64,000 bases of DNA from Zeus faber (taxonomy: Eukaryota > Chordata > Actinopteri > Zeiformes > Zeidae), in contig OY482862.1 in NCBI GenBank assembly GCA_960531495.1, positions 30,819,766 through 30,883,765 on the forward strand. The letters are read 5' to 3'. Position 1 is the stretch's first letter; each line of letters begins with the position of its first letter. The notes beneath the pieces are model-generated. The model did no database searches, was not told where the DNA came from, and saw nothing but the letters and a program-made list of their open reading frames with translations. The position numbers were made by a program, and so were the translations under genes. This document shows positions 1 to 64,000 of this stretch, one piece after another.

Positions 1-1815
1 CCAGGAGTATCAGAGCCGGGTACAAACTGTTCTACCATGGAGTGGATGGCAGGAGAAACGGGGTAGACATGATCTTGAAGGAAGAATATGTCAAGAGTGT
101 TTTGGAGGTGACCAGAGTGTTGGAATGAAAGGACATTGATGGAAGCTGGACATTGATGGGGTGATAATGAATGTGGTCAGTGCATATGCTCCTCAAGTTG
201 GTTGTGAGATGGAAGAGAAAGAAGAATTCTTTAGTGAGTTGGATGTAGTGGTGGAGAGCGTCCCCTAGGGAGAGAGAGTGGTCGTTGGAGCAGATCTCAA
301 TGGGCATGTTGGCCAAGGGACCAGAGACATAGGTGACGAGAAAGTGATGGGTAGGTATGGTGTCAAGGAGAGGAAGGTGGAAGAACACGTGGTGGTGGAT
401 TTCACCAAAAGGATGGAATTGACTGTTGTGAATACGTATTTCAAAAGAGGGAGGAACACAGGGTGACATACAGGAGTGTAGGAAGGTGCACACAGGTGGA
501 CTACATCTTATGCAGGAGGTGCAACCTGAAAGAGATTAGTGACTGCAAAGTGGTGGTAGGGGAGTGTGTTGCTAGGCAGCATCGGATGGTGGACTGTAGG
601 GTGACTCTGGTGGCCAAGAAGAGGAAAAGAGTGAAAGAGGAGCCAAAGGTAAAATGGTGAAAATTGAATTTGCATGCAATTTAGCGAAGAGGTAAGGCAG
701 GCAATACATAGGAATGAATGGTTACCAGATGACTGGGAAACGACTGCAAGAGGTGGTGAGGGAGACGGCCAAGAAGGTACTCGTCATGTGAGAAGAGGAA
801 GGAGAACAAGGACTCTTGGTGGAGGAATGAGGAAGTACAGGAGAGCATAGAGGAGAAGAGGTTGGCGAAGAAGAAATGGGATAGTCAGAGAGATGAAGAA
901 AGTAGACAGGAGTACAAGCTGATGCGGCGCAAGACGAAGAGAGAAGTGACAAAGGAAAAGGAAAAGGCGTATGAAGAGTTGTATGAGAGGTTGGGCAGTA
1001 AGGAAGGAGAAAACGACTTGTACCAATTGACAAGACAAAAGGACCAAGCTGGGAAGGATGTACGGCAAGTTAGGGTCATGAAGGATAATGATGGGAATGT
1101 GCTGACCTGTGAGGAGAGTGTGTTGAGAAGGTGGAAGGAGTACTTTGAGGAGTTGATGAATGAAGAAAATGAGAGTGAGAGAAGAGTGGACACAAGAGAA
1201 GAGAAACACAATACATGTGCCTGAACGGGAGGGAGGGCGGAGAAATGCTGAGAATGCAAGGAGTGGAGGTGGAGGAGGCGGATGAGTTCAAGTACTTGGG
1301 GTTGACCATCCAAAGCAGCGAAGAGTGTGGGAGAGAGGTAAAGAAGAGAGTACAGGCAGGGTGGAGTGGGTGGAGAAGAGTGTACAGGCAGGGTGGAGTG
1401 TGACAGAAGGGCTCCAGCCAGAGTGAAGGGGAAGGTGTACAGGACGGTAGTGAGAGCAGCCATGTTGTACGGTTTAGAGGCGGTGGCACTGACTAAAAGG
1501 CAGGTGAATGAAGTGGAGGTGGCGGAGTTGAGGATGTGGAGATTTACATTGGGAGGGACAAGGATGGACAGGATTAAGAATGAAGACATTAGAGGGAGGG
1601 CTGAGGTTGGACAGTTTTGTGGAAAAGTGAGAGGCCAGATTGAGATGGTTTGGACACGTGTGGAGGAGACATGAGAGTTACATTGGGAGATGGAGGCTGA
1701 GGGTGGAGCTGCCAGGCAAGAGGAAAAGAGGAAGCCAAAGAGAAGCTTGATGGAGGTGCTGAGGGAAGACATGCAGGCGGGTGGTGTCAGGGAGGAAGAT
1801 GTGCAGAACACAAGG
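1..1815 (+). mobile_element. Degenerate RTE-like non-LTR retrotransposon (LINE), 5' end outside window
   Basis: Conceptual translation of the + strand gives, in order, an endonuclease-like stretch (about 270-660, with ADLNGHVG and a later QVDYILCR motif), a linker before the reverse transcriptase (about 860-1220, EYKLMRRKTKREV...), and the RT C-terminus (about 1215-1680, EFKYLGLTIQSSEECGREV, then VKGKVYRTVVRAAMLYGLE). Frames shift repeatedly and stops interrupt. The central RT palm with the YADD-type catalytic site is missing: linker and C-terminal region are nearly joined around 1200-1220, which implies an internal deletion. The order endonuclease then RT, with a YGLE-type C-terminus, fits the RTE clade, but the clade was judged by eye. 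The element is dead. Confidence 0.75.
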
Positions 1816-2610
1816 TATTATTTACTATAAATGATATTGTACAGTATAATGCTTTATGACCTCATCAAATTATTTACTATGAATGATTTTCATTGTAAGA
1901 CACTTTATGATGTCATCAAATTATTTACTATAAATTATAATTTCAATTAGATGCTTCATGACATCATAATATTTACTATAAATGATATTTACAGTAAGAT
2001 GCTTCATGACATCATATTATTTACTATCAATGATATTTACAGTAAGACACTTTATGATGTCATAATTTTATTTACTATAAAGAATATTTACGGTACGGCA
2101 TTTTATGACATCATATTATTTACTATAAATGATATTCACAGATAGACACTTTATGACATTATCAAATTATTTTCTAAAAACGATATTTACAGTAGGATGC
2201 TTATGACATCATATTATTTACTATAAATGATATTTACTGTAAGATTCTTTATGACATCATATTATTTACTATAAATGATATTTACAGTAAGAAGCTTTAT
2301 GACATCAGCAGTAAGAAGCTTAATGACATCATATTATTTACTATAGATTATATTTACCGAAAGACGCTTTGTGACATCATCATATTATCGACTATAAATT
2401 ATATTTACAGTAAGACGTTTATGACATCATAATATTTACTATGAATGATATTTACAGTAAGATGCTTTATGTCATCATCATATTATTCACTATAAATGTT
2501 ATTTACAGGAAGATGCTTTATGACATCATCAAATTATTTTCTATAAATTATATTTACAGTAAGACACTTTATGACATCATCATATTATTTACTATACATG
2601 CACTGGTTCT
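1816..2610. repeat. AT-rich minisatellite, roughly 50-bp unit
   Basis: Tandem copies of a unit containing TTTACTATAAATGATATT followed by TACAGTAAGATGCTTTATG and ACATCATA. Roughly 15 diverged copies lie directly after the LINE remnant. Short open frames here are repeat translations, not genes. Confidence 0.85.
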
Positions 2611-3364
2611 GACTCTGTCACACTGTAGTGTTTACAGATTACTGACTATACGTTTTCATGTATATTACTGTACTTTCTTACCTGGTAGATGTCTGTATAT
2701 CTGTTCCATTGATATTTTACATGAGAAATATCAAACTGTCGTTAAAGATTCACTCCCTAAACATTGTTTTCTTCATATAGAAAGGACATATAACACCATC
2801 TTGAAAAACACTGTTTACTTTGACAATTTCAAACCAATTGTCCATTTTTCATTTTTCATTTTTTTATTTTATTTTTTTCCAGATTTCCATTTTAAAAATA
2901 TAAATTCTTTATTTGACATGTGATCTTCATAAATATTGCCATATTTGTTTGATTATTTCGTCCAGGTGTTTTGGACAGCTGTTTAATAAAACAATTATCT
3001 GACTTGTTTTTCATTTGTTTACTAATTTAATAATTTATCGACTTTGGAACTTACAAACACTATTAAGACTATAAACTCAGCTATTTAGAACAATGATTTA
3101 GAAGTGACCCCTTACACTGATGTCACATGAGAACTTCATGTTGGACGTCTGCTTGAAAAGGGAATGCTTCATATGTAATGTAACTACATGATGTTTACAT
3201 GTCCAGGTCAGTCACAAAATTCAAATAAATATTCCATTTATGTAACTACATTATGTTTATAAGTTATGTATATTTCCCTGCATTAAACAAAACCCCAACA
3301 GTTGTAACACGTACCTAAAACAAATTAACTGGACCCTGTGTATTACTGCCTAAAGCTATATTTA
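2611..3364. other. AT-rich unique intergenic sequence
   Basis: No recognisable gene, repeat array or RNA. An AATAAA-like hexamer followed by T/G-rich sequence occurs near 2985, but there is no coding exon before it that I can support. Confidence 0.4.
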
Positions 3365-3365
3365 A

Positions 3366-3407
<42 letters not shown>

Positions 3408-3510
3408 TACTATTGTTATTATTATTATTATTATTAGTAGTAGTAGTAGTAGTAGTAGTAGAAGTAGTAGTAGTAGAAGTAGTAGTAGTAGAAGTAGTAG
3501 TAGTATGTTA
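3365..3510. repeat. Compound trinucleotide microsatellite (TTA)n/(GTA)n
   Basis: Uninterrupted TTA repeats pass into TAG/GTA repeats with occasional GAA. Confidence 0.95.
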
Positions 3511-3614
3511 GTATTAATACGGATGGTTTGTGTTGCGTGTCATGTTGGTATGTTGTGTTGTGTTGTATTCAGATGAAACTGATCTTTCATCTTCTGTCAT
3601 CTTCTAAAGTGTCC

Positions 3615-3616
<2 letters not shown>

Positions 3617-3653
<37 letters not shown>
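3617..3653. repeat. (CA)n microsatellite
   Basis: About 18 CA dinucleotides. Confidence 0.95.
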
Positions 3654-3655
<2 letters not shown>

Positions 3656-4428
3656 CGGGGTGTAATCAGCCTGCTACTTTGCAGGAGGTTGCTGTTGAAT
3701 CATCATCACAGTGCGTCCTCATCTGGATCCAACCAATCAGCTTTGAGCTGAAGTGGGCCGCTCCACGCCGCTCTGCTCAGCTCCGACGCCCGGTGTGCAG
3801 CTCGCCACTCAGACGGCGAGGAAGATGGAAGCCATTTTACCACAACGCACTTCCATATCACCCGAGACACTAATACCCACGATGCTCCACGTTATCTGAG
3901 CAGATGGTCAGAGCTGAAGCTCACAGCCTGAACTGCGAGAGCGACTTCAGATGAAAAGTTCGCTGCTTTGAGCTTTTCCAGAAAACAAGCCTGAGACACT
4001 CCAGCTCACTCATTTCAAACAGGAAATACAATTGTACCATCAACCACCACCATTTTCTGTGTTTACCTCACTGTCATTGATCCCCAGTGAAGGGAGTATG
4101 AGGTCACAGTCGTATCATGTTTCCTCCAAGCAGCAGAAAGGCAAGAACGCTTCCAGCCCAAAGCACCACAGCTGCAGAACAACCCCAACCCACAGAGAAG
4201 CCAAGAGCCACGCCCAACCACACCCACCACGCCCCACTGAGATCAGAACCAGGATGGTTTTATTTGACCAGGTACATCTACAGTATCTGGTGATGTTTGG
4301 TGCACTCCACAACACACAGTAGCATGAACAATAAAAACCTTAAAGGCAGAAAAAAAGGAGAATTAAAACTTGATCAAATAGGATAAAAATAAATTAGTTA
4401 AAAGGAAAGATGCCAAACCAGTATTAAC
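3654..4428. other. Non-repetitive stretch, gene content unknown
   Basis: A GC-richer block (about 3700-3850) contains a CCAAT-type motif (AACCAATCAG near 3735) and a GGAAGATGGAAGCCATTTT stretch resembling YY1-containing promoters. Open frames here (for example 4032-4322) show no family I recognise and no flanking splice structure. It could be an unannotated promoter or a fragment of an unknown repeat. Confidence 0.25.
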
Positions 4429-4431
4429 AGT

Positions 4432-4715
4432 ATAAATCATTTTAAACCAGAACAAACCAATATAAACCAGTATAAACCAGTATAAACCAGTATAAACAGT
4501 ACAAACCAGTACAAACCAGTATAAACCAGTATAAACCAGCATAAACCAGTATAAACCAGGACAAACCAGTATAAATCACTATAAACAGTACAAACCAGTA
4601 CAAACCAGTATAAACCAGTATAAACCAGGACAAACCAGTACAAGCCAGGACAAGCCAGTACAAACCAGGACAAGCCAGTACAAACCACTACACGCCAGTT
4701 CAATCTAGTCACCAA
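4432..4715. repeat. 10-bp minisatellite (TATAAACCAG / TACAAACCAG)
   Basis: About 28 tandem copies of a decamer alternating between TATAAACCAG and TACAAACCAG, with a few GACAAGCCAG variants. Confidence 0.95.
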
Positions 4716-4829
4716 ATACAGTGGGTAAACCTACACCCCCAAAGCACACGAACACCCTCCATCCCCAACACACACAAGCAACTGACAACTGTCACCACAG
4801 GTGGTGCCCCCACCACCCAGGCCACATAT

Positions 4830-5212
4830 GCAAAATACCCCACCCAGCGGCAAGATACCCCGCCCAGCGGCAAGATGCCCCACCCAGCAGCAAGATGCCC
4901 CGCCCAGCGCCAAGATGCCCCACCCAGCACCAAGATACCATGCCCAGCAGCAAGATACCATGCCCAGTGGCAAGATACCCCACCCAGCAGCAAGATACCA
5001 CGCCCAGCGACAAGATACCCCACCCAGCGGCAAGATACCCCGCCCAGCGGCAAGATGCCCCACCCAGCAGCAAGATACCCCGCTCAGCGGCAAGCTACCC
5101 CACCCAGCGGCATGATGCCCCGCCCAGCGGCAAGATGCCCCGCCCAGCGGCAAGATGCCCCACCCAGCACCAAGATACCACACCCAGCAGCAAGATACCC
5201 CACCCAGCATAC
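4830..5212. repeat. 20-bp minisatellite (CACCCAGCGGCAAGATACCC)
   Basis: About 19 tandem 20-mers with variation at C/G and A/G sites. Because 20 is not a multiple of three and the unit lacks stops in most frames, long spurious frames appear on both strands. Confidence 0.95.
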
Positions 5213-5465
5213 AGGGACAGGTGACAGCAGACAGCGACAGGTGACAGCAGACAGCGACAGTTGACTGCAGACAGTGACAGGTGACTGCAGACATGGGCAG
5301 GTGACAGCAAACAGTGACAGGTGACTGCAGACAGCGACAGGTGACAGCAGACAGCGTCAGGTGACAACAGACAGCAACAGGTGACAGGTGACAGCAGACA
5401 GCAATAGGTGACAGCATACAGGGACAGGTGACAGCAGACAGAGTTAGGTGACACCAGACAGCAAC
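5213..5465. repeat. Minisatellite of CAGGTGACAGCAGACAGCGA type, left part
   Basis: Tandem units of about 20 bp with core GACAGGTGACAGCAGACAG. The same array resumes after about 6030, so the two parts were one array before a LINE insertion. Confidence 0.9.
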
Positions 5466-6030
5466 ATTACATTACATTTACATTTAGTCATTTAGCAGAC
5501 GCTTTTATCCATAGCGACTTACAAGGTAAAATAACATTCAAGCTACATTGCGACAGAGATTAGTGTAACAACAACATTGGTGTAACAATAAATACTGCAA
5601 GGTGGTGCTAAGTAATTGTAGGTTAGGACAGGAGGTACTCACTGAAGAGCTGGGTCTTCAGGTGCTTCTTAAAGACAGAGAGGGAGGTCCCCGCTCTGGT
5701 CATTTTTGGCAGCTCGTTCCACCAACGTGGAACTACAAATGAGAATAGCCTGGATTGCCGTGGCTGTATGGCCGGCAGAGCCAGGCGACGCTCATTTGAC
5801 GAGCGCAGCATCCGGGGGGCAACATGTGCTCTTACAAGAACATTTAAGTAGGTGGAGCATTCCCAGCAATCACTCTGTAGGCCAGCATCAGAGACTTGAA
5901 CTTGATGCGAGCGGCTACAGGTAACCAAGCGGCTACAGGTAACCAGTGGAGCTCGATGAGCAGCGGAGTGACATGTGCCCTCTTTGGCTGGTTGAACACC
6001 AATCGCGCCGCCGCATTCTGTATCAACAAC
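5466..6030 (-). mobile_element. L2-like LINE 3' fragment inserted in a minisatellite
   Basis: Read on the - strand, this encodes the C-terminus of an L2/CR1-type reverse transcriptase ([20 protein letters not shown], then LHWLPV, then [20 protein letters not shown]). The 3' tail is at 5466-5530 and holds the CATTTAGCAGACGCTTTTAT sequence common to fish L2 elements and their SINEs. It is nearly identical to the + strand copy at 44035-44650, apart from an internal 18-bp duplication of the GGTTACCTGTAGCCGC stretch near 5920-5950, so both copies look young. Minisatellite units flank both sides, with a possible ACAGCAACA target duplication. It is 5' truncated. Confidence 0.85.
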
Positions 6031-6408
6031 AGCAACAGTTGACAGGTGACAGCAGACAGCAACAGGTGACAGCAGACAGTGACAGGTGACAGACATGCAG
6101 GGACAGGTGACAGCAGACAGCAACAGGTGACTGCTGAAAGTGACAGGTGACAGCAGACAGCGTCAGGCGACAGCAGACAGCAACAGGTGACAGGTGACAG
6201 CAGACAGCAACAGGTGACAGGTGACAGCAGACAGCGATAGGTGACAGCATACAGGGACAGGTGACAGCAGACAGCGTCAGGTGACAGTAGACAGCAACAG
6301 GTGACAGGTGACAGCAGACAGCAACAGGTGACAGGTGACAGCAGACAGCAACAGGTGACAGGTGACACCAGACAGCGATAGGTGACAGCATACAGGGACA
6401 GATTCAAA
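6031..6408. repeat. Minisatellite of CAGGTGACAGCAGACAGCGA type, right part
   Basis: Continuation of the array interrupted at 5466, with dense AACAGGTGACAGGTGACAGC units. Confidence 0.9.
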
Positions 6409-6472
6409 AAGTTTATTCGTCACATACATATACATACTTTCGTTCATATATGCAGTGAAATGTAAGGTCAGG
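6409..6472 (-). mobile_element. Rex1-like LINE 3'-end fragment
   Basis: GATTCAAAAAGTTTATTCGT followed by CACATACATATACATACTTT and ATATGCAGTGAAATGTAA matches the 3' end of the Rex1-like LINE at 39430-39760 in the same orientation. It sits inside the minisatellite, which resumes at about 6472-6555. Confidence 0.7.
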
Positions 6473-6556
6473 TGACAGACATACAGGGACAGGTGACAGC
6501 AGACAGCAGACAGCGATTGGTGACAGCAGACAGGGACAGGTGACAGCAGACAGCAA
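6473..6556. repeat. Minisatellite, last segment
   Basis: A few more units of the GACAGGTGACAGCAGACAG repeat follow the LINE tail. Confidence 0.8.
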
Positions 6557-7929
6557 GGTAAGTTCAGCACAGACAGACCGAGGACATTACAGTGCGGTTG
6601 AGTTGTAGTGCTGAGTGCTCATGAACCATTGGTTGAAATTAGCTGTAAATAAAGGGCGTGCCCACTTATCTGACGGTTGCTGGGATGGAGCTCCATTCTA
6701 GTGCAGCTTGAAAAGAGAAACAGACTGAATGAAAGTACTTTTTCTGAGTGGGAACATACAATCCCCCCTTACCATACCTCTAGTGAACCGATATGCACTT
6801 GTTCTTATGTGACAAAGTGTCCGAGTGGAGAAGTATAGCCATATATAACCTTATACATAAGACAAAGATTTTCATATTTAATCATGTTTTCCCAACTCAG
6901 AGAGTTATGTACAGTATATGTCCCACCACAGCAAAAGACGCCATCTCGCGCATTTCTAAAATCGCCAGGAGCAGCCAAATAAGTTGAAAAAACCTTTCTT
7001 GAAGGAAAAATAGATTTTTCCAGATTCGTGTTCCTTTGTGGGTTTTTTTTAATCCCTCAATGTATTTTCAAAACTGAAGTTTGATTTTTAAATAGTAGAA
7101 AAATGTTAAAACTGTTGAGTTAAATATTCCCGTTAGATGACATGGGGAAGTCCACTTACCAACAGGCTGAAGAGCGCTGAACAACGACAATCGATCATTT
7201 CCTTTGAAGCGAGCGTCCAGGTGAAGATCATTCCTCCATATTCCTTCAAACCTTTAAGTTGTTCTACTTTTACAAACACAGAGCCATTGTTGTGAAACGG
7301 AGAAGAAGAAGAACTATTTGCGGTTAAAGTGCAGCACGGGGCTGTTTTGGTCTCACTTTTCTGTGAAAACGTTCTTCTCTGTATAGTATGGATTAGGTGA
7401 AGCGGGTGGAGAAAGCTCTGAATCATATTTCGGACCTTAATCTGACCAGTGCGACAGATCCAAGTCAGTGTAAGAAGCGCGTACTGGACTTCATTTTCCG
7501 CGATGATAGTCAGTTCTTCAACAGCGACGCGGAGAACGACAGCGATACTGAATCTGATATTACTCCGGACTCGGAGAACATTTCAAACAGCGGATTTCAA
7601 ACTTAATGTGACGATGAAGCAGAATATTTTCAAGAACCACCGGAGGAGACCGACGATACGTCCATTGTCATTACAACTGAAGAAGTTGATGACGTGATGA
7701 AGTCCTTTGAGGCTGGTGACAGATTTTTAGATTTCACATTTTCTGAGACTCATATTATTGATAGACTCTACATTTTGTTGTGTTGTCCATACTTTTAAAC
7801 TCCAAAATAATTCCACTTTTATAAAACATGTTTATTCTTACTGTTAAATAAAAGCTTTTTTCAAAACAAAATTAGTTGTGTGTTGTTGAGCTGGTGGGGA
7901 TTGGCCCATTCAGCAGTGTGTTAATTAGC
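6557..7929. other. Unique intergenic sequence with small open frames of unknown nature
   Basis: Two short + strand frames (6793-6987 and 7397-7606) lack a recognisable domain. The second is acidic (DSDTESD) and could be a decayed transposase N-terminus, but I cannot support that. An AATAAA occurs near 7847 after T-rich sequence. No splice structure ties these together. Confidence 0.2.
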
Positions 7930-8420
7930 CATGAGCATCTTGTGTCATTCTGCTACCAGGTACATATTACAGTGTCATCCACATATCTTTGGATGTTAGT
8001 GTCATGACACATGGAAAATCATTGATGTATATAGCAATGGGCCCAGGATAGATCTTTGTTGGACACCTGTGGACAGACGGAGGGCAGCTGATTGATGACT
8101 CTGTACTCAGACATACTGAGATCCATTTAACAGATATGAATATATCCATTTAAGTATCCATGGAAACATTCCCTGAGAAACCAAGATGTAAATAATTTTG
8201 GTGATAGGATTGTTTAGTGTTGTATTGAGCTCTATGAGCATAACTGCATCCATACCGAATATGTCCCCTGCTCTGGATGGTTTTAGAGATCTAATCGTTC
8301 TCAGAACCTCTGATTCAGTGACATTCCTTGTGCTGAGAAAAACATTTATGTACTCAGGCCTCAAAAGGTCTGATTGAAAATTGTACAATGGGTGAAAACA
8401 CAGACATTGATATGACACAA
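7930..8420 (-). mobile_element. LINE reverse transcriptase fragment
   Basis: On the - strand the translation contains LRTIRSLKPSRAGDIFGMDA, ILKWIYSYLLNGSQYV, then HQSAALRLSTGVQQRSILGP. These match the order of CR1/L2-type RT motifs 1-4. There are frameshifts and an internal deletion between the GMFP and WKWIYSYL segments. It is a dead remnant. Confidence 0.65.
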
Positions 8421-8437
8421 CTGCATGTGTAAGAACT

Positions 8438-8439
<2 letters not shown>

Positions 8440-8512
<73 letters not shown>
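8440..8512. repeat. (AAT)n followed by (ATT)n microsatellite
   Basis: AAT repeats meet ATT repeats near 8480, giving an inverted AT-rich hairpin. Confidence 0.9.
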
Positions 8513-9660
<1,148 letters not shown>

Positions 9661-9674
9661 ACGAGCCAGTACAT

Positions 9675-9905
9675 CTGATGCCAAAATATGTCCACCCCGG
9701 CAAAAAACCTCCTCAAAACCTATGTGTTCAACGAGGCCTAGTGCCCTGACCATTTTTGGTTTCTATTTTTTTCTGTTCTTTATTTATTTCAATTTATCTA
9801 CCCTGTCTTGTTTTGTCTTTTTTTTTTTTCATTGTAAAGTGTCCTTGGGTTTGTGAAAAGCGCTATATAAATCCCAGTTATTATTATTATTATTATTATT
9901 ATTAT
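9675..9905 (+). mobile_element. L2-like LINE 3'-end fragment
   Basis: The segment encodes a KNLLKTYVFNEA-stop C-terminus typical of L2 RT ends. A T-rich 3' UTR follows, then the GTGAAAAGCGCTATATAAAT terminus and a (TTA)n tail. Only the last part of the element is present. Confidence 0.75.
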
Positions 9906-10024
9906 TTTTAACTATCTGGAACACATACGTCGGCACAAGCTATGAACACGGTTGAGGTGTTGTTGAAACCGCTATGTCACGAGGATCTATAGTTTTAAAT
10001 TTCATCAAAAAGAACCAACATTAT

Positions 10025-11915
10025 AAAACAATTACACTATAACACTATAACACAATTACACTATAACACAATTATACTATAACACTACTACACTATAACA
10101 CAATTGCACTTTTGCACTATAACACTATAACGCTATAATACAATTACGCTATGACACTGTAACACTATAACATTATTACACTATAACACTCTTACACTAT
10201 AACACTATTACACTATAACACTATAACACTATAACACTATTACACTATAACACTATAACACTATAACACTATTACACTATAACACTATTACACTATAACA
10301 CTATAACACTATAACACTATTACACTATAACACTATTACACTATAACACTATAACACAATTACTCTATTACACTATAACACTATAACACTACAACACTAC
10401 TACACCATAACACTATAACACTATTACACTATAACACTATTCAACACTAAAACACTATAACACTATTACACTATTACACAATAACACTATAACCCTATTA
10501 CACTATTACACTATAACACTATAACACTATAACACTATTACACTATTACACTATAACACTATAACACTATAACACTATTACACTATAACACTATAACACT
10601 ATAACACTATTACACTATAACACTATTACACTATAACACTATAACACAATTACTCTATTACACTATAACACTATAACACTACAACACTACTACACTATAA
10701 CACTATAACACTATTCAACACTAAAACACTATAACACTATTACACTATTACACAATAACACTATAACCCTATTACACTATTACACTATTACACTATAACA
10801 CTACAACACTACTACACTATAACACTATAACACTATAACACTATAACACTATTCAACACTAAAACACTATAACACTATTACACTATTACACTATAACACT
10901 ATAACACTATTACACTATAACACTATTACACTATAACACTATAACACAATTACTCTATTACACTATTACACTATAACACTACAACACTACTACACTATAA
11001 CACTATAACACTATAACACTATAACACTATTCAACACTAAAACACTATAACACTATTACACTATTACACAATAACACTATAACCCTATTACACTATTACA
11101 CTATAACACTATAACACTATAACACTATTACAGTATTACACTATAACACTATAACACTATAACACTATAACACTATTACACTATAACACTATTACAATAT
11201 AACACTATAACACTATAACACTATTACACTATAACACTATAACACTATTACACTATAACACTATAACACTATAACACTATTACACTATAACACTATTACA
11301 ATATAACACTATAACACTATAACACTATTACACTATAACACTATAACACTATAACACTATAACACTATAACACTATTACACTATAACACTATAACACTAT
11401 AACACTATAACACTATAACACTATAACACTATAACACTATAACACTATAACACTATTACACTATAACACTATAACACTATAACACTATTACACTATAACA
11501 CTATAACACTATAACACTATTACACTATAACACTATAACACTATAACACTATAACACTATAACACTATTACACTATAACACTATAACACTATAACACTAT
11601 AACACTATAACACTATAACACTATTACACTATAACACTATTACAATATAACACTATAACACTATAACACTATTACACTATAACACTATAACACTATAACA
11701 CTATAACACTATAACACTATAACACTATTACACTATAACACTATAACACTATAACACTATTACACTATAACACTATAACACTATAACACTATAACACTAT
11801 AACACTATTACACTATAACACTATAACACTATAACACTATAACACTATAACACTATAACACTATAACACTATAACACTATAACACTATAACACTATAACA
11901 CTATAACACTATTAC
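10025..11915. repeat. 8-bp satellite (CACTATAA / CACTATTA) with higher-order structure
   Basis: About 1.9 kb of tandem octamers mixing CACTATAA and CACTATTA. Recognisable larger blocks recur: CACTATTCAACACTAAAACA appears near 10433, 10703, 10850 and 11023, each time followed by similar variant orders. This indicates block-wise amplification, not simple slippage. Confidence 0.97.
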
Positions 11916-12044
11916 TCTAATAAATGTATCATTTACCAAATCGTTCTGTGTTTTGGAAAGTTTCACTAATGTCATTTAAAAAATAATAAAAAATCAACTT
12001 GATGCATTGATGAGGCGTTCACTCCTACCCACCTGGTCAGTCCC

Positions 12045-12083
12045 CACGTGTGACGTCAGTCGAAGACACACGTGGTGACGTCA
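12045..12083 (+). promoter_or_regulatory. nms: Two E-box/CRE modules in the nms promoter
   Basis: CACGTG (12045-12050) directly abuts TGACGTCA (12051-12058). A second CACGTG (12069-12074), one base away, precedes TGACGTCA (12076-12083). All four are perfect palindromic consensus sites. CACGTG is the preferred CLOCK:BMAL1 and bHLH site and TGACGTCA the CREB/ATF site. The pair of modules is 24-25 bp apart and about 90-120 bp upstream of the nms TATA box. Confidence 0.75.
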
Positions 12084-12173
12084 CGCCCACCCCACCTACA
12101 GGGTCCGTGGTCCATGGTTGGGGGGGGGGGGGTGTTGAACCTGGAGGTGATGAAGGATGATGGAGCTTGAGCC

Positions 12174-12180
12174 TATAAAG
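12174..12180 (+). promoter_or_regulatory. nms: nms TATA box
   Basis: TATAAAG within GAGCCTATAAAGTGTCC lies about 120 bp before the nms ATG. A start site about 30 bp downstream would be near 12204 and give a 5' UTR of roughly 90 nt. Confidence 0.65.
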
Positions 12181-12202
12181 TGTCCAGGTCCAGGTTCAGA
12201 CC

Positions 12203-12271
12203 GGCACCGCACCGCACCGCACCGCACCGCACCGCACCGCACCGCACCGCACCGCACCGCACCGCACCGCT
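12203..12271. repeat. (CGCAC)n pentanucleotide in the nms 5' UTR
   Basis: About 13 perfect GCACC/CCGCA pentamers occupy most of the predicted nms 5' leader between the TATA box and the ATG. Confidence 0.93.
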
Positions 12272-12295
12272 CCTCCGCAGCTCCCAGACCTGGAC

Positions 12296-15200
12296 ATGTT
12301 GCTACGGACGGTCCGACTCCTCTGGCTGCTCTGCTGCCTTGCTCCCTGGCACTCACCCGCAGGTCAGAACTTTTGGATCCAAAAAATATGATTCTTAAAA
12401 CATCTGGTGCGCGCGCAATTACGCACAGTTACGCACGTGGATGAAGTTGTTTGGATGAGACTTTTAACCCTTTAAATACTGTTCATGTAATACTTCATTC
12501 ATTGTAATACTACATGTAATACTTCATGTATTTAAATGCTGTTCATGTAAAACTGCATACATTGTAATACTACATGGAATACTTCATGTGTTTAAATACT
12601 GTTCATGTAATACTTCATACATCGTAATACTACATGTAGTACTTCCTATATGTAAATACTGTTCATGTAATACTTCATAAATCGTAATACTACATGTAAT
12701 ACTTCATGTATTTAAATACTGTTCATGTAATACTTCATAAATCGTAATACTACATGTAATACTTGATATATTCAAATACTTATCATGTAATACTTCATCT
12801 TTTTATATACGGTACACGTAATACTTCATAAATGTAAATACTACATGTAATACTGTATATATTTAAATACTACATGAACTACTTCATATATTTAAAAACT
12901 GTTCATATAATACCTCAAATATATAAATACTACATGTAATTCATCATATATTTTAATACTACATATAATGCTTCATATATTTAAATACTGTTCATGTAAT
13001 ACGTCATATAATTAAATCCTACATGTAAAACTTAATTAATTCAAATACTTAATGTAATACTTAATCTTTTGAAATCCTGCATGTAATACTTTGTATATTC
13101 AAATGCTGTTCGTGTAATAATTAATATATTTAAATACTACATATAAAACTTAATATATTCAAATACTTCATGTAATACTAAATATATTTAAATACGACAT
13201 GGAAAACTTAATATATAAAAATACTACATGCAATACTTCATATATTCAAATACTTATGCAATACTTCATATATTTAAATACTTCATGTAATACTTCATCT
13301 TTTTAAATACTGTTAATCTAATACTTTATATATTTAAGTACTTCATGTAATACTTAATCTTTTTAAATACTGTTAATGTAAAACTTCATATATTGTAATA
13401 CTTCATGTAATACTATTTTAGAGTCTGCGAACCATTTGAGCGGGTGGGAAGATGGAGAGACTGTAAGGAAGGTAACGTTCTGTTTTATATTTTGTCTTTC
13501 TTTCAAATTCCTGTCTGTGTTTTAATGAACATATTTATTTTAATATGTTCCGTCATCGTCCACAACTAGGATGTTTTTCTATGGAGTTTTAATTCTAAAT
13601 CACATGTACATTTTATTTTTGCTTGATTATTATTATTCTCAAATAAATTTTTCGGACCGAAAGTTTGTGGCGCAGATCAACATCTGAAGCCACGGACACC
13701 AATAAAGCGTCGTTGGATCCGGGGCTTTACGGACATCTTCTTGTCCAAGTTTGATCCACTTCAATCCACACTTGTGAGCAGGAGTTAGTGAAAAACTGTC
13801 CCAAATTTACCAGAAGTCACAGAAGGTTGGCGTAGTGGGATTCATTTGCGAAGCCGGCACTTTGTGACATCATCACCCAATTTGTTATGTATGTGCAGGG
13901 TGTGGCTCTGGGGTTGCTTTGGCATGGGACGAGGCGTGTCGGTAGACTCCATTGGTGTGTCCTGGTTGCTTCTCACCAGATCTGCGCCGGGTTGAGGCGA
14001 CATGGAAGGATGAACATCTGTGGTGGAGGTGTGGAAGGTTGTTGTGCACATCAGTGACTTGAGGGCCCTTGGGGGATGCCAGGGACCGGCCCTTAAAGGG
14101 CATTCCACTGAAAAGCAAAATTAACTGCATTACGTTTGACAGATGAAGCGTTGCTTTGTTTCTGCTCTGTCATGGCCGCAGCTTGGGTGGAGGTCTGTCA
14201 AAGACACTCTGTCTGAGGGGAAGAGTACTACACCGAGTACCACACCGAGTACTACACCAGTAATACAAGAGTTCTGCTGGACTTTACTGCTGGACAGTAC
14301 TTTACAACACAGGAGTTCAGATCAGTCTCTTCTTCTCACCCTTGATGTTTCTGTTCAACTCCTATGATGAGATAATGAGATCCCTCATCACAGGAAGTGG
14401 TCTGTCCCCACCCCCCCCCATCCCTGTTCCTGTCCCCTGTCCCCCTGTCCCCCGTCCATGTCCCCTTTCCATCCCCCGTCCCCCTCCCCAGCTCTTCTCT
14501 ACATGCTCCACTGAGTGACCGTGTTCCTCGTGCAGTAAAGATTCTTTGTCACCACCTTGTGGCGACTGAAGTTCTTGCGGTTAATGTTGTGTAACATTAA
14601 CTTCCTGAAGTACATCTCAGCAGAAGTACTGAAAGGCAGGAAAAAGCAGGAAAATGCAGGAACAGCAAGAAAAATAAGGAAAAAGCAGGAAAAGGCAGGA
14701 AATACGCTGGAAAAAGCAAGAAAAAAATGTCTCCATGTCCCCATGTCATCTTGTTCCCATGTTCCCATGCCATCATGTTCCCATGTCATCATGTCATCTT
14801 GTTGAAATGTTCCCATGTCATCATGTTCCTATGTTCCCATGTTCCCATGTCATCATGTTCCCATGTTCCCATGTCATCATGTTCTCATGTTCCCATGTCA
14901 TCATGTTCCCATGTTCCCATGTTCCCATGTCATCATGTTCTCATGTTCCCATGTCATCATGTTCCCATGTTCCCATGTTCCCATGTCATCATGTTCCCAT
15001 GTTCCCATGTCATCATGTTGCCATGTTCCCTGGTTCCCATGTCATCATGTTCCCATGTTCCCTTGTTCCCATGTCATCATGTTCCCATGTCATCATGTTC
15101 CCATGTTCCCATGTCATCATGTTCCCATGTTCCCATGTTCCATGTTCCCATGTCATCATGTTCCGATGTTCCCATGTCATCATGTTCCCATGTTCCCATG

Positions 15201-18200
15201 TTCCCATGTCATCATGTCCCATTTTCCCATATAATCATGTTCCCATTTCCCATGTTCCCATGTCATCATATTCCCATGTCCCCATGTTCCCATATCCCCA
15301 TGTCATCATGTTCCCATGTCCCCATGTCCCCATGTTCTCATGTCCCCATGTCCCATTTTCCCATATGATCATGTCCCAACGTTCCCATGTCCCCATGTAG
15401 CATGTTCCCATGTTCCCATGTTCCCATGTCCCATGTTTTCATTCCCCTATGTCCCTATGTTCCCATGTCATGGGTTCCCATTTCCCCATGTCCCTATGTT
15501 CCCACGTTACCATGTCATCATGTTCCCATGTTCAAATGTCATCATGTCCCCATGCCCCATATCCCAAAGTCATCATGTCCCCATGTTCCCATGTCATCAT
15601 GTTCCCATGTTCCCATGTCATCATGTTCCCATGTTCCCATGTTCCATGTTCCCATGTCATCATGTTCCGATGTTCCCATGTCATCATGTTCCCATGTTCC
15701 CATGTCCCATGTTCCCATGTCATCATGTTCCCATGTTCCCATGTTCCCATGTCATCATGTCCCATTTTCCCATATAATCATGTTCCCATTTCCCATGTTC
15801 CCATGTCATCATATTCCCATGTCCCCATGTTCCCATATCCCCATGTCATCATGTTCCCATGTCCCCATGTCCCCATGTTCTCATGTCCCCATGTCCCATT
15901 TTCCCATATGATCATGTCCCCATGTTCCCATGTCATCATGTTCCCACGTCCCCATGTCCCATGTTCCCATATGATCATGTTCCAAAGTTCCCATATCATC
16001 ATGTCCCAACGTTCCCATGGCCCCCTATTCCCATGTCTCATTTTACCATGTTCTCATGTTCCCATGCCTCATGTTCCCATGTCTCATGTTCCCGTGTCTC
16101 ATGTTCCCATGTTCTCATGTTCCCATGCCTCATCTTCACATGTCTCATGTTCCCATGGCTCATGTTCCCATGTTCTCTTGTTCCCATGTCTCATGTTCCC
16201 ATGTCTCATGTTCCCATGTTCTCATGTTCCCATGTTCTCATGTTCCCATGTCATCATGTTCCCATGTTCCCATGTTCCCATGTCTCATGTTCCCATGTCT
16301 CATGTTCCCATGTCTCATGTTCCCATGCCTCTTGTTCCCATGTCTCATGTCCCCATGTTCTCATGTTCCCATGTTCTCATGTTCCCGTGTCATCATGTTC
16401 CCATGTTCCCATGTCTCATGTCCCCATGCCTCATGTTGCCATGTCTCATGTTCCCATGCCTCATGTTCTCATGCCTCATGTTCCCATGTCTCATGATCCC
16501 ATGTCTCATGATCCCATGTCTCATGTTACCATGTCTCATGTTCCCATGTCTCATGTTCCCCTGTTCTCATGTTCCCATGTCTCATGTTCCCATGTTCTCA
16601 TGTTCCCATGTTCTCATGTTCCCATGTCTCATGTTCCCATGTTCTCATGTTCCAATGTCTCATGTCTCATGTTCCTTCCTCCCTTCCTTCCTTCCTCCCT
16701 TCCGGAAGGGAGGAAGGAATAAAATAAAACTTGTCCATGACAAGTTTCTCCTTTATATGGTCGGCCTGCAGGGCACTTCCAGGACACCTCCAGGGCACTT
16801 CCAGGCCACTTCAAGGGCATTTCCAGAGCACTTCAAGGGCACTTCCAGGGCACTTCCAGGGCACTTCCAAGGCACTTCCAGGGCACTTCAAGGGCACTTC
16901 CAGGGCACTTCAAGGGCACTTCAAGGGCACTTCCAGAGCACTGGACCTTTTGGTGCTATTATATTTTATAATATGTAGTTATTATCATTTTATATTATAA
17001 TGGTGTCACCCCCTGTGATGGTGTCACCCCCTGTGATGATGTCTGATGGTGACGGGTTCCGGGTCAGGTCCATGAAAGGGGAGAAGCTTCAGCAGAATCC
17101 AACTCCTGTCAACAGGTCCCGGCGGCTGCTGAGTCACAGGTTCAACACCGGATGGAACGGGCGCTCATTAGCACAGTAGCATGAGTTGATCCAGTGCGTC
17201 CAGAAAGATGTTAGTCATGGACCCCGCCCACCTAGGGAGGTGAGGGTGGAGGAACAGAAGATGAATGATGAGGTTTGAAAACATTTTGGAGCAGATTTCC
17301 TGCAGAACGTTTTCCTTCCAGCTCCGGCAGGTTCTGGGATTCCTTCTGATTGTTGCACTGTAGCAAAGAATGAAGTGAATACTGATCAGTACTGATCAGT
17401 GCTGATCAGTACTGGGTGGTGCTGATCAGTACTGGGTGGTGCTGATCAGAGGTCCTGTCTGTCCAGGTTGGAGGTCTTCACCAGAGAGAGGACTTTGGAA
17501 ACGTGGTTTGGAGCGACGGCAACGAGATACAAGGACACACTGCAAGTTATTACATCACGTGTGATCACATTCAGTCAAAATAACACGGAATCGAAACCCA
17601 GTCTCTCTCTCTCTATATATATATATTGAATATTCAGTAGAGGTCAGTAGAGGTCAGAAGAGGTCAGTAGGGGTCAGTAGAGGTCAGTAGAGGTCAGTAT
17701 ATGTCAGTAGGAGGCAGTAGATGTCAGTAGAGGTCAGTAGAGGTCAGTAGAGGTCAAAGAGGTCCGTAGGGGTCAGTAGAGGTCAGAAGAGGTTAGTAGG
17801 GGTCAGTAGAGGTCAGTAGAGGTCAGTAGAGGTCGGTATATGTCAGTAGGGGGAAGTAGAGGTCAGTAGATGTCAGAAGAGGTCAGTAGGAGTCAATAGG
17901 GGCAGTAGAGGTCAGTAGATGTCAGAAGAGGTCAGTAGGGGTCAGTAGGGGGAGTAGAGGTCAGTAGAGGTCAGTAGGGGTCAGTAGAGGTCAGTAGAGG
18001 TCAGTAGGGGTCAGTAGGGGTCAGTAGGGGCAGTAGATGTCAGTGGGGCAGTAGAGGTCAGTAGAGGTCATTAGATGTCAGTAGGGGGCAGTAGAGGTCA
18101 GTAGGGGTCATTAGGGGGCAGTAGAGGTCAGTAGAGGTCAGTAGGGGTCAGTAGGGGGCAGTAGAGGTCATATAGGTCAGTAGGGGTCAGTAGAGGTCAG

Positions 18201-20160
18201 TGGATATCAGTAGGGGTCAGTAGGGGCAGTAGGAGATAGTTAAATTCAGTTTATTTGCATCGATGACGCGTTACAACAAACGTTTCAGAGAAACAGGAAG
18301 AGGAAATAACCTCCATAATGTTATGATATTTATGATATTTATGATATTTATGATCTGATATTGGATCGTCTCTTCACAGGAACAGGTACAGAATGTTTTT
18401 AAAAGAGTAAGTTGCTTACTTACCTTATTACTACTAACAAGAATCTGTATTATCATTATTAAAATAATAATAATTACCATTATTATTTTTATCATTATTA
18501 AAATAATAATAATAATAATGATCATTATTGTTATTATTGTTATCATTATTTATAATTAACCTAATTATTATTATCATTAAAAAAGCATGATTCTCTATCC
18601 TTTCTCAGTTCCTGTTCCACTATTCTAAAGCTCACAACGTTGTTGGCGCTGTGCGGCACCAGGTGAGTGCCACAGTATTGATACAGCTGATGTTGTTAAC
18701 ATGTTTTAAACGTGTTGTTAATGTGTTAACGTGGTGTTAATGTGTTAACATGTTGTTAATGTGTAAACGTGTTGTTAATGTGTAAACGTGTTGTTAGTGT
18801 GTTAACATGTTGTTGATGTGTTAACATGTTGTTAAAGTGTTGTTAATGTGTTAACATGGTGTTAATGTGTTAACGTGTTGTTAATGTGTTAACATGTTGT
18901 TAATGTGTTAACACGTTGTTAATGTGTTAATGTGTAAACGTGTTGATAATGTTTTAACGTGTTGTTAATGTGTAAACATGTTGTTAATGTGTTAACGTGG
19001 TGTTAATGTGTTAACATGTTGTTAATGTGTTAACATGTTGTTATTGTGTAAACGTGATGTTAATGTGTTAACATGTTGTTAATGTGTTAACATGTTGTTA
19101 TTGTGTAAACGTGATGTTAATGTGTTAACATGTTGTTAATGTGTTTACATGTTGTTAATGTGTTAACATGTTGGTAATGTGTTAATGTGTTAATGTGCTA
19201 ATGTGTAAACATGTTAATGTGTTAACGTGGTTTTAATGTGTTAACATGTTAATTTGTAAACGTGCTGTTAATGTGTTAACGTGTTGTTAATGTGTAACAT
19301 GGTGTTAACGTGTTAACATGTTGTTAATTTGTTAACGTGTTAATGTGTAAACGTGTTGATAATGTTTTAACGTGTTGTTAATGTGTTGACGTGATATTAA
19401 TGTGTTAACATGTTAATGTGTATACGTGTTGTTAATGTGTTGTTAATGTGTTAACATGGTATTAATGTGTTAAGGTGTTGTTAATGGGTGAACGTGTTAA
19501 TGTGTTAACATGTTGATGTGTTAACGTGTTGTTAATGTGTTAACATGGTCATGTGTTAACATGTTGTTAATGTGCAGTCCCACTCGGGGCACGCTGATGT
19601 GCTAACATGTTGTTAATGTGTTAACATGGTGTTAATGTGTTGTTTATGTGTTAACGTGTTGTTAATGTGTTAACATGGTGTTTATGTGGTAACATGTTGT
19701 TAATGTGTTAACGTGTTGTTAATGTGTTAACATGTTAACGTGTTAACATGGTGTTAATGTGTTAACTTGTTGTTAATGTGTTAATGTATTAACGTGTTAA
19801 TGTGTAAACGTGTTGTTAATGTGTTAACATGGTGTTAATGTGTTGTTAATGTGTTAATGTGTTGTTAGTGTTTAAACGTGTTGTTAATGTGTTAACGTGT
19901 TGTTAATGTGCAGTCCCACTCGGGGCACGCTCTGATGTGTTAACATGTTAACATGTGAACGTGTTCCCTGCAGTCTCAATCGGTGCATCCTCTGATGCAT
20001 CTGTCTCCCAAACTGTCCCAGCGGAGGAAGAAGCAGCTCGTGTTGATGGTAAAACTCTGAAACTGGAACTAAAACACTGAAATTCAGGTGAAAGTTCCTT
20101 TCAAGTTTCTTCTCCTTTCTCCTCCAACAGAGGGTCCAGCGTCCCGATTGGACCTCATGA
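12296..20160 (+). CDS. nms: Neuromedin S precursor (NMSRP-only form), 8 exons
   Basis: Secreted neuropeptide precursor of the neuromedin U/S family. Exons: 12296-12362, 13422-13471, 14143-14192, 17467-17545, 18380-18406, 18609-18662, 19974-20048, 20131-20160. All junctions are GT/AG, phases match, and the total is 432 nt (143 codons plus stop). Exon 1 encodes a signal peptide (MLLRTVRLLWLLCCLAPWHS). Exon 5 ends in KR, exon 6 begins FLFHYSK (residue 92, a family hallmark), and exon 7 carries SVHPLMHLSPKLSQRRKK. Cleavage at KR and RRKK would release a 34-residue peptide (92-125), the NMS-related peptide. The expected C-terminal FRPRNGR NMS/NMU peptide is absent: exon 8 adds only nine residues, ending RPDWTS. 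Exons 5-8 are firm by homology. Exons 2-4 rest on phase and splice sites. It converges with pdcl3. Confidence 0.85.
12480..13415. repeat. 60-bp minisatellite in nms intron 1
   Basis: The unit combines TTTAAATACTGTTCATGTAA, TACTTCATAC and ATCGTAATACTACATGTAAT. Copies at 12481, 12541, 12601, 12661 and 12721 are exactly 60 bp apart. They become diverged and irregular towards exon 2. Confidence 0.9.
13475..14142. other. nms intron 2
   Basis: Non-repetitive intronic sequence between nms exons 2 and 3. - strand open frames here show no recognisable domain. Confidence 0.5.
14632..14722. repeat. Short minisatellite (GCAGGAAAAAGCAGGAAAAT type)
   Basis: Irregular 12-18-bp purine-rich units in nms intron 3. 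Confidence 0.75.
14724..16672. repeat. Stop-free minisatellite of TTCCCATG units in nms intron 3
   Basis: Nearly 2 kb of hexamer-like units TTCCCATG, CCCATGTCATCATG and CTCATG. Blocks around 15130-15370 recur around 15645-15910, about 515 bp apart, so a large segment was duplicated. A very long open frame (15410-16978) runs through the array because the unit lacks stops in that frame. It lies in an intron and encodes only a CSHVPM-like repeat. Confidence 0.95.
16688..16719. repeat. Perfect 32-bp palindrome
   Basis: TTCCTTCCTCCCTTCC is followed directly by its exact reverse complement, with the centre between 16703 and 16704. A second short inverted repeat (ACTTGTC...GACAAGT) follows at about 16729-16745. 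Confidence 0.9.
16768..16945. repeat. 12-bp minisatellite (GGGCACTTCCAG / GGGCACTTCAAG)
   Basis: About 14 tandem dodecamers in nms intron 3. Confidence 0.93.
16961..17466. other. nms intron 3, distal part
   Basis: Contains two tandem GGTGTCACCCCCTGTGAT copies near 17000 and CTGATCAGTACTGGGTGGTG repeats near 17385-17450. A short frame at about 17068-17178 with dibasic sites is not joined in my model because its splice phase does not fit. Confidence 0.4.
17635..18240. repeat. 10-bp minisatellite (AGTAGAGGTC / AGTAGGGGTC) in nms intron 4
   Basis: About 60 tandem decamers. It is preceded by (CT)n and (TA)n runs at about 17600-17628. Confidence 0.95.
18685..19965. repeat. 18-bp-type minisatellite (GTTAATGTGTTAACATGTT) in nms intron 6
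   Basis: Tandem units built from TTAATGTGTTAAC and ATGTTG/GTGTTG fill the intron between exons 6 and 7. Two inserts resembling the start of exon 7 lie inside it, at about 19575-19602 and 19909-19938. Confidence 0.93.
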
Positions 20161-20257
20161 CAACAGGAAACAGGAAGTCCCACTCCGGATGACAGACACA
20201 AAATGGCCGACTAACCATGAACACGAAACTAGTTTCAGTTTCAGCTGTTTTCACTTA

Positions 20258-20263
20258 AATAAA
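20258..20263 (+). terminator. nms: nms poly(A) signal
   Basis: AATAAA about 100 nt after the nms stop codon and before the convergent pdcl3 3' end. Confidence 0.7.
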
Positions 20264-20295
20264 ATGTGATCCACACACTTTGGATGAAATGTTGT

Positions 20296-20301
20296 TTTAA
20301 T
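20296..20301 (-). terminator. pdcl3: pdcl3 candidate poly(A) signal (ATTAAA variant)
   Basis: On the - strand ATTAAA occurs about 206 nt after the pdcl3 stop. It lies only about 35 bp from the nms AATAAA on the other strand, so the two transcripts probably meet or overlap tail to tail. Confidence 0.4.
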
Positions 20302-20506
20302 CCACATTTACAAACACATCAAAACTTCAAAAACAACCAAATTCCTCTGGATTCCACTTCCTGTGAGGACAGGAAGTGAGGTGCATCCTGGGAAGCTGCT
20401 GGAGCTTTGTTCAGAGCGGGATTCCCAGGTTCGATGCCCGTGCTGCCGCAGCGCCTGGGGGCTCAGTGCTGGGCCTTCAGGCAGCCAATGTCTGTAGGGG
20501 GTGTGG

Positions 20507-23500
20507 TCAGTCCTCGTCCTCTGATTGGCTGTCTCTCCTGGGAATTGAGGACCTGATTGAGGACATGAGCTGGTCCTGAATCTGCTTCCTGGGGTTCTCC
20601 TCCAGGTCCGAGTGGACGGCACCGACCTCCGCCAGCCTCCACTCCAGCTCTGCATCCAAACATAAGACGGATACAAACATAAGGAAGAACGATGCTTCCA
20701 AATAATAAAGGAAGTGCAAGTCCCCCTGTGTTTGTGCTCCACCCATCATCCAGCTGGTTCCACCCACCTGGTGGTTCCCTAGTTACTAGTCGACTACTAC
20801 TACTACATAAGTTTTGGGTTCCACCCACCTGGTGGTTCCCTAGTTACTAGTCGACTACTACTACCTACGTTTAGGGTTACCCCCACCTGGTGGTTCCCTA
20901 GTTACTAGTGGACTACTACTACTACCTAAGTTTTGGGTTCCACCCACCTGGTGGTTCCATAGTTACTAGTGGACGACTACTACTACTACTACTACATAAG
21001 TTTGGGTTCCACCCACCTGGTGGTTCCCTAGTTACTAGTGGACTACTACTACTACTACCTACGTTTTGGGTTTCACCCACCTAGTGGTTCCTTAGTTACT
21101 AGTAGAGCACTGTTACTACATAAGTTTGGGTTCCACCCACCTGGTGGTTCCCTAGTTACTAGTCGACTACTACTACCTACGTTTAGGGTTACCCCCACCT
21201 GGTGGTTCCCTGGTTACTAGTGGACTACTACTACTACCTAAGATTTGGGTTCCACCCACCTGGTGGTTCCCTAGCTACTAGTGGACTACTACTTCTACTA
21301 CCTAAGTTTTGGGTTCCACCCACCTGGTGTTTCCCTAGTTACTAGTGGACTACTACTACCTACCTGTTGGGTTCCACCCACCTGGTGGTTCCCTAGTTAC
21401 TAGTGGACTACTACTACCTACGTTTAGGGTTACCCCCACCTGGTGGTTGCCTAGATACTAGTGGACTACTACTACTACCTAAGTTTTGGGTTCCACCCAC
21501 CTGGTGGTAACCTAGTTACTAGTGGACAACTACTACTACATAAGTTTGGGTTCCACCCACCTGCTGGTTCACTAGTTACTAGTGGACTACTACTACTACC
21601 TAAGTTTTGGGTTCCACCCACCTGGTCGTTCCCTAGTTACCAGTGGACTACTACTACCTACGTTTTGGGTTCCACCCACCTGGTGGTTCCCTAGTTACTA
21701 GTGGACTACTACTACCTACGTTTAGGGTTACCCCCACCTGGTGGTTCCCTAGTTACTAGTGGCTACTACTACCTACCTGTTGGGTTCCACCCACCTGGTG
21801 GTTCCCTAGTTACTAGTGGACTACTACTACCTACGTTTAGGGTTACCCCCACCTGGTGGTTGCCTAGTTACTAGTGGACTACTACTACTACCTAAGTTTT
21901 GGGTTCCACCCACCTGGTGGTTCCCTAGTTACTAGTGGACTACTACTCCCTCAGTTTGGAGTTACCCCCTGTCGTACCGTCCGCCTTGAGGCTCATGCCC
22001 CCGAACACCAGCCCTCCGATCAGCTGGGCCTTCATCTCCCCCTGGTGGTAGACGAACAGCGTGGGCAGGTTGCGGTCGGGGTAGTTGGCGATGCAGGTGG
22101 TGGAGATTGAGCGGAGGAACTTGGTCTGAGGAAACTTCCTGGCCAGCTCAGCCAGGTGCTGGTTGATCAGGGTGCATAGAGGGATGCTGGGAAACAGGAA
22201 ACAGGAAGAGGGTGAGGCTTCTTTGCCCAGTGGAGCTGAGAGGATGGAGCAAGTCATCGCTGCAAAATCTAGTATTTTTGTTCTTAATGATGAGAAAACA
22301 AATCCCAGGAGGTTGGTAGATAAAATCCACCAAAGTACAGTATATAGTAGTATAGTACACTGTAGTATTTCATATGATGTGACTGTGTCCCTCACCCCTG
22401 CTTATAGAGGTGCAGCACCACCCAGATCCCCTCCCCCGCCTTGTTGACCTCCTGGACATAGTCCTGGCCAGAGATCTCCGTCAGCTCCCCGAACACGTTC
22501 CTCAGCTGAGAGGCTTTCCACTGCGCCAGGCGCTGCTGCCTGGGGGGCGGGCGGGGCCACATGGAGGCGGGGCCACATGGGACACATCAGTACCTGCAAC
22601 CAGCTCGTCACAGAAACTCGGACCATGTCATGCTGTCGTTTGGTGCTAGTACCACTATAAATAACAATACTAGTACTGGTATACAATACTATCACTACTA
22701 TACAATACTAGCACTACTACACAATACAATACTAGTGCTACAATATAACATTAGTACTACTGTACAATACTAGCACTATTATACAATACTATCACTACTA
22801 TACTATACAATACCTACACTACTATACAACACAATACTAGCACTAGCATACAATACTAGTACTAATATGTCATACTAGCACTTATATACAATACTCACAC
22901 TACTATACAATACTCGTACTACTATAAAATAGTAGCACTACTGTACAATACTTGCACTACTGTACAATATGAGCACTACTTTACAACACTAGCACAACTA
23001 TACAACACTAGCACTACTATACAACACTAGCACTACGATACAACACTAGCACTACTATACAACACTAGCACTACTATACAACACTAGCACTACTATACAA
23101 TACTAGTAATACTATACAATACTAGTATTACAATACTAGCACTATAATACAATACAATACTAGCACTACTACACAATGAGTACCACCATACAATACAATA
23201 CTAGCACTACTAGACAATACTAGTACTACAATGCAATTCAATACTAGCACTACTATACAATACTAGCACTACTATACAACATTAGTACTACAATACGATA
23301 CTAGTATTACAATACAATACTAGCACTATTATATAATACAATACTAGTACTACAATACAATACTAGTACTACTATACAATACGATACTAGCACTACTATA
23401 CAATAGAATACTAGCACTACTATACAATACTAGTACTTCAAAATAATACATTACTACTGTGTGTGTGCGTATGTGTGTGTGCGTATGTGTGTGTGTGTGT

Positions 23501-26500
23501 GTGTGTGCGTATGTGTGTGTATGTGTGTGTGCGTATGTGTGTGTCTTACCGGTACATTTCGATGGCCGCCTCGTCTTCATCGCTGAACTCGTCTTCGTTC
23601 TCCTCCAGCTCCTCTAGCGTCATGCTCTCATAGCTTTTCACTGGAATTCACTAAATATCAAACCCATATTCAACAGTATCATTGAGCATTAGAACAGTAG
23701 TACAGGTGTGGGCGTGGCGTCGTACCGACTGACTGCTGCTGCAGGGCCAGCGCCTCCTCCCCCTCGTCCTCGTTGGGAACCTCCTTAGGAGGAAGGATTC
23801 CCTTCTTCCTCAAGATGTCGTTCCACTCTGTGTCTTCGTTTGGATCCTGGAGTCACGATCACATCAGTTTACACAACTGACACCACCTACTGACCTACAG
23901 ACAGACCTACAGATGGACTGAGGGTCACACCCGGGGCTATGATTGAGGGGCCATAATCTTGTAAATGGCACCTGACCAATGGAACACAAACTTTCATCGC
24001 TCTAAAAGCCTCTTCAAGTGAAGTAGGGGCAGACTGATCAGAACACTGCTTTGAAGCAGCTCTGAATCTTTTTCTTTATTCTGCAGAATAAATATATTTA
24101 ATACTCTGTTTTCCTGTAGCAGGCAGATTAACCTCACCGACCACGCAGGCAGAATTTCACCAACATTAGTTTGTTAATTAGGTAGCTATTGTGTCAGTTA
24201 GTACTTATTGTGCATTATCTCCAGGTGCGTTGCAATGCCATTTCACTGCATATACAGTATGTATGATCGTATGTATAAGTTTGTGATAAATAAACATCTT
24301 GAAACTTGAATACTAACTACAGCACTAGGAATACTAGTAATAATACTAGGACATATTGTGTGTAATCACCGGGTGCGTTGCATTGACATTTCACTGCATA
24401 TATGTATGAAAGCATATGTATGTAACAAATAACCCTCTTGAATCTTGAATCTAGAAATACCAATACTGATATTAATACTAACTAAAGCAGTAGTAGAAAT
24501 CCAGTAAATCCAGTAGTAGTAGGAGACATTAGGAGTACTAGCCGAGTAGTAGTATAATACTAGTAGTATTATTCAGTATATTATATGACAGCAGCTGCTA
24601 TATTATGAATACTAAATATAACTATAAATATGACTCAATATAACTATAACTCAAGATAACCATGACTATAAATATAACTATAACAATAACAATAAATATG
24701 TCTCAATATAACTATAACTCAATATAACCACAACTATAAATATAACTATAACAATAAATGTGATTCAATATAACTATAGCTCAATATAACCGCAACTATA
24801 AATATAACAATAACAATAAATATGTCTCAATATAACTATAACTCAATATAACCACAACTATAAATATAACAATAAAAATGACTCAATATAACTATAGCTC
24901 AATATAACCATAACTATAAATATAACTATAACAATAAATATGACTCAATATAACAATAGCTCAATATAACCATAACTATAAATATAACTATAACAATAAA
25001 TATGACTCAATATAACTATAGCTCAATATAACCATAACTATAAATATAACTATAACAATAAATATGACTCAATATAACTATAGCTCAATATAACCATAAA
25101 TATAAATACAACTATAACAATAAATATGACTCAATATAACTATAGCTCAATATAACCATAAATATAACTATAACAATATATATGACTCAATATAATTATA
25201 GCTCAATATAACCATAACTATAAATATAACAAAAAATGACTCAATATAACTATAGCTCAATATAACCATAACTATAAATATAACAAAAAATGACTCAATA
25301 TAACTATAGCTCAATATAACCATAACTATAAATATAACAAAAAATGACTCAATATAACTTTAGCTCAATATAACCATAACTATAAATATAACTTTAACAA
25401 TAAATATGACTCAATATAACTATAGCTCAATATAACCATAACTATAAATATAACAATAAAAATGACTCAATATAACTATAGCTCAATATAACCATAACTA
25501 TAAATATAACTATAACAATAAATATGACTCAATATAACTATAGCTCAATATAACCATAACTATAAATATAACAATAAATATGACTCAATATAACTATAGC
25601 TCAATATAACCATAACTATAAATATAACAATAAATATGACTCAATATAACTATAGCTCAATATAACCATAACTATAAATATAACAATAAATATGACTCAA
25701 TATAACTATAGCTCAATATAACCATAACTATAAATATAACAATAAATATGACTCAATATAACTATAGCTCAATATAACCATAACTATAAATATAACAAAA
25801 AATGACTCAATATAACTTTAGCTCAATATAACCATAACTATAAATATAACTATAACAATATATATGACTCAATATAACTATAGCTCAATATAACCATAAC
25901 TATAAATATAACAATAAAAATGACTCAATATAACTATAGCTCAATATAACCATAACTATAAATATAACTATAACAATAAATATGACTCAATATAACTATA
26001 GCTCAATATAACCATAACTATAAATATAACTATAACCATAAATATGACTCAATATAACTATAGCTCAATATAACCATAACTATAAATATAACAATAAAAA
26101 TGACTCAATATAACTATAGCTCAATATAACCATAACTATAAATATAACAATAAAAATGACTCAATATAACTATAGCTCAATATAACCATAACTATAAATA
26201 TAACAATAAATATGACTCAATATAACTATAGCTCAATATAACCATAACTATAAATATAACTATAAATATGACTCAATATAACTATAGCTCAATATAACCA
26301 TAACTATAAATATAACAATAAATATGACTCAATATAACTATAGCTCAATATAACCATAACTATAAATAAAACTATAACAATAAATATGACTCAATATAAC
26401 TATAGCTCAATATAACCACAACTATAAATATAACAATAAAAATGACTCAATATAACTATAGCTCAATATAACCATAACTATAAATATAACTATAACAATA

Positions 26501-29500
26501 AATATGACTCAATATAACAATAGCTCAATATAACCATAACTATAAATATAACTATAACAATAAATATGACTCAATATAACTATAGCTCAATATAACCATA
26601 ACTATAAATATAACTATAACAATAAATATGACTCAATATAACTATAGCTCAATATAACCATAAATATAAATACAACTATAACAATAAATATGACTCAATA
26701 TAACTATAGCTCAATATAACCATAAATATAACTATAACAATATATATGACTCAATATAATTATAGCTCAATATAACCATAACTATAAATATAACAAAAAA
26801 TGACTCAATATAACTATAGCTCAATATAACCATAACTATAAATATAACAAAAAATGACTCAATATAACTATAGCTCAATATAACCATAACTATAAATATA
26901 ACAAAAAATGACTCAATATAACTTTAGCTCAATATAACCATAACTATAAATATAACTATAACAATAAATATGACTCAATATAACTATAGCTCAATATAAC
27001 CATAACTATAAATATAACAATAAAAATGACTCAATATAACTATAGCTCAATATAACCATAACTATAAATATAACTATAACAATAAATATGACTCAATATA
27101 ACTATAGCTCAATATAACCATAACTATAAATATAACAATAAATATGACTCAATATAACTATAGCTCAATATAACCATAACTATAAATATAACAATAAATA
27201 TGACTCAATATAACTATAGCTCAATATAACCATAACTATAAATATAACAATAAATATGACTCAATATAACTATAGCTCAATATAACCATAACTATAAATA
27301 TAACAATAAATATGACTCAATATAACTATAGCTCAATATAACCATAACTATAAATATAACAAAAAATGACTCAATATAACTTTAGCTCAATATAACCATA
27401 ACTATAAATATAACTATAACAATATATATGACTCAATATAACTATAGCTCAATATAACCATAACTATAAATATAACAATAAAAATGACTCAATATAACTA
27501 TAGCTCAATATAACCATAACTATAAATATAACTATAACAATAAATATGACTCAATATAACTATAGCTCAATATAACCATAACTATAAATATAACTATAAC
27601 CATAAATATGACTCAATATAACTATAGCTCAATATAACCATAACTATAAATATAACAATAAAAATGACTCAATATAACTATAGCTCAATATAACCATAAC
27701 TATAAATATAACAATAAAAATGACTCAATATAACTATAGCTCAATATAACCATAACTATAAATATAACAATAAATATGACTCAATATAACTATAGCTCAA
27801 TATAACCATAACTATAAATATAACTATAAATATGACTCAATATAACTATAGCTCAATATAACCATAACTATAAATATAACAATAAATATGACTCAATATA
27901 ACTATAGCTCAATATAACCATAACTATAAATAAAACTATAACAATAAATATGACTCAATATAACTATAGCTCAATATAACCATAACTATAAATATAACTA
28001 TAACAATAAATATGACTCAATATAACTATAGCCCAATATAACCATAACTATAAATATAACAATAAAAATGGCTCAATATAACTATAGCTCAATATAACCA
28101 TAACTATAAATATAACAATAAATATGACTCAATATAACTATAGCTCAATATAACCATAACTATAAATACAACTATAACAATAAATATGACTCAATATAAC
28201 TATAGCTCAATATAACCATAACTATAAATACAACTATAACAATAAATATGACTCAATATAACTATAGCTCAATATAACCATAACTATAAATATAACAATA
28301 AATATGACTCAATATAACTATAGCTCAATATAACCATAACTATAAATATAACAATAAATATGACTCAATATAACTATAGCTCAATATAACCATAACTATA
28401 AATATAACAATAAATATGACTCAATATAACTATAGCTCAATATAACCATAACTATAAATATAACAATAAATATGACTCAATATAACTATAGCTCAATATA
28501 ACCATAACTATAAATATAAAAATGACTCAATATAACAATAGCTCAATATAACCATAACTATAAATATAACAATAAATATGACTCAATATAACTATAGCTC
28601 AATATAACCATAACTATAAATATAACTATAACAATAAACATGACTCAATATAACTATAGCTCAATATAACCATAAATATAAATATAACTATAACAATAAA
28701 CATGACTCAATATAACTATAGCTCAATATAACCATAACTATAAATATAACAATAAAAATGACTCAATATAACTATAGCTCAATATAACCATAACTATAAA
28801 TACAACTATAACAATAAATATGACTCAATATAACTATAGCTCAATATAACCATAACTATAAATATAACAATAAATATGACTCAATATAACTATAGCTCAA
28901 TATAACCATAACTATAAATATAACAATAAATATGACTCAATATAACTATAGCTCAATATAACCATAACTATAAATACAACTATAACAATAAATATGACTC
29001 AATATAACTATAGCTCAATATAACCATAACTATAAATACAACTATAACAATAAATATGACTCAATATAACTATAGCTCAATATAACCATAACTATAAATA
29101 TAACAATAAATATGACTCAATATAACTATAGCTCAATATAACCATAACTATAAATATAACAATAAATATGACTCAATATAACTATAGCTCAATATAACCA
29201 TAACTATAAATATAACAATAAATATGACTCAATATAACTATAGCTCAATATAACCATAACTATAAATATAACAATAAATATGACTCAATATAACTATAGC
29301 TCAATATAACCATAACTATAAATATAAAAATGACTCAATATAACAATAGCTCAATATAACCATAACTATAAATATAACAATAAATATGACTCAATATAAC
29401 TATAGCTCAATATAACCATAACTATAAATATAACTATAACAATAAACATGACTCAATATAACTATAGCTCAATATAACCATAAATATAAATATAACTATA

Positions 29501-31660
29501 ACAATAAACATGACTCAATATAACTATAGCTCAATATAACCATAACTATAAATATAACAATAAAAATGACTCAATATAACTATAGCTCAATATAACCATA
29601 ACTATAAATACAACTATAACAATAAATATGACTCAATATAACTATAGCTCAATATAACCATAACTATAAATATAACAATAAATATGACTCAATATAACTA
29701 TAGCTCAATATAACCATAACTATAAATATAACAATAAATATGACTCAATATAACTATAGCTCAATATAACCATAACTATAAATATAACAATAAATATGAC
29801 TCAATATAACTATAGCTCAATATAACCATAACTATAAATATAACAATAAATATGACTCAATATAACTATAGCTCAATATAACCATAACTATAAATATAAA
29901 AATGACTCAATATAACAATAGCTCAATATAACCATAACTATAAATATAACAATAAATATGACTCAATATAACTATAGCTCAATATAACCATAACTATAAA
30001 TATAACTATAACAATAAACATGACTCAATATAACTATAGCTCAATATAACCATAAATATAAATATAACTATAACAATAAACATGACTCAATATAACTATA
30101 GCTCAATATAACCATAACTATAAATATAACAATAAAAATGACTCAATATAACTATAGCTCAATATAACCATAACTATAAATACAACTATAACAATAAATA
30201 TGACTCAATATAACTATAGCTCAATATAACCATAACTATAAATATAACTATAGCTCAATATAACCATAACTATAAATATAACAATAAATATGACTCAATA
30301 TAACTATAGCTCAATATAACCATAACTATAAATATAACTATAGCTCAATATAACCATAACTATAAATATAACAATAAATATGACTCAATATAACTATAGC
30401 TCAATATAACCATAACTATAAATATAACAATAAATATGACTCAATATAACTATAGCTCAATATAACCATAACTATAAATATAACAATAAATATGACTCAA
30501 TATAACTATAGCTCAATATAACCATAACTATAAATATAAAAATGACTCAATATAACAATAGCTCAATATAACCATAACTATAAATATAACAATAAATATG
30601 ACTCAATATAACTATAGCTCAATATAACCATAACTATAAATATAACTATAACAATAAACATGACTCAATATAACTATAGCTCAATATAACCATAAATATA
30701 AATATAACTATAACAATAAACATGACTCAATATAACTATAGCTCAATATAACCATAACTATAAATATAACAATAAAAATGACTCAATATAACTATAGCTC
30801 AATATAACCATAACTATAAATACAACTATAACAATAAATATGACTCAATATAACTATAGCTCAATATAACCATAAATATAAATACAACTATAACAATAAA
30901 TATGACTCAATATAACTATAGCTCAATATAACCATAAATATAAATATAACTATAACAATAAACATGACTCAATATAACTATAGCTCAATATAACCATAAC
31001 TATAAATATAACAATAAAAATGACTCAATATAACTATAGCTCAATATAACCATAACTATAAATACAACTATAACAATAAATATGACTCAATATAACTATA
31101 GCTCAATATAACCATAACTATAAATATAACTATAGCTCAATATAACCATAACTATAAATATAACAATAAATATGACTCAATATAACTATAGCTCAATATA
31201 ACCATAACTATAAATATAACTATAGCTCAATATAACCATAACTATAAATATAACAATAAATATGACTCAATATAACTATAGCTCAATATAACCATAACTA
31301 TAAATATAACTATAGCTCAATATAACCATAACTATAAATATAACAATAAATATGACTCAATATAACTATAGCTCAATATAACCATAAATATAAATATAAC
31401 TATAACAATAAATATGACTCAATATAACTATAGCTCAATATAACCATAACTATAAATATCAAACTACTACAAATGAAACCAGTTCAGGTGAATTCATACG
31501 AATTCTCAGAAATCTGTTAAAACGCCACAAACACTCCAGACCAGGTGATAATAAGATGATAATAAGGTGACAGAAATATGATCAAAAACATGATAATAAC
31601 ATGATAATAACATGATAATCTTCATATTCGTGGACTTAAATAACCTTTACAAACCTGCAT
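20507..31660 (-). CDS. pdcl3: Phosducin-like protein 3, 6 exons
   Basis: Cytosolic phosducin-family protein with a thioredoxin-like fold. Family members modulate the CCT chaperonin, and mammalian PDCL3 also stabilises VEGFR2. Exons in transcript order: 31660-31655 (only Met-Gln), 23846-23726, 23640-23550, 22539-22396, 22186-21978, 20649-20507. Splice sites are all GT/AG and the total is 714 nt (237 codons; human is about 239). Visible family motifs are [17 protein letters not shown] (exon 2), [16 protein letters not shown] (exon 3), GKxYVQEV-like [15 protein letters not shown] (exon 4), [31 protein letters not shown] and GGLVFGGM (exon 5), and the [12 protein letters not shown] helix with an acidic SEDED end (exon 6). 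Exon 1 was found by the ATGCAG|GT context and phase. Intron 1 is 7.8 kb and mostly satellite. It is divergent from tbc1d8. Confidence 0.93.
20765..21965. repeat. Minisatellite of about 60 bp in pdcl3 intron 5
   Basis: About 20 units containing TTGGGTTCCACCCACCTGGT, then GGTTCCCTAGTTACTAGT and GGACTACTACTAC. Each unit carries the palindrome CCACCTGGTGG (CACCTG E-box core). Confidence 0.95.
22662..23450. repeat. Minisatellite (ACTATACAATACTAGCACT) in pdcl3 intron 3
   Basis: Tandem units of roughly 17-19 bp (TACTAGCACTACTATACAA and TACTAGTACTACAATACAA) fill the intron between exons 3 and 4. Confidence 0.93.
23456..23545. repeat. (GT)n-type microsatellite with GCGTAT interruptions
   Basis: GTGTGT with periodic GCGTATGT. 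It ends five bases from the pdcl3 exon 3 donor (on the - strand). Confidence 0.93.
24190..24456 (+). mobile_element. Two adjacent Rex1-like LINE 3'-end fragments
   Basis: TGCATTATCTCCAGGTGCGT...CATTTCACTGCATATACAGT...GATAAATAAACATCTTGAAA (to about 24310) is followed by a second copy with GGGTGCGTTGCATTGACATT...CCTCTTGAATCTTGAATC (to about 24456). Both match the reverse complement of the Rex1-like 3' end at 39430-39760. Confidence 0.65.
24590..31460. repeat. About 6.9-kb satellite in pdcl3 intron 1, 56-62-bp unit
   Basis: The unit reads TGACTCAATATAACTATAGC, TCAATATAACCATAACTATA, AATATAACAATAAATA (56 bp), with a 62-bp variant carrying an extra CTATAA. I estimate 110-120 copies. A higher-order period of 1564 bp is visible: the rare ATATATGACTCAATATAATT variant recurs at about 25180 and 26744, and the ACTTTAGCTC variant at about 25357 and 26921. 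A second block type (AATAAACATGACTC, AATATAAAAATGACTC) recurs irregularly from 28500 to 31000. Nearly every unit has TGACTCA and TATAAATA. Confidence 0.97.
31461..31652. other. Proximal part of pdcl3 intron 1
   Basis: Non-satellite intronic sequence with short GATAATAA-type repeats near 31545-31620, next to the pdcl3 exon 1 donor (GT at 31653-31654, - strand). Confidence 0.6.
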
Positions 31661-31765
31661 TTTAACACAAAACAGCAAGAGTTCCAGAAGTCACTCGACT
31701 CGCACCAAGAACCGGAAGCGGAAGAAGCGACCCGCTAAAGAGTCCGGAAGAAACAGTAAACGTAT
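31661..31765 (-). promoter_or_regulatory. pdcl3: pdcl3 5' UTR/promoter with ETS sites
   Basis: The - strand region just upstream of the pdcl3 ATG contains GGAA-core ETS-like motifs seen on the + strand as ACCGGAAGCGGAAG (31711-31724) and TCCGGAAG (31743-31750). The transcription start is not determined. Confidence 0.45.
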
Positions 31766-31845
31766 CCCCGGTGGATGATAATAAACCATTATCTGTTCCC
31801 CATATGGCTTTTAAATGATGTTTTTTGTTTCATTTCGTGAGATGG

Positions 31846-32131
31846 TTGTATATTTCTACAAGGTTTAATGCCTGTAACTGTTATAAAACACGTAGGAACC
31901 ACCGTCAAGGGGACAATAATAACGTGGCGCCGACTTCCGCTTGGCGTCTCCTACCTGTCCATATAAGGAGCGGGAGCGGAGCAGCTGCTGTGAGGCTTTT
32001 TAGGGAGTCCCATGTGCTCAGGAGGAGAGACAGGTGGACTTTATATGGAATACATAGAATAAACACAATAAATACACATACCTGGAATAAAAGAGATACA
32101 GGGGGTATAATCAGACTTCCAGTAGATACAT
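31846..32131 (+). mobile_element. Possible solo LTR-like element in the pdcl3-tbc1d8 interval
   Basis: The segment starts TGTATATTTC and ends near CCAGTAGATACA. It contains a TATA-like ATATAAGG (about 31961) followed by GC-rich sequence, then several AATAAA hexamers (near 32058 and 32065), the layout expected for an LTR. No coding region accompanies it and I could not define a target duplication, so a plain promoter is also possible. Confidence 0.3.
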
Positions 32132-32133
32132 AA

Positions 32134-32223
32134 ATGTAAAATAATAATAATAATAATAATAATAATGATAATAATAATAATAGGGTGGTCATAAATGTTT
32201 TGTTATTATTGTTATTATTATTA

Positions 32224-32261
<38 letters not shown>

Positions 32262-32301
32262 GTTATTATTATTATTATTATTATTATTGTTATTATTATT
32301 A

Positions 32302-32336
<35 letters not shown>

Positions 32337-32337
32337 G
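32134..32337. repeat. (TAA)n and (TTA)n microsatellites
   Basis: AATAAT repeats (about 32134-32182), a short spacer, then TTATTATTG repeats (about 32203-32337) in the opposite sense. Together they could form a hairpin. Confidence 0.95.
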
Positions 32338-32403
32338 GCCCCGGGTTGCGCTGATGACATCTCAGACCAAAGACAAGATTCATGTTAAATTAAATCCTGA
32401 CCA

Positions 32404-32443
32404 GCCAATGAAAACAGGGCTGGCTGCGCCCCGGAAGTGACGT
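32404..32443 (+). promoter_or_regulatory. tbc1d8: Candidate tbc1d8 promoter: CCAAT box and ETS/CRE-like site
   Basis: CCAAT at 32405-32409 and CCGGAAGTGACG at 32431-32442, an ETS (GABP/ELK-type) site overlapping a half-CRE, typical of housekeeping promoters. They lie about 610 bp upstream of the tbc1d8 ATG, with a GATA/GACA tract between. Confidence 0.45.
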
Positions 32444-32519
32444 TGACAGGCTGGAATGCGGAAGTAAAAGCAAACATGACGCGAAGAGCCGAGCTCCGAG
32501 TGTGGCGTTAACTCCAAGG

Positions 32520-32661
32520 AATAGATAGATACACAGGTTGATAGATAGAGGGCAGATAGAGAGATAGATAGAAAGATAGACAGACAGATAGATAGATAGA
32601 TAGATAGAAAGATAGATAGACAGACAGATAGATAGATAGATAGATAGAAAGATAGACAGAC

Positions 32662-32700
<39 letters not shown>

Positions 32701-32721
32701 GGGGCAGATAGATAGACCGAC

Positions 32722-32776
<55 letters not shown>

Positions 32777-32837
32777 GGGACAGACAGACAGACAGACAGA
32801 TAGATAGAGGGACAGACAGACAGACAGATAGATAGAC

Positions 32838-32868
<31 letters not shown>

Positions 32869-32945
32869 GGGACAGACAGACAGACAGATAGATAGAGGGA
32901 CAGACAGACAGACAGATAGATAGACAGATAGATAGATAGATAGAC

Positions 32946-32988
<43 letters not shown>

Positions 32989-33008
32989 CAGATAGACAGA
33001 TAGATAAA
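32520..33008. repeat. (GATA)n/(GACA)n tract directly before tbc1d8 exon 1
   Basis: About 490 bp of GATA tetramers interspersed with GACA and GGGA units, ending roughly 45 bp upstream of the tbc1d8 ATG. Composition is that of Bkm-type satellite. Confidence 0.97.
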
Positions 33009-33051
33009 TAGGGACAGAGGGGTGAAGTGCCCGGTGCTCCCTGGCTGAACC

Positions 33052-33175
33052 ATGTGGCTGAATCCAGAGGAGGTGGGCCTGAAAAACGCTCTAAAGCTCT
33101 GGGTGACGGAGCAGAGCAACACGTTTTTCCTGCTACAGCGAAGAAGAGGACATGGGGAGACCGGCAGGATCTCAG
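33052..33175 (+). CDS. tbc1d8: tbc1d8 exon 1 (start codon)
   Basis: Encodes 41 residues from MWLNPEEV to GETGRIS and ends in phase 1 at CAG|GTACAC. The ATG is chosen because the residues align directly with the conserved TBC1D8 N-terminus. A near copy of the exon end plus donor lies 224 bp downstream in intron 1. Confidence 0.93.
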
Positions 33176-36100
33176 GTACACCACCCTGCACCACCCAATA
33201 CACAATACAATACCCAACACACTGCAACACATGTAACATTATCCTACACCACCCAATACACTAACACCACCCTATACGGCATAACACCAACCTACTCCTC
33301 CCCCCAACACACCGTCACACCACCCTACACCACCCAATACACCATAACACCACCCTACACGACACAGGAGAGTACATGGGGAGACCGGGAGGATCGCAGG
33401 TACACCACCCTACACACTGAGAAGTACTCTGAGCTTTTACTGCAGTAAAAATACAACGTTTCTACTTGACTGAAGAAGTGAATAAGTCATCATCGGTGGT
33501 CACTTGAGGCGAGTATGACCGTCCTCTGTGTTCGGGTCGTCTACTTGTGGCTCTTGGCTGTAGAGGCCGTCCACATCTTTTAGTGTAGTGTGGGCAGGGC
33601 AGAGTGGTGGTGGTCGTAGGTGGTTGAGCTGTTTTCTTGCTCCTCTTTGCGGTGCTGTCGCTTTGTCTCTGGCACGGCAGAGTTCCATTTCATGATGTGC
33701 AGCTGCTTCCTGCACGGATTTCTTCCAGGAGCGCCTGTCCAGTGCAATGTGCTCCAAGTTGCTTGATGTGATGTGGAATTTCTTCAGACTGGACTTGATA
33801 TTGTCCTTTAAAACGTTTCCTTTGCCCGCTGGGGGTTTGCTGATCTTCCTTCTGCTGGGAGTACAGAATCTGTTTAGAGAGAGGTCTGTTGGACTTGTGG
33901 ATGACATGGCCTGTCCATCGGAGTTGGTGCTGCATTATTGTGGTGGTGATCCTGGTCATGTTGGTTCCTCCAGAATGCCGAAGTTGGTGCATCTGTCCTC
34001 CCAGCTGATCCTCAGACTCAGCTGGGAGAATCTTTGTTGGTCGGGTTCCCGGGTGCCTTCTGTAGGTGGTCCATGACTCGGCTCCGTACAGCACAGTTAG
34101 GAAGACCACAGCTCTGTAGTTTTGTTTGGGCTTTTAGGGCTCTGCCTTCAAAGACTCTTTTCCTGAGTTTGGCGTAGGCTCCACTGGCACAACTCTGAAG
34201 AGGGTTTACCCTAGAGTTGATGTCAGCTTTTGAGGAAAGGCGGCTGCCTTGGAAGGGGAAGTGGTCAATGTTTTCAAGAGTGGTGTTGTCCACTTTTATG
34301 GTGGGCTGGGTAGATAGCTGATTGGGTGGAGGTTGATGTAAGACCTGATTAATGACGTTTAAGACTCAGGGCCCAAGGTTCTGTATGCCTTGGCAAAGGC
34401 ATTCAGGATTCCCTGGGGGGTTCAGCAGAGTAAGCTGCCATGGCGTTGTTGTGGTCGTCCGTGTACTGAAGCTCCATTATGGTGGTGTTGCTGACTTCAC
34501 TCATGGCCTTGAGCCTATTAAGGTTGAAGAGCCAGCCCTTCGCCAATGAGGTGGCGTACGGCAGCAATGAAGATGGCAAACAGTGTGGGTGGGATGATGC
34601 ATACCTGTTTGACCCCCTTTTCCACAGGGAAGGGCTCAGACTCAGAGCCGCTGTTCCTGATCACTGTGGCTGACATGCCATCATGTAGGAGCTACAATAT
34701 TCTGATGTACTTATCATGGAAGGCATATCTAGATAGTATGCTCCAAAGAGCCTGGTGGTCTACCTTGTCAGAGGCCTTTGTCAAGTCTTTGAAAGCCATG
34801 TAAAAAGGCTACCTTTGTTCACTGCATTTTCTCCTGTTATTGGTGTGCTGTGAATATCATGTCCACTGTACCTCTGGATGGCCGGAAGCCACACTGTGAT
34901 TCTGGGAGTACTTCTTCAGACAGTGGTAGCAGTCGGTTTGCGAGGACACAAGCAAGGACCTTGCCTCTTGTTGACAGGAGCGAGATGCCCCTGTAGTTTC
35001 CATATTCAGCCTGGTCCTAAGCTCTCTTACCCGGTTCTGGACATCTGCCTTGACTCTGGAGTGAGCCACTGTTTTGGCCTTGCAGGTTACATCATTTTGC
35101 CAGGCATGAAAGGTTTTCCTTATCTTGTAGATGAGTTATTCCATCTCTGTATTGTTTTCATCAAACCAGTCCTGGTGTTTTCTGGACATGGACCCAAGGG
35201 TGAATATACAGGTATTGAAGATGGTGGCTTTTTGAGGTCTTCAGTGCTCTTCGATGTCATCGGGATATTCCTGTTGGAGGCTTTCTCCAAGAGAGCCATC
35301 CAGGCTTTTAAGGTTTAGTCTTGGTCGGATCTGCTGCTTTTGAACCCTCCTCTTTCTCTTGAGTGTGATGGACATTAAGGAGTGAATTAGGATGATGATC
35401 TGTTCAGAGAAGCCTTACGTTTGTTTTTTTGGCGAAAAAGAGTGTTAATGATGGTGAGGTCGTTCTGAGCACATTTGCTGAGAAGCAGAACTCCATTGTA
35501 GTTGATGTTCCAGATGCCTTCCTTTCCTGTAGTGCCCTTCCAGAGGTGTTGGTCCCGGCTGACCTTGCCATTGAAGTCTCCTAGGAGAATAATCTCTTTC
35601 CTCCCTGGGGATTCTTGACATCTGGTTGTTGGCAAGCACCAGATGGATGGTGATGAGACGCAAACTGTTTCCCACAGGAAGTTAGGAGAGGTGACTGAGC
35701 TGGTTCCTGATGACAAATCCAACACCATGGATCCTGGGCTCATCAGCAGCCCGTCTCCTTCAGTTGCTCTCGTCTGCCCGTTCAGAGAAGGCAGCTAGGT
35801 CAATCTGGCATCTCCTCAGTTCTCTAGCGATGATCGCGGTTCCTTTCTTTGGTCTGTCACTGGTTGCACCATCCATCAGTATACGCACATTCCAGCCTCC
35901 AAAATTCATATTTTTGTTCTGATCCCTCTGGATGCTGTAATCCAGTCGGGAGGTTTAAGGCAGGCTATTTTTTGGGAACCTTTTCTAGCCCCTTCCCCAG
36001 GTGGGGTGGGCAGAGTGGAGCTACCACTTGGAATCAGCTGGAGAACAGATTCCAGCCCTGGAGCCCACGGTCGATGCCATAGATATGCGGGAATTCCCTC

Positions 36101-39100
36101 CTTTGGGGGGGGGAGGGTCTCACAGTCCACAGTGCCATCGAGGGCCCAGCTGTATTTAACACTGCAGAGCGCCGCCTCGGCTCCCGCAGCGCGATCTCCG
36201 CCCGTCGGGGACGCCCCGCAGCCACTGACTTGGACCGCCTGCCTGCGCCGCCTCCGGGAAGGCGGTGCTCTCCTGGCTCAACTGCTCCTGTCCCCTGGAA
36301 CTCCTCTGCTGCCCGACCTCCATCCATGCTCATTGTCGGCTCCTCCATGGTTCGACACATCACCCTGCCTGCGGCTAAAACCATCTGCTACCTGGGTGCC
36401 TGCGTCCGGATATAGACTCCAGAATCCCCCAGCTGCTGGATCAAAACCCGTTTGCCTCCACTGTTCTTATCCACGTCTGAACCAACGATCTCAGGAACAA
36501 AAAATTGGAGACACTTAAAGAAGACTTTACGAAGCTTATTGACAGTCTTCTACAGTCGGACCGCCGGTTCATCATCTCCGGCCCGCTGCCGTGTCCCAGC
36601 TTCAGAGACGTAAAATTCACGCTTGTCCTTCAGCTACACACATGGCTCAAGGGATACTGCTGCTCCCTCAACGTACTGTTTGTGGACAACTTTGGCACCT
36701 TCTTGAACCGTCCAAACATCCTCAGACATGATGGAGTTCATCCAAACTTTCACAGATCACATCTCCTTGCCTTAAACATGAAACTCACGCTGAAATCTTC
36801 TGTTCGCTGCTGATGTTTGGTGAGTCCGATCCACTCTGACAATAATGACTGTCACTCTGCTCTACAAATTCCTGTACTTATAAACCATAGACCGAAATTA
36901 CGTAACTTCCCTATAACATACAGGAATCTAAACAATTTACTCCTGGTTCGGACTCAAACTCTCAGTACCACGCAAAGCCACGCACCCAGAACAATAAAAT
37001 GTCTCTATTAAACGTAAGGTCACTAACTAACAAGTCATTTTTAGTTAATGAGCTTATAAGTACTCATAACCTGGATTACGCTCTATTAACTGAGACCTGG
37101 GTGGATAGAAATGGCTCAGCCGCACTCATTGAGTCAGCGCCTCCTAATTTCAAGTTCATCCAAACCACTAGAGCTGACCAGAGAGGCGGTGGAGTAGCTG
37201 CTGTCTTCTCTGATATCTACACCTGCAAGGAAATCCTCCTCTGAGAATTCACGTCTTTTGAACACCTTGCTATTATCAACTGAAGTGCCCCCATTTTAAT
37301 CATCGCTGTCTATCGGCCACCAAAATCTAAATGTGGCTTTCTTGATTAATTCTCTGAGCTACTGTCCAAGGTCTCCACTGATTATGTTGTGTAATTATTT
37401 CAGGGGATTTTAATATTCATGTTGACAATCAAACAGACCCAGATGCTCAACACTTCATGAGCCTATTGGAGGCGTTTGACCTGACTCAGCACGTTTCTGG
37501 ACCCACCCACAATAAGGGGCAAACTCTGGACTTAGTCATATCAAGAGGACTAAATATCGCTGTACCCTATATCATGGATGTTGCTATTTCAGATCACTGT
37601 TGCATTTTCTTTGACTTGTCTGCTCTTCCTGTACAACAGAGGGGTACCTGAACAATTAAAAAAAGTATCATTAACAATAATACCATTGAAACCTTTAAGA
37701 GTCTTGTTAATTAGTTACCGCTGTTTAAGGCATCATCAACTGAGGATCCTGTGAACAACTTTAACTCCAAAATCAAAATATCATTGATAAGATTGCACCT
37801 GTTAAAACTAAAAACATAGAAAAACAAAAAGCCCCCTGGAGAAATGGAGCAGTTATTAGGCGGCTTAAGAGAGTGTTACCAGGCAGAATATTAGTGCCTC
37901 AACATCCAGAAATGAACCTTCCTTCAGTTCCCCAGTAATATGACTGCTGCCATGTCTCATTTCGTCCCCTTAGACATAAAAGGACTGGACGATATTGTTG
38001 GTCAGCTTAGGTCCTCCACCTGCTGCCTGGACCCCCTCCCTACCACATTTTTAAAACAGTTTGCCTGGCACATGAGGTATTAGACATTATACATGGCTCT
38101 CTTCAATCAGCTATATTCCCTGCAGCATTAAAAGAGCTGTCATTAAACCACTCCTGAAGAAGCGCAATCTCCATGCAACAGTTATTGCCAACTACAGGCC
38201 CATTTCCAACCTGCTGTTCCTCAGCAAAATACTTAAACAGTTTTCCTTCAGCTTAACAACTATCTAACCTCAAACAGCCTTTTAGAAACCTATCAATCTG
38301 GCTTTCAACCTCACCATAGCACAGAAACATCACTTATTAAAGTTCTGAACGATCTACACATAACCACTGATGCAAAATAACGATCTGTTCTTCTGCTCCT
38401 GGATCTCAGTGCTGCCTTCGACACTGTTGGCCATCCCATTTTATCAGCGAGATTACAAAAATGGGTTGGCCTATTTAGCCCGGTTCTAAATTGGTTCAAA
38501 ACCTACCGACAGGACAGGCAGTTCTTTGTGTCAATTGGAGAGTTTGTGTCAAACAAAGTGGATATTGTATGTGGAGTGCCCCAAGGTTCGATTCTGAGGC
38601 ATGACTGTTTAACCTCTATATGCTTCCACTGGCACATATTGTAAAGAAACACAAAATAAATGACCATAATTATGCAGATGATTCACAACTATACATATCC
38701 CTATCTCCTGATGACCTACTCCCCATACACCCCCTCACTGAGTGTATTAATGATATAAATGCATGGATGTCAAAGAGCTTTTTACAACTGAACAAAGACA
38801 AAACAGAAATACTCATCTTTGGTGCAAAGGCTCAAAGACAGAAAATTGCAGCTCATCTTAGTTCTCTGTCCCTAGAGAGCAAGAATGAAGCCAAAAATCT
38901 GGGTGTAATCATAGACAGCGATCTAAATTTTAAGAGCCATATCAATCAAATCACAAAATCAGCCTTCTACCATCTAAAAACATTTCAAAATTAAGAGGCT
39001 TCCTGTCAAAAGCAGACTCTGAAAAATGTATCCATGCATTCATAAGGAGAAGATTGGACTACTGTAATGGCCTATTCACCAGCCTTCCGAAATCAGCTGT

Positions 39101-42100
39101 GCAGCGACTACAGTTAATTCAAAATGCGGCTGCACACGTTATCACTGGAACATAAAAAGTTTGAACATATCACACCTGTTCTTACATCTCTACATTGGCT
39201 CCCCATCAAAACTAGAATTGATTTTAAGATTCTACTGCTTGTATGTAAAGCTATAGATGGCCTTGCACCTCAGTATATAAAATAAATGCTAATTATACAC
39301 AAACCAGTAAGAACTCTCAGGTCCACAGGCAGTGGTCTTTTAACTATCCCTCATACCAACTCTAAAGCAGGAGAAGCTGCTTTCTGGATCTATGCCACAA
39401 GTAAATGGAACACCCTACCGAGGGACCTGAGATTCAAGAGATTCAAGATTCAAGAGGTTTATTCGTCACATACATATACATACTTTCATACATATATATA
39501 TACATACATTTCATACATTTTCATACATGGTAGCTCAGGAGGTAGAGCTGGTGGTCTAGTGATCCAAAGGTTGCTGGTTCGATCCCAGGCTCCTCCTGCT
39601 AGCATGCTGTAGTGTCCTTGAGCAAGACACGTAACCCCTAATTGCTCCTGATGGCTGCGTCCGTCGGTGTTTGAACAATTGTAAGTCGCTTTGGATAAAA
39701 GCGTCTGCTAAATGACTAAATGTAATGTAATATATGCAGTGAAATGTAATGCAACGCTCCCTGTGATAACACACAATATGTCCTAGGAAAAACGTATTTC
39801 TAATAGACCAACTAACTGACTCCTAAAACGTAATACAGTAAGTCGAATACTTAAAGAATGAAGTAAAAATATATAGAATAAAATAAAATGAAATAAAATA
39901 CAATAAAAATAAAATAAAATGAGATAAAATGGAATAGATAGAAGGAATATGCTTATGTATATGGAATAGGCAGTGGGGGGGTAGTAGTGTTATGAATAAT
40001 ACAGCACAGTACAACAATACAACAGTACGGCGCAGCAATACGGCATCACGAACAACCCTGAACAGTGACACAGTATGCTACATATAGTACAGTAGGTAGT
40101 GGAGCCTATGTGTATGGCTCAGTGAGGACCCCTGGAGAGGTCAGCATTGACAGTTCTAATGGCTTGCAGGAAAAAACTCTGTCTCAGTCTCTCTGTTCTC
40201 ACTGTGTGACTGTGGAGGCGCTTGCCTGACTGCAGCAGCTGGAACAGACCGTTGTTGGGGTGATGAGGATCCTTCATGATCCTGCGGGCTCTGCTACTAC
40301 ACCTCCTGGTGTATAACTCCTGCAAGGGGAGGAGGGTAGTTCCAGTGGTACGTTCAGCTGAACGCACCACCCTTTGCAGGGCCCGCCTGTCCTGGGCAGT
40401 ACAGCTCCCAAACCAGGCAGTGATGTTGCCTGTCAGGATGCTCTCCACTGCTCCAGAGTAGAAGGACTTGAGGATCCTCACCGAGACCCGGAATTTGCTC
40501 AGCCGCCTGAGGTGGTAGAGACGCTGCCTCGCCTTCCTCACCAGAGTGTCTGTTTGTAAAATCAATGTTAAGTCCTCTGTGATGTGGACTCCCAGGTATT
40601 TGAAGCTGCTCACCCTGTCAACAGAAATCCCGTTAATCACCAAGGGCACGTGCGTCCTCGATTGTGATCCACGCCTAAAGTCCACAATCAGCTCCTTAGT
40701 TTTGCTGACGTTCAGGTGGAGGCTGTTGTCCTGGCACCAGAGTGACAGGTCAGCCACCTCCTCGCGGTAGGCCTTCTCGTCGCAGTCGGTGATCAGGCCC
40801 ACGACAACGGTGTCGTCAGCAAACTTGATGATGGTGTTGGAGCTGGACCTGGCCACACAGTCATGTGTGTACAGGGAGCACAGTAGGGGGCTGAGGACGC
40901 AGCCCTGGGGGGATCCTGTATTCAGGGTGAGGGAGCTTGACATGTGCTTCCCCACCCTGACCACCGGGGGGCGGGCTGTGAGGAAGTCCAGGGTCCAGGC
41001 GCACAGCGAAGCATTCAGTCCGAGCTCCTTCAGCTTGACAGCCAGTCTGGTGGGGACTATGGTGTTGAAGGCTGAACTGTAATCGATGAACAGCATTCTC
41101 ACATAGGCCCCCTTCTGGCCATCCAGGTGTGTGAGTGTGGTGTGCAGTACCTGGGAAACCGTGTCATCCGTGGATCTGTTCTGCTGGTACGCGAACTGCA
41201 ACGGGTCCAAGGTGCGGGGGAGGGAGGCGCAGATGTAGTCCTTAATCAACCTCTCGAAACACTTCATTACCACCGAGGTGAGGGCCGCCGGACGGTAGTC
41301 ATTCAGGCAGGCAGGAGAGGCGATCTTCAGGACAGGAACGACGGTGGACCTCTTGAAGCAGGACGGGACCACTGATTCAGCCAGGGAGATGTTGAATATT
41401 GTTGTGAACACCGGGGCTAGCTGGTTAGCACAGGTCTTCAGTACTCGCCCAGATATGCCATCTGGGCCCGCAGCTTTCCTGGTGTTCACCCGCATCAGAG
41501 CCCTCCTGACCTCGTGCACGGACACAGAGAGTGCGCGCTCATCCCCAGCGGTGTAACTCCAATTAGCCGGCGAGCTAGCGGTGCTGTTGCCAGACTCGAA
41601 CCGCGCATAAAAGGAGTTCAGTTCGTTGGCTAGGGAGGCGTCCACACTCGTGGCTGGGGAGGGGCTGCTCTTGTAGTTTGTGATCATCCGCAGCCCCTGC
41701 CACAAGCGTCTTGTGTCCCCCTGCTCCATCTGTAGCTCCACGGTCTCTCTGTACACCCGTATAGCGTCCCTCACCGCCCTCCGCAGATTGTACGACGCTG
41801 CTTTGTAATTGTCCATATTTCCGGATACAAGACCGTCGTTGTAAGCGGTCGTGCGGTCATTCAGAGCGCAGCAGATGGATTTATCAACCCACGGTTTCTG
41901 GTTTGGAAATATCCAAACTTTCACCGTGGGAATGATATTATCTGCTAGCGTAGCTACAAAACTCACTGCCACCTCTATAAACTCGCTGACGTCACTTGAA
42001 ATTGATTGGAACATGTCCCAGTCTACGTCAGTCAGAGCGTCCTGAAGCGCAGCCTCTGAATGGTCCGTCCACCGCTTCACTTCCCTCGTCACCACCAGCT

Positions 42101-43204
42101 CGCGCGATCAGAGGCCTGTAAACGGGAACCAGCGAGATCGTGGCGTGGTCAGATTTCCCGAAAGCAGGGAGCGAGACGGTCTTGTATCCGTTCTTGTACG
42201 GTGTGTAACAATGGTCCAAAGTTCTATCTCCCCTGGTGGCACACGTGATGTGTTGGTGGAAATTAGGCAGAACTTTTTTTAAGGTTGGCCCTGTTAAAGT
42301 CCTCAGTCACCACCACAGCCGCGTCGGGATGTCTGTTCTGAAATCCGCACAACACATCATAACAGGGACCGACCTAGCTGTCTCGGTGTCCGCTTGTGGT
42401 GGGATATAAACGGCTGTGATGATGACCATGCTAAATTCCCGGCGGTGATTACACGGCATGAGATGGTCAGCTGTTCCAGGTTCGGCGAGCAGGAGTGGGA
42501 GAGGAACTTGGTGTTTTCGGGGTTACACCAGCAGCTATTTACCATTAGAGACGCCTCCACCTTTGGATTTCCCCGACTCCCCCGTTCTGTCGCCACGGAA
42601 CACGGAGAAGGACTCAGCTGGACGGATGGCTTCATCCGGCACTAGTAGGTTCAACCATGTTTCTGTCAGACAGAGGACGCAACAGTTCCTCGTGTCTCGT
42701 TGGAATTTAATCCTCGCTCGAAGTTCATCCATCTTGTTTTCCAGGGACTGGACGTTGGCAAGAAGGATGCTTGGCAGCGGTGGACAGTAAGGTCGTGTAC
42801 TCATTCTGACCCGAATGCCACCTCGTTTTCCTCGTTGCTTCCTCCGTGGGCCCGCTCGTGGAACAGCGGCTCCATTTTTGTTGTTGTTGTGTGAGAGGTG
42901 TTCCCGCGTAGGATTTCCGCTGGCCACTCTGCTTCGACGGATAAAAAGTCCCAAAGTTGTTCGTTTAGGGAAAATTTTCTATCCATGAGTGCATCGCGGT
43001 CGTATGAGGTAACTGCCGATGCTTTTTTGGCGTACATTATGATAAAAACGGAAAAAAATACTAAAATGTGCAAAAGTCAACCGGAGCGCCGGCGCAGGCG
43101 ACCGCAGGGGGCGGCGCCACAATCGCCAGAGAGGCCCCCACACTGAATACTTTTAAAAGCAGCTTAAAAACTTTGTTGTTCATTACAGTCTATGACTGAC
43201 TGAC

Positions 43205-43236
<32 letters not shown>

Positions 43237-46200
43237 TTGTTACTGGTGCTGGTGCTGTGGCTGCTGCTAACCTTATACCTAAACGTAACCCTCGCTTACC
43301 TTATGGCTAAAATTAAACATCTCTAACCCTATACTCTAACTAAAACACCTCTAACCTTATACCTCAACTTAACCGTCTCTAACCTGAGTGACTTCTCCGG
43401 TTCCGGTGAGAGCTACCACTTCTGGTTCCGGTGACTTCTTTGCATTTGCGTTGCTGTTGTATTTTTTGCTGTTGTTTTTTGTTGCTGCTGCTGGAGTTGA
43501 TGTTGCTGCTGCTGTTGTTTTGTGGCTGCTGCTGCTATTTCTGTTGCTGTTGTTGTAGTTTCTGTTGTGATATTACATGACTAGGGTCTTCCAGATCTCA
43601 CAATCCTGTCCTCGTCGCCACTTGCTAGTGGCCATAGGACTTAATCTGGGATGTTAGGTGCATTCTCTTCATGGAGGGCGCCTGTGCATGACTTTGTTTA
43701 GCGTGGGGAGACTGGTGCATGGACAGCCACTGCACGGTCCTTGACAGATCCGGGTCAGGATCCAGTTGTATGGAGTACAAGACGACTGGAGGCCCTTTTC
43801 TGCTGCAGAATTCATCCGCCTTCCCACCCGTTGTGATGCTCCCCTAAAAGTCGGCCATCACCCTCTGCCTGTTTCACTGTTGAGGTCTTGGTTGTGGAAA
43901 TGAATAAGTACTTGTACAGATACACGACTAATGTAGTATAGTACAGTACAGAACTTCTGCTTTTAATCTACTTTGTTCTTCTATTTACTGGATCATGTGA
44001 TTGTTCCTTCGAGAGGAACTGGTTCTATAGCAGATTGCTGGTACAAACCTTGGTGATGTCCCGTCTCGACTACTGCAACGGCCTCTTAACAGGCTTGCCG
44101 GCCTGTGCGTTGAAGCCACTACAGATGATTCAGAATGCGGCGGCGCGACTGGTGTTCAACGAGCCAAAGAGGGCACATGTCACTCCGCTGCTCATCGAGC
44201 TTCACTGGTTACCTGTAGCCGCCCGCATCAAGTTCAAGTCTCTGATGCTGGCCTACAGAGTGATTGCTGGGAATGCTCCCACCTACTTAAATGCTCTTGT
44301 AAGAGCACATGTTGCCCCCCGGGTGCTGCGCTCGTCAAATGAGCGCCGCCTGGCTCTGCCGGCCATACAGCCACGGCAATCCAGGCTATTCTCATTTGTA
44401 GTTCCACATTGGTGGAACGAGCTGCCAAAAATGACCAGAGCAGGGACCTCCCTCTCTGTCTTTAAGAAGCACTTGAAGACCCAGCTCTTCAGTGAGTACC
44501 TCCTCTCCTAACCTACAATTACTTAGCACTACCTTGCAGTATTTATTGTTACACTAATGTCTCTGTCGCAATGTAGCTTGAATGTTATTCTCCCTTGTAA
44601 GTCGATTTGGATAAAAGTGTCTGCTAAATGACTAAATGTAAATGTAAATGTTGTAGCAGTCTGTTGAGATGGATGGATGGATGGATTGTTGATTGGGTGG
44701 ATGGACAGACGTGTGGATGGGTGGGTGGATAGATGGTAGATGGAAGATGGGGTGGATGGATGGGTGGATAGATTGTGGAAATGTGGAAGGAAGGGCGGGT
44801 GGATGAGTGGATGGATGGATGGGTGCCATGGTGGGGAATTTATCCCACCAGTTAATAAACTCATGACATTTTACAACGGGCCGTTATGCGCTGTTATGCA
44901 CAGTGCTGCTTTTTTTTCCTCAATGTGTTAATGAGAGGAACGGGGACGGGCAGCGGACAGAGATCGCGGGCCACAAATGACACATGGAAAGTGAGACAGG
45001 TCCCAATCTGGACCTGATCCAAGGTCTTACACAGCCGTCTTCCTCTCTTCTGATCAGTGAAATGTGCACGTGCACCCAGCGCACACTTTCACTTTCATCG
45101 TTTCTGACTCAGTATTGATAACACGCTTAGTGTTTTACAAATTCAATGTTTTTATTTGATGAACGTCTGCGCTGATAGGCGAAAATTAACTAAATGGGTT
45201 TTATTTCTCAAAAAAAAAAAGAAAACGAGTGTGGGGGCGGTGGGCAAGTCATGCAATCATGCAACACCACGTAATGGGTTACACCATGTAACACCCACCC
45301 GGGTGGATTTACATCAGACTTAAAGGGAAGGTACAGTTGCCTGCAGTCCATATCAAGGGTTAGGGTTAGCCCTAACCAACATCCCAGAAAACATGTTTTC
45401 CCACCTTGGTGGACATTCATCCTAAAATGGCCTCCAAACAAAAAATGTACTCTGGGTTAAATTCATTATCTAATGATTAGGTAGTAAATACCATTATTCA
45501 TTTCATAAATATCACAACAAATGTATTTAAAGACTGCTTTCTCTGTTTCTCTGTTTTCTCTGTGAGAGGTTATGCGTGACACACCCCAGTAAACATCAAA
45601 TTATCGTTAATAAATACGATTGTTTTTTTTTTACCAGATTTTGAATGGAGTGTGACGGGAGGAAAGCAAAACTGATGGACAAATTAACTTCTGAAAATAC
45701 CAATACTGTGATACATTTTTTATTCTGTAATCTTGGTGATGCAACTTCCATGACTCTATACAGACATGGAAATAAACAGTATTCTTTAAGACAAAGTTAT
45801 AAAATTATACTGTTCACTTCATTGAAGGTGTTAATGAGTCTTGTGTTGAAGATGATTGCTTTGGTGCGATGACTTCCATGTGGCTGTGAGAGCTTCCAAC
45901 ATGTAGAATATATAGAATATTAATGTGATGATATAGTCCTCTCAGATCATCAAACCTGTGGCTGAATGTGTTTCCACATCTGTCATGTGATGAGTTCTGT
46001 ACTGACAGCTTGGCCTCCAGAGCTTTCTACATTCCACTTGCCCTGGAACCTGTATTAGTCTTCATTCATTGCGAAGGTGATTGTTTATTCTCTGTCGCAA
46101 TGTAGCTGAATGTTATTCTCCCTTGTAAGTCGCTTTGGATAAAAGCGTCTGATAAATGACTAAATGTAAATGTAAATGTAAATGTAAATGTTATTTAGTT

Positions 46201-49200
46201 GCGGTTCGTCCTTTTTAAGAGCTGTTGTTCCGCAGGTCTCCTGGTGGGGGCGCTCGACACGGTGCTGGACTCCAACGCACGGGTCACGCCGTTCCGCATC
46301 CTGCTGCAGGTCCCTGGATCCCAGATCAGCTGGGTCATCGCCAGCGGTGAGGCAGCCATCTTCTGTCCAACAGTGCCTATCACTTATCACATTATCACGT
46401 CTGTTCCCACACATTGATAAATGACTAAATATCTCAAAAAGCAAAGATGCAGGAGGATGACATTTTGAAAACATCATAGAATGTGAATTTCATCGTGATT
46501 AAAGTGGTAATCCTGTCGATTATTTTGTTATCAAAATCTTATATTTGCTACTTCAGATGATATTTATCTGGCACTTTATAAGAAACGGCTTTTCAATGTA
46601 TGTGCTCTTCTATCCTGCTTGCATTGTTGCTGGCGTGGTCCGCCACAGCTGCAGTGAATCAGCTAAATCAGCGTAGCAAGCGGTGCTCAGTAAACTGTCT
46701 CTATGGATGAACATTTGCAAAAAAAAACCAAAGAAATATCAGCACAATCAATAGATCAGAAGAGACTCTTGTAGTCCTGCTCTGGTCCTGCAGGGGCCAC
46801 TGTGGAGGAGGTGAAGCGGCACTGGGACTGGCTCAACCTCAACCTGCTGCACTCACTGTCAGTGTTCGACAATAAGGAGGACCTGGCCGGCTTTGTGAGG
46901 GGGAAGGTCAAGGTGAGGGGGGGGGCGGGCGGGGTGGGGGTGGGGTGGGGGGGTGGGGGGGCAACAGAGGAAGATGGAATGATTCTACTTTGCACTTTAC
47001 CCCCAGGCCCTCATAGCAGAGGAGTCCCGGGGCCGGCAGGCGGCCCAGGAGGCGGAGCCAGAGAAGTTCCTGGAGGCGGTGCTGAGGTTCCAGCTGCATT
47101 TCGGCCTCCCTGCGCAGGAGAAGCTGGTGGGCCACTTCTCCTGCTGCTGCTGGAAAGGCCGCGTCCCGCGCCAGGGAGTCCTGTTCCTCAGCACCAACCA
47201 CCTCGCCTTCTACTCCTTCCTGTTGGGCAAGGAAGGTGGGCCTCTGAACCAGTCCTTCGGTAGCCATCAGTAGCCATCGCTAGCCTTTGGTAGTCCTCGG
47301 TAGCTGTCAGTAGCCTTCGCTCGCCATCTGTTTTTGGCTTGTCAAGTAATAGGCCTTCAAAGACCTTGAACAGTTTCAAACCTCTGTGTGACTAGTTACT
47401 GACTCCTCTTGGTCCTTGTTCTCTAACCCCCCTTCTCCATCCTGCAGTGAAGCTGATGGTCCCGTGGGCCGAGGTGACCCGGCTGGACCGGATCTCGGCG
47501 GGCCTGATGAGCGAGGTGATCCGGGTCAGCACCCGACGGCGGCAGAGGGACTTCTCCATGTTCCTGAACCTGGACGAGGTCTTCAGCCTGATGGGCCAGC
47601 TGGCCGACATCGCCCTGAGACGCCTGCTGGACAGTGAGGGCTTGGAGCTGGACCCGGACCTGCAGAGACCTGGGGGCATAACCAAGAGGTGAGGAGGGGT
47701 TCTGGAGCTAGGCCCGGACCTGCAGAGACCTGGGGGCATAACCAGGAGGTGAGGAGGAGGGAGGGTGGGGTTCTTGAGCTGGACCAGGACCCGGGGGTCC
47801 TAGTTACCATCTCATACCTGATATTTATAATGATAATCTGTATTCCAACACAGTGACCACAGGACGATTGGTCCTGGTTTCTTGCTCGTGCACTTCCTGT
47901 CCTCTGACTGCCACTTCCTGTCTGTAAGGTCACAGAGTTCAGTGGTTAAAGTGCAACCTGGTTCGGTTCCTTCAGGAGTGGATGCTCCCAGAGCGTCTGG
48001 CGAGTATGAAGTGGACCAAACATCTGGTCCAGCTGTGGTTCTTACTGGTCCAGCTGTGGTCCTTACTGGTCCAGCTATGGTTCTAACTGGTCCATCTGTG
48101 GTTCTTACTGGTCCATCTGTGGTTCTTACTAGTCCATCTGTGGTTCTTACTGGTCCAGCTGTGGTTCTAACTGGTCCAGCTGTGGTTCTAACTGGTCCAG
48201 CTGTGGTTCTAACTGGTCCAGCTGTGGTTCTTACTGGTCCAGCTGTGGTTCTTACTGGTCCAGCTGTGATTCTAACTGGTCCAGGTGTGATTCTAACTGG
48301 TCCAGCTGTGGTTCTAACTGGTCAAGCTGTGGGTTTAACGGGTCCAGCTGTGGTTCTAACTGGTCAAGCTGTAGGTTTAACGGGACCAGCTGTGGTTCTA
48401 ACTGGTCAAACTGTGAGTTTAACTGGTCTAACTGTGGTTCTAACTGGTCACGCTGTGGGTTTAACTGGTCCAGCTGTGGGTCTTTCTCAAGAAGATGGCG
48501 CGTCAGCCCACTTGAAATCAAATGGCCGCCGGCTAGCCCTTAACGCAGAGCGTGTTTGGTCCACTTCCTGTTCTCCAGATGCTCTGAGAGCGTCCACACC
48601 TAAAGGAAACCAAGCAGGTTCCACTCAGCACTGCAGGGGATGGATCCCTAACTGGTCCGCCCTGGTGTGGGTGGTGTAGAGGTGACGGTCACTCTAATGA
48701 TGGAACCTGTGAAGTGGGGGTGTGATCTGAGGACCTGAAAGAGGCCAGGGTGACTCATGGTGACAGGTCCCTTCGTCCTCAACCCATCGCATGCCAACGC
48801 ACTGACACCTGTCGGGCGGTTGCTAGGCAACAGCCGTTGCAAAGCCCAAAATAATGTTGTTTTTAAATATAATTCATATGAAAGAAAATGATCAGTTGCA
48901 GGTAATATGATGGGACATCATTCAGAGAGATGAAGGGGATGTTGTGTTTCTTATTGTGTGTGGATCATGTTCTTTCCCAAAAAGATGTGACGATCATAGA
49001 TCAGGATCTCCCCCCACCCCCCTCCGCAGGGTCCTGGAAGACCAGGCCCTCAGGGACTACGTCTTGGCCCTGTTCCGCCTGCCCCGCACCGAGCAGCTCC
49101 ATCAGGTGGCGCCGTGCTCCATCTGGACACCCCACGCCCGCTGCCACACGGCGGGAACCCTGTACGCCACACAGCACTACCTGGGATTCTGCAGCCGGGA

Positions 49201-49471
49201 GGAGGGACGCTGCCTCCTGCTGGTCCCCCTGGCACAGGTACCCCTGAGAAGCAGGCAGTTAGACAGACAGTAAGACAGGAGGGACGCTAGCATTTATAGA
49301 CACAGTATAGTAATGTTTATAATAGTATTTGCAGTATAGTAATGTTTATAATAGTATTAACCGTATAGTTATAATTATAATAGTATTTACAGTATAGTCA
49401 TTTTTATTATTGTATTTATAATAATGATTTTAATAGCATTTACAGTATAGTATTTTTAATAGAATTTACAG

Positions 49472-49506
<35 letters not shown>

Positions 49507-49564
49507 CATGAAGATGGCACCAGGCAGTTTAAGAGCAGACCCTAAGGAGGGTCCAACACCACCA

Positions 49565-49630
<66 letters not shown>

Positions 49631-50442
49631 TGGTATTATGAGTTGAAAACATGTTTTTAAATCCCCTGTGGCCAGACCTTGACCTGTGGCCAAATGGAAA
49701 CATGGCTCTCCACATGGTGACACCCCCTTGTGGCCCTGCCAGGTATTGTCCATAGAGAAGGCGGAGAGCACCAACCTCCTCCCGAACCCTGTGATCGTGA
49801 GCGTGCGCAGTAAGAAAGCCTTCCAGCTCATCGAGCTGCAGGAGCGGGACCTCCTGGTTCACAGCCTCAACTCCAAACTGAGGGACCTGCAGTGGAAGAG
49901 CTCCGTACTATGCAGCAAGCCCAGCAAGAGGGCCCAAGTAGGTGGAGCAGGAGAACCAGAGCTTGGTGGGGGCCTGGTAGGTGGAGCGGGAGAACCAGAG
50001 CTCCGTGAGGGCCTGGTAGGTGGAGCAGATCCTGTCCTGGTTCCTCGGTATGTGACAGTACTGTGCTGGTTGGTGTTCCCGCAGAGCTTGACAACGCCCT
50101 ACTACACCTTCTACTACGACACCTGCTCGGATGGCGAGGAGGTGGAGGAGCAGGTTCTCCGCAACACCGTCAACACAGAGGCCCTGATGATCGCTTTCAA
50201 CCACACCCTCCCTGGAGACCACGGCCACAGCAGCAAGGTGCAGACCCCCACCCAATGCAGCAGCGTCTGTCTGGATGTGTGTAGACGTTTTGTTCTGTGT
50301 GTTACAGAAGGTGGAGCTGTGGGAGAAGCATTTCTCCGAGTTTGGACGAGGAGTTCACATGTTCCGCACGGAGGAGACCCACAAGCTGGTTGCCATGGGG
50401 ATCCCCGAGTCGCTGCGAGGAGAGCTGTGGATGAGCTTCTCT

Positions 50443-50501
<59 letters not shown>

Positions 50502-52062
50502 TTATTCCCTGTGGAGCTGTCGCCATCCTCCTGCAAAGCATGCTGGGAAGGAGGGGGCTCCCCTTCACCGCTCACTGTGCGTGTGTGTCTTCCGTGGTGG
50601 TGCTTGCGTAAGCATTAGCAGATGAAGAAGTGACTTGGTGTTGTTGTCTCCAGACGCCTGCTCGGACCTGGCCTCGCACCCGGGCTACTACCCTGCTCTG
50701 GTGCAGAGGTCCATGGGCCTCAGCAGCCTGGCCACCGAGGAGATCGAGCGGGACCTGCACCGCTCGCTGCCGGACCACCCGGCCTTCCAGAACCCCAAGG
50801 GCATCGCAGCGCTCAGGAGGGTCCTCACCGCCTACGCCCACCGCAACCCAAAGATAGGATACTGCCAGGTTAACACCCTGACCTCTGACCTCTCCCTTTA
50901 GTCCATGAACACCCTGACATCTGACCTCTCTCTCTAGTCCATGAACACCCTGACCTCTGGCCCCTCTGTCTAGTCCATGAACACCCTGACCTCTGACCTC
51001 TCTCTTTAGTCCATGAACATTGTGGCCTCGGTGCTGCTGCTCTACTCTAGGGAGGAGGAGGCCTTCTGGTTGCTGGTGGCCGTGTGCGAGCGGATGCTGC
51101 CAAACTACTTCAACCGCAGAGTCATAGGTGAGAGGTCAGGGGTCAAACTAGGTATAGCAGCTAAGTAGTGCATATAGAAATATGGGCAACTGGCCCATGT
51201 CACATCAAGGTCGACATTAAGCTTTTGCTGTTCTTCTGACCCCTGGTCTCTCCCTGACCCCTGGTCCCTCCCTGTCCCTTGGTCGCTCTATGACCCCTGG
51301 TCTCTCCCTGACCCCTGCTCTCTCCCTGACCCCTGGTCCCTCCCTGTCCCTTGGTCCCTCCCTGTCCCTTGGTTCCTCCCTGTCCCTTGGTTCCTCCCTG
51401 TCCCTTGGTCTCTCCCTGACCCCTGGCCCCTCCCTGTCCCTTGGTCCCTCCCTGTCCCTTGGTCCCTCCCTGTCCCTTGGTTCCTCCCTGTCCCTTGGTC
51501 TCTCCCTGACCCCTGGCCCCTCCCTGTCCCTCGGTCCCTCCCTGTCCCTTGGTCCCTCCCCGACCCCTGGTCCCTCCCCAACCCCTGGTCCCTCCTTGAC
51601 CTCTGTACCCTCCCTGAGCCCTGGTCCCTCCCTGTCCTTTGGTCCCTTCCTGTCCCATGGTCCCTCCCTGTCCCCTGGTCCCTCCCTGTCCCTTGGTCCC
51701 TCCCTGACCCCGGATTCCTGCAGGAGCCCAGGTGGACCAATCTGTGTTTGAAGAGCTGATCCGGGAGCGTCTTCCGGAGTTGGCGGAGCACTTTGTGGAC
51801 CTGTCCCCGTTGTCCTCTGTGTCCTTGTCCTGGTTCCTGACCCTGTTCCTCAGCGCGCTGCCGTTCCCCAGCGCCGTCCTGGTCCTGGACTGCTTCTTCC
51901 TGCACGGCGTCCAGACTGTCTTCCAGCTGGGCCTCGCCGTGCTCCAGGCCAACACCACGCAGCTCTGCACCAGCACAGATGACGGCCAGGCACTGATGGT
52001 CCTCACAAGGTCAGAGGTCACCTGAGGTCGTCTGCTATGTGTCACATACACTGCCTTGTTCT

Positions 52063-52130
<68 letters not shown>

Positions 52131-55100
52131 CTTCCTGGAGCAGGTGAGCAGTGAAGGGGATCCCCCTCCTTCCCAGCATGCTTTGCAGGAGGACCGCGAT
52201 GGCAACAGCTCCACAGGGAACACGGACATTACTCAACTCATCACACACTCCCACGAGGTAACCCCAGGCACACATGCACACATGCTGACACCCATCATGG
52301 AACTTAGGACTGGTTTTAAGGAGGTCTGTCTGTCTGTCTGTCTCTCTGTCTATCTGTCTGTCTGTCTGTCTGTCCGTCCAGAGGTTTGAGCTGACAGTGA
52401 GACAGCTGGAGAGACTGAGGTGTCGCCACAGAATCCAAGTTCTACAGAGCCACGAGGACACGAGCAAGGAGAACACAGTGAGACCTCCTGTCTGTCTGTC
52501 CCTCTGTCTGTCTGTCCGTCTCTCTTATCCGTAATTTGAAATATTTTATCCTTGTCTCCGCCCCCCCAGTTGAGGGTCGTGACCCCGGAGGTTTCCATCC
52601 CTCCAGAACAACTTTCCAATGTCTACAACCTCTTCAAGGTATGCTCACGGTCTCCTAGCTCCTAGCCTGTCTCCTAGCTCCTTGCCTGTCTCCTAGCTCC
52701 TTGCCTGTCTCCTAGCTCCTAGCCTGTCTCCTAGCTCCTAGCCTGTCCTACCTGTCCAGACAGAGCACTTCATCAGTCTGTACTGGGGGGACGGCTCGGC
52801 GCTGGCCCTGCGGCACCACGACCCGGGACGTCCCTACGTGGACCAGTACCGGGTGGACCGGGTCCAGTTCCAGAGCCTGTATGGCCTGCTGGCCCCCTGG
52901 CAGGGTGGACCCCGCTGCAGCGATGCCCTGGCACAGCAGAGCTTCACCCTGCTGGACCAGGACCAGGACAGACTGGTCAGCTTCAGGGAGTTTGCATGCT
53001 GGCTGGGTGAGGACACTACTAGTAGTACTACTACTGCTAGTAATTATATAATAATAATACTACAACTACTACTTGTATAACAATAATGCTGTTGTTGTAA
53101 CTCTAGTACCTTGACTATGATTACTCTCAGTAGTAGTAATAGTACTACTGCTCCTGATGACACTGATGGAGTATTGATCACTAGGAGTATTGATTACTAG
53201 CAGTATTGATCACTAGGCGTAGAAACTGAGTAGCTTTATTCCTGTTTATCTGTTTATCTCTTCAGCATCAGACACAGAATCAAACTCAGGTCTGTACACA
53301 AACTTTCTTTCTGGTAAAAGGAGTTTTTAGTCAAACCTTTAATTAGAAAAATCATCTTTAACTCAGTGTTTCCTGCACGAGACAAAGAAAAATGGACGCT
53401 GTAATTGGTGCCGAACCGCACTGGTGGATAGCGAGTCATGTGAAGTTGGTCACTTCCTGTGCTGTTGACTTGGAGTGAACATCTAGGTCATCTGTCTCTT
53501 CTGTCCATCAGACACTCTGTACTGTGAAGATCTGAACCAGAAGCTCCGGCTCCTGTACTCCCTGCACCTCCCCCCGGGTAGGAGGACCTGCTGACATCAT
53601 CACATCACATCGCATCTCATTGCACCTCACCGCACCTCACCTCACCGCACCTCACCACACCTCACTGCACCTCACCGCACCTCACCGCACCGCAGCCCAC
53701 CTCACCGCACCTCACCGCACTTCACCCCACCTCACTGCACTGCAGCGCACCTCACCGCACCTCACCGCACCGCACCGCAGCGCACCTCACCTCACCTCAC
53801 CTCACCGCACCTCACCGCACCGCAGCCCACCTCACCGCATCTCACCGCACTTCACCCCACCTCACTGCACTGCAGCGCACCTCACCGCACCGCAGCGCAG
53901 CGCACCTCACCTCACCTCACCTCACCGCTCACCGCACAGCACCACTACTTTGAGACATTTAATCTCTAAGTAAATGTGTGTGTCCAGCTCTCACTGAGGA
54001 TGAGGAGGACGTGATGAAGAGTGCTCTGCTGTCCACCAGCCGTCCTCTCCAGGTGGACGCATCCCTCCAACGTATTTCCTGTTTCTCTATGTTCCAACAC
54101 ATAACATCATCATGTTGTAGTAGTTGTTATGAATATCCAACACATTGTGTAATAACCCTGTGCAGGTGCTCCAGGCGAGGGCACGGACTACGAGCAGCAG
54201 CTGCAGCAGATGCTTAAGGAGGTGGAGAAGGAGGTGGAGAAGCCTCTGCCACTGATGAGCCAGGTACGACACCAGGAGGAGACTCCATGTGCTGCACAGC
54301 CTGCCCCTTCCACCAGGTCCCTGAGCCAGGCTGAGAGTTACTGTCTCTGCTCTAGTTACTGTCTCTGCTCTAGTTGGTGTCTCTGCTCTAGTTACTGTCT
54401 CTGCTCTAGTTACTGTCTCTGCTCTAGTTACTGTCTCTGCTCTAGTTAGTCTCTCTGCTCTTGTTGGTGTCTCTGCTCTAGTTAGTGTCTCTGCTCTAGT
54501 TGGTGTCTCTGCTCTAGTTAGTGTCTCTGCTCTAGTTGGTGTCTCTGCTCTAGTTAGGATCTCTGCTCTAGTTGGTGTCTCTGCTCTGGTTGGGGTCTCT
54601 GCTCTAGTTACTGTCTCTGCTCTAGTTGGTGTCTCTGCTCTAGTTAGTCTCTCTGCTCTAGTTGGTGTCTCTGCTCTAGTTGGTGTCTCTGCTCTAGTTA
54701 GTGTCTCTGCTCTAGTTAGTCTCTCTGCTCTAGTTGGTGTCTCTGCTCTAGTTGGTGTCTCTGCTCTAGTTACTGTCTCTGCTCTAGTTACTGTCTCTGC
54801 TATAGTTAATGTCTCTGCTCTAGTTAGTCTCTCTGCTCTAGTTGGTGTCTCTGCTCTAGTTGGTGTCTCTGCTCTAGTTAGTGTCTCTGCTCTAGTTGGT
54901 GTCTCTGCTCTAGTTAGTGTCTCTGCTCTAGTTGGTGTCTCTGCTCTAGTTGGTGTCCCTGCTCTAGTTGGTGTCTTTGCTCTTCTTAGTCTCTCTGCTC
55001 TAGTTGGTCTCTCTGCTCTAGGTGTCTCTGCTCTAGTTGGTGTCTCTGCTCTAGTTAGTCTCTGCTCTAGCTGCCCTAGTTGGTGTCTCTGCTCTAGTTA

Positions 55101-57659
55101 GTGTCTCTGCTCTAGTTGGTGTCTCTGCTCTAGTTGGTGTCCCTGCTCTAGTTGGTGTCTTTGCTCTTCTTAGTCTCTCTGCTCTAGTTGGTCTCTCTGC
55201 TCTAGGTGTCTCTGCTCTAGTTGGTGTCTCTGCTCTAGTTAGTCTCTGCTCTAGCTGCCCTAGTTGGTGTCTCTGCTCTAGTTAGTCTCTCTGCTCTAGT
55301 TAGTCTCTGCTCTAGTTAGTCTCTCTGCTCTAGTTGGTGTCTCTGCTCTAGTTAGTGTCTCTGCTCTAGTTGGTGTCTCTGCTCTAGTTACTCTCTGCTC
55401 TTGTTAGTCTCTCTGCTCTAGTTAGTCTCTCTGCTCTAGTTAGTGTCTCTGCTCTAGTTAGTCTCTCTACTCTAGTTAGTGTCTCTGCTCTAGTTAGTCC
55501 CTCTGCTCTAGTTGGTGTCTCTGCTCTAGTTGGTGTCTCTGCTCTAGCTAGTCTCTGCTCTAGTTGGTGTCTCTGCTCTAGTTAGTCTCTCTGCTCTAGT
55601 TAGTCTCTCTGCTGTAGTTGGTGTCTCTGCTCTAGTTAGTCTCTGCTCTAGCTGCCCTAGTTGGTGTCTCTGCTCTAGTTAGTCTCTCTTCTCTAGTTGG
55701 TGTCTCTGCTCTAGTTAGTCTCTCTGCTCTAGTTGGTGTCTCTGCTCTAGTTAGTCTCTCTGCTCTAGTTGGTGTCTCTGCTCTAGTTAGTCTCTCTGCT
55801 CTAGTTAGTCTCTGCTCTAGTTAGTCTCTCTGCTCTAGTTGGTGTCTCTGCTCTAGTTAGGGTCTCTGCTCTAGTTGGTGTCTCTGCTCTAGTTGCTCTC
55901 TGCTCTTGTTAGTCTCTCTGCTCTTGTGAGTCTCTCTGCTCTAGTTAGTCCCTCTGCTCTAGTTGGTCTCTCTACTCTAGTTAGTGTCTCTGCTCTAGTT
56001 AGTCTCTCTGCTCTAGTTGGTGTCTCTGCTCTAGTTGGTGTCTCTGCTCTAGCTAGTCTCTGCTCTAGTTGGTGTCTCTGCTGTAGTTGGTGTCTCTGCT
56101 CTAGTTAGTCTCTCTGCTCTAGTTAGTCTCTCTGCTGTAGTTGGTGTCTCTGCTCTAGTTAGTCTCTGTTCTAGTTACTGTCTCTGCTCTAGTTACTGTC
56201 TCTGCTCTAGTTAGTCTCTCTGCTCTTGTTGGTGTCTCTGCTCTAGTTGGTGTCTGTGCTCTAGTTGGTGTCTCTGCTCTAGTTAGTGTCTCTGCTCTAG
56301 TTAGTGTCTCTGCTCTAGTTGGTGTCTCTGCTCTAGTTAGGATCTCTGCTCTAGTTGGTGTCTCTGCTCTAGTTAGTCTCTCTGCTCTAGTTGGTGTCTC
56401 TGCTCTAGCTGGTGTCTCTGCTCTAGTTAGTGTCTCTGCTCTAGTTGGTGTCTCTGCTCTAGTTGGTGTCTCTGCTCTAGTTAGTCTCTCTGCTCTAGTT
56501 AGTCTCTCTGCTGTAGTTGGTGTCTCTGCTCTAGTTAGTCTCTGCTCTAGCTGCCCTAGTTGGTGTCTCTGCTCTAGTTAGTCTCTCTGCTCTAGTTGGT
56601 GTCTCTGCTCTAGTTGGTGTCTCTGCTCTTGTTAGTCTCTCTGCTCTAGTTAGTCTCTCTGCTCTAGTTAGTCTCTCTGCTCTAGTTGGTGTCTCTGCTC
56701 TAGTTAGTGTCTCTGCTCTAGTTAGTCTCTGCTCTAGCTGCCCTAGTTGGTGTCTCTGCTTTAGTTAGTCTCTCTGCTCTAGTTAGTCTCTCTGCTCTAG
56801 TTAGTCTCTCTGCTCTAGTTGGTGTCTCTGCTCTAGTTAGTCTCTCTGCTCTAGTTAGTCTCTCTGCTCTAGTTGGTGTCTCTGCTCTAGTTAGTGTCTC
56901 TGCTCTAGTTAGTCTCTGCTCTAGCTGCCCTAGTTGGTGTCTCTGCTTTAGTTAGTCTCTCTGCTCTAGTTGGTGTCTCTGCTCTAGTTAGTCTCTCTGC
57001 TCTAGTTGGTGTCTCTTCTCTAGTTGGTGTCTCTTCTCTAGTTGGTGTCTCTGCTCTGGTTGGTGTCTCTGCTCTCGTTAGTGATAATAGGATCCAACCA
57101 GTCATTACTAGACAATATCTCATTTAGATGACATAACAGTAAAATTTAACTAGTGATCATTTTGGGGATACCCTGGACCCTCTGGAAAGACCCACATGTA
57201 GAACCACCCAGATCATGTGACCTGTAACCCACCCCCCCGCAGAGACAGTTCATCCAGTTCGTCAAGACGCTCTACAGCTTGTTTCATGGCGACTCGGAGG
57301 AGAGCGAGCTGTTCCATGCCATCGGCACGGTAACCAGCCTGCTGCTACAGATTGGAGAGGCGGGCAACCGGGGGCAGGGCCACTGCGAGGTCGCCGGGCA
57401 GGAAGAGGCGGAACCCCGACAGGAAGAGGCCAGTACCTTACGGGAAGAGGCGGAGCCCCATCAGGAAGCAGCAAAAGGGGGAGTTCCGGACCCTGGCTGG
57501 AGGGTGAGTCTGGCTCAGATTCTGGCCTCGCTGCTGACGGAGCCGGCGCTGGTCAGCTTCCTGGAGAAGCCGCTGGACCTGGCGGCGAGGGTGGCCGAGG
57601 CCAAGGAGAAGCAGTACGAGCAGCGTGCCGCCCTGCTGGCACTGCACGGGAACAGCTGA
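33052..57659 (+). CDS. tbc1d8: TBC1 domain family member 8 (Rab GTPase-activating protein), 20 coding exons
   Basis: Predicted RabGAP: its TBC domain would speed GTP hydrolysis on a Rab protein, while GRAM domains mediate membrane/lipid binding. All 20 exons have GT/AG junctions and matching phases, total 3339 nt (1112 codons plus stop; human TBC1D8 is about 1,140). Order: N-terminal [24 protein letters not shown]1 (about residues 153-225), GRAM2 (about 285-365), TBC (about 490-700) with IxxDxxR arginine finger R542 and YxQ glutamine finger Q577, EF-hand loop 875-886, and C-terminal [20 protein letters not shown]. The N-terminus and residues such as LDSNAR favour TBC1D8 over TBC1D9. Exon coordinates are in the part entries. 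Intron 1 is 13 kb and LINE-filled, and many introns carry minisatellites. Confidence 0.95.
33373..33420 (+). repeat. Duplicate of tbc1d8 exon 1 end and splice donor
   Basis: ACATGGGGAGACCGGGAGGA then TCGCAGGTACACCACCCTAC repeats the real exon 1 junction (33150-33190) with two mismatches. The interval between (33181-33372) is a minisatellite of CACCACCCTACACCACCCAA type. Confidence 0.85.
33480..35935 (-). mobile_element. Degenerate LINE (RTE-like, clade uncertain) in tbc1d8 intron 1
   Basis: On the - strand, from high to low coordinates: endonuclease piece (35390-35740, [20 protein letters not shown] and [13 protein letters not shown]), RT pieces (34860-35070), [16 protein letters not shown] with [20 protein letters not shown] (34020-34290), [12 protein letters not shown] and [14 protein letters not shown] (33690-34110), and a C-terminal [18 protein letters not shown] (33500-33910). 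Many frameshifts and stops; inactive. YGAESW and LRWTGHV motifs are widespread in RTE/I-like LINEs, so I leave the clade open. Confidence 0.75.
36130..39432 (+). mobile_element. Degenerate L2-type LINE, 5' part (interrupted by another LINE)
   Basis: In order: an ORF1-like SGNH-esterase segment (about 36290-36810; [41 protein letters not shown]), an endonuclease (37000-37650; [17 protein letters not shown], then [15 protein letters not shown] and [10 protein letters not shown]), and an RT (about 37960-39240) with [10 protein letters not shown] at about 38660 and [20 protein letters not shown]. Several frames are broken by stops and indels. The coding frame stops at WNTLPRDLR near 39430, where a Rex1-like LINE begins on the other strand. 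The last codons resume at 43144. Confidence 0.88.
39528..39736 (+). mobile_element. tRNA-derived SINE with L2-like tail
   Basis: The head GGTAGCTCAGGAGGTAGAGC (A-box-like) and GGTTCGATCCC (B box) are tRNA-like. A body with GTGTCCTTGAGCAAGACACG follows, then the tail GTAAGTCGCTTTGGATAAAA plus GCGTCTGCTAAATGACTAAA ending in TGTAATGTAAT. The tail is the same sequence as the 3' end of the L2-like LINE at 44035-44650. It is inserted in the 3' UTR of the Rex1-like LINE, whose ATATGCAGTGAAATG sequence resumes at about 39735. Confidence 0.85.
40119..42095 (-). CDS. Reverse transcriptase ORF of the Rex1-like LINE
   Basis: A 658-codon uninterrupted frame. The N-terminal part is the endonuclease-RT linker ([20 protein letters not shown]), the central part is the RT fingers and palm with FADD, and the C-terminus is [20 protein letters not shown] and [19 protein letters not shown]. 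Upstream endonuclease codons are out of frame, so this ATG may not be the original start. It is a transposon gene, not a host gene, antisense within tbc1d8 intron 1. Confidence 0.85.
   Translation of the reverse strand: MVTREVKRWTDHSEAALQDALTDVDWDMFQSISSDVSEFIEVAVSFVATLADNIIPTVKVWIFPNQKPWVDKSICCALNDRTTAYNDGLVSGNMDNYKAASYNLRRAVRDAIRVYRETVELQMEQGDTRRLWQGLRMITNYKSSPSPATSVDASLANELNSFYARFESGNSTASSPANWSYTAGDERALSVSVHEVRRALMRVNTRKAAGPDGISGRVLKTCANQLAPVFTTIFNISLAESVVPSCFKRSTVVPVLKIASPACLNDYRPAALTSVVMKCFERLIKDYICASLPRTLDPLQFAYQQNRSTDDTVSQVLHTTLTHLDGQKGAYVRMLFIDYSSAFNTIVPTRLAVKLKELGLNASLCAWTLDFLTARPPVVRVGKHMSSSLTLNTGSPQGCVLSPLLCSLYTHDCVARSSSNTIIKFADDTVVVGLITDCDEKAYREEVADLSLWCQDNSLHLNVSKTKELIVDFRRGSQSRTHVPLVINGISVDRVSSFKYLGVHITEDLTLILQTDTLVRKARQRLYHLRRLSKFRVSVRILKSFYSGAVESILTGNITAWFGSCTAQDRRALQRVVRSAERTTGTTLLPLQELYTRRCSSRARRIMKDPHHPNNGLFQLLQSGKRLHSHTVRTERLRQSFFLQAIRTVNADLSRGPH
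43144..43196 (+). mobile_element. L2-type LINE, 3' continuation after the Rex1 insertion
   Basis: Directly after the Rex1 5' end, the + strand reads [13 protein letters not shown], the standard C-terminus of fish L2 reverse transcriptases. This rejoins the frame that stopped at WNTLPRDLR near 39430. Confidence 0.7.
43197..44034. other. Repeat-rich filler in tbc1d8 intron 1
   Basis: Contains (GTCT)n at about 43203-43236, CTAACCTTATACCTAAAC-type repeats at about 43270-43385, and GCTGCTGTTGTT-rich sequence at about 43440-43565. At 43570-43900 an unclassified, possibly transposon-derived stretch (GACTAGGGTCTTCCAGATCT) shows no coding signal. Confidence 0.45.
44035..44652 (+). mobile_element. L2-like LINE 3' fragment, young copy
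   Basis: A 158-codon unbroken frame encodes the RT C-terminus ([69 protein letters not shown] stop). A 3' UTR ends with AAGTCGATTTGGATAAAAGT and a (TAAATG)n tail. It is almost identical to 5466-6030 and is 5' truncated. Confidence 0.9.
44660..44835. repeat. (ATGG)n microsatellite
   Basis: GATGGATGGATGG units with GGTGGATA variants, directly after the LINE tail. Confidence 0.93.
44836..46085. other. tbc1d8 intron 1, distal unique part
   Basis: No gene recognised. It contains GGTTAGGGTTAGCCCTAACC at about 45358-45377, a short inverted telomere-like motif, and an A-run at about 45210-45220. Confidence 0.4.
46086..46195 (+). mobile_element. L2-like LINE/SINE tail just upstream of tbc1d8 exon 2
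   Basis: TTCTCTGTCGCAATGTAGCT...TCGCTTTGGATAAAAGCGTC followed by (TAAATG)n is the 3' end seen at 44560-44650. It stops 40 bp before the exon 2 acceptor. Confidence 0.85.
46236..47688 (+). CDS. tbc1d8: tbc1d8 exons 2-5 (GRAM1 region)
   Basis: Exons 46236-46346, 46794-46912, 47007-47235 and 47448-47688, residues 42-275. Key stretches are [20 protein letters not shown] (exon 2), [20 protein letters not shown] (exon 3), the GRAM1 core [20 protein letters not shown] (exon 4), and [20 protein letters not shown] with [15 protein letters not shown] (exon 5). Exon 4 ends in phase 1 at GAAG|GTGGGC and exon 5 in phase 2 at AAGAG|GTGAGG. Confidence 0.94.
47700..47760 (+). repeat. Duplicate of tbc1d8 exon 5 end and splice donor
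   Basis: Intron 5 begins with a copy of the last about 50 exon bases plus donor: GGAGCTAGGCCCGGACCTGC then AGAGACCTGGGGGCATAACC and AGGAGGTGAGGAGG, 62 bp after the real one, with few mismatches. Confidence 0.92.
48018..48485. repeat. 21-bp minisatellite (TGGTCCAGCTGTGGTTCTAAC) in intron 5
   Basis: About 22 tandem 21-mers. Because 21 is a multiple of three, a frame reading VVLTGPA repeats stays open, but it is intronic. Confidence 0.95.
48486..49029. other. tbc1d8 intron 5, distal part
   Basis: Unique sequence with no recognised feature other than the exon 6 acceptor (CCCCCTCCGCAG at 49018-49029). Confidence 0.5.
49030..50237 (+). CDS. tbc1d8: tbc1d8 exons 6-8 (GRAM2 region)
   Basis: Exons 49030-49237, 49743-49937 and 50085-50237, residues 275-460. 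Exon 6 reads [20 protein letters not shown] and [20 protein letters not shown], and exon 7 reads [20 protein letters not shown] and [20 protein letters not shown], together forming GRAM2. Exon 8 ([20 protein letters not shown]) is the variable linker to the TBC domain. All three end in phase 0. The exon 7 donor used here is the first of three near-identical ones. Confidence 0.92.
49478..49630. repeat. Two (TA)n tracts flanking a short spacer in intron 6
   Basis: TATATA runs at about 49478-49505 and 49567-49629 flank a 60-bp spacer. Upstream, at about 49300-49470, is a diverged ACAGTATAGTAATGTTTATA repeat. Confidence 0.92.
49938..50030 (+). repeat. Triplicated splice donor after tbc1d8 exon 7, 39-bp period
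   Basis: GTAGGTGGAG occurs at 49938, 49977 and 50016, each in a 39-bp unit that also carries GGAGAACCAGAGCT. The sequence between the donors is open in the tbc1d8 frame, so the second and third donors would add 13 or 26 residues ([13 protein letters not shown]) without a stop. Confidence 0.93.
50308..52009 (+). CDS. tbc1d8: tbc1d8 exons 9-12 (TBC RabGAP domain)
   Basis: Exons 50308-50443, 50654-50868, 51010-51127 and 51724-52009, residues 461-712. Exon 9 ends [15 protein letters not shown]. Exon 10 has the IxxDxxR motif IERDLHR (residues 536-542) and ends at the YxQ motif GYCQ (Q577). Exon 11 begins [20 protein letters not shown]. Exon 12 has [35 protein letters not shown] and DDGQALMVL. Both catalytic fingers are intact, so GAP activity is expected. 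The exon 9 donor is followed at once by (GT)n. Confidence 0.95.
50444..50496. repeat. (GT)n tract at the exon 9 donor
   Basis: The tract starts at the first intronic base: CTCTG|GTGTGTGT. About 26 GT units. Confidence 0.95.
50503..50578 (-). repeat. Inverted copy of tbc1d8 exon 13 in intron 9
   Basis: The reverse complement reads GTGAGCGGTGAAGGGGAGCC, CCCTCCTTCCCAGCATGCTT, TGCAGGAGGATGGCGACAGC, TCCACAGGGAA. Exon 13 (52144-52220) has the same series with a handful of substitutions and a 3-base indel. No other exon is included. Confidence 0.9.
50869..51009 (+). repeat. Quadruplicated acceptor in intron 10, exact 36-bp period
   Basis: TAG|TCCATGAAC occurs with the exon side starting at 50902, 50938, 50974 and 51010. 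The last is used (it continues ATTGTGGCC, giving SMNIVA). The three upstream copies each read SMNTL-type residues for eleven codons and then meet the next acceptor's TAG in frame as a stop. Confidence 0.94.
51235..51716. repeat. 18-bp minisatellite (CCCTCCCTGTCCCTTGGT) in intron 11
   Basis: About 27 units alternating CCTGTCCCTTGGT and CCTGACCCCTGGT. It ends a few bases before the exon 12 acceptor and is strongly pyrimidine-rich on the transcript strand. Confidence 0.94.
52064..52128. repeat. (GT)n tract forming the 3' end of intron 12
   Basis: About 32 GT units run to GTAG|CTTCC, so the exon 13 acceptor has a GT repeat in place of a pyrimidine tract. Confidence 0.95.
52131..52638 (+). CDS. 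tbc1d8: tbc1d8 exons 13-15 (post-TBC linker)
   Basis: Exons 52131-52257, 52382-52477 and 52570-52638, residues 712-809. Exon 13 ([20 protein letters not shown]) starts at the expected point after the TBC domain. Exon 14 reads [20 protein letters not shown] and exon 15 [20 protein letters not shown], both matching conserved TBC1D8 stretches. Exon 13 is 127 nt, so skipping it would shift the frame. A (GTCT)n run (about 52325-52377) precedes the exon 14 acceptor. Confidence 0.92.
52760..53577 (+). CDS. tbc1d8: tbc1d8 exons 16-17 (EF-hand region)
   Basis: Exons 52760-53006 and 53512-53577, residues 810-914. Exon 16 contains [20 protein letters not shown] and a canonical 12-residue EF-hand loop (875-886: D, D, D at positions 1, 3, 5, S at 9, E at 12), suggesting calcium binding. 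Exon 17 reads [20 protein letters not shown]. The intron between carries ACTACT-rich sequence. Confidence 0.92.
53588..53945. repeat. 10-bp minisatellite (CTCACCGCAC) in intron 17
   Basis: About 35 decamers such as CTCACCGCAC and CTCACTGCAC with CGCAGCGCAC variants. It resembles the nms 5' UTR pentamer but is a separate array. Confidence 0.94.
53988..54263 (+). CDS. tbc1d8: tbc1d8 exons 18-19
   Basis: Exons 53988-54071 and 54166-54263, residues 914-974. [20 protein letters not shown] (exon 18) matches the conserved LLSTSRPL region, and exon 19 reads [20 protein letters not shown] with coiled-coil character. The exon 18 donor was placed at CCAAC|GTATTT because only that phase joins to exon 19. 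A closer GT (CTCCAG|GTGGAC) would break the frame. Confidence 0.85.
54340..57085. repeat. 18-bp minisatellite of acceptor-like units in intron 19
   Basis: About 150 units of GTTAGTGTCTCTGCTCTA or GTTGGTGTCTCTGCTCTA, with shorter variants and recurring CTAGCTGCCC blocks. Every unit ends CTCTGCTCTAG, a pyrimidine-rich tract plus AG as in a 3' splice site. Larger blocks (for example around 54950-55060 and 55140-55250) are repeated. Confidence 0.97.
57243..57659 (+). CDS. tbc1d8: tbc1d8 exon 20 (C-terminus, stop)
   Basis: Residues 975-1112. [20 protein letters not shown] and [13 protein letters not shown] are conserved. A low-complexity [12 protein letters not shown] stretch matches the variable region, and [20 protein letters not shown] with FLEKPLDL is the conserved TBC1D8/9 C-terminal signature. 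The frame ends HGNS-stop at 57657-57659. Confidence 0.93.
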   Translation, partial: RQFIQFVKTLYSLFHGDSEESELFHAIGTVTSLLLQIGEAGNRGQGHCEVAGQEEAEPRQEEASTLREEAEPHQEAAKGGVPDPGWRVSLAQILASLLTEPALVSFLEKPLDLAARVAEAKEKQYEQRAALLALHGNS

Positions 57660-58570
57660 TCCAAGATTGTGGCTGGAAGGAAGAGGAGCTGGGCTGTCAG
57701 AGACTCCGGGTGGAGAAAGGATCCAGTTTGGACCAGTCGCTCTCCTCTTTCCAGAGGTCCGGTCCGTTCCAAATCTTTGAAACCTGCATTTTGCTGCTTC
57801 TGACGTAAAGTTCAAAGGAATCGTGTCAAATTGCTGGAATGTAACAGAGTATTCACCGGTTGGTGAAGCACTGGTCCTGGTCCTGTTTGGACCAGGTTGT
57901 GGTTCTCAGCCAGGGCGATGCTTTCTGCAGTTTAACGACCAAAAACCTTCAGTTCTTCTTCATTTTAATTTCTTCAAGAGAAATGGGGAAACTCACTGAA
58001 TTCAACTTCCTGTTTCAGCTTCAGTTTCCTTTGGGAGAAGTAAAAGCTGCGGCTGTTGGTAGTTTAAGTCCAAAGCCACAAGTATCGCGACAATAGTTTA
58101 TTGATCCTCTTATCAATAACTACTGTATGATTGCAGTACAGACACTAATCAGTTTTATTGATCCGGTGAAATCCACCTCTGCTCTTCCCATGATGCACCA
58201 GGTCATATCACATCATTTCTATCATATGAATATACTCCTACTGCACAGCCTCTTAGAAAGGCTTAGGGTGCAAAAAGAAGGACTGGGCGGGTCCCAGATC
58301 CTCATCCAGTCCTGGAGAAGCCTCGTCTCTGTCACGCACCCGGTGGGAAGGGCAGTCGTTCCCTGGGGTGTGGGACTGTGTGTGTATATATATATATACA
58401 TAGAAATATATGCAGGTATAATGGTACAATAGATCAATATCATGTCATTGATATCATTGATATCGAGTGTCCTCATCACCATGGAAGCAGACCAGGTTGT
58501 GAAGACGAAAGTTTCAAAAATTTAAAATGTTTTAATTTGCTGCCAAATCTGAAATGCTTCATTCAGTTCC
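57660..58570 (+). other. tbc1d8: tbc1d8 3' flank / probable 3' UTR
   Basis: Unique sequence with no further coding exon. I see no AATAAA close to the stop. A (TA)n run lies at about 58384-58398. The first AATAAA signals on the + strand after the stop that I noted are at 60853-60858 and 61728-61733. Confidence 0.4.
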
Positions 58571-58574
58571 ACAT

Positions 58575-60802
58575 ACCACACCCATACAGAAATACACCCA
58601 TACAGAACTACACCGTCCATAAACCACACCCATGCAGAACCAGACCCAAACAGAACCACACCCATACAGAACCGCACGTCCCAGAACCACACCCATACAG
58701 AACTACACCGTCCCAGAACCACACCCATACAGAACTACACCCATACAGAATGACACGTCCCAGAACCCCACCCATACAGAACTACACCATCCCAGAACCA
58801 CACCATCCTAGAACCACACACATACAGATCTACACCATCCTAGAACCACACCCATGCAGAACCACACCCAAACAGAACCACACCCATACAGATCTACACC
58901 ATCCTAGAACCACACCCATGCAGAACCACACCCAAACAGAACCACACCCATACAGAACCGCATGTCCCAGAACCACTCCCATACAAAACTGCACCCATAA
59001 AGAACCACTCCCATACAAAACTGCACAAATAAAGAACCACACCCATACAAAACTGCACCCATAAAGAACCATACCCATACAGAACTACACCCACACAGAA
59101 ATATACTCCCAGAACCACACCCATACATAACTACACCGTCCCAGAACCACACCCAAACAGAACTACACCCATACAGAACCACACCCATACAGGACTACAC
59201 CATCCCAGAGCCACACCCATACAGAACCACACGTCCCAGAACCAGTCCCATACAGAACCACACCCATAAAGAACCGCACCCCTAAAAAACCACACTCATA
59301 CAGAACTTCACCATCCCAGAACCACACCCATACAGAACTACACCCATACAGTACCCAGCCATACAGAACTACACCGTCGCAAAACCCCACCCATTTAGCA
59401 CCACACCCAAACAGAACCACACCAATACAGAACACCACCATTCCAGAACCACACACATACAGAACCACACATCCCAGAACCACTCCCACACAGAACCGCA
59501 CCCATACAGAACTACACCGTCCATAAACCACACCCATGCAGAACCAGACCCAAACAGAACTACACCCATACAGTACCCAGCTAAACGGAACCAAACCCAA
59601 AACCACATCCATACAGAACCACACCCGAACAGAACCACACCCGAACAGAACTACACCGTCCATAAACCACACCCATGCAGAACCAGACCCAAACAGAACT
59701 ACACCCAAACAGAACTACACCCATACAGAATGACACGTCCCAAAACCACACTCATACAGAACCACACCCATACAGAACTACACCATCCAAGAACCGCTCC
59801 CATACAGAACCACACTCATACAAAACTACACTGTCCATGAACCACACCCATACAGAATGACACATCCCAGAACCACACTCGTAGAGAACTGCAAACATAC
59901 ATATCTACACCATCCTCGAATCACACACATACAGAACTACACCCATACAGAACCACACCGTCCTAGAACCACACACAAACAGATCTACACCATCCTAGAA
60001 CCACACGCATACAGAACCACACCCATACAGTAGCCAGCTAAACAGAACCACACCCAAAACCACACCCAAACAGAACCACACCCAAACAGAACCACACCTA
60101 AACAGAACTACACCGTCCCAGAGCCACACCTATACAGAACTACACGTGCCAGAACCACTCCCATACAGAACTACACCGTCCCAGAACAACACCCATACGG
60201 AACTACACCATACAGTACCACACCCATACAGACCTACACCCATACAGATTTACCCTGTCCCAAAACCACACCCATACAGGACGACATCCATACAGGACTA
60301 CACCCATACAGAACTACATCCATACAGGACTACGCCATGCTTGAACCACACCAATAGAGAACCACACCCATACAGGACGACATCCATACAGGACTACACC
60401 CATACAGAACTACATCCATACAGGACTACGCCATGCTTGAACCACACCAATAGAGAACCACACCCATACAGGACGACATCCATACAGGACTACACCCATA
60501 CAGAACTACATCCATACAGGACTACGCCATGCTTGAACCACACCCATACAGAACTACACCATCCCAGAACCATGCCCATACAGAACCACACCCATAAAGA
60601 ACCACCCCCATGCAGAACTACACCCATACAGAACTACACTGTCCCAGAACCACCCTCATACAGAACCACCCCCATACAGAACCACGCCCATACAGAACCA
60701 CGCCCATACAGAACTACACCCATACAGAACCCCGCTCATACAAATTCACCCCCATACAGAACTATCCATACAGAACTACACCCATACAGAACTACACGGT
60801 TT
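58575..60802. repeat. 16-bp minisatellite (ACCCATACAGAACTAC / ACCCATACAGAACCAC) downstream of tbc1d8
   Basis: About 2.2 kb of units with core CACCCATACAGAAC, punctuated by CCGTCCCAGAACCA variants. A block around 60290-60540 is a 128-bp unit repeated three times. Long frames on both strands are repeat artefacts. Confidence 0.96.
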
Positions 60803-60852
60803 GATTAGAAACATAGATTCTTTGTTTCTGTGTTTTCTGCATTTAAATGGAA

Positions 60853-60858
60853 AATAAA
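60853..60858 (+). terminator. tbc1d8: Candidate distal poly(A) signal for tbc1d8
   Basis: AATAAA followed by GTGTTTTATT-type GU-rich sequence. If used, the 3' UTR would be about 3.2 kb and include the minisatellite. Another AATAAA lies at 61728-61733. Confidence 0.3.
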
Positions 60859-62164
60859 TGTGTTTTATTCATCAAAGCAACCGCTTTGATGTTTCCTGGG
60901 GCACAAAGGGAAGCTGCACTTTTTTGGGGAGAGATGAGCTTTTTATGATTTTTCTAATTCATAGTAATTCAAGATATCGCTGCATTTAAAACAAATGTTT
61001 TCAAGATACATCTCACTTTGACGCTGGGAACTAGACTAGCTGATCCCCTCTGCAGTCATGCTTTGAGCTAACACAGTTATCATGGTGTTGGGGGCTCGGC
61101 ATCATGGGAGCACGTCCCTGATAGGATGCGATCAAACAGCTGAGGGGGCGGAGCACAGGGGCTTCCAATGATATAATAATATTTGAATATTGTAACCATA
61201 TCGAACCACAAATCCATTCTTTCATTGCAACGTTATGAAATGAAACAACATTTTTGTTTGCTGCATACAAAATACATTACATTTGGAGTAATAATAGAGG
61301 ACCAGGGTGAAGAACATTTTATTCATTTCAACTTAATTCTTCAGAAATGCAGATTTCTGATATCCCCAAAATTCATTATTTTCTTCAAGGATTTGTCACA
61401 ATTGTATGTTTCATTAAAAATTCATGGAAGCAGGAAAACTGAAATGATCTTTATTCTCAGTTTTTATTTCAGTACGAGCCCCTTTTATGTTTCTGTGTCG
61501 GGAATGCTACGGGTTGCTCTTTGTCTGTGGCAGTGTTTTTATATATATATTTTTATATATATATACAGTACATATAAATATATATAAATGTATATATTTA
61601 GCTGTCTGTGGCTGTGTTTTTCCGAGCAACACTTCCATCTTTAAAGTGTGAAATTCCAACGATGGGGAGATCGATTTGTGTCAAAATGATTTGTGTGAAC
61701 ATATAAACAATCGATGTGAAATCTGTAAATAAAGACATTCCACAAACACTAAAAAAGATTGATAAACGTTTACAAAAAACATTTTTCATCCGTGGATCCT
61801 GCATTTCACCTCGAAGTGTTGACACTGACTTCCTGTCCCAACGATGATCCACGTGTCGCTGTTATTTTGGGGTTGGATGGAGCTGAGCAGACACAAAAAA
61901 ATAAGAATCCTGCAGCATCTGAAACCCTCTCGTTCAAACACCCTGCTCCACCCAAAACCGTGCTACACCCATCGAGGTTGCCAACTCCAACAAACACATG
62001 GGAGGGAATGCGATGCCACTAATACTAATAGAGAAGAAAGGAACGATACAAACACACTGGGAGCCAGTGTAGACGAGCACCTGCAGGACATGAGCACCAA
62101 GCACAGGGTGGACCACACAGGCAGTGGCCCTCAGGGGGCTGTACAGGCAGCGGGTCTCAGGGAA
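60859..62164. other. Unique intergenic sequence
   Basis: No gene recognised. AT-rich (TATATATA) at about 61535-61600. Frames at 61183-61587 and 61759-62170 have no recognisable domain. Confidence 0.35.
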
Positions 62165-63296
62165 CCGTAAACTATATCCTAAACAATACCCCAAACAATA
62201 CCCTAAACTATATCCTAAACTATATCCTAAACAATACCCTAAGGTATCCTAAACCTTATCCTAAAAACTATACCCTAAACCAGGGGTCGGGAACCTATGG
62301 CTCTTTCGATGATGGTATATGGCTCGCAGACAATTTTGAGCTTAAAATTTTCATAAATAAATACATAATTCAATATTATATGGCTCACAAGGAAATACAT
62401 TTAGAAAAATTTGGCTTATATGGCTCTCCAAGCCAAAAAGATTCCCGACCCCTGACCTAAACTATCCCCTAAACTATATCCTAAACTATACCCTAAACTT
62501 TAGGGTATAGTTTAGTAGTTTAGGGTATTGTTTGGGGTATAATTTAGGGCCTAAACTATACCCCAAACAATACCCTAAACTATATCCTAAACTATATCCT
62601 AAACTATACCCCAAACTATATCCTAAACTATACCCTAAACTATATCCTAAACTATACCCTTAACTATATCATAAACAATACCCTAAACAATATCCTAAAC
62701 GATATCCTAAACAATATCCTAAACGATACCCTAAACTATACCCTTAACTATGTACTAAACTATATCCTAAACTATATCCTAAACTATACCCTAAACTTTA
62801 GGGTATAGTTTAGTAGTTTAGGGTATTGTTTGGGGTATAGTTTAGGCCAAACAATACCCTAAACTATACCGTAAACTATACCCTAAAATATATCATAAAC
62901 TATATCCTAAACTACACCCCAAACTATACCCCAAACTATACCCTAAACTATACCCTAAACTATGCCCTAAACTATATCCTAAACTATACCCTAAACAATA
63001 CCCTCAACTATACACTAAACTATACCCTAAACTATACCCTAAACTATATCCTAAACGATATCCTAAGCGATATCCTAAAGTATATCCTAAACTATACCCT
63101 AAACTATACCCTAAACTATATCCTAAACTATACCCTAAACTATATCCTAAACGATATCCTAAACTTTATCCTAAACTTTACCCTAAACTATATCCTAAAC
63201 TATACCCTACACCATATCCTAAAATATACCCTAAACTATATCCTAAACAATATCCTAAACTATACCCTAAACAATACCCTAAACTATGCCCTAAAC
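62165..63296. repeat. 12-bp minisatellite (ACTATACCCTAA / ACTATATCCTAA)
   Basis: About 75 dodecamers. Two inverted stretches (TTTAGGGTATAGTTTAGTAG at about 62499 and 62797) create hairpins. A hAT-like element interrupts it at 62281-62455. Confidence 0.95.
62281..62455. mobile_element. hAT-like non-autonomous DNA transposon (MITE)
   Basis: Terminal inverted repeats CAGGGGTCGGGAACCTATGG at the left and AGATTCCCGACCCCTG at the right. The flanks are CCCTAAAC and ACCTAAAC, consistent with an 8-bp target duplication carrying one difference, though the flanking repeat itself reads CCTAAAC. The interior is AT-rich and has no coding capacity. Confidence 0.85.
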
Positions 63297-64000
63297 CAGG
63301 GGTGGCCAACCAGTCAGAGACTAAGAGCCACTTTTTTTACTGTGTTACTGCAAAGAGCCACATCATACACATGGGCACACATGAACATCACCCCATCCCT
63401 TCCTCACACACACACACACACACAGACCTCTGCTCAGCCAGATTTATTGTAAATGTCACACACCAACATGATAATGACAGAAATATTTTCAACAATTAAC
63501 ATTGTGTGCACTGTCTCACACACAAACTCTCAGTTCAACCAAGTCCACAAACAAAAATATAACATTGTGTGCACTGTCTCACACACACAAACTCTCAGTT
63601 CAAAAAGTACTGTTGTTTATTTATTCATAGAGGGGGGAATTGGACTTCGAGTTTAATGATAAGGATGTATTTTTTTCATGTTGGGTCAATTTATTCAATA
63701 GTGTCCCTTAAACCCTAACCTTTAAGAATCAGTTTTGGCTCTTGCCGACCATACACGATCCGATGCTTTGGCCATCCACATATACCTGGGACTAGGTGTT
63801 CCGGAGCCCTGGCCACATTTTTGAAAATGTGTGGTTACAAGGATCGAACCCCTCTATCGGATCTCGAGTTCAAAGCCGCTACCATTAAGCCAGGACTCCT
63901 AAATGAAAGTACTGCTTTTCCGCGGTATACCTCTCAGTTCAACCAAGTCCACAAACAAAAATATAATAATTAACAATAGCGTTTTTCTCTTATTATGCAT
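63297..64000. mobile_element. Probable second hAT-like element, right end outside window
   Basis: CAGGGGTGGCCAACCAGTCA at 63297 is a hAT-type terminus followed by AAGAGCCAC sequence, (CA)n at 63406-63422, and a tandem duplication (AACATTGTGTGCACTGTCTC at about 63499 and 63562). The matching inverted terminus is not seen before 64000. The sequence TTCAACCAAGTCCACAAACA near 63533 recurs near 63936. Confidence 0.5.
63710..63902 (-). mobile_element. Possible tRNA-derived SINE
   Basis: On the - strand, AGGAGTCCTGGCTTAATGGT (A-box-like TGGCTTAATGG) is followed by GGTTCGATCC (perfect B box) at tRNA-like spacing, then non-tRNA sequence. AAAGTACTG on both sides (about 63605 and 63907) may mark the insertion or the host repeat. 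Confidence 0.45.

Follow-up and report, generated by a model that had tools for sequence, protein, structure and literature searches.

The nms gene of the fish Zeus faber is very probably, at a probability that we put near 85%, an orthologue of teleost nms in the usual teleost form, in which the amidated FRPRN peptide has been lost and the NMS-related peptide (NMSRP, also called NSRP) has been retained; this estimate includes the predicted processing and action of NMSRP. An nms gene without NMS is a known teleost feature, usual in the bony fishes compared and not peculiar to this species. The core finding is real but known, and the new details are the seven exons, the donor of exon 3, a diverged tail, the longest end branch of the tree, and fragments of exon 6 within an intron. 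The window analyzed was a stretch of 64,000 nt (assembly GCA_960531495.1, contig OY482862.1, positions 30,819,766–30,883,765, forward strand), and all coordinates below refer to it.

The gene lies at 12296–20160 on the plus strand and, by homology and direct reading of the sequence, has seven coding exons, with open reading frames in all of them. Exon 1 (12296–12362) encodes MLLRTVRLLWLLCCLAPWHSPA, which looks like a signal peptide when judged by eye; exon 2 (13422–13471) encodes (E)SANHLSGWEDGETVRK and has an AG acceptor and a GTAACG donor; exon 3 (17467–17526), identified by homology, encodes VGGLHQREDFGNVVWSDGNE; and exon 4 (18380–18406) encodes EQVQNVFKR, with a KR cleavage site at its end. 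The 34-residue NMSRP, FLFHYSK...SPKLSQ (in full, FLFHYSKAHNVVGAVRHQSQSVHPLMHLSPKLSQ), is divided between exon 5 (18609–18662), which encodes its first 18 residues (FLFHYSKAHNVVGAVRHQ), and exon 6 (19974–20048), which encodes SQSVHPLMHLSPKLSQRRKKQLVLM, i.e., its last 16 residues, the RRKK site, and the start of the tail, QLVLM. Exon 7 (20131–20160) encodes RVQRPDWTS followed by a TGA stop codon, and is a diverged counterpart of the euteleost end (K)IRGLPEGML. The precursor runs from its signal-like start through KR, NMSRP, and RRKK to a 14-residue tail and the stop codon, a layout that the sequence-only reading had described correctly. It had also counted eight exons and placed the 34-mer at residues 92–125; seven exons fit, for when aligned to teleost entries the protein has no segment left over for an eighth, its 34-mer falls at residues 69–102, and the extra exon was not reproduced. 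The count of seven is based on this alignment to teleost protein entries.

AG acceptors were found at every exon, and GT donors at all but exon 3. A poly(A) signal, AATAAA, was read directly at 20258–20263 (plus strand). Upstream of the gene, TATAAAG at 12174–12180 (plus strand) is a possible TATA box, and a (GCACC)13.4 repeat downstream of it, at 12204–12270, could make up most of the 5′ UTR. Tandem repeats occupy 5,376 of the 7,502 intronic bases, and the minisatellite in intron 5 contains fragments of exon 6. Pfam assigned no family to the nms protein of the window; human NMS itself scored 10.7 bits, below the cut-off of 18.4.

The neighboring genes are consistent with orthology to nms. On the minus strand, convergent to nms, one open frame at 20507–20782 contains the last coding exon of PDCL3, with its stop codon at 20507, and a second at 21943–22401 contains another exon (...SLKAD). 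When joined by hand, these two pieces matched phosducin-like protein 3 in a search of PDB sequences (7nvm_P, E = 3.2e-46), and neither Pfam nor NCBIfam named them. Part of a TBC1D8-like gene lies at 46983–50901 (plus strand), with two GRAM-domain frames and one TBC-domain frame; this GRAM-GRAM-TBC order fits the TBC1D8/TBC1D9 kind, and TBC1D8 was preferred on synteny with human NMS, as the domains would fit either. The neighbors of human NMS, which we take to be PDCL3 and TBC1D8, are found near the Zeus faber gene, PDCL3 beside it and TBC1D8 (to the level of its domains) further on, and both the pro-region and NMSRP resemble those of teleost nms.

No amidated FRPRN peptide before a GR or GK site, as in a functional NMS precursor, was found. 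The sequence-only reading had noted no FRPRNGR-like sequence downstream of NMSRP and proposed a search for FRPRN-type exons in the 64 kb and its flanks. A six-frame regular-expression scan of the window gave no FRPRN-like match. When FFLFRPRNGR and GYFLFRPRNG (self scores, 56 and 58) were compared with the window and its flanks (83,701 bases, of which 5,000 are N, in the upstream flank L014 adjoining the window, and none of these in the window itself), the best BLOSUM62 score was 26, within the chance range of 23–32 given by the maxima of 20 shuffles in 2-base blocks. Both scans, the first of the window and the second also of the readable flanks, agree with the earlier observation, and a hidden FRPRN exon was rejected on their results. 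Such an exon might have been missed if its codons were split by an intron or if it lay in the 5,000 upstream N bases, but we regard this as extremely improbable, given 83.7 kb without a match above the shuffles, a PDCL3 stop codon 249 bases beyond the nms poly(A) signal, and the absence of the motif from the listed teleost relatives described below. In addition, 20 FRPRN-like places in the same genome were read, and none was nms-like or had both an aromatic run before the motif and a basic residue after it; the bases of the one in L022 translate to FSPSNG. These places were rejected as marks of nms or nmu, their number being below that of a reversed control pattern (20 vs. 31). The FRPRN pattern did not find nmu in the Zeus faber genome, and it misses YRPRN forms and split codons.

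The comparison with other teleosts, which the sequence-only reading had suggested as a check, gave the same picture. The motif F[RK][PSAL]R[NK]G was present in 0 of 152 teleost nms entries and in 120 of 124 tetrapod NMS/NMU entries among the matches listed. KR directly preceded NMSRP in 148 of the 152 listed teleost entries, and NMSRP was 34 residues long, by pattern, in 126 of them. The 152 are database proteins, including several per species or isoforms, and some of their tails run into an intron. In the search with the precursor protein, the lowest E value was 3.4e-31, and the best 120 of 150 matches were all from teleosts, mostly named neuromedin-S, neuromedin-U, or nms, and in a few cases labeled hypothetical or given another name; the NMSRP motif was present in every one of the 120. 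Because the 152 entries were found by their likeness to a precursor that includes NMSRP, the presence of NMSRP is partly built in, whereas the absence of FRPRN is not. Three protein searches were made (best 120 of 150, best 120 of 437, and best 120 of 217 matches), and no gar, bowfin, sturgeon, eel, or bony-tongue was seen among the matches listed, and the loss could therefore not be traced deeper than the otocephalan–euteleost split. By parsimony, the FRPRN peptide would have been lost no later than in the last ancestor shared by otocephalan and euteleost fishes.

Genes of this kind, with NMSRP and without NMS, were reportedly described in the orange-spotted grouper by Li et al. in 2015 and in zebrafish by Chen et al. 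in 2016. The teleost precedents mentioned in the sequence-only reading agree with excerpts of a review (PMC5126056), which report NMS-RP in zebrafish and grouper, with hypothalamic expression and an apparently orexigenic effect. Like the nms of grouper, zebrafish, and many annotated teleosts, the Zeus faber gene has KR, an NMSRP of about 34 residues, a basic site, a short tail, and no FRPRN; unlike them, it has no GT donor at exon 3 and does not end in (K)IRGLPEGML, and its NMSRP reads SQSVHPLMHL where the teleost consensus is SHSVHPLMRL. It shares with the mammalian NMS precursor the NMSRP region (human FLFHYS...VHPLMHL) and a basic RR(M)K(R)-type site, but the mammalian protein runs on into a linker and ...FFLFRPRNGR, whereas the fish protein stops after 14 residues. 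Set against the NMU precursor with its NURP, which retains an amidated FRPRN peptide, the Zeus faber gene has none, and the C-terminal half of its NMSRP is NMS-like (VHPLMHL).

The boundary of exon 3 reads GAG followed by ATACAAGG, with AT where a GT donor is expected. A sequencing error, an allele, or a rare non-GT intron in an otherwise fully normal gene would explain the donor, and would be compatible with an NMSRP-only orthologue; we give this somewhat less than an even chance. A single base change would restore a GTACAAG donor, and an in-frame GC donor at 17541 (ACT/GCAAGT) would add five residues to the exon, but divergence shows separately in the tail and in the long branch. With a length of 60 nt and phase 0 at both ends, exon 3 can be skipped without loss of the frame, and a Lycodopsis model (P0094) has no exon 3.

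Against a consensus built from 64 selected euteleosts, the NMSRP of the window matched at 27 of its 34 sites, and only 2 of the 64 matched as poorly or worse. The tail of the window protein agreed at 2 of 14 sites, compared with a median of 13, which is biased upward because the 64 were chosen by a pattern that requires a regular tail. In 113 euteleost entries taken without this filter, 82 had the tail (K)VLLLKIRGLPEGML (83 with P0068, missed by the pattern), and 16 had short tails; the window lacks this tail, which is not universal, and in most euteleost entries the tail after RRKK is kept about as strictly as NMSRP. In a tree of the window and 33 hand-picked entries, the window nms had the longest end branch of the 34 rows (0.54; next, Denticeps, 0.46; median, 0.14), and the tool's own long-branch threshold flagged no row, including this one. 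The missing GT donor, the diverged tail, the longest end branch, and the exon 6 fragments in the minisatellite hint at relaxed constraint, and nms appears to be less constrained in the Zeus faber lineage than in the majority of the teleosts compared.

The donor, an NMSRP match to consensus as poor in only 2 of the 64 euteleosts, and the end branch of 0.54 count against the preferred explanation and make it possible that the gene is decaying, i.e., an early pseudogene whose NMSRP is losing its role after the old loss of NMS. An NMSRP-only nms would then itself be being lost, through donor loss, tail divergence, and fast change of NMSRP, and the euteleost tail would be a functional precursor element in its own right. 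The mostly repetitive introns also fit this idea, which we nevertheless consider unlikely: all frames are open, KR, the 34-residue length, and RRKK are intact, most NMSRP sites are at consensus, loss of exon 3 is frame-neutral and seen in Lycodopsis, short tails occur in other euteleosts, and the branch is not flagged as long. If it were true, Zeus faber would be a natural case of NMSRP loss following NMS loss.

For the preferred reading, a retained NMSRP-only nms, the following course is predicted. A putative signal peptide would direct the precursor to secretion, convertases would cleave it at KR and RRKK, and a carboxypeptidase would remove the basic residues. The unamidated 34-mer would be released from brain neurons and may act, as an appetite-raising signal, on a receptor other than NMUR1/2. 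According to excerpts of reviews, NURP and NSRP do not act through NMUR1/2 in mammals, and no receptor is known for NMSRP/NSRP or NURP; another paper (PMC5585327) describes identical first six residues in NURP and NSRP and shared cleavage sites in their precursors. FRPRN-type signaling would fall to a separate nmu gene, assumed to be present from other teleosts. The teleost comparison favors the earlier suggestion that nms would signal, if at all, through NMSRP.

As teleost nms carries NMSRP without NMS, knocking the gene out in a teleost should eliminate only NMSRP. That NMSRP holds so steadily to 34 residues (126 of 152 listed entries, found by their likeness to NMSRP) in genes that lack FRPRN argues that NMSRP has its own role and receptor. 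This argument predates the present window, and Zeus faber adds one further, rather divergent example to it.

The nms gene lies on the forward strand of the window, and coding exons 1–7 were read from the sequence: exon 1 (12296–12362, encoding MLLRTVRLLWLLCCLAPWHSPA), exon 2 (13422–13471), exon 3 (17467–17526, with its end placed by homologues), exon 4 (18380–18406, EQVQNVFKR), exon 5 (18609–18662, encoding FLFHYSKAHNVVGAVRHQ), exon 6 (19974–20048, encoding SQSVHPLMHLSPKLSQRRKKQLVLM), and exon 7 (20131–20160, RVQRPDWTS and the stop codon), with a poly(A) signal, AATAAA, at 20258 (+). The 34-residue NMS-related peptide (NMSRP) is flanked by KR and RRKK and followed by 14 residues, the same layout as in the sequence-only reading. 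That reading had also counted eight exons and assigned the 34-mer to residues 92–125; in the alignment with teleost entries, however, there is no stretch that an additional exon could occupy, and the 34-mer falls at residues 69–102. Tandem repeats cover 5,376 of the 7,502 intron bases, and minisatellite arrays of differing units make up most of introns 1–5 (12363–19973). A (GCACC)13.4 repeat (12204–12270) closely follows TATAAAG, so the 5′ UTR could be mostly perfect pentanucleotide repeat. Intron 5 contains two fragments resembling the start of exon 6, each preceded by AG, at 19578–19601 (SHSGHADV) and 19914–19937 (SHSGHALM); the working exon reads SQSVHPLM, whereas the fragments and other teleosts have SHS. 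The second fragment differs from the working copy at 11 of 36 positions, and the first at more.

A six-frame regex search of the 64-kb window for an FRPRN-like motif, the mark of the receptor-activating peptide, returned no match. When the window and flanks of about 9.8 and 9.9 kb (N at 5,000 upstream-flank bases, none in the window) were scanned with FFLFRPRNGR and GYFLFRPRNG under BLOSUM62, the top score was 26, within the range of maxima from 20 shuffles of 2-base blocks (23–32), against probe self scores of 56 and 58. The earlier claim that the NMS peptide is missing was therefore upheld. There is also scant room downstream of nms, because convergent PDCL3 (phosducin-like protein 3, identified through a PDB sequence match, E 3.2e-46) has its stop codon at 20507, 249 bases beyond the start of the poly(A) signal. 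Beyond PDCL3, two GRAM frames and one TBC frame belong to a gene that we named TBC1D8-like because TBC1D8 is located close to human NMS. A 662-residue open frame at 40119–42107 (−) contains the reverse transcriptase domain RVT_1 (E 4.5e-25) and is probably a LINE-type element. One DNA pattern search for nmu in this genome, with 20 places read, yielded none that was nmu-like.

Three protein searches (the best 120 of 150, of 437, and of 217 under the E limit) gave 276 different proteins among the matches listed: 124 tetrapod NMS and NMU entries, and 152 entries, including isoforms and repeated species, assigned to teleosts by species name. Among these, F[RK][PSAL]R[NK]G occurred in 120 of the 124 tetrapod entries but in none of the 152 teleost entries, as in the window gene; for strict FRPRNG, the counts were 113/124 and 0/152. 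Of the four tetrapod exceptions, one reads FLYRPRNG and the other three are truncated or alternative versions. KR directly preceded NMSRP in 148 of the 152 listed teleost entries, and NMSRP was 34 residues long in 126 by our pattern. Because the entries were found by precursor likeness, their having NMSRP is in part a product of the search, but their lack of FRPRN is not. A missing NMS peptide is thus the rule for teleost nms among the entries listed, and the proposal that the gene signals, if at all, through NMSRP is sound. Since the pattern is absent from both the 39 otocephalan and the 113 euteleost entries, parsimony places the loss before their split. In grouper, the mature NMS peptide is reportedly lost and the 34-residue Nmsrp kept.

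In 82 of the 113 listed euteleost entries (83 with P0068, an entry missed by the pattern), RRKK is followed by a (K)VLLLKIRGLPEGML-like tail that ends the precursor; the remainder comprised 16 short tails and 15 other forms, most of the latter reading on into an intron. The 39 listed otocephalan entries have other tails, several with two cysteines, and none is (K)VLLLKIRGLPEGML-like. To our knowledge, the (K)VLLLKIRGLPEGML-like tail is undescribed. Against the consensus of 64 entries chosen by pattern for a regular tail, the window protein matches 2/14 tail sites and 27/34 NMSRP sites, compared with medians of 13/14 and 31/34 among those entries; only 2/64 entries are as poor or worse for the tail, and 2/64 for NMSRP.

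At the homologue-set end of exon 3 (17526), the boundary reads GAG/ATACAAGG, with AT rather than GT at the donor position. Only two alternatives stay in frame: a weak GC donor at 17541, 15 bases downstream, whose use would add IQGHT, and omission of the whole exon, 60 bases long; a Lycodopsis model (P0094) lacks exon 3. In a 34-row tree, no end branch is as long as that of the window (0.54; next Denticeps, 0.46; median, 0.14), although the tool's own long-branch threshold flagged none of the 34 rows; its closest row is Genypterus, a placement that is not firm. The AT donor, the long branch and the repeat-rich introns hint at weaker constraint on nms in this lineage; the genome as a whole may also be a fast one.

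From its sequence, the precursor would be secreted, cut at KR and at RRKK, and trimmed to release an unamidated 34-mer. An NMS-related protein appears orexigenic in zebrafish and grouper, NPY and orexin expression goes up after it is injected, and food deprivation increases hypothalamic NMS mRNA, according to passages of a review that do not mention the missing NMS peptide (PMC5126056). In mammals, NURP, the NMU-precursor counterpart, and NSRP are said to act otherwise than via NMUR1 or NMUR2, through an unknown receptor (PMC8283259), and in a cell assay NMU receptors were not activated by NURP (PMC5585327). An nms gene with NMSRP only is already known biology, and judged by its sequence, the Zeus faber gene is a slightly unusual member among teleost nms genes.
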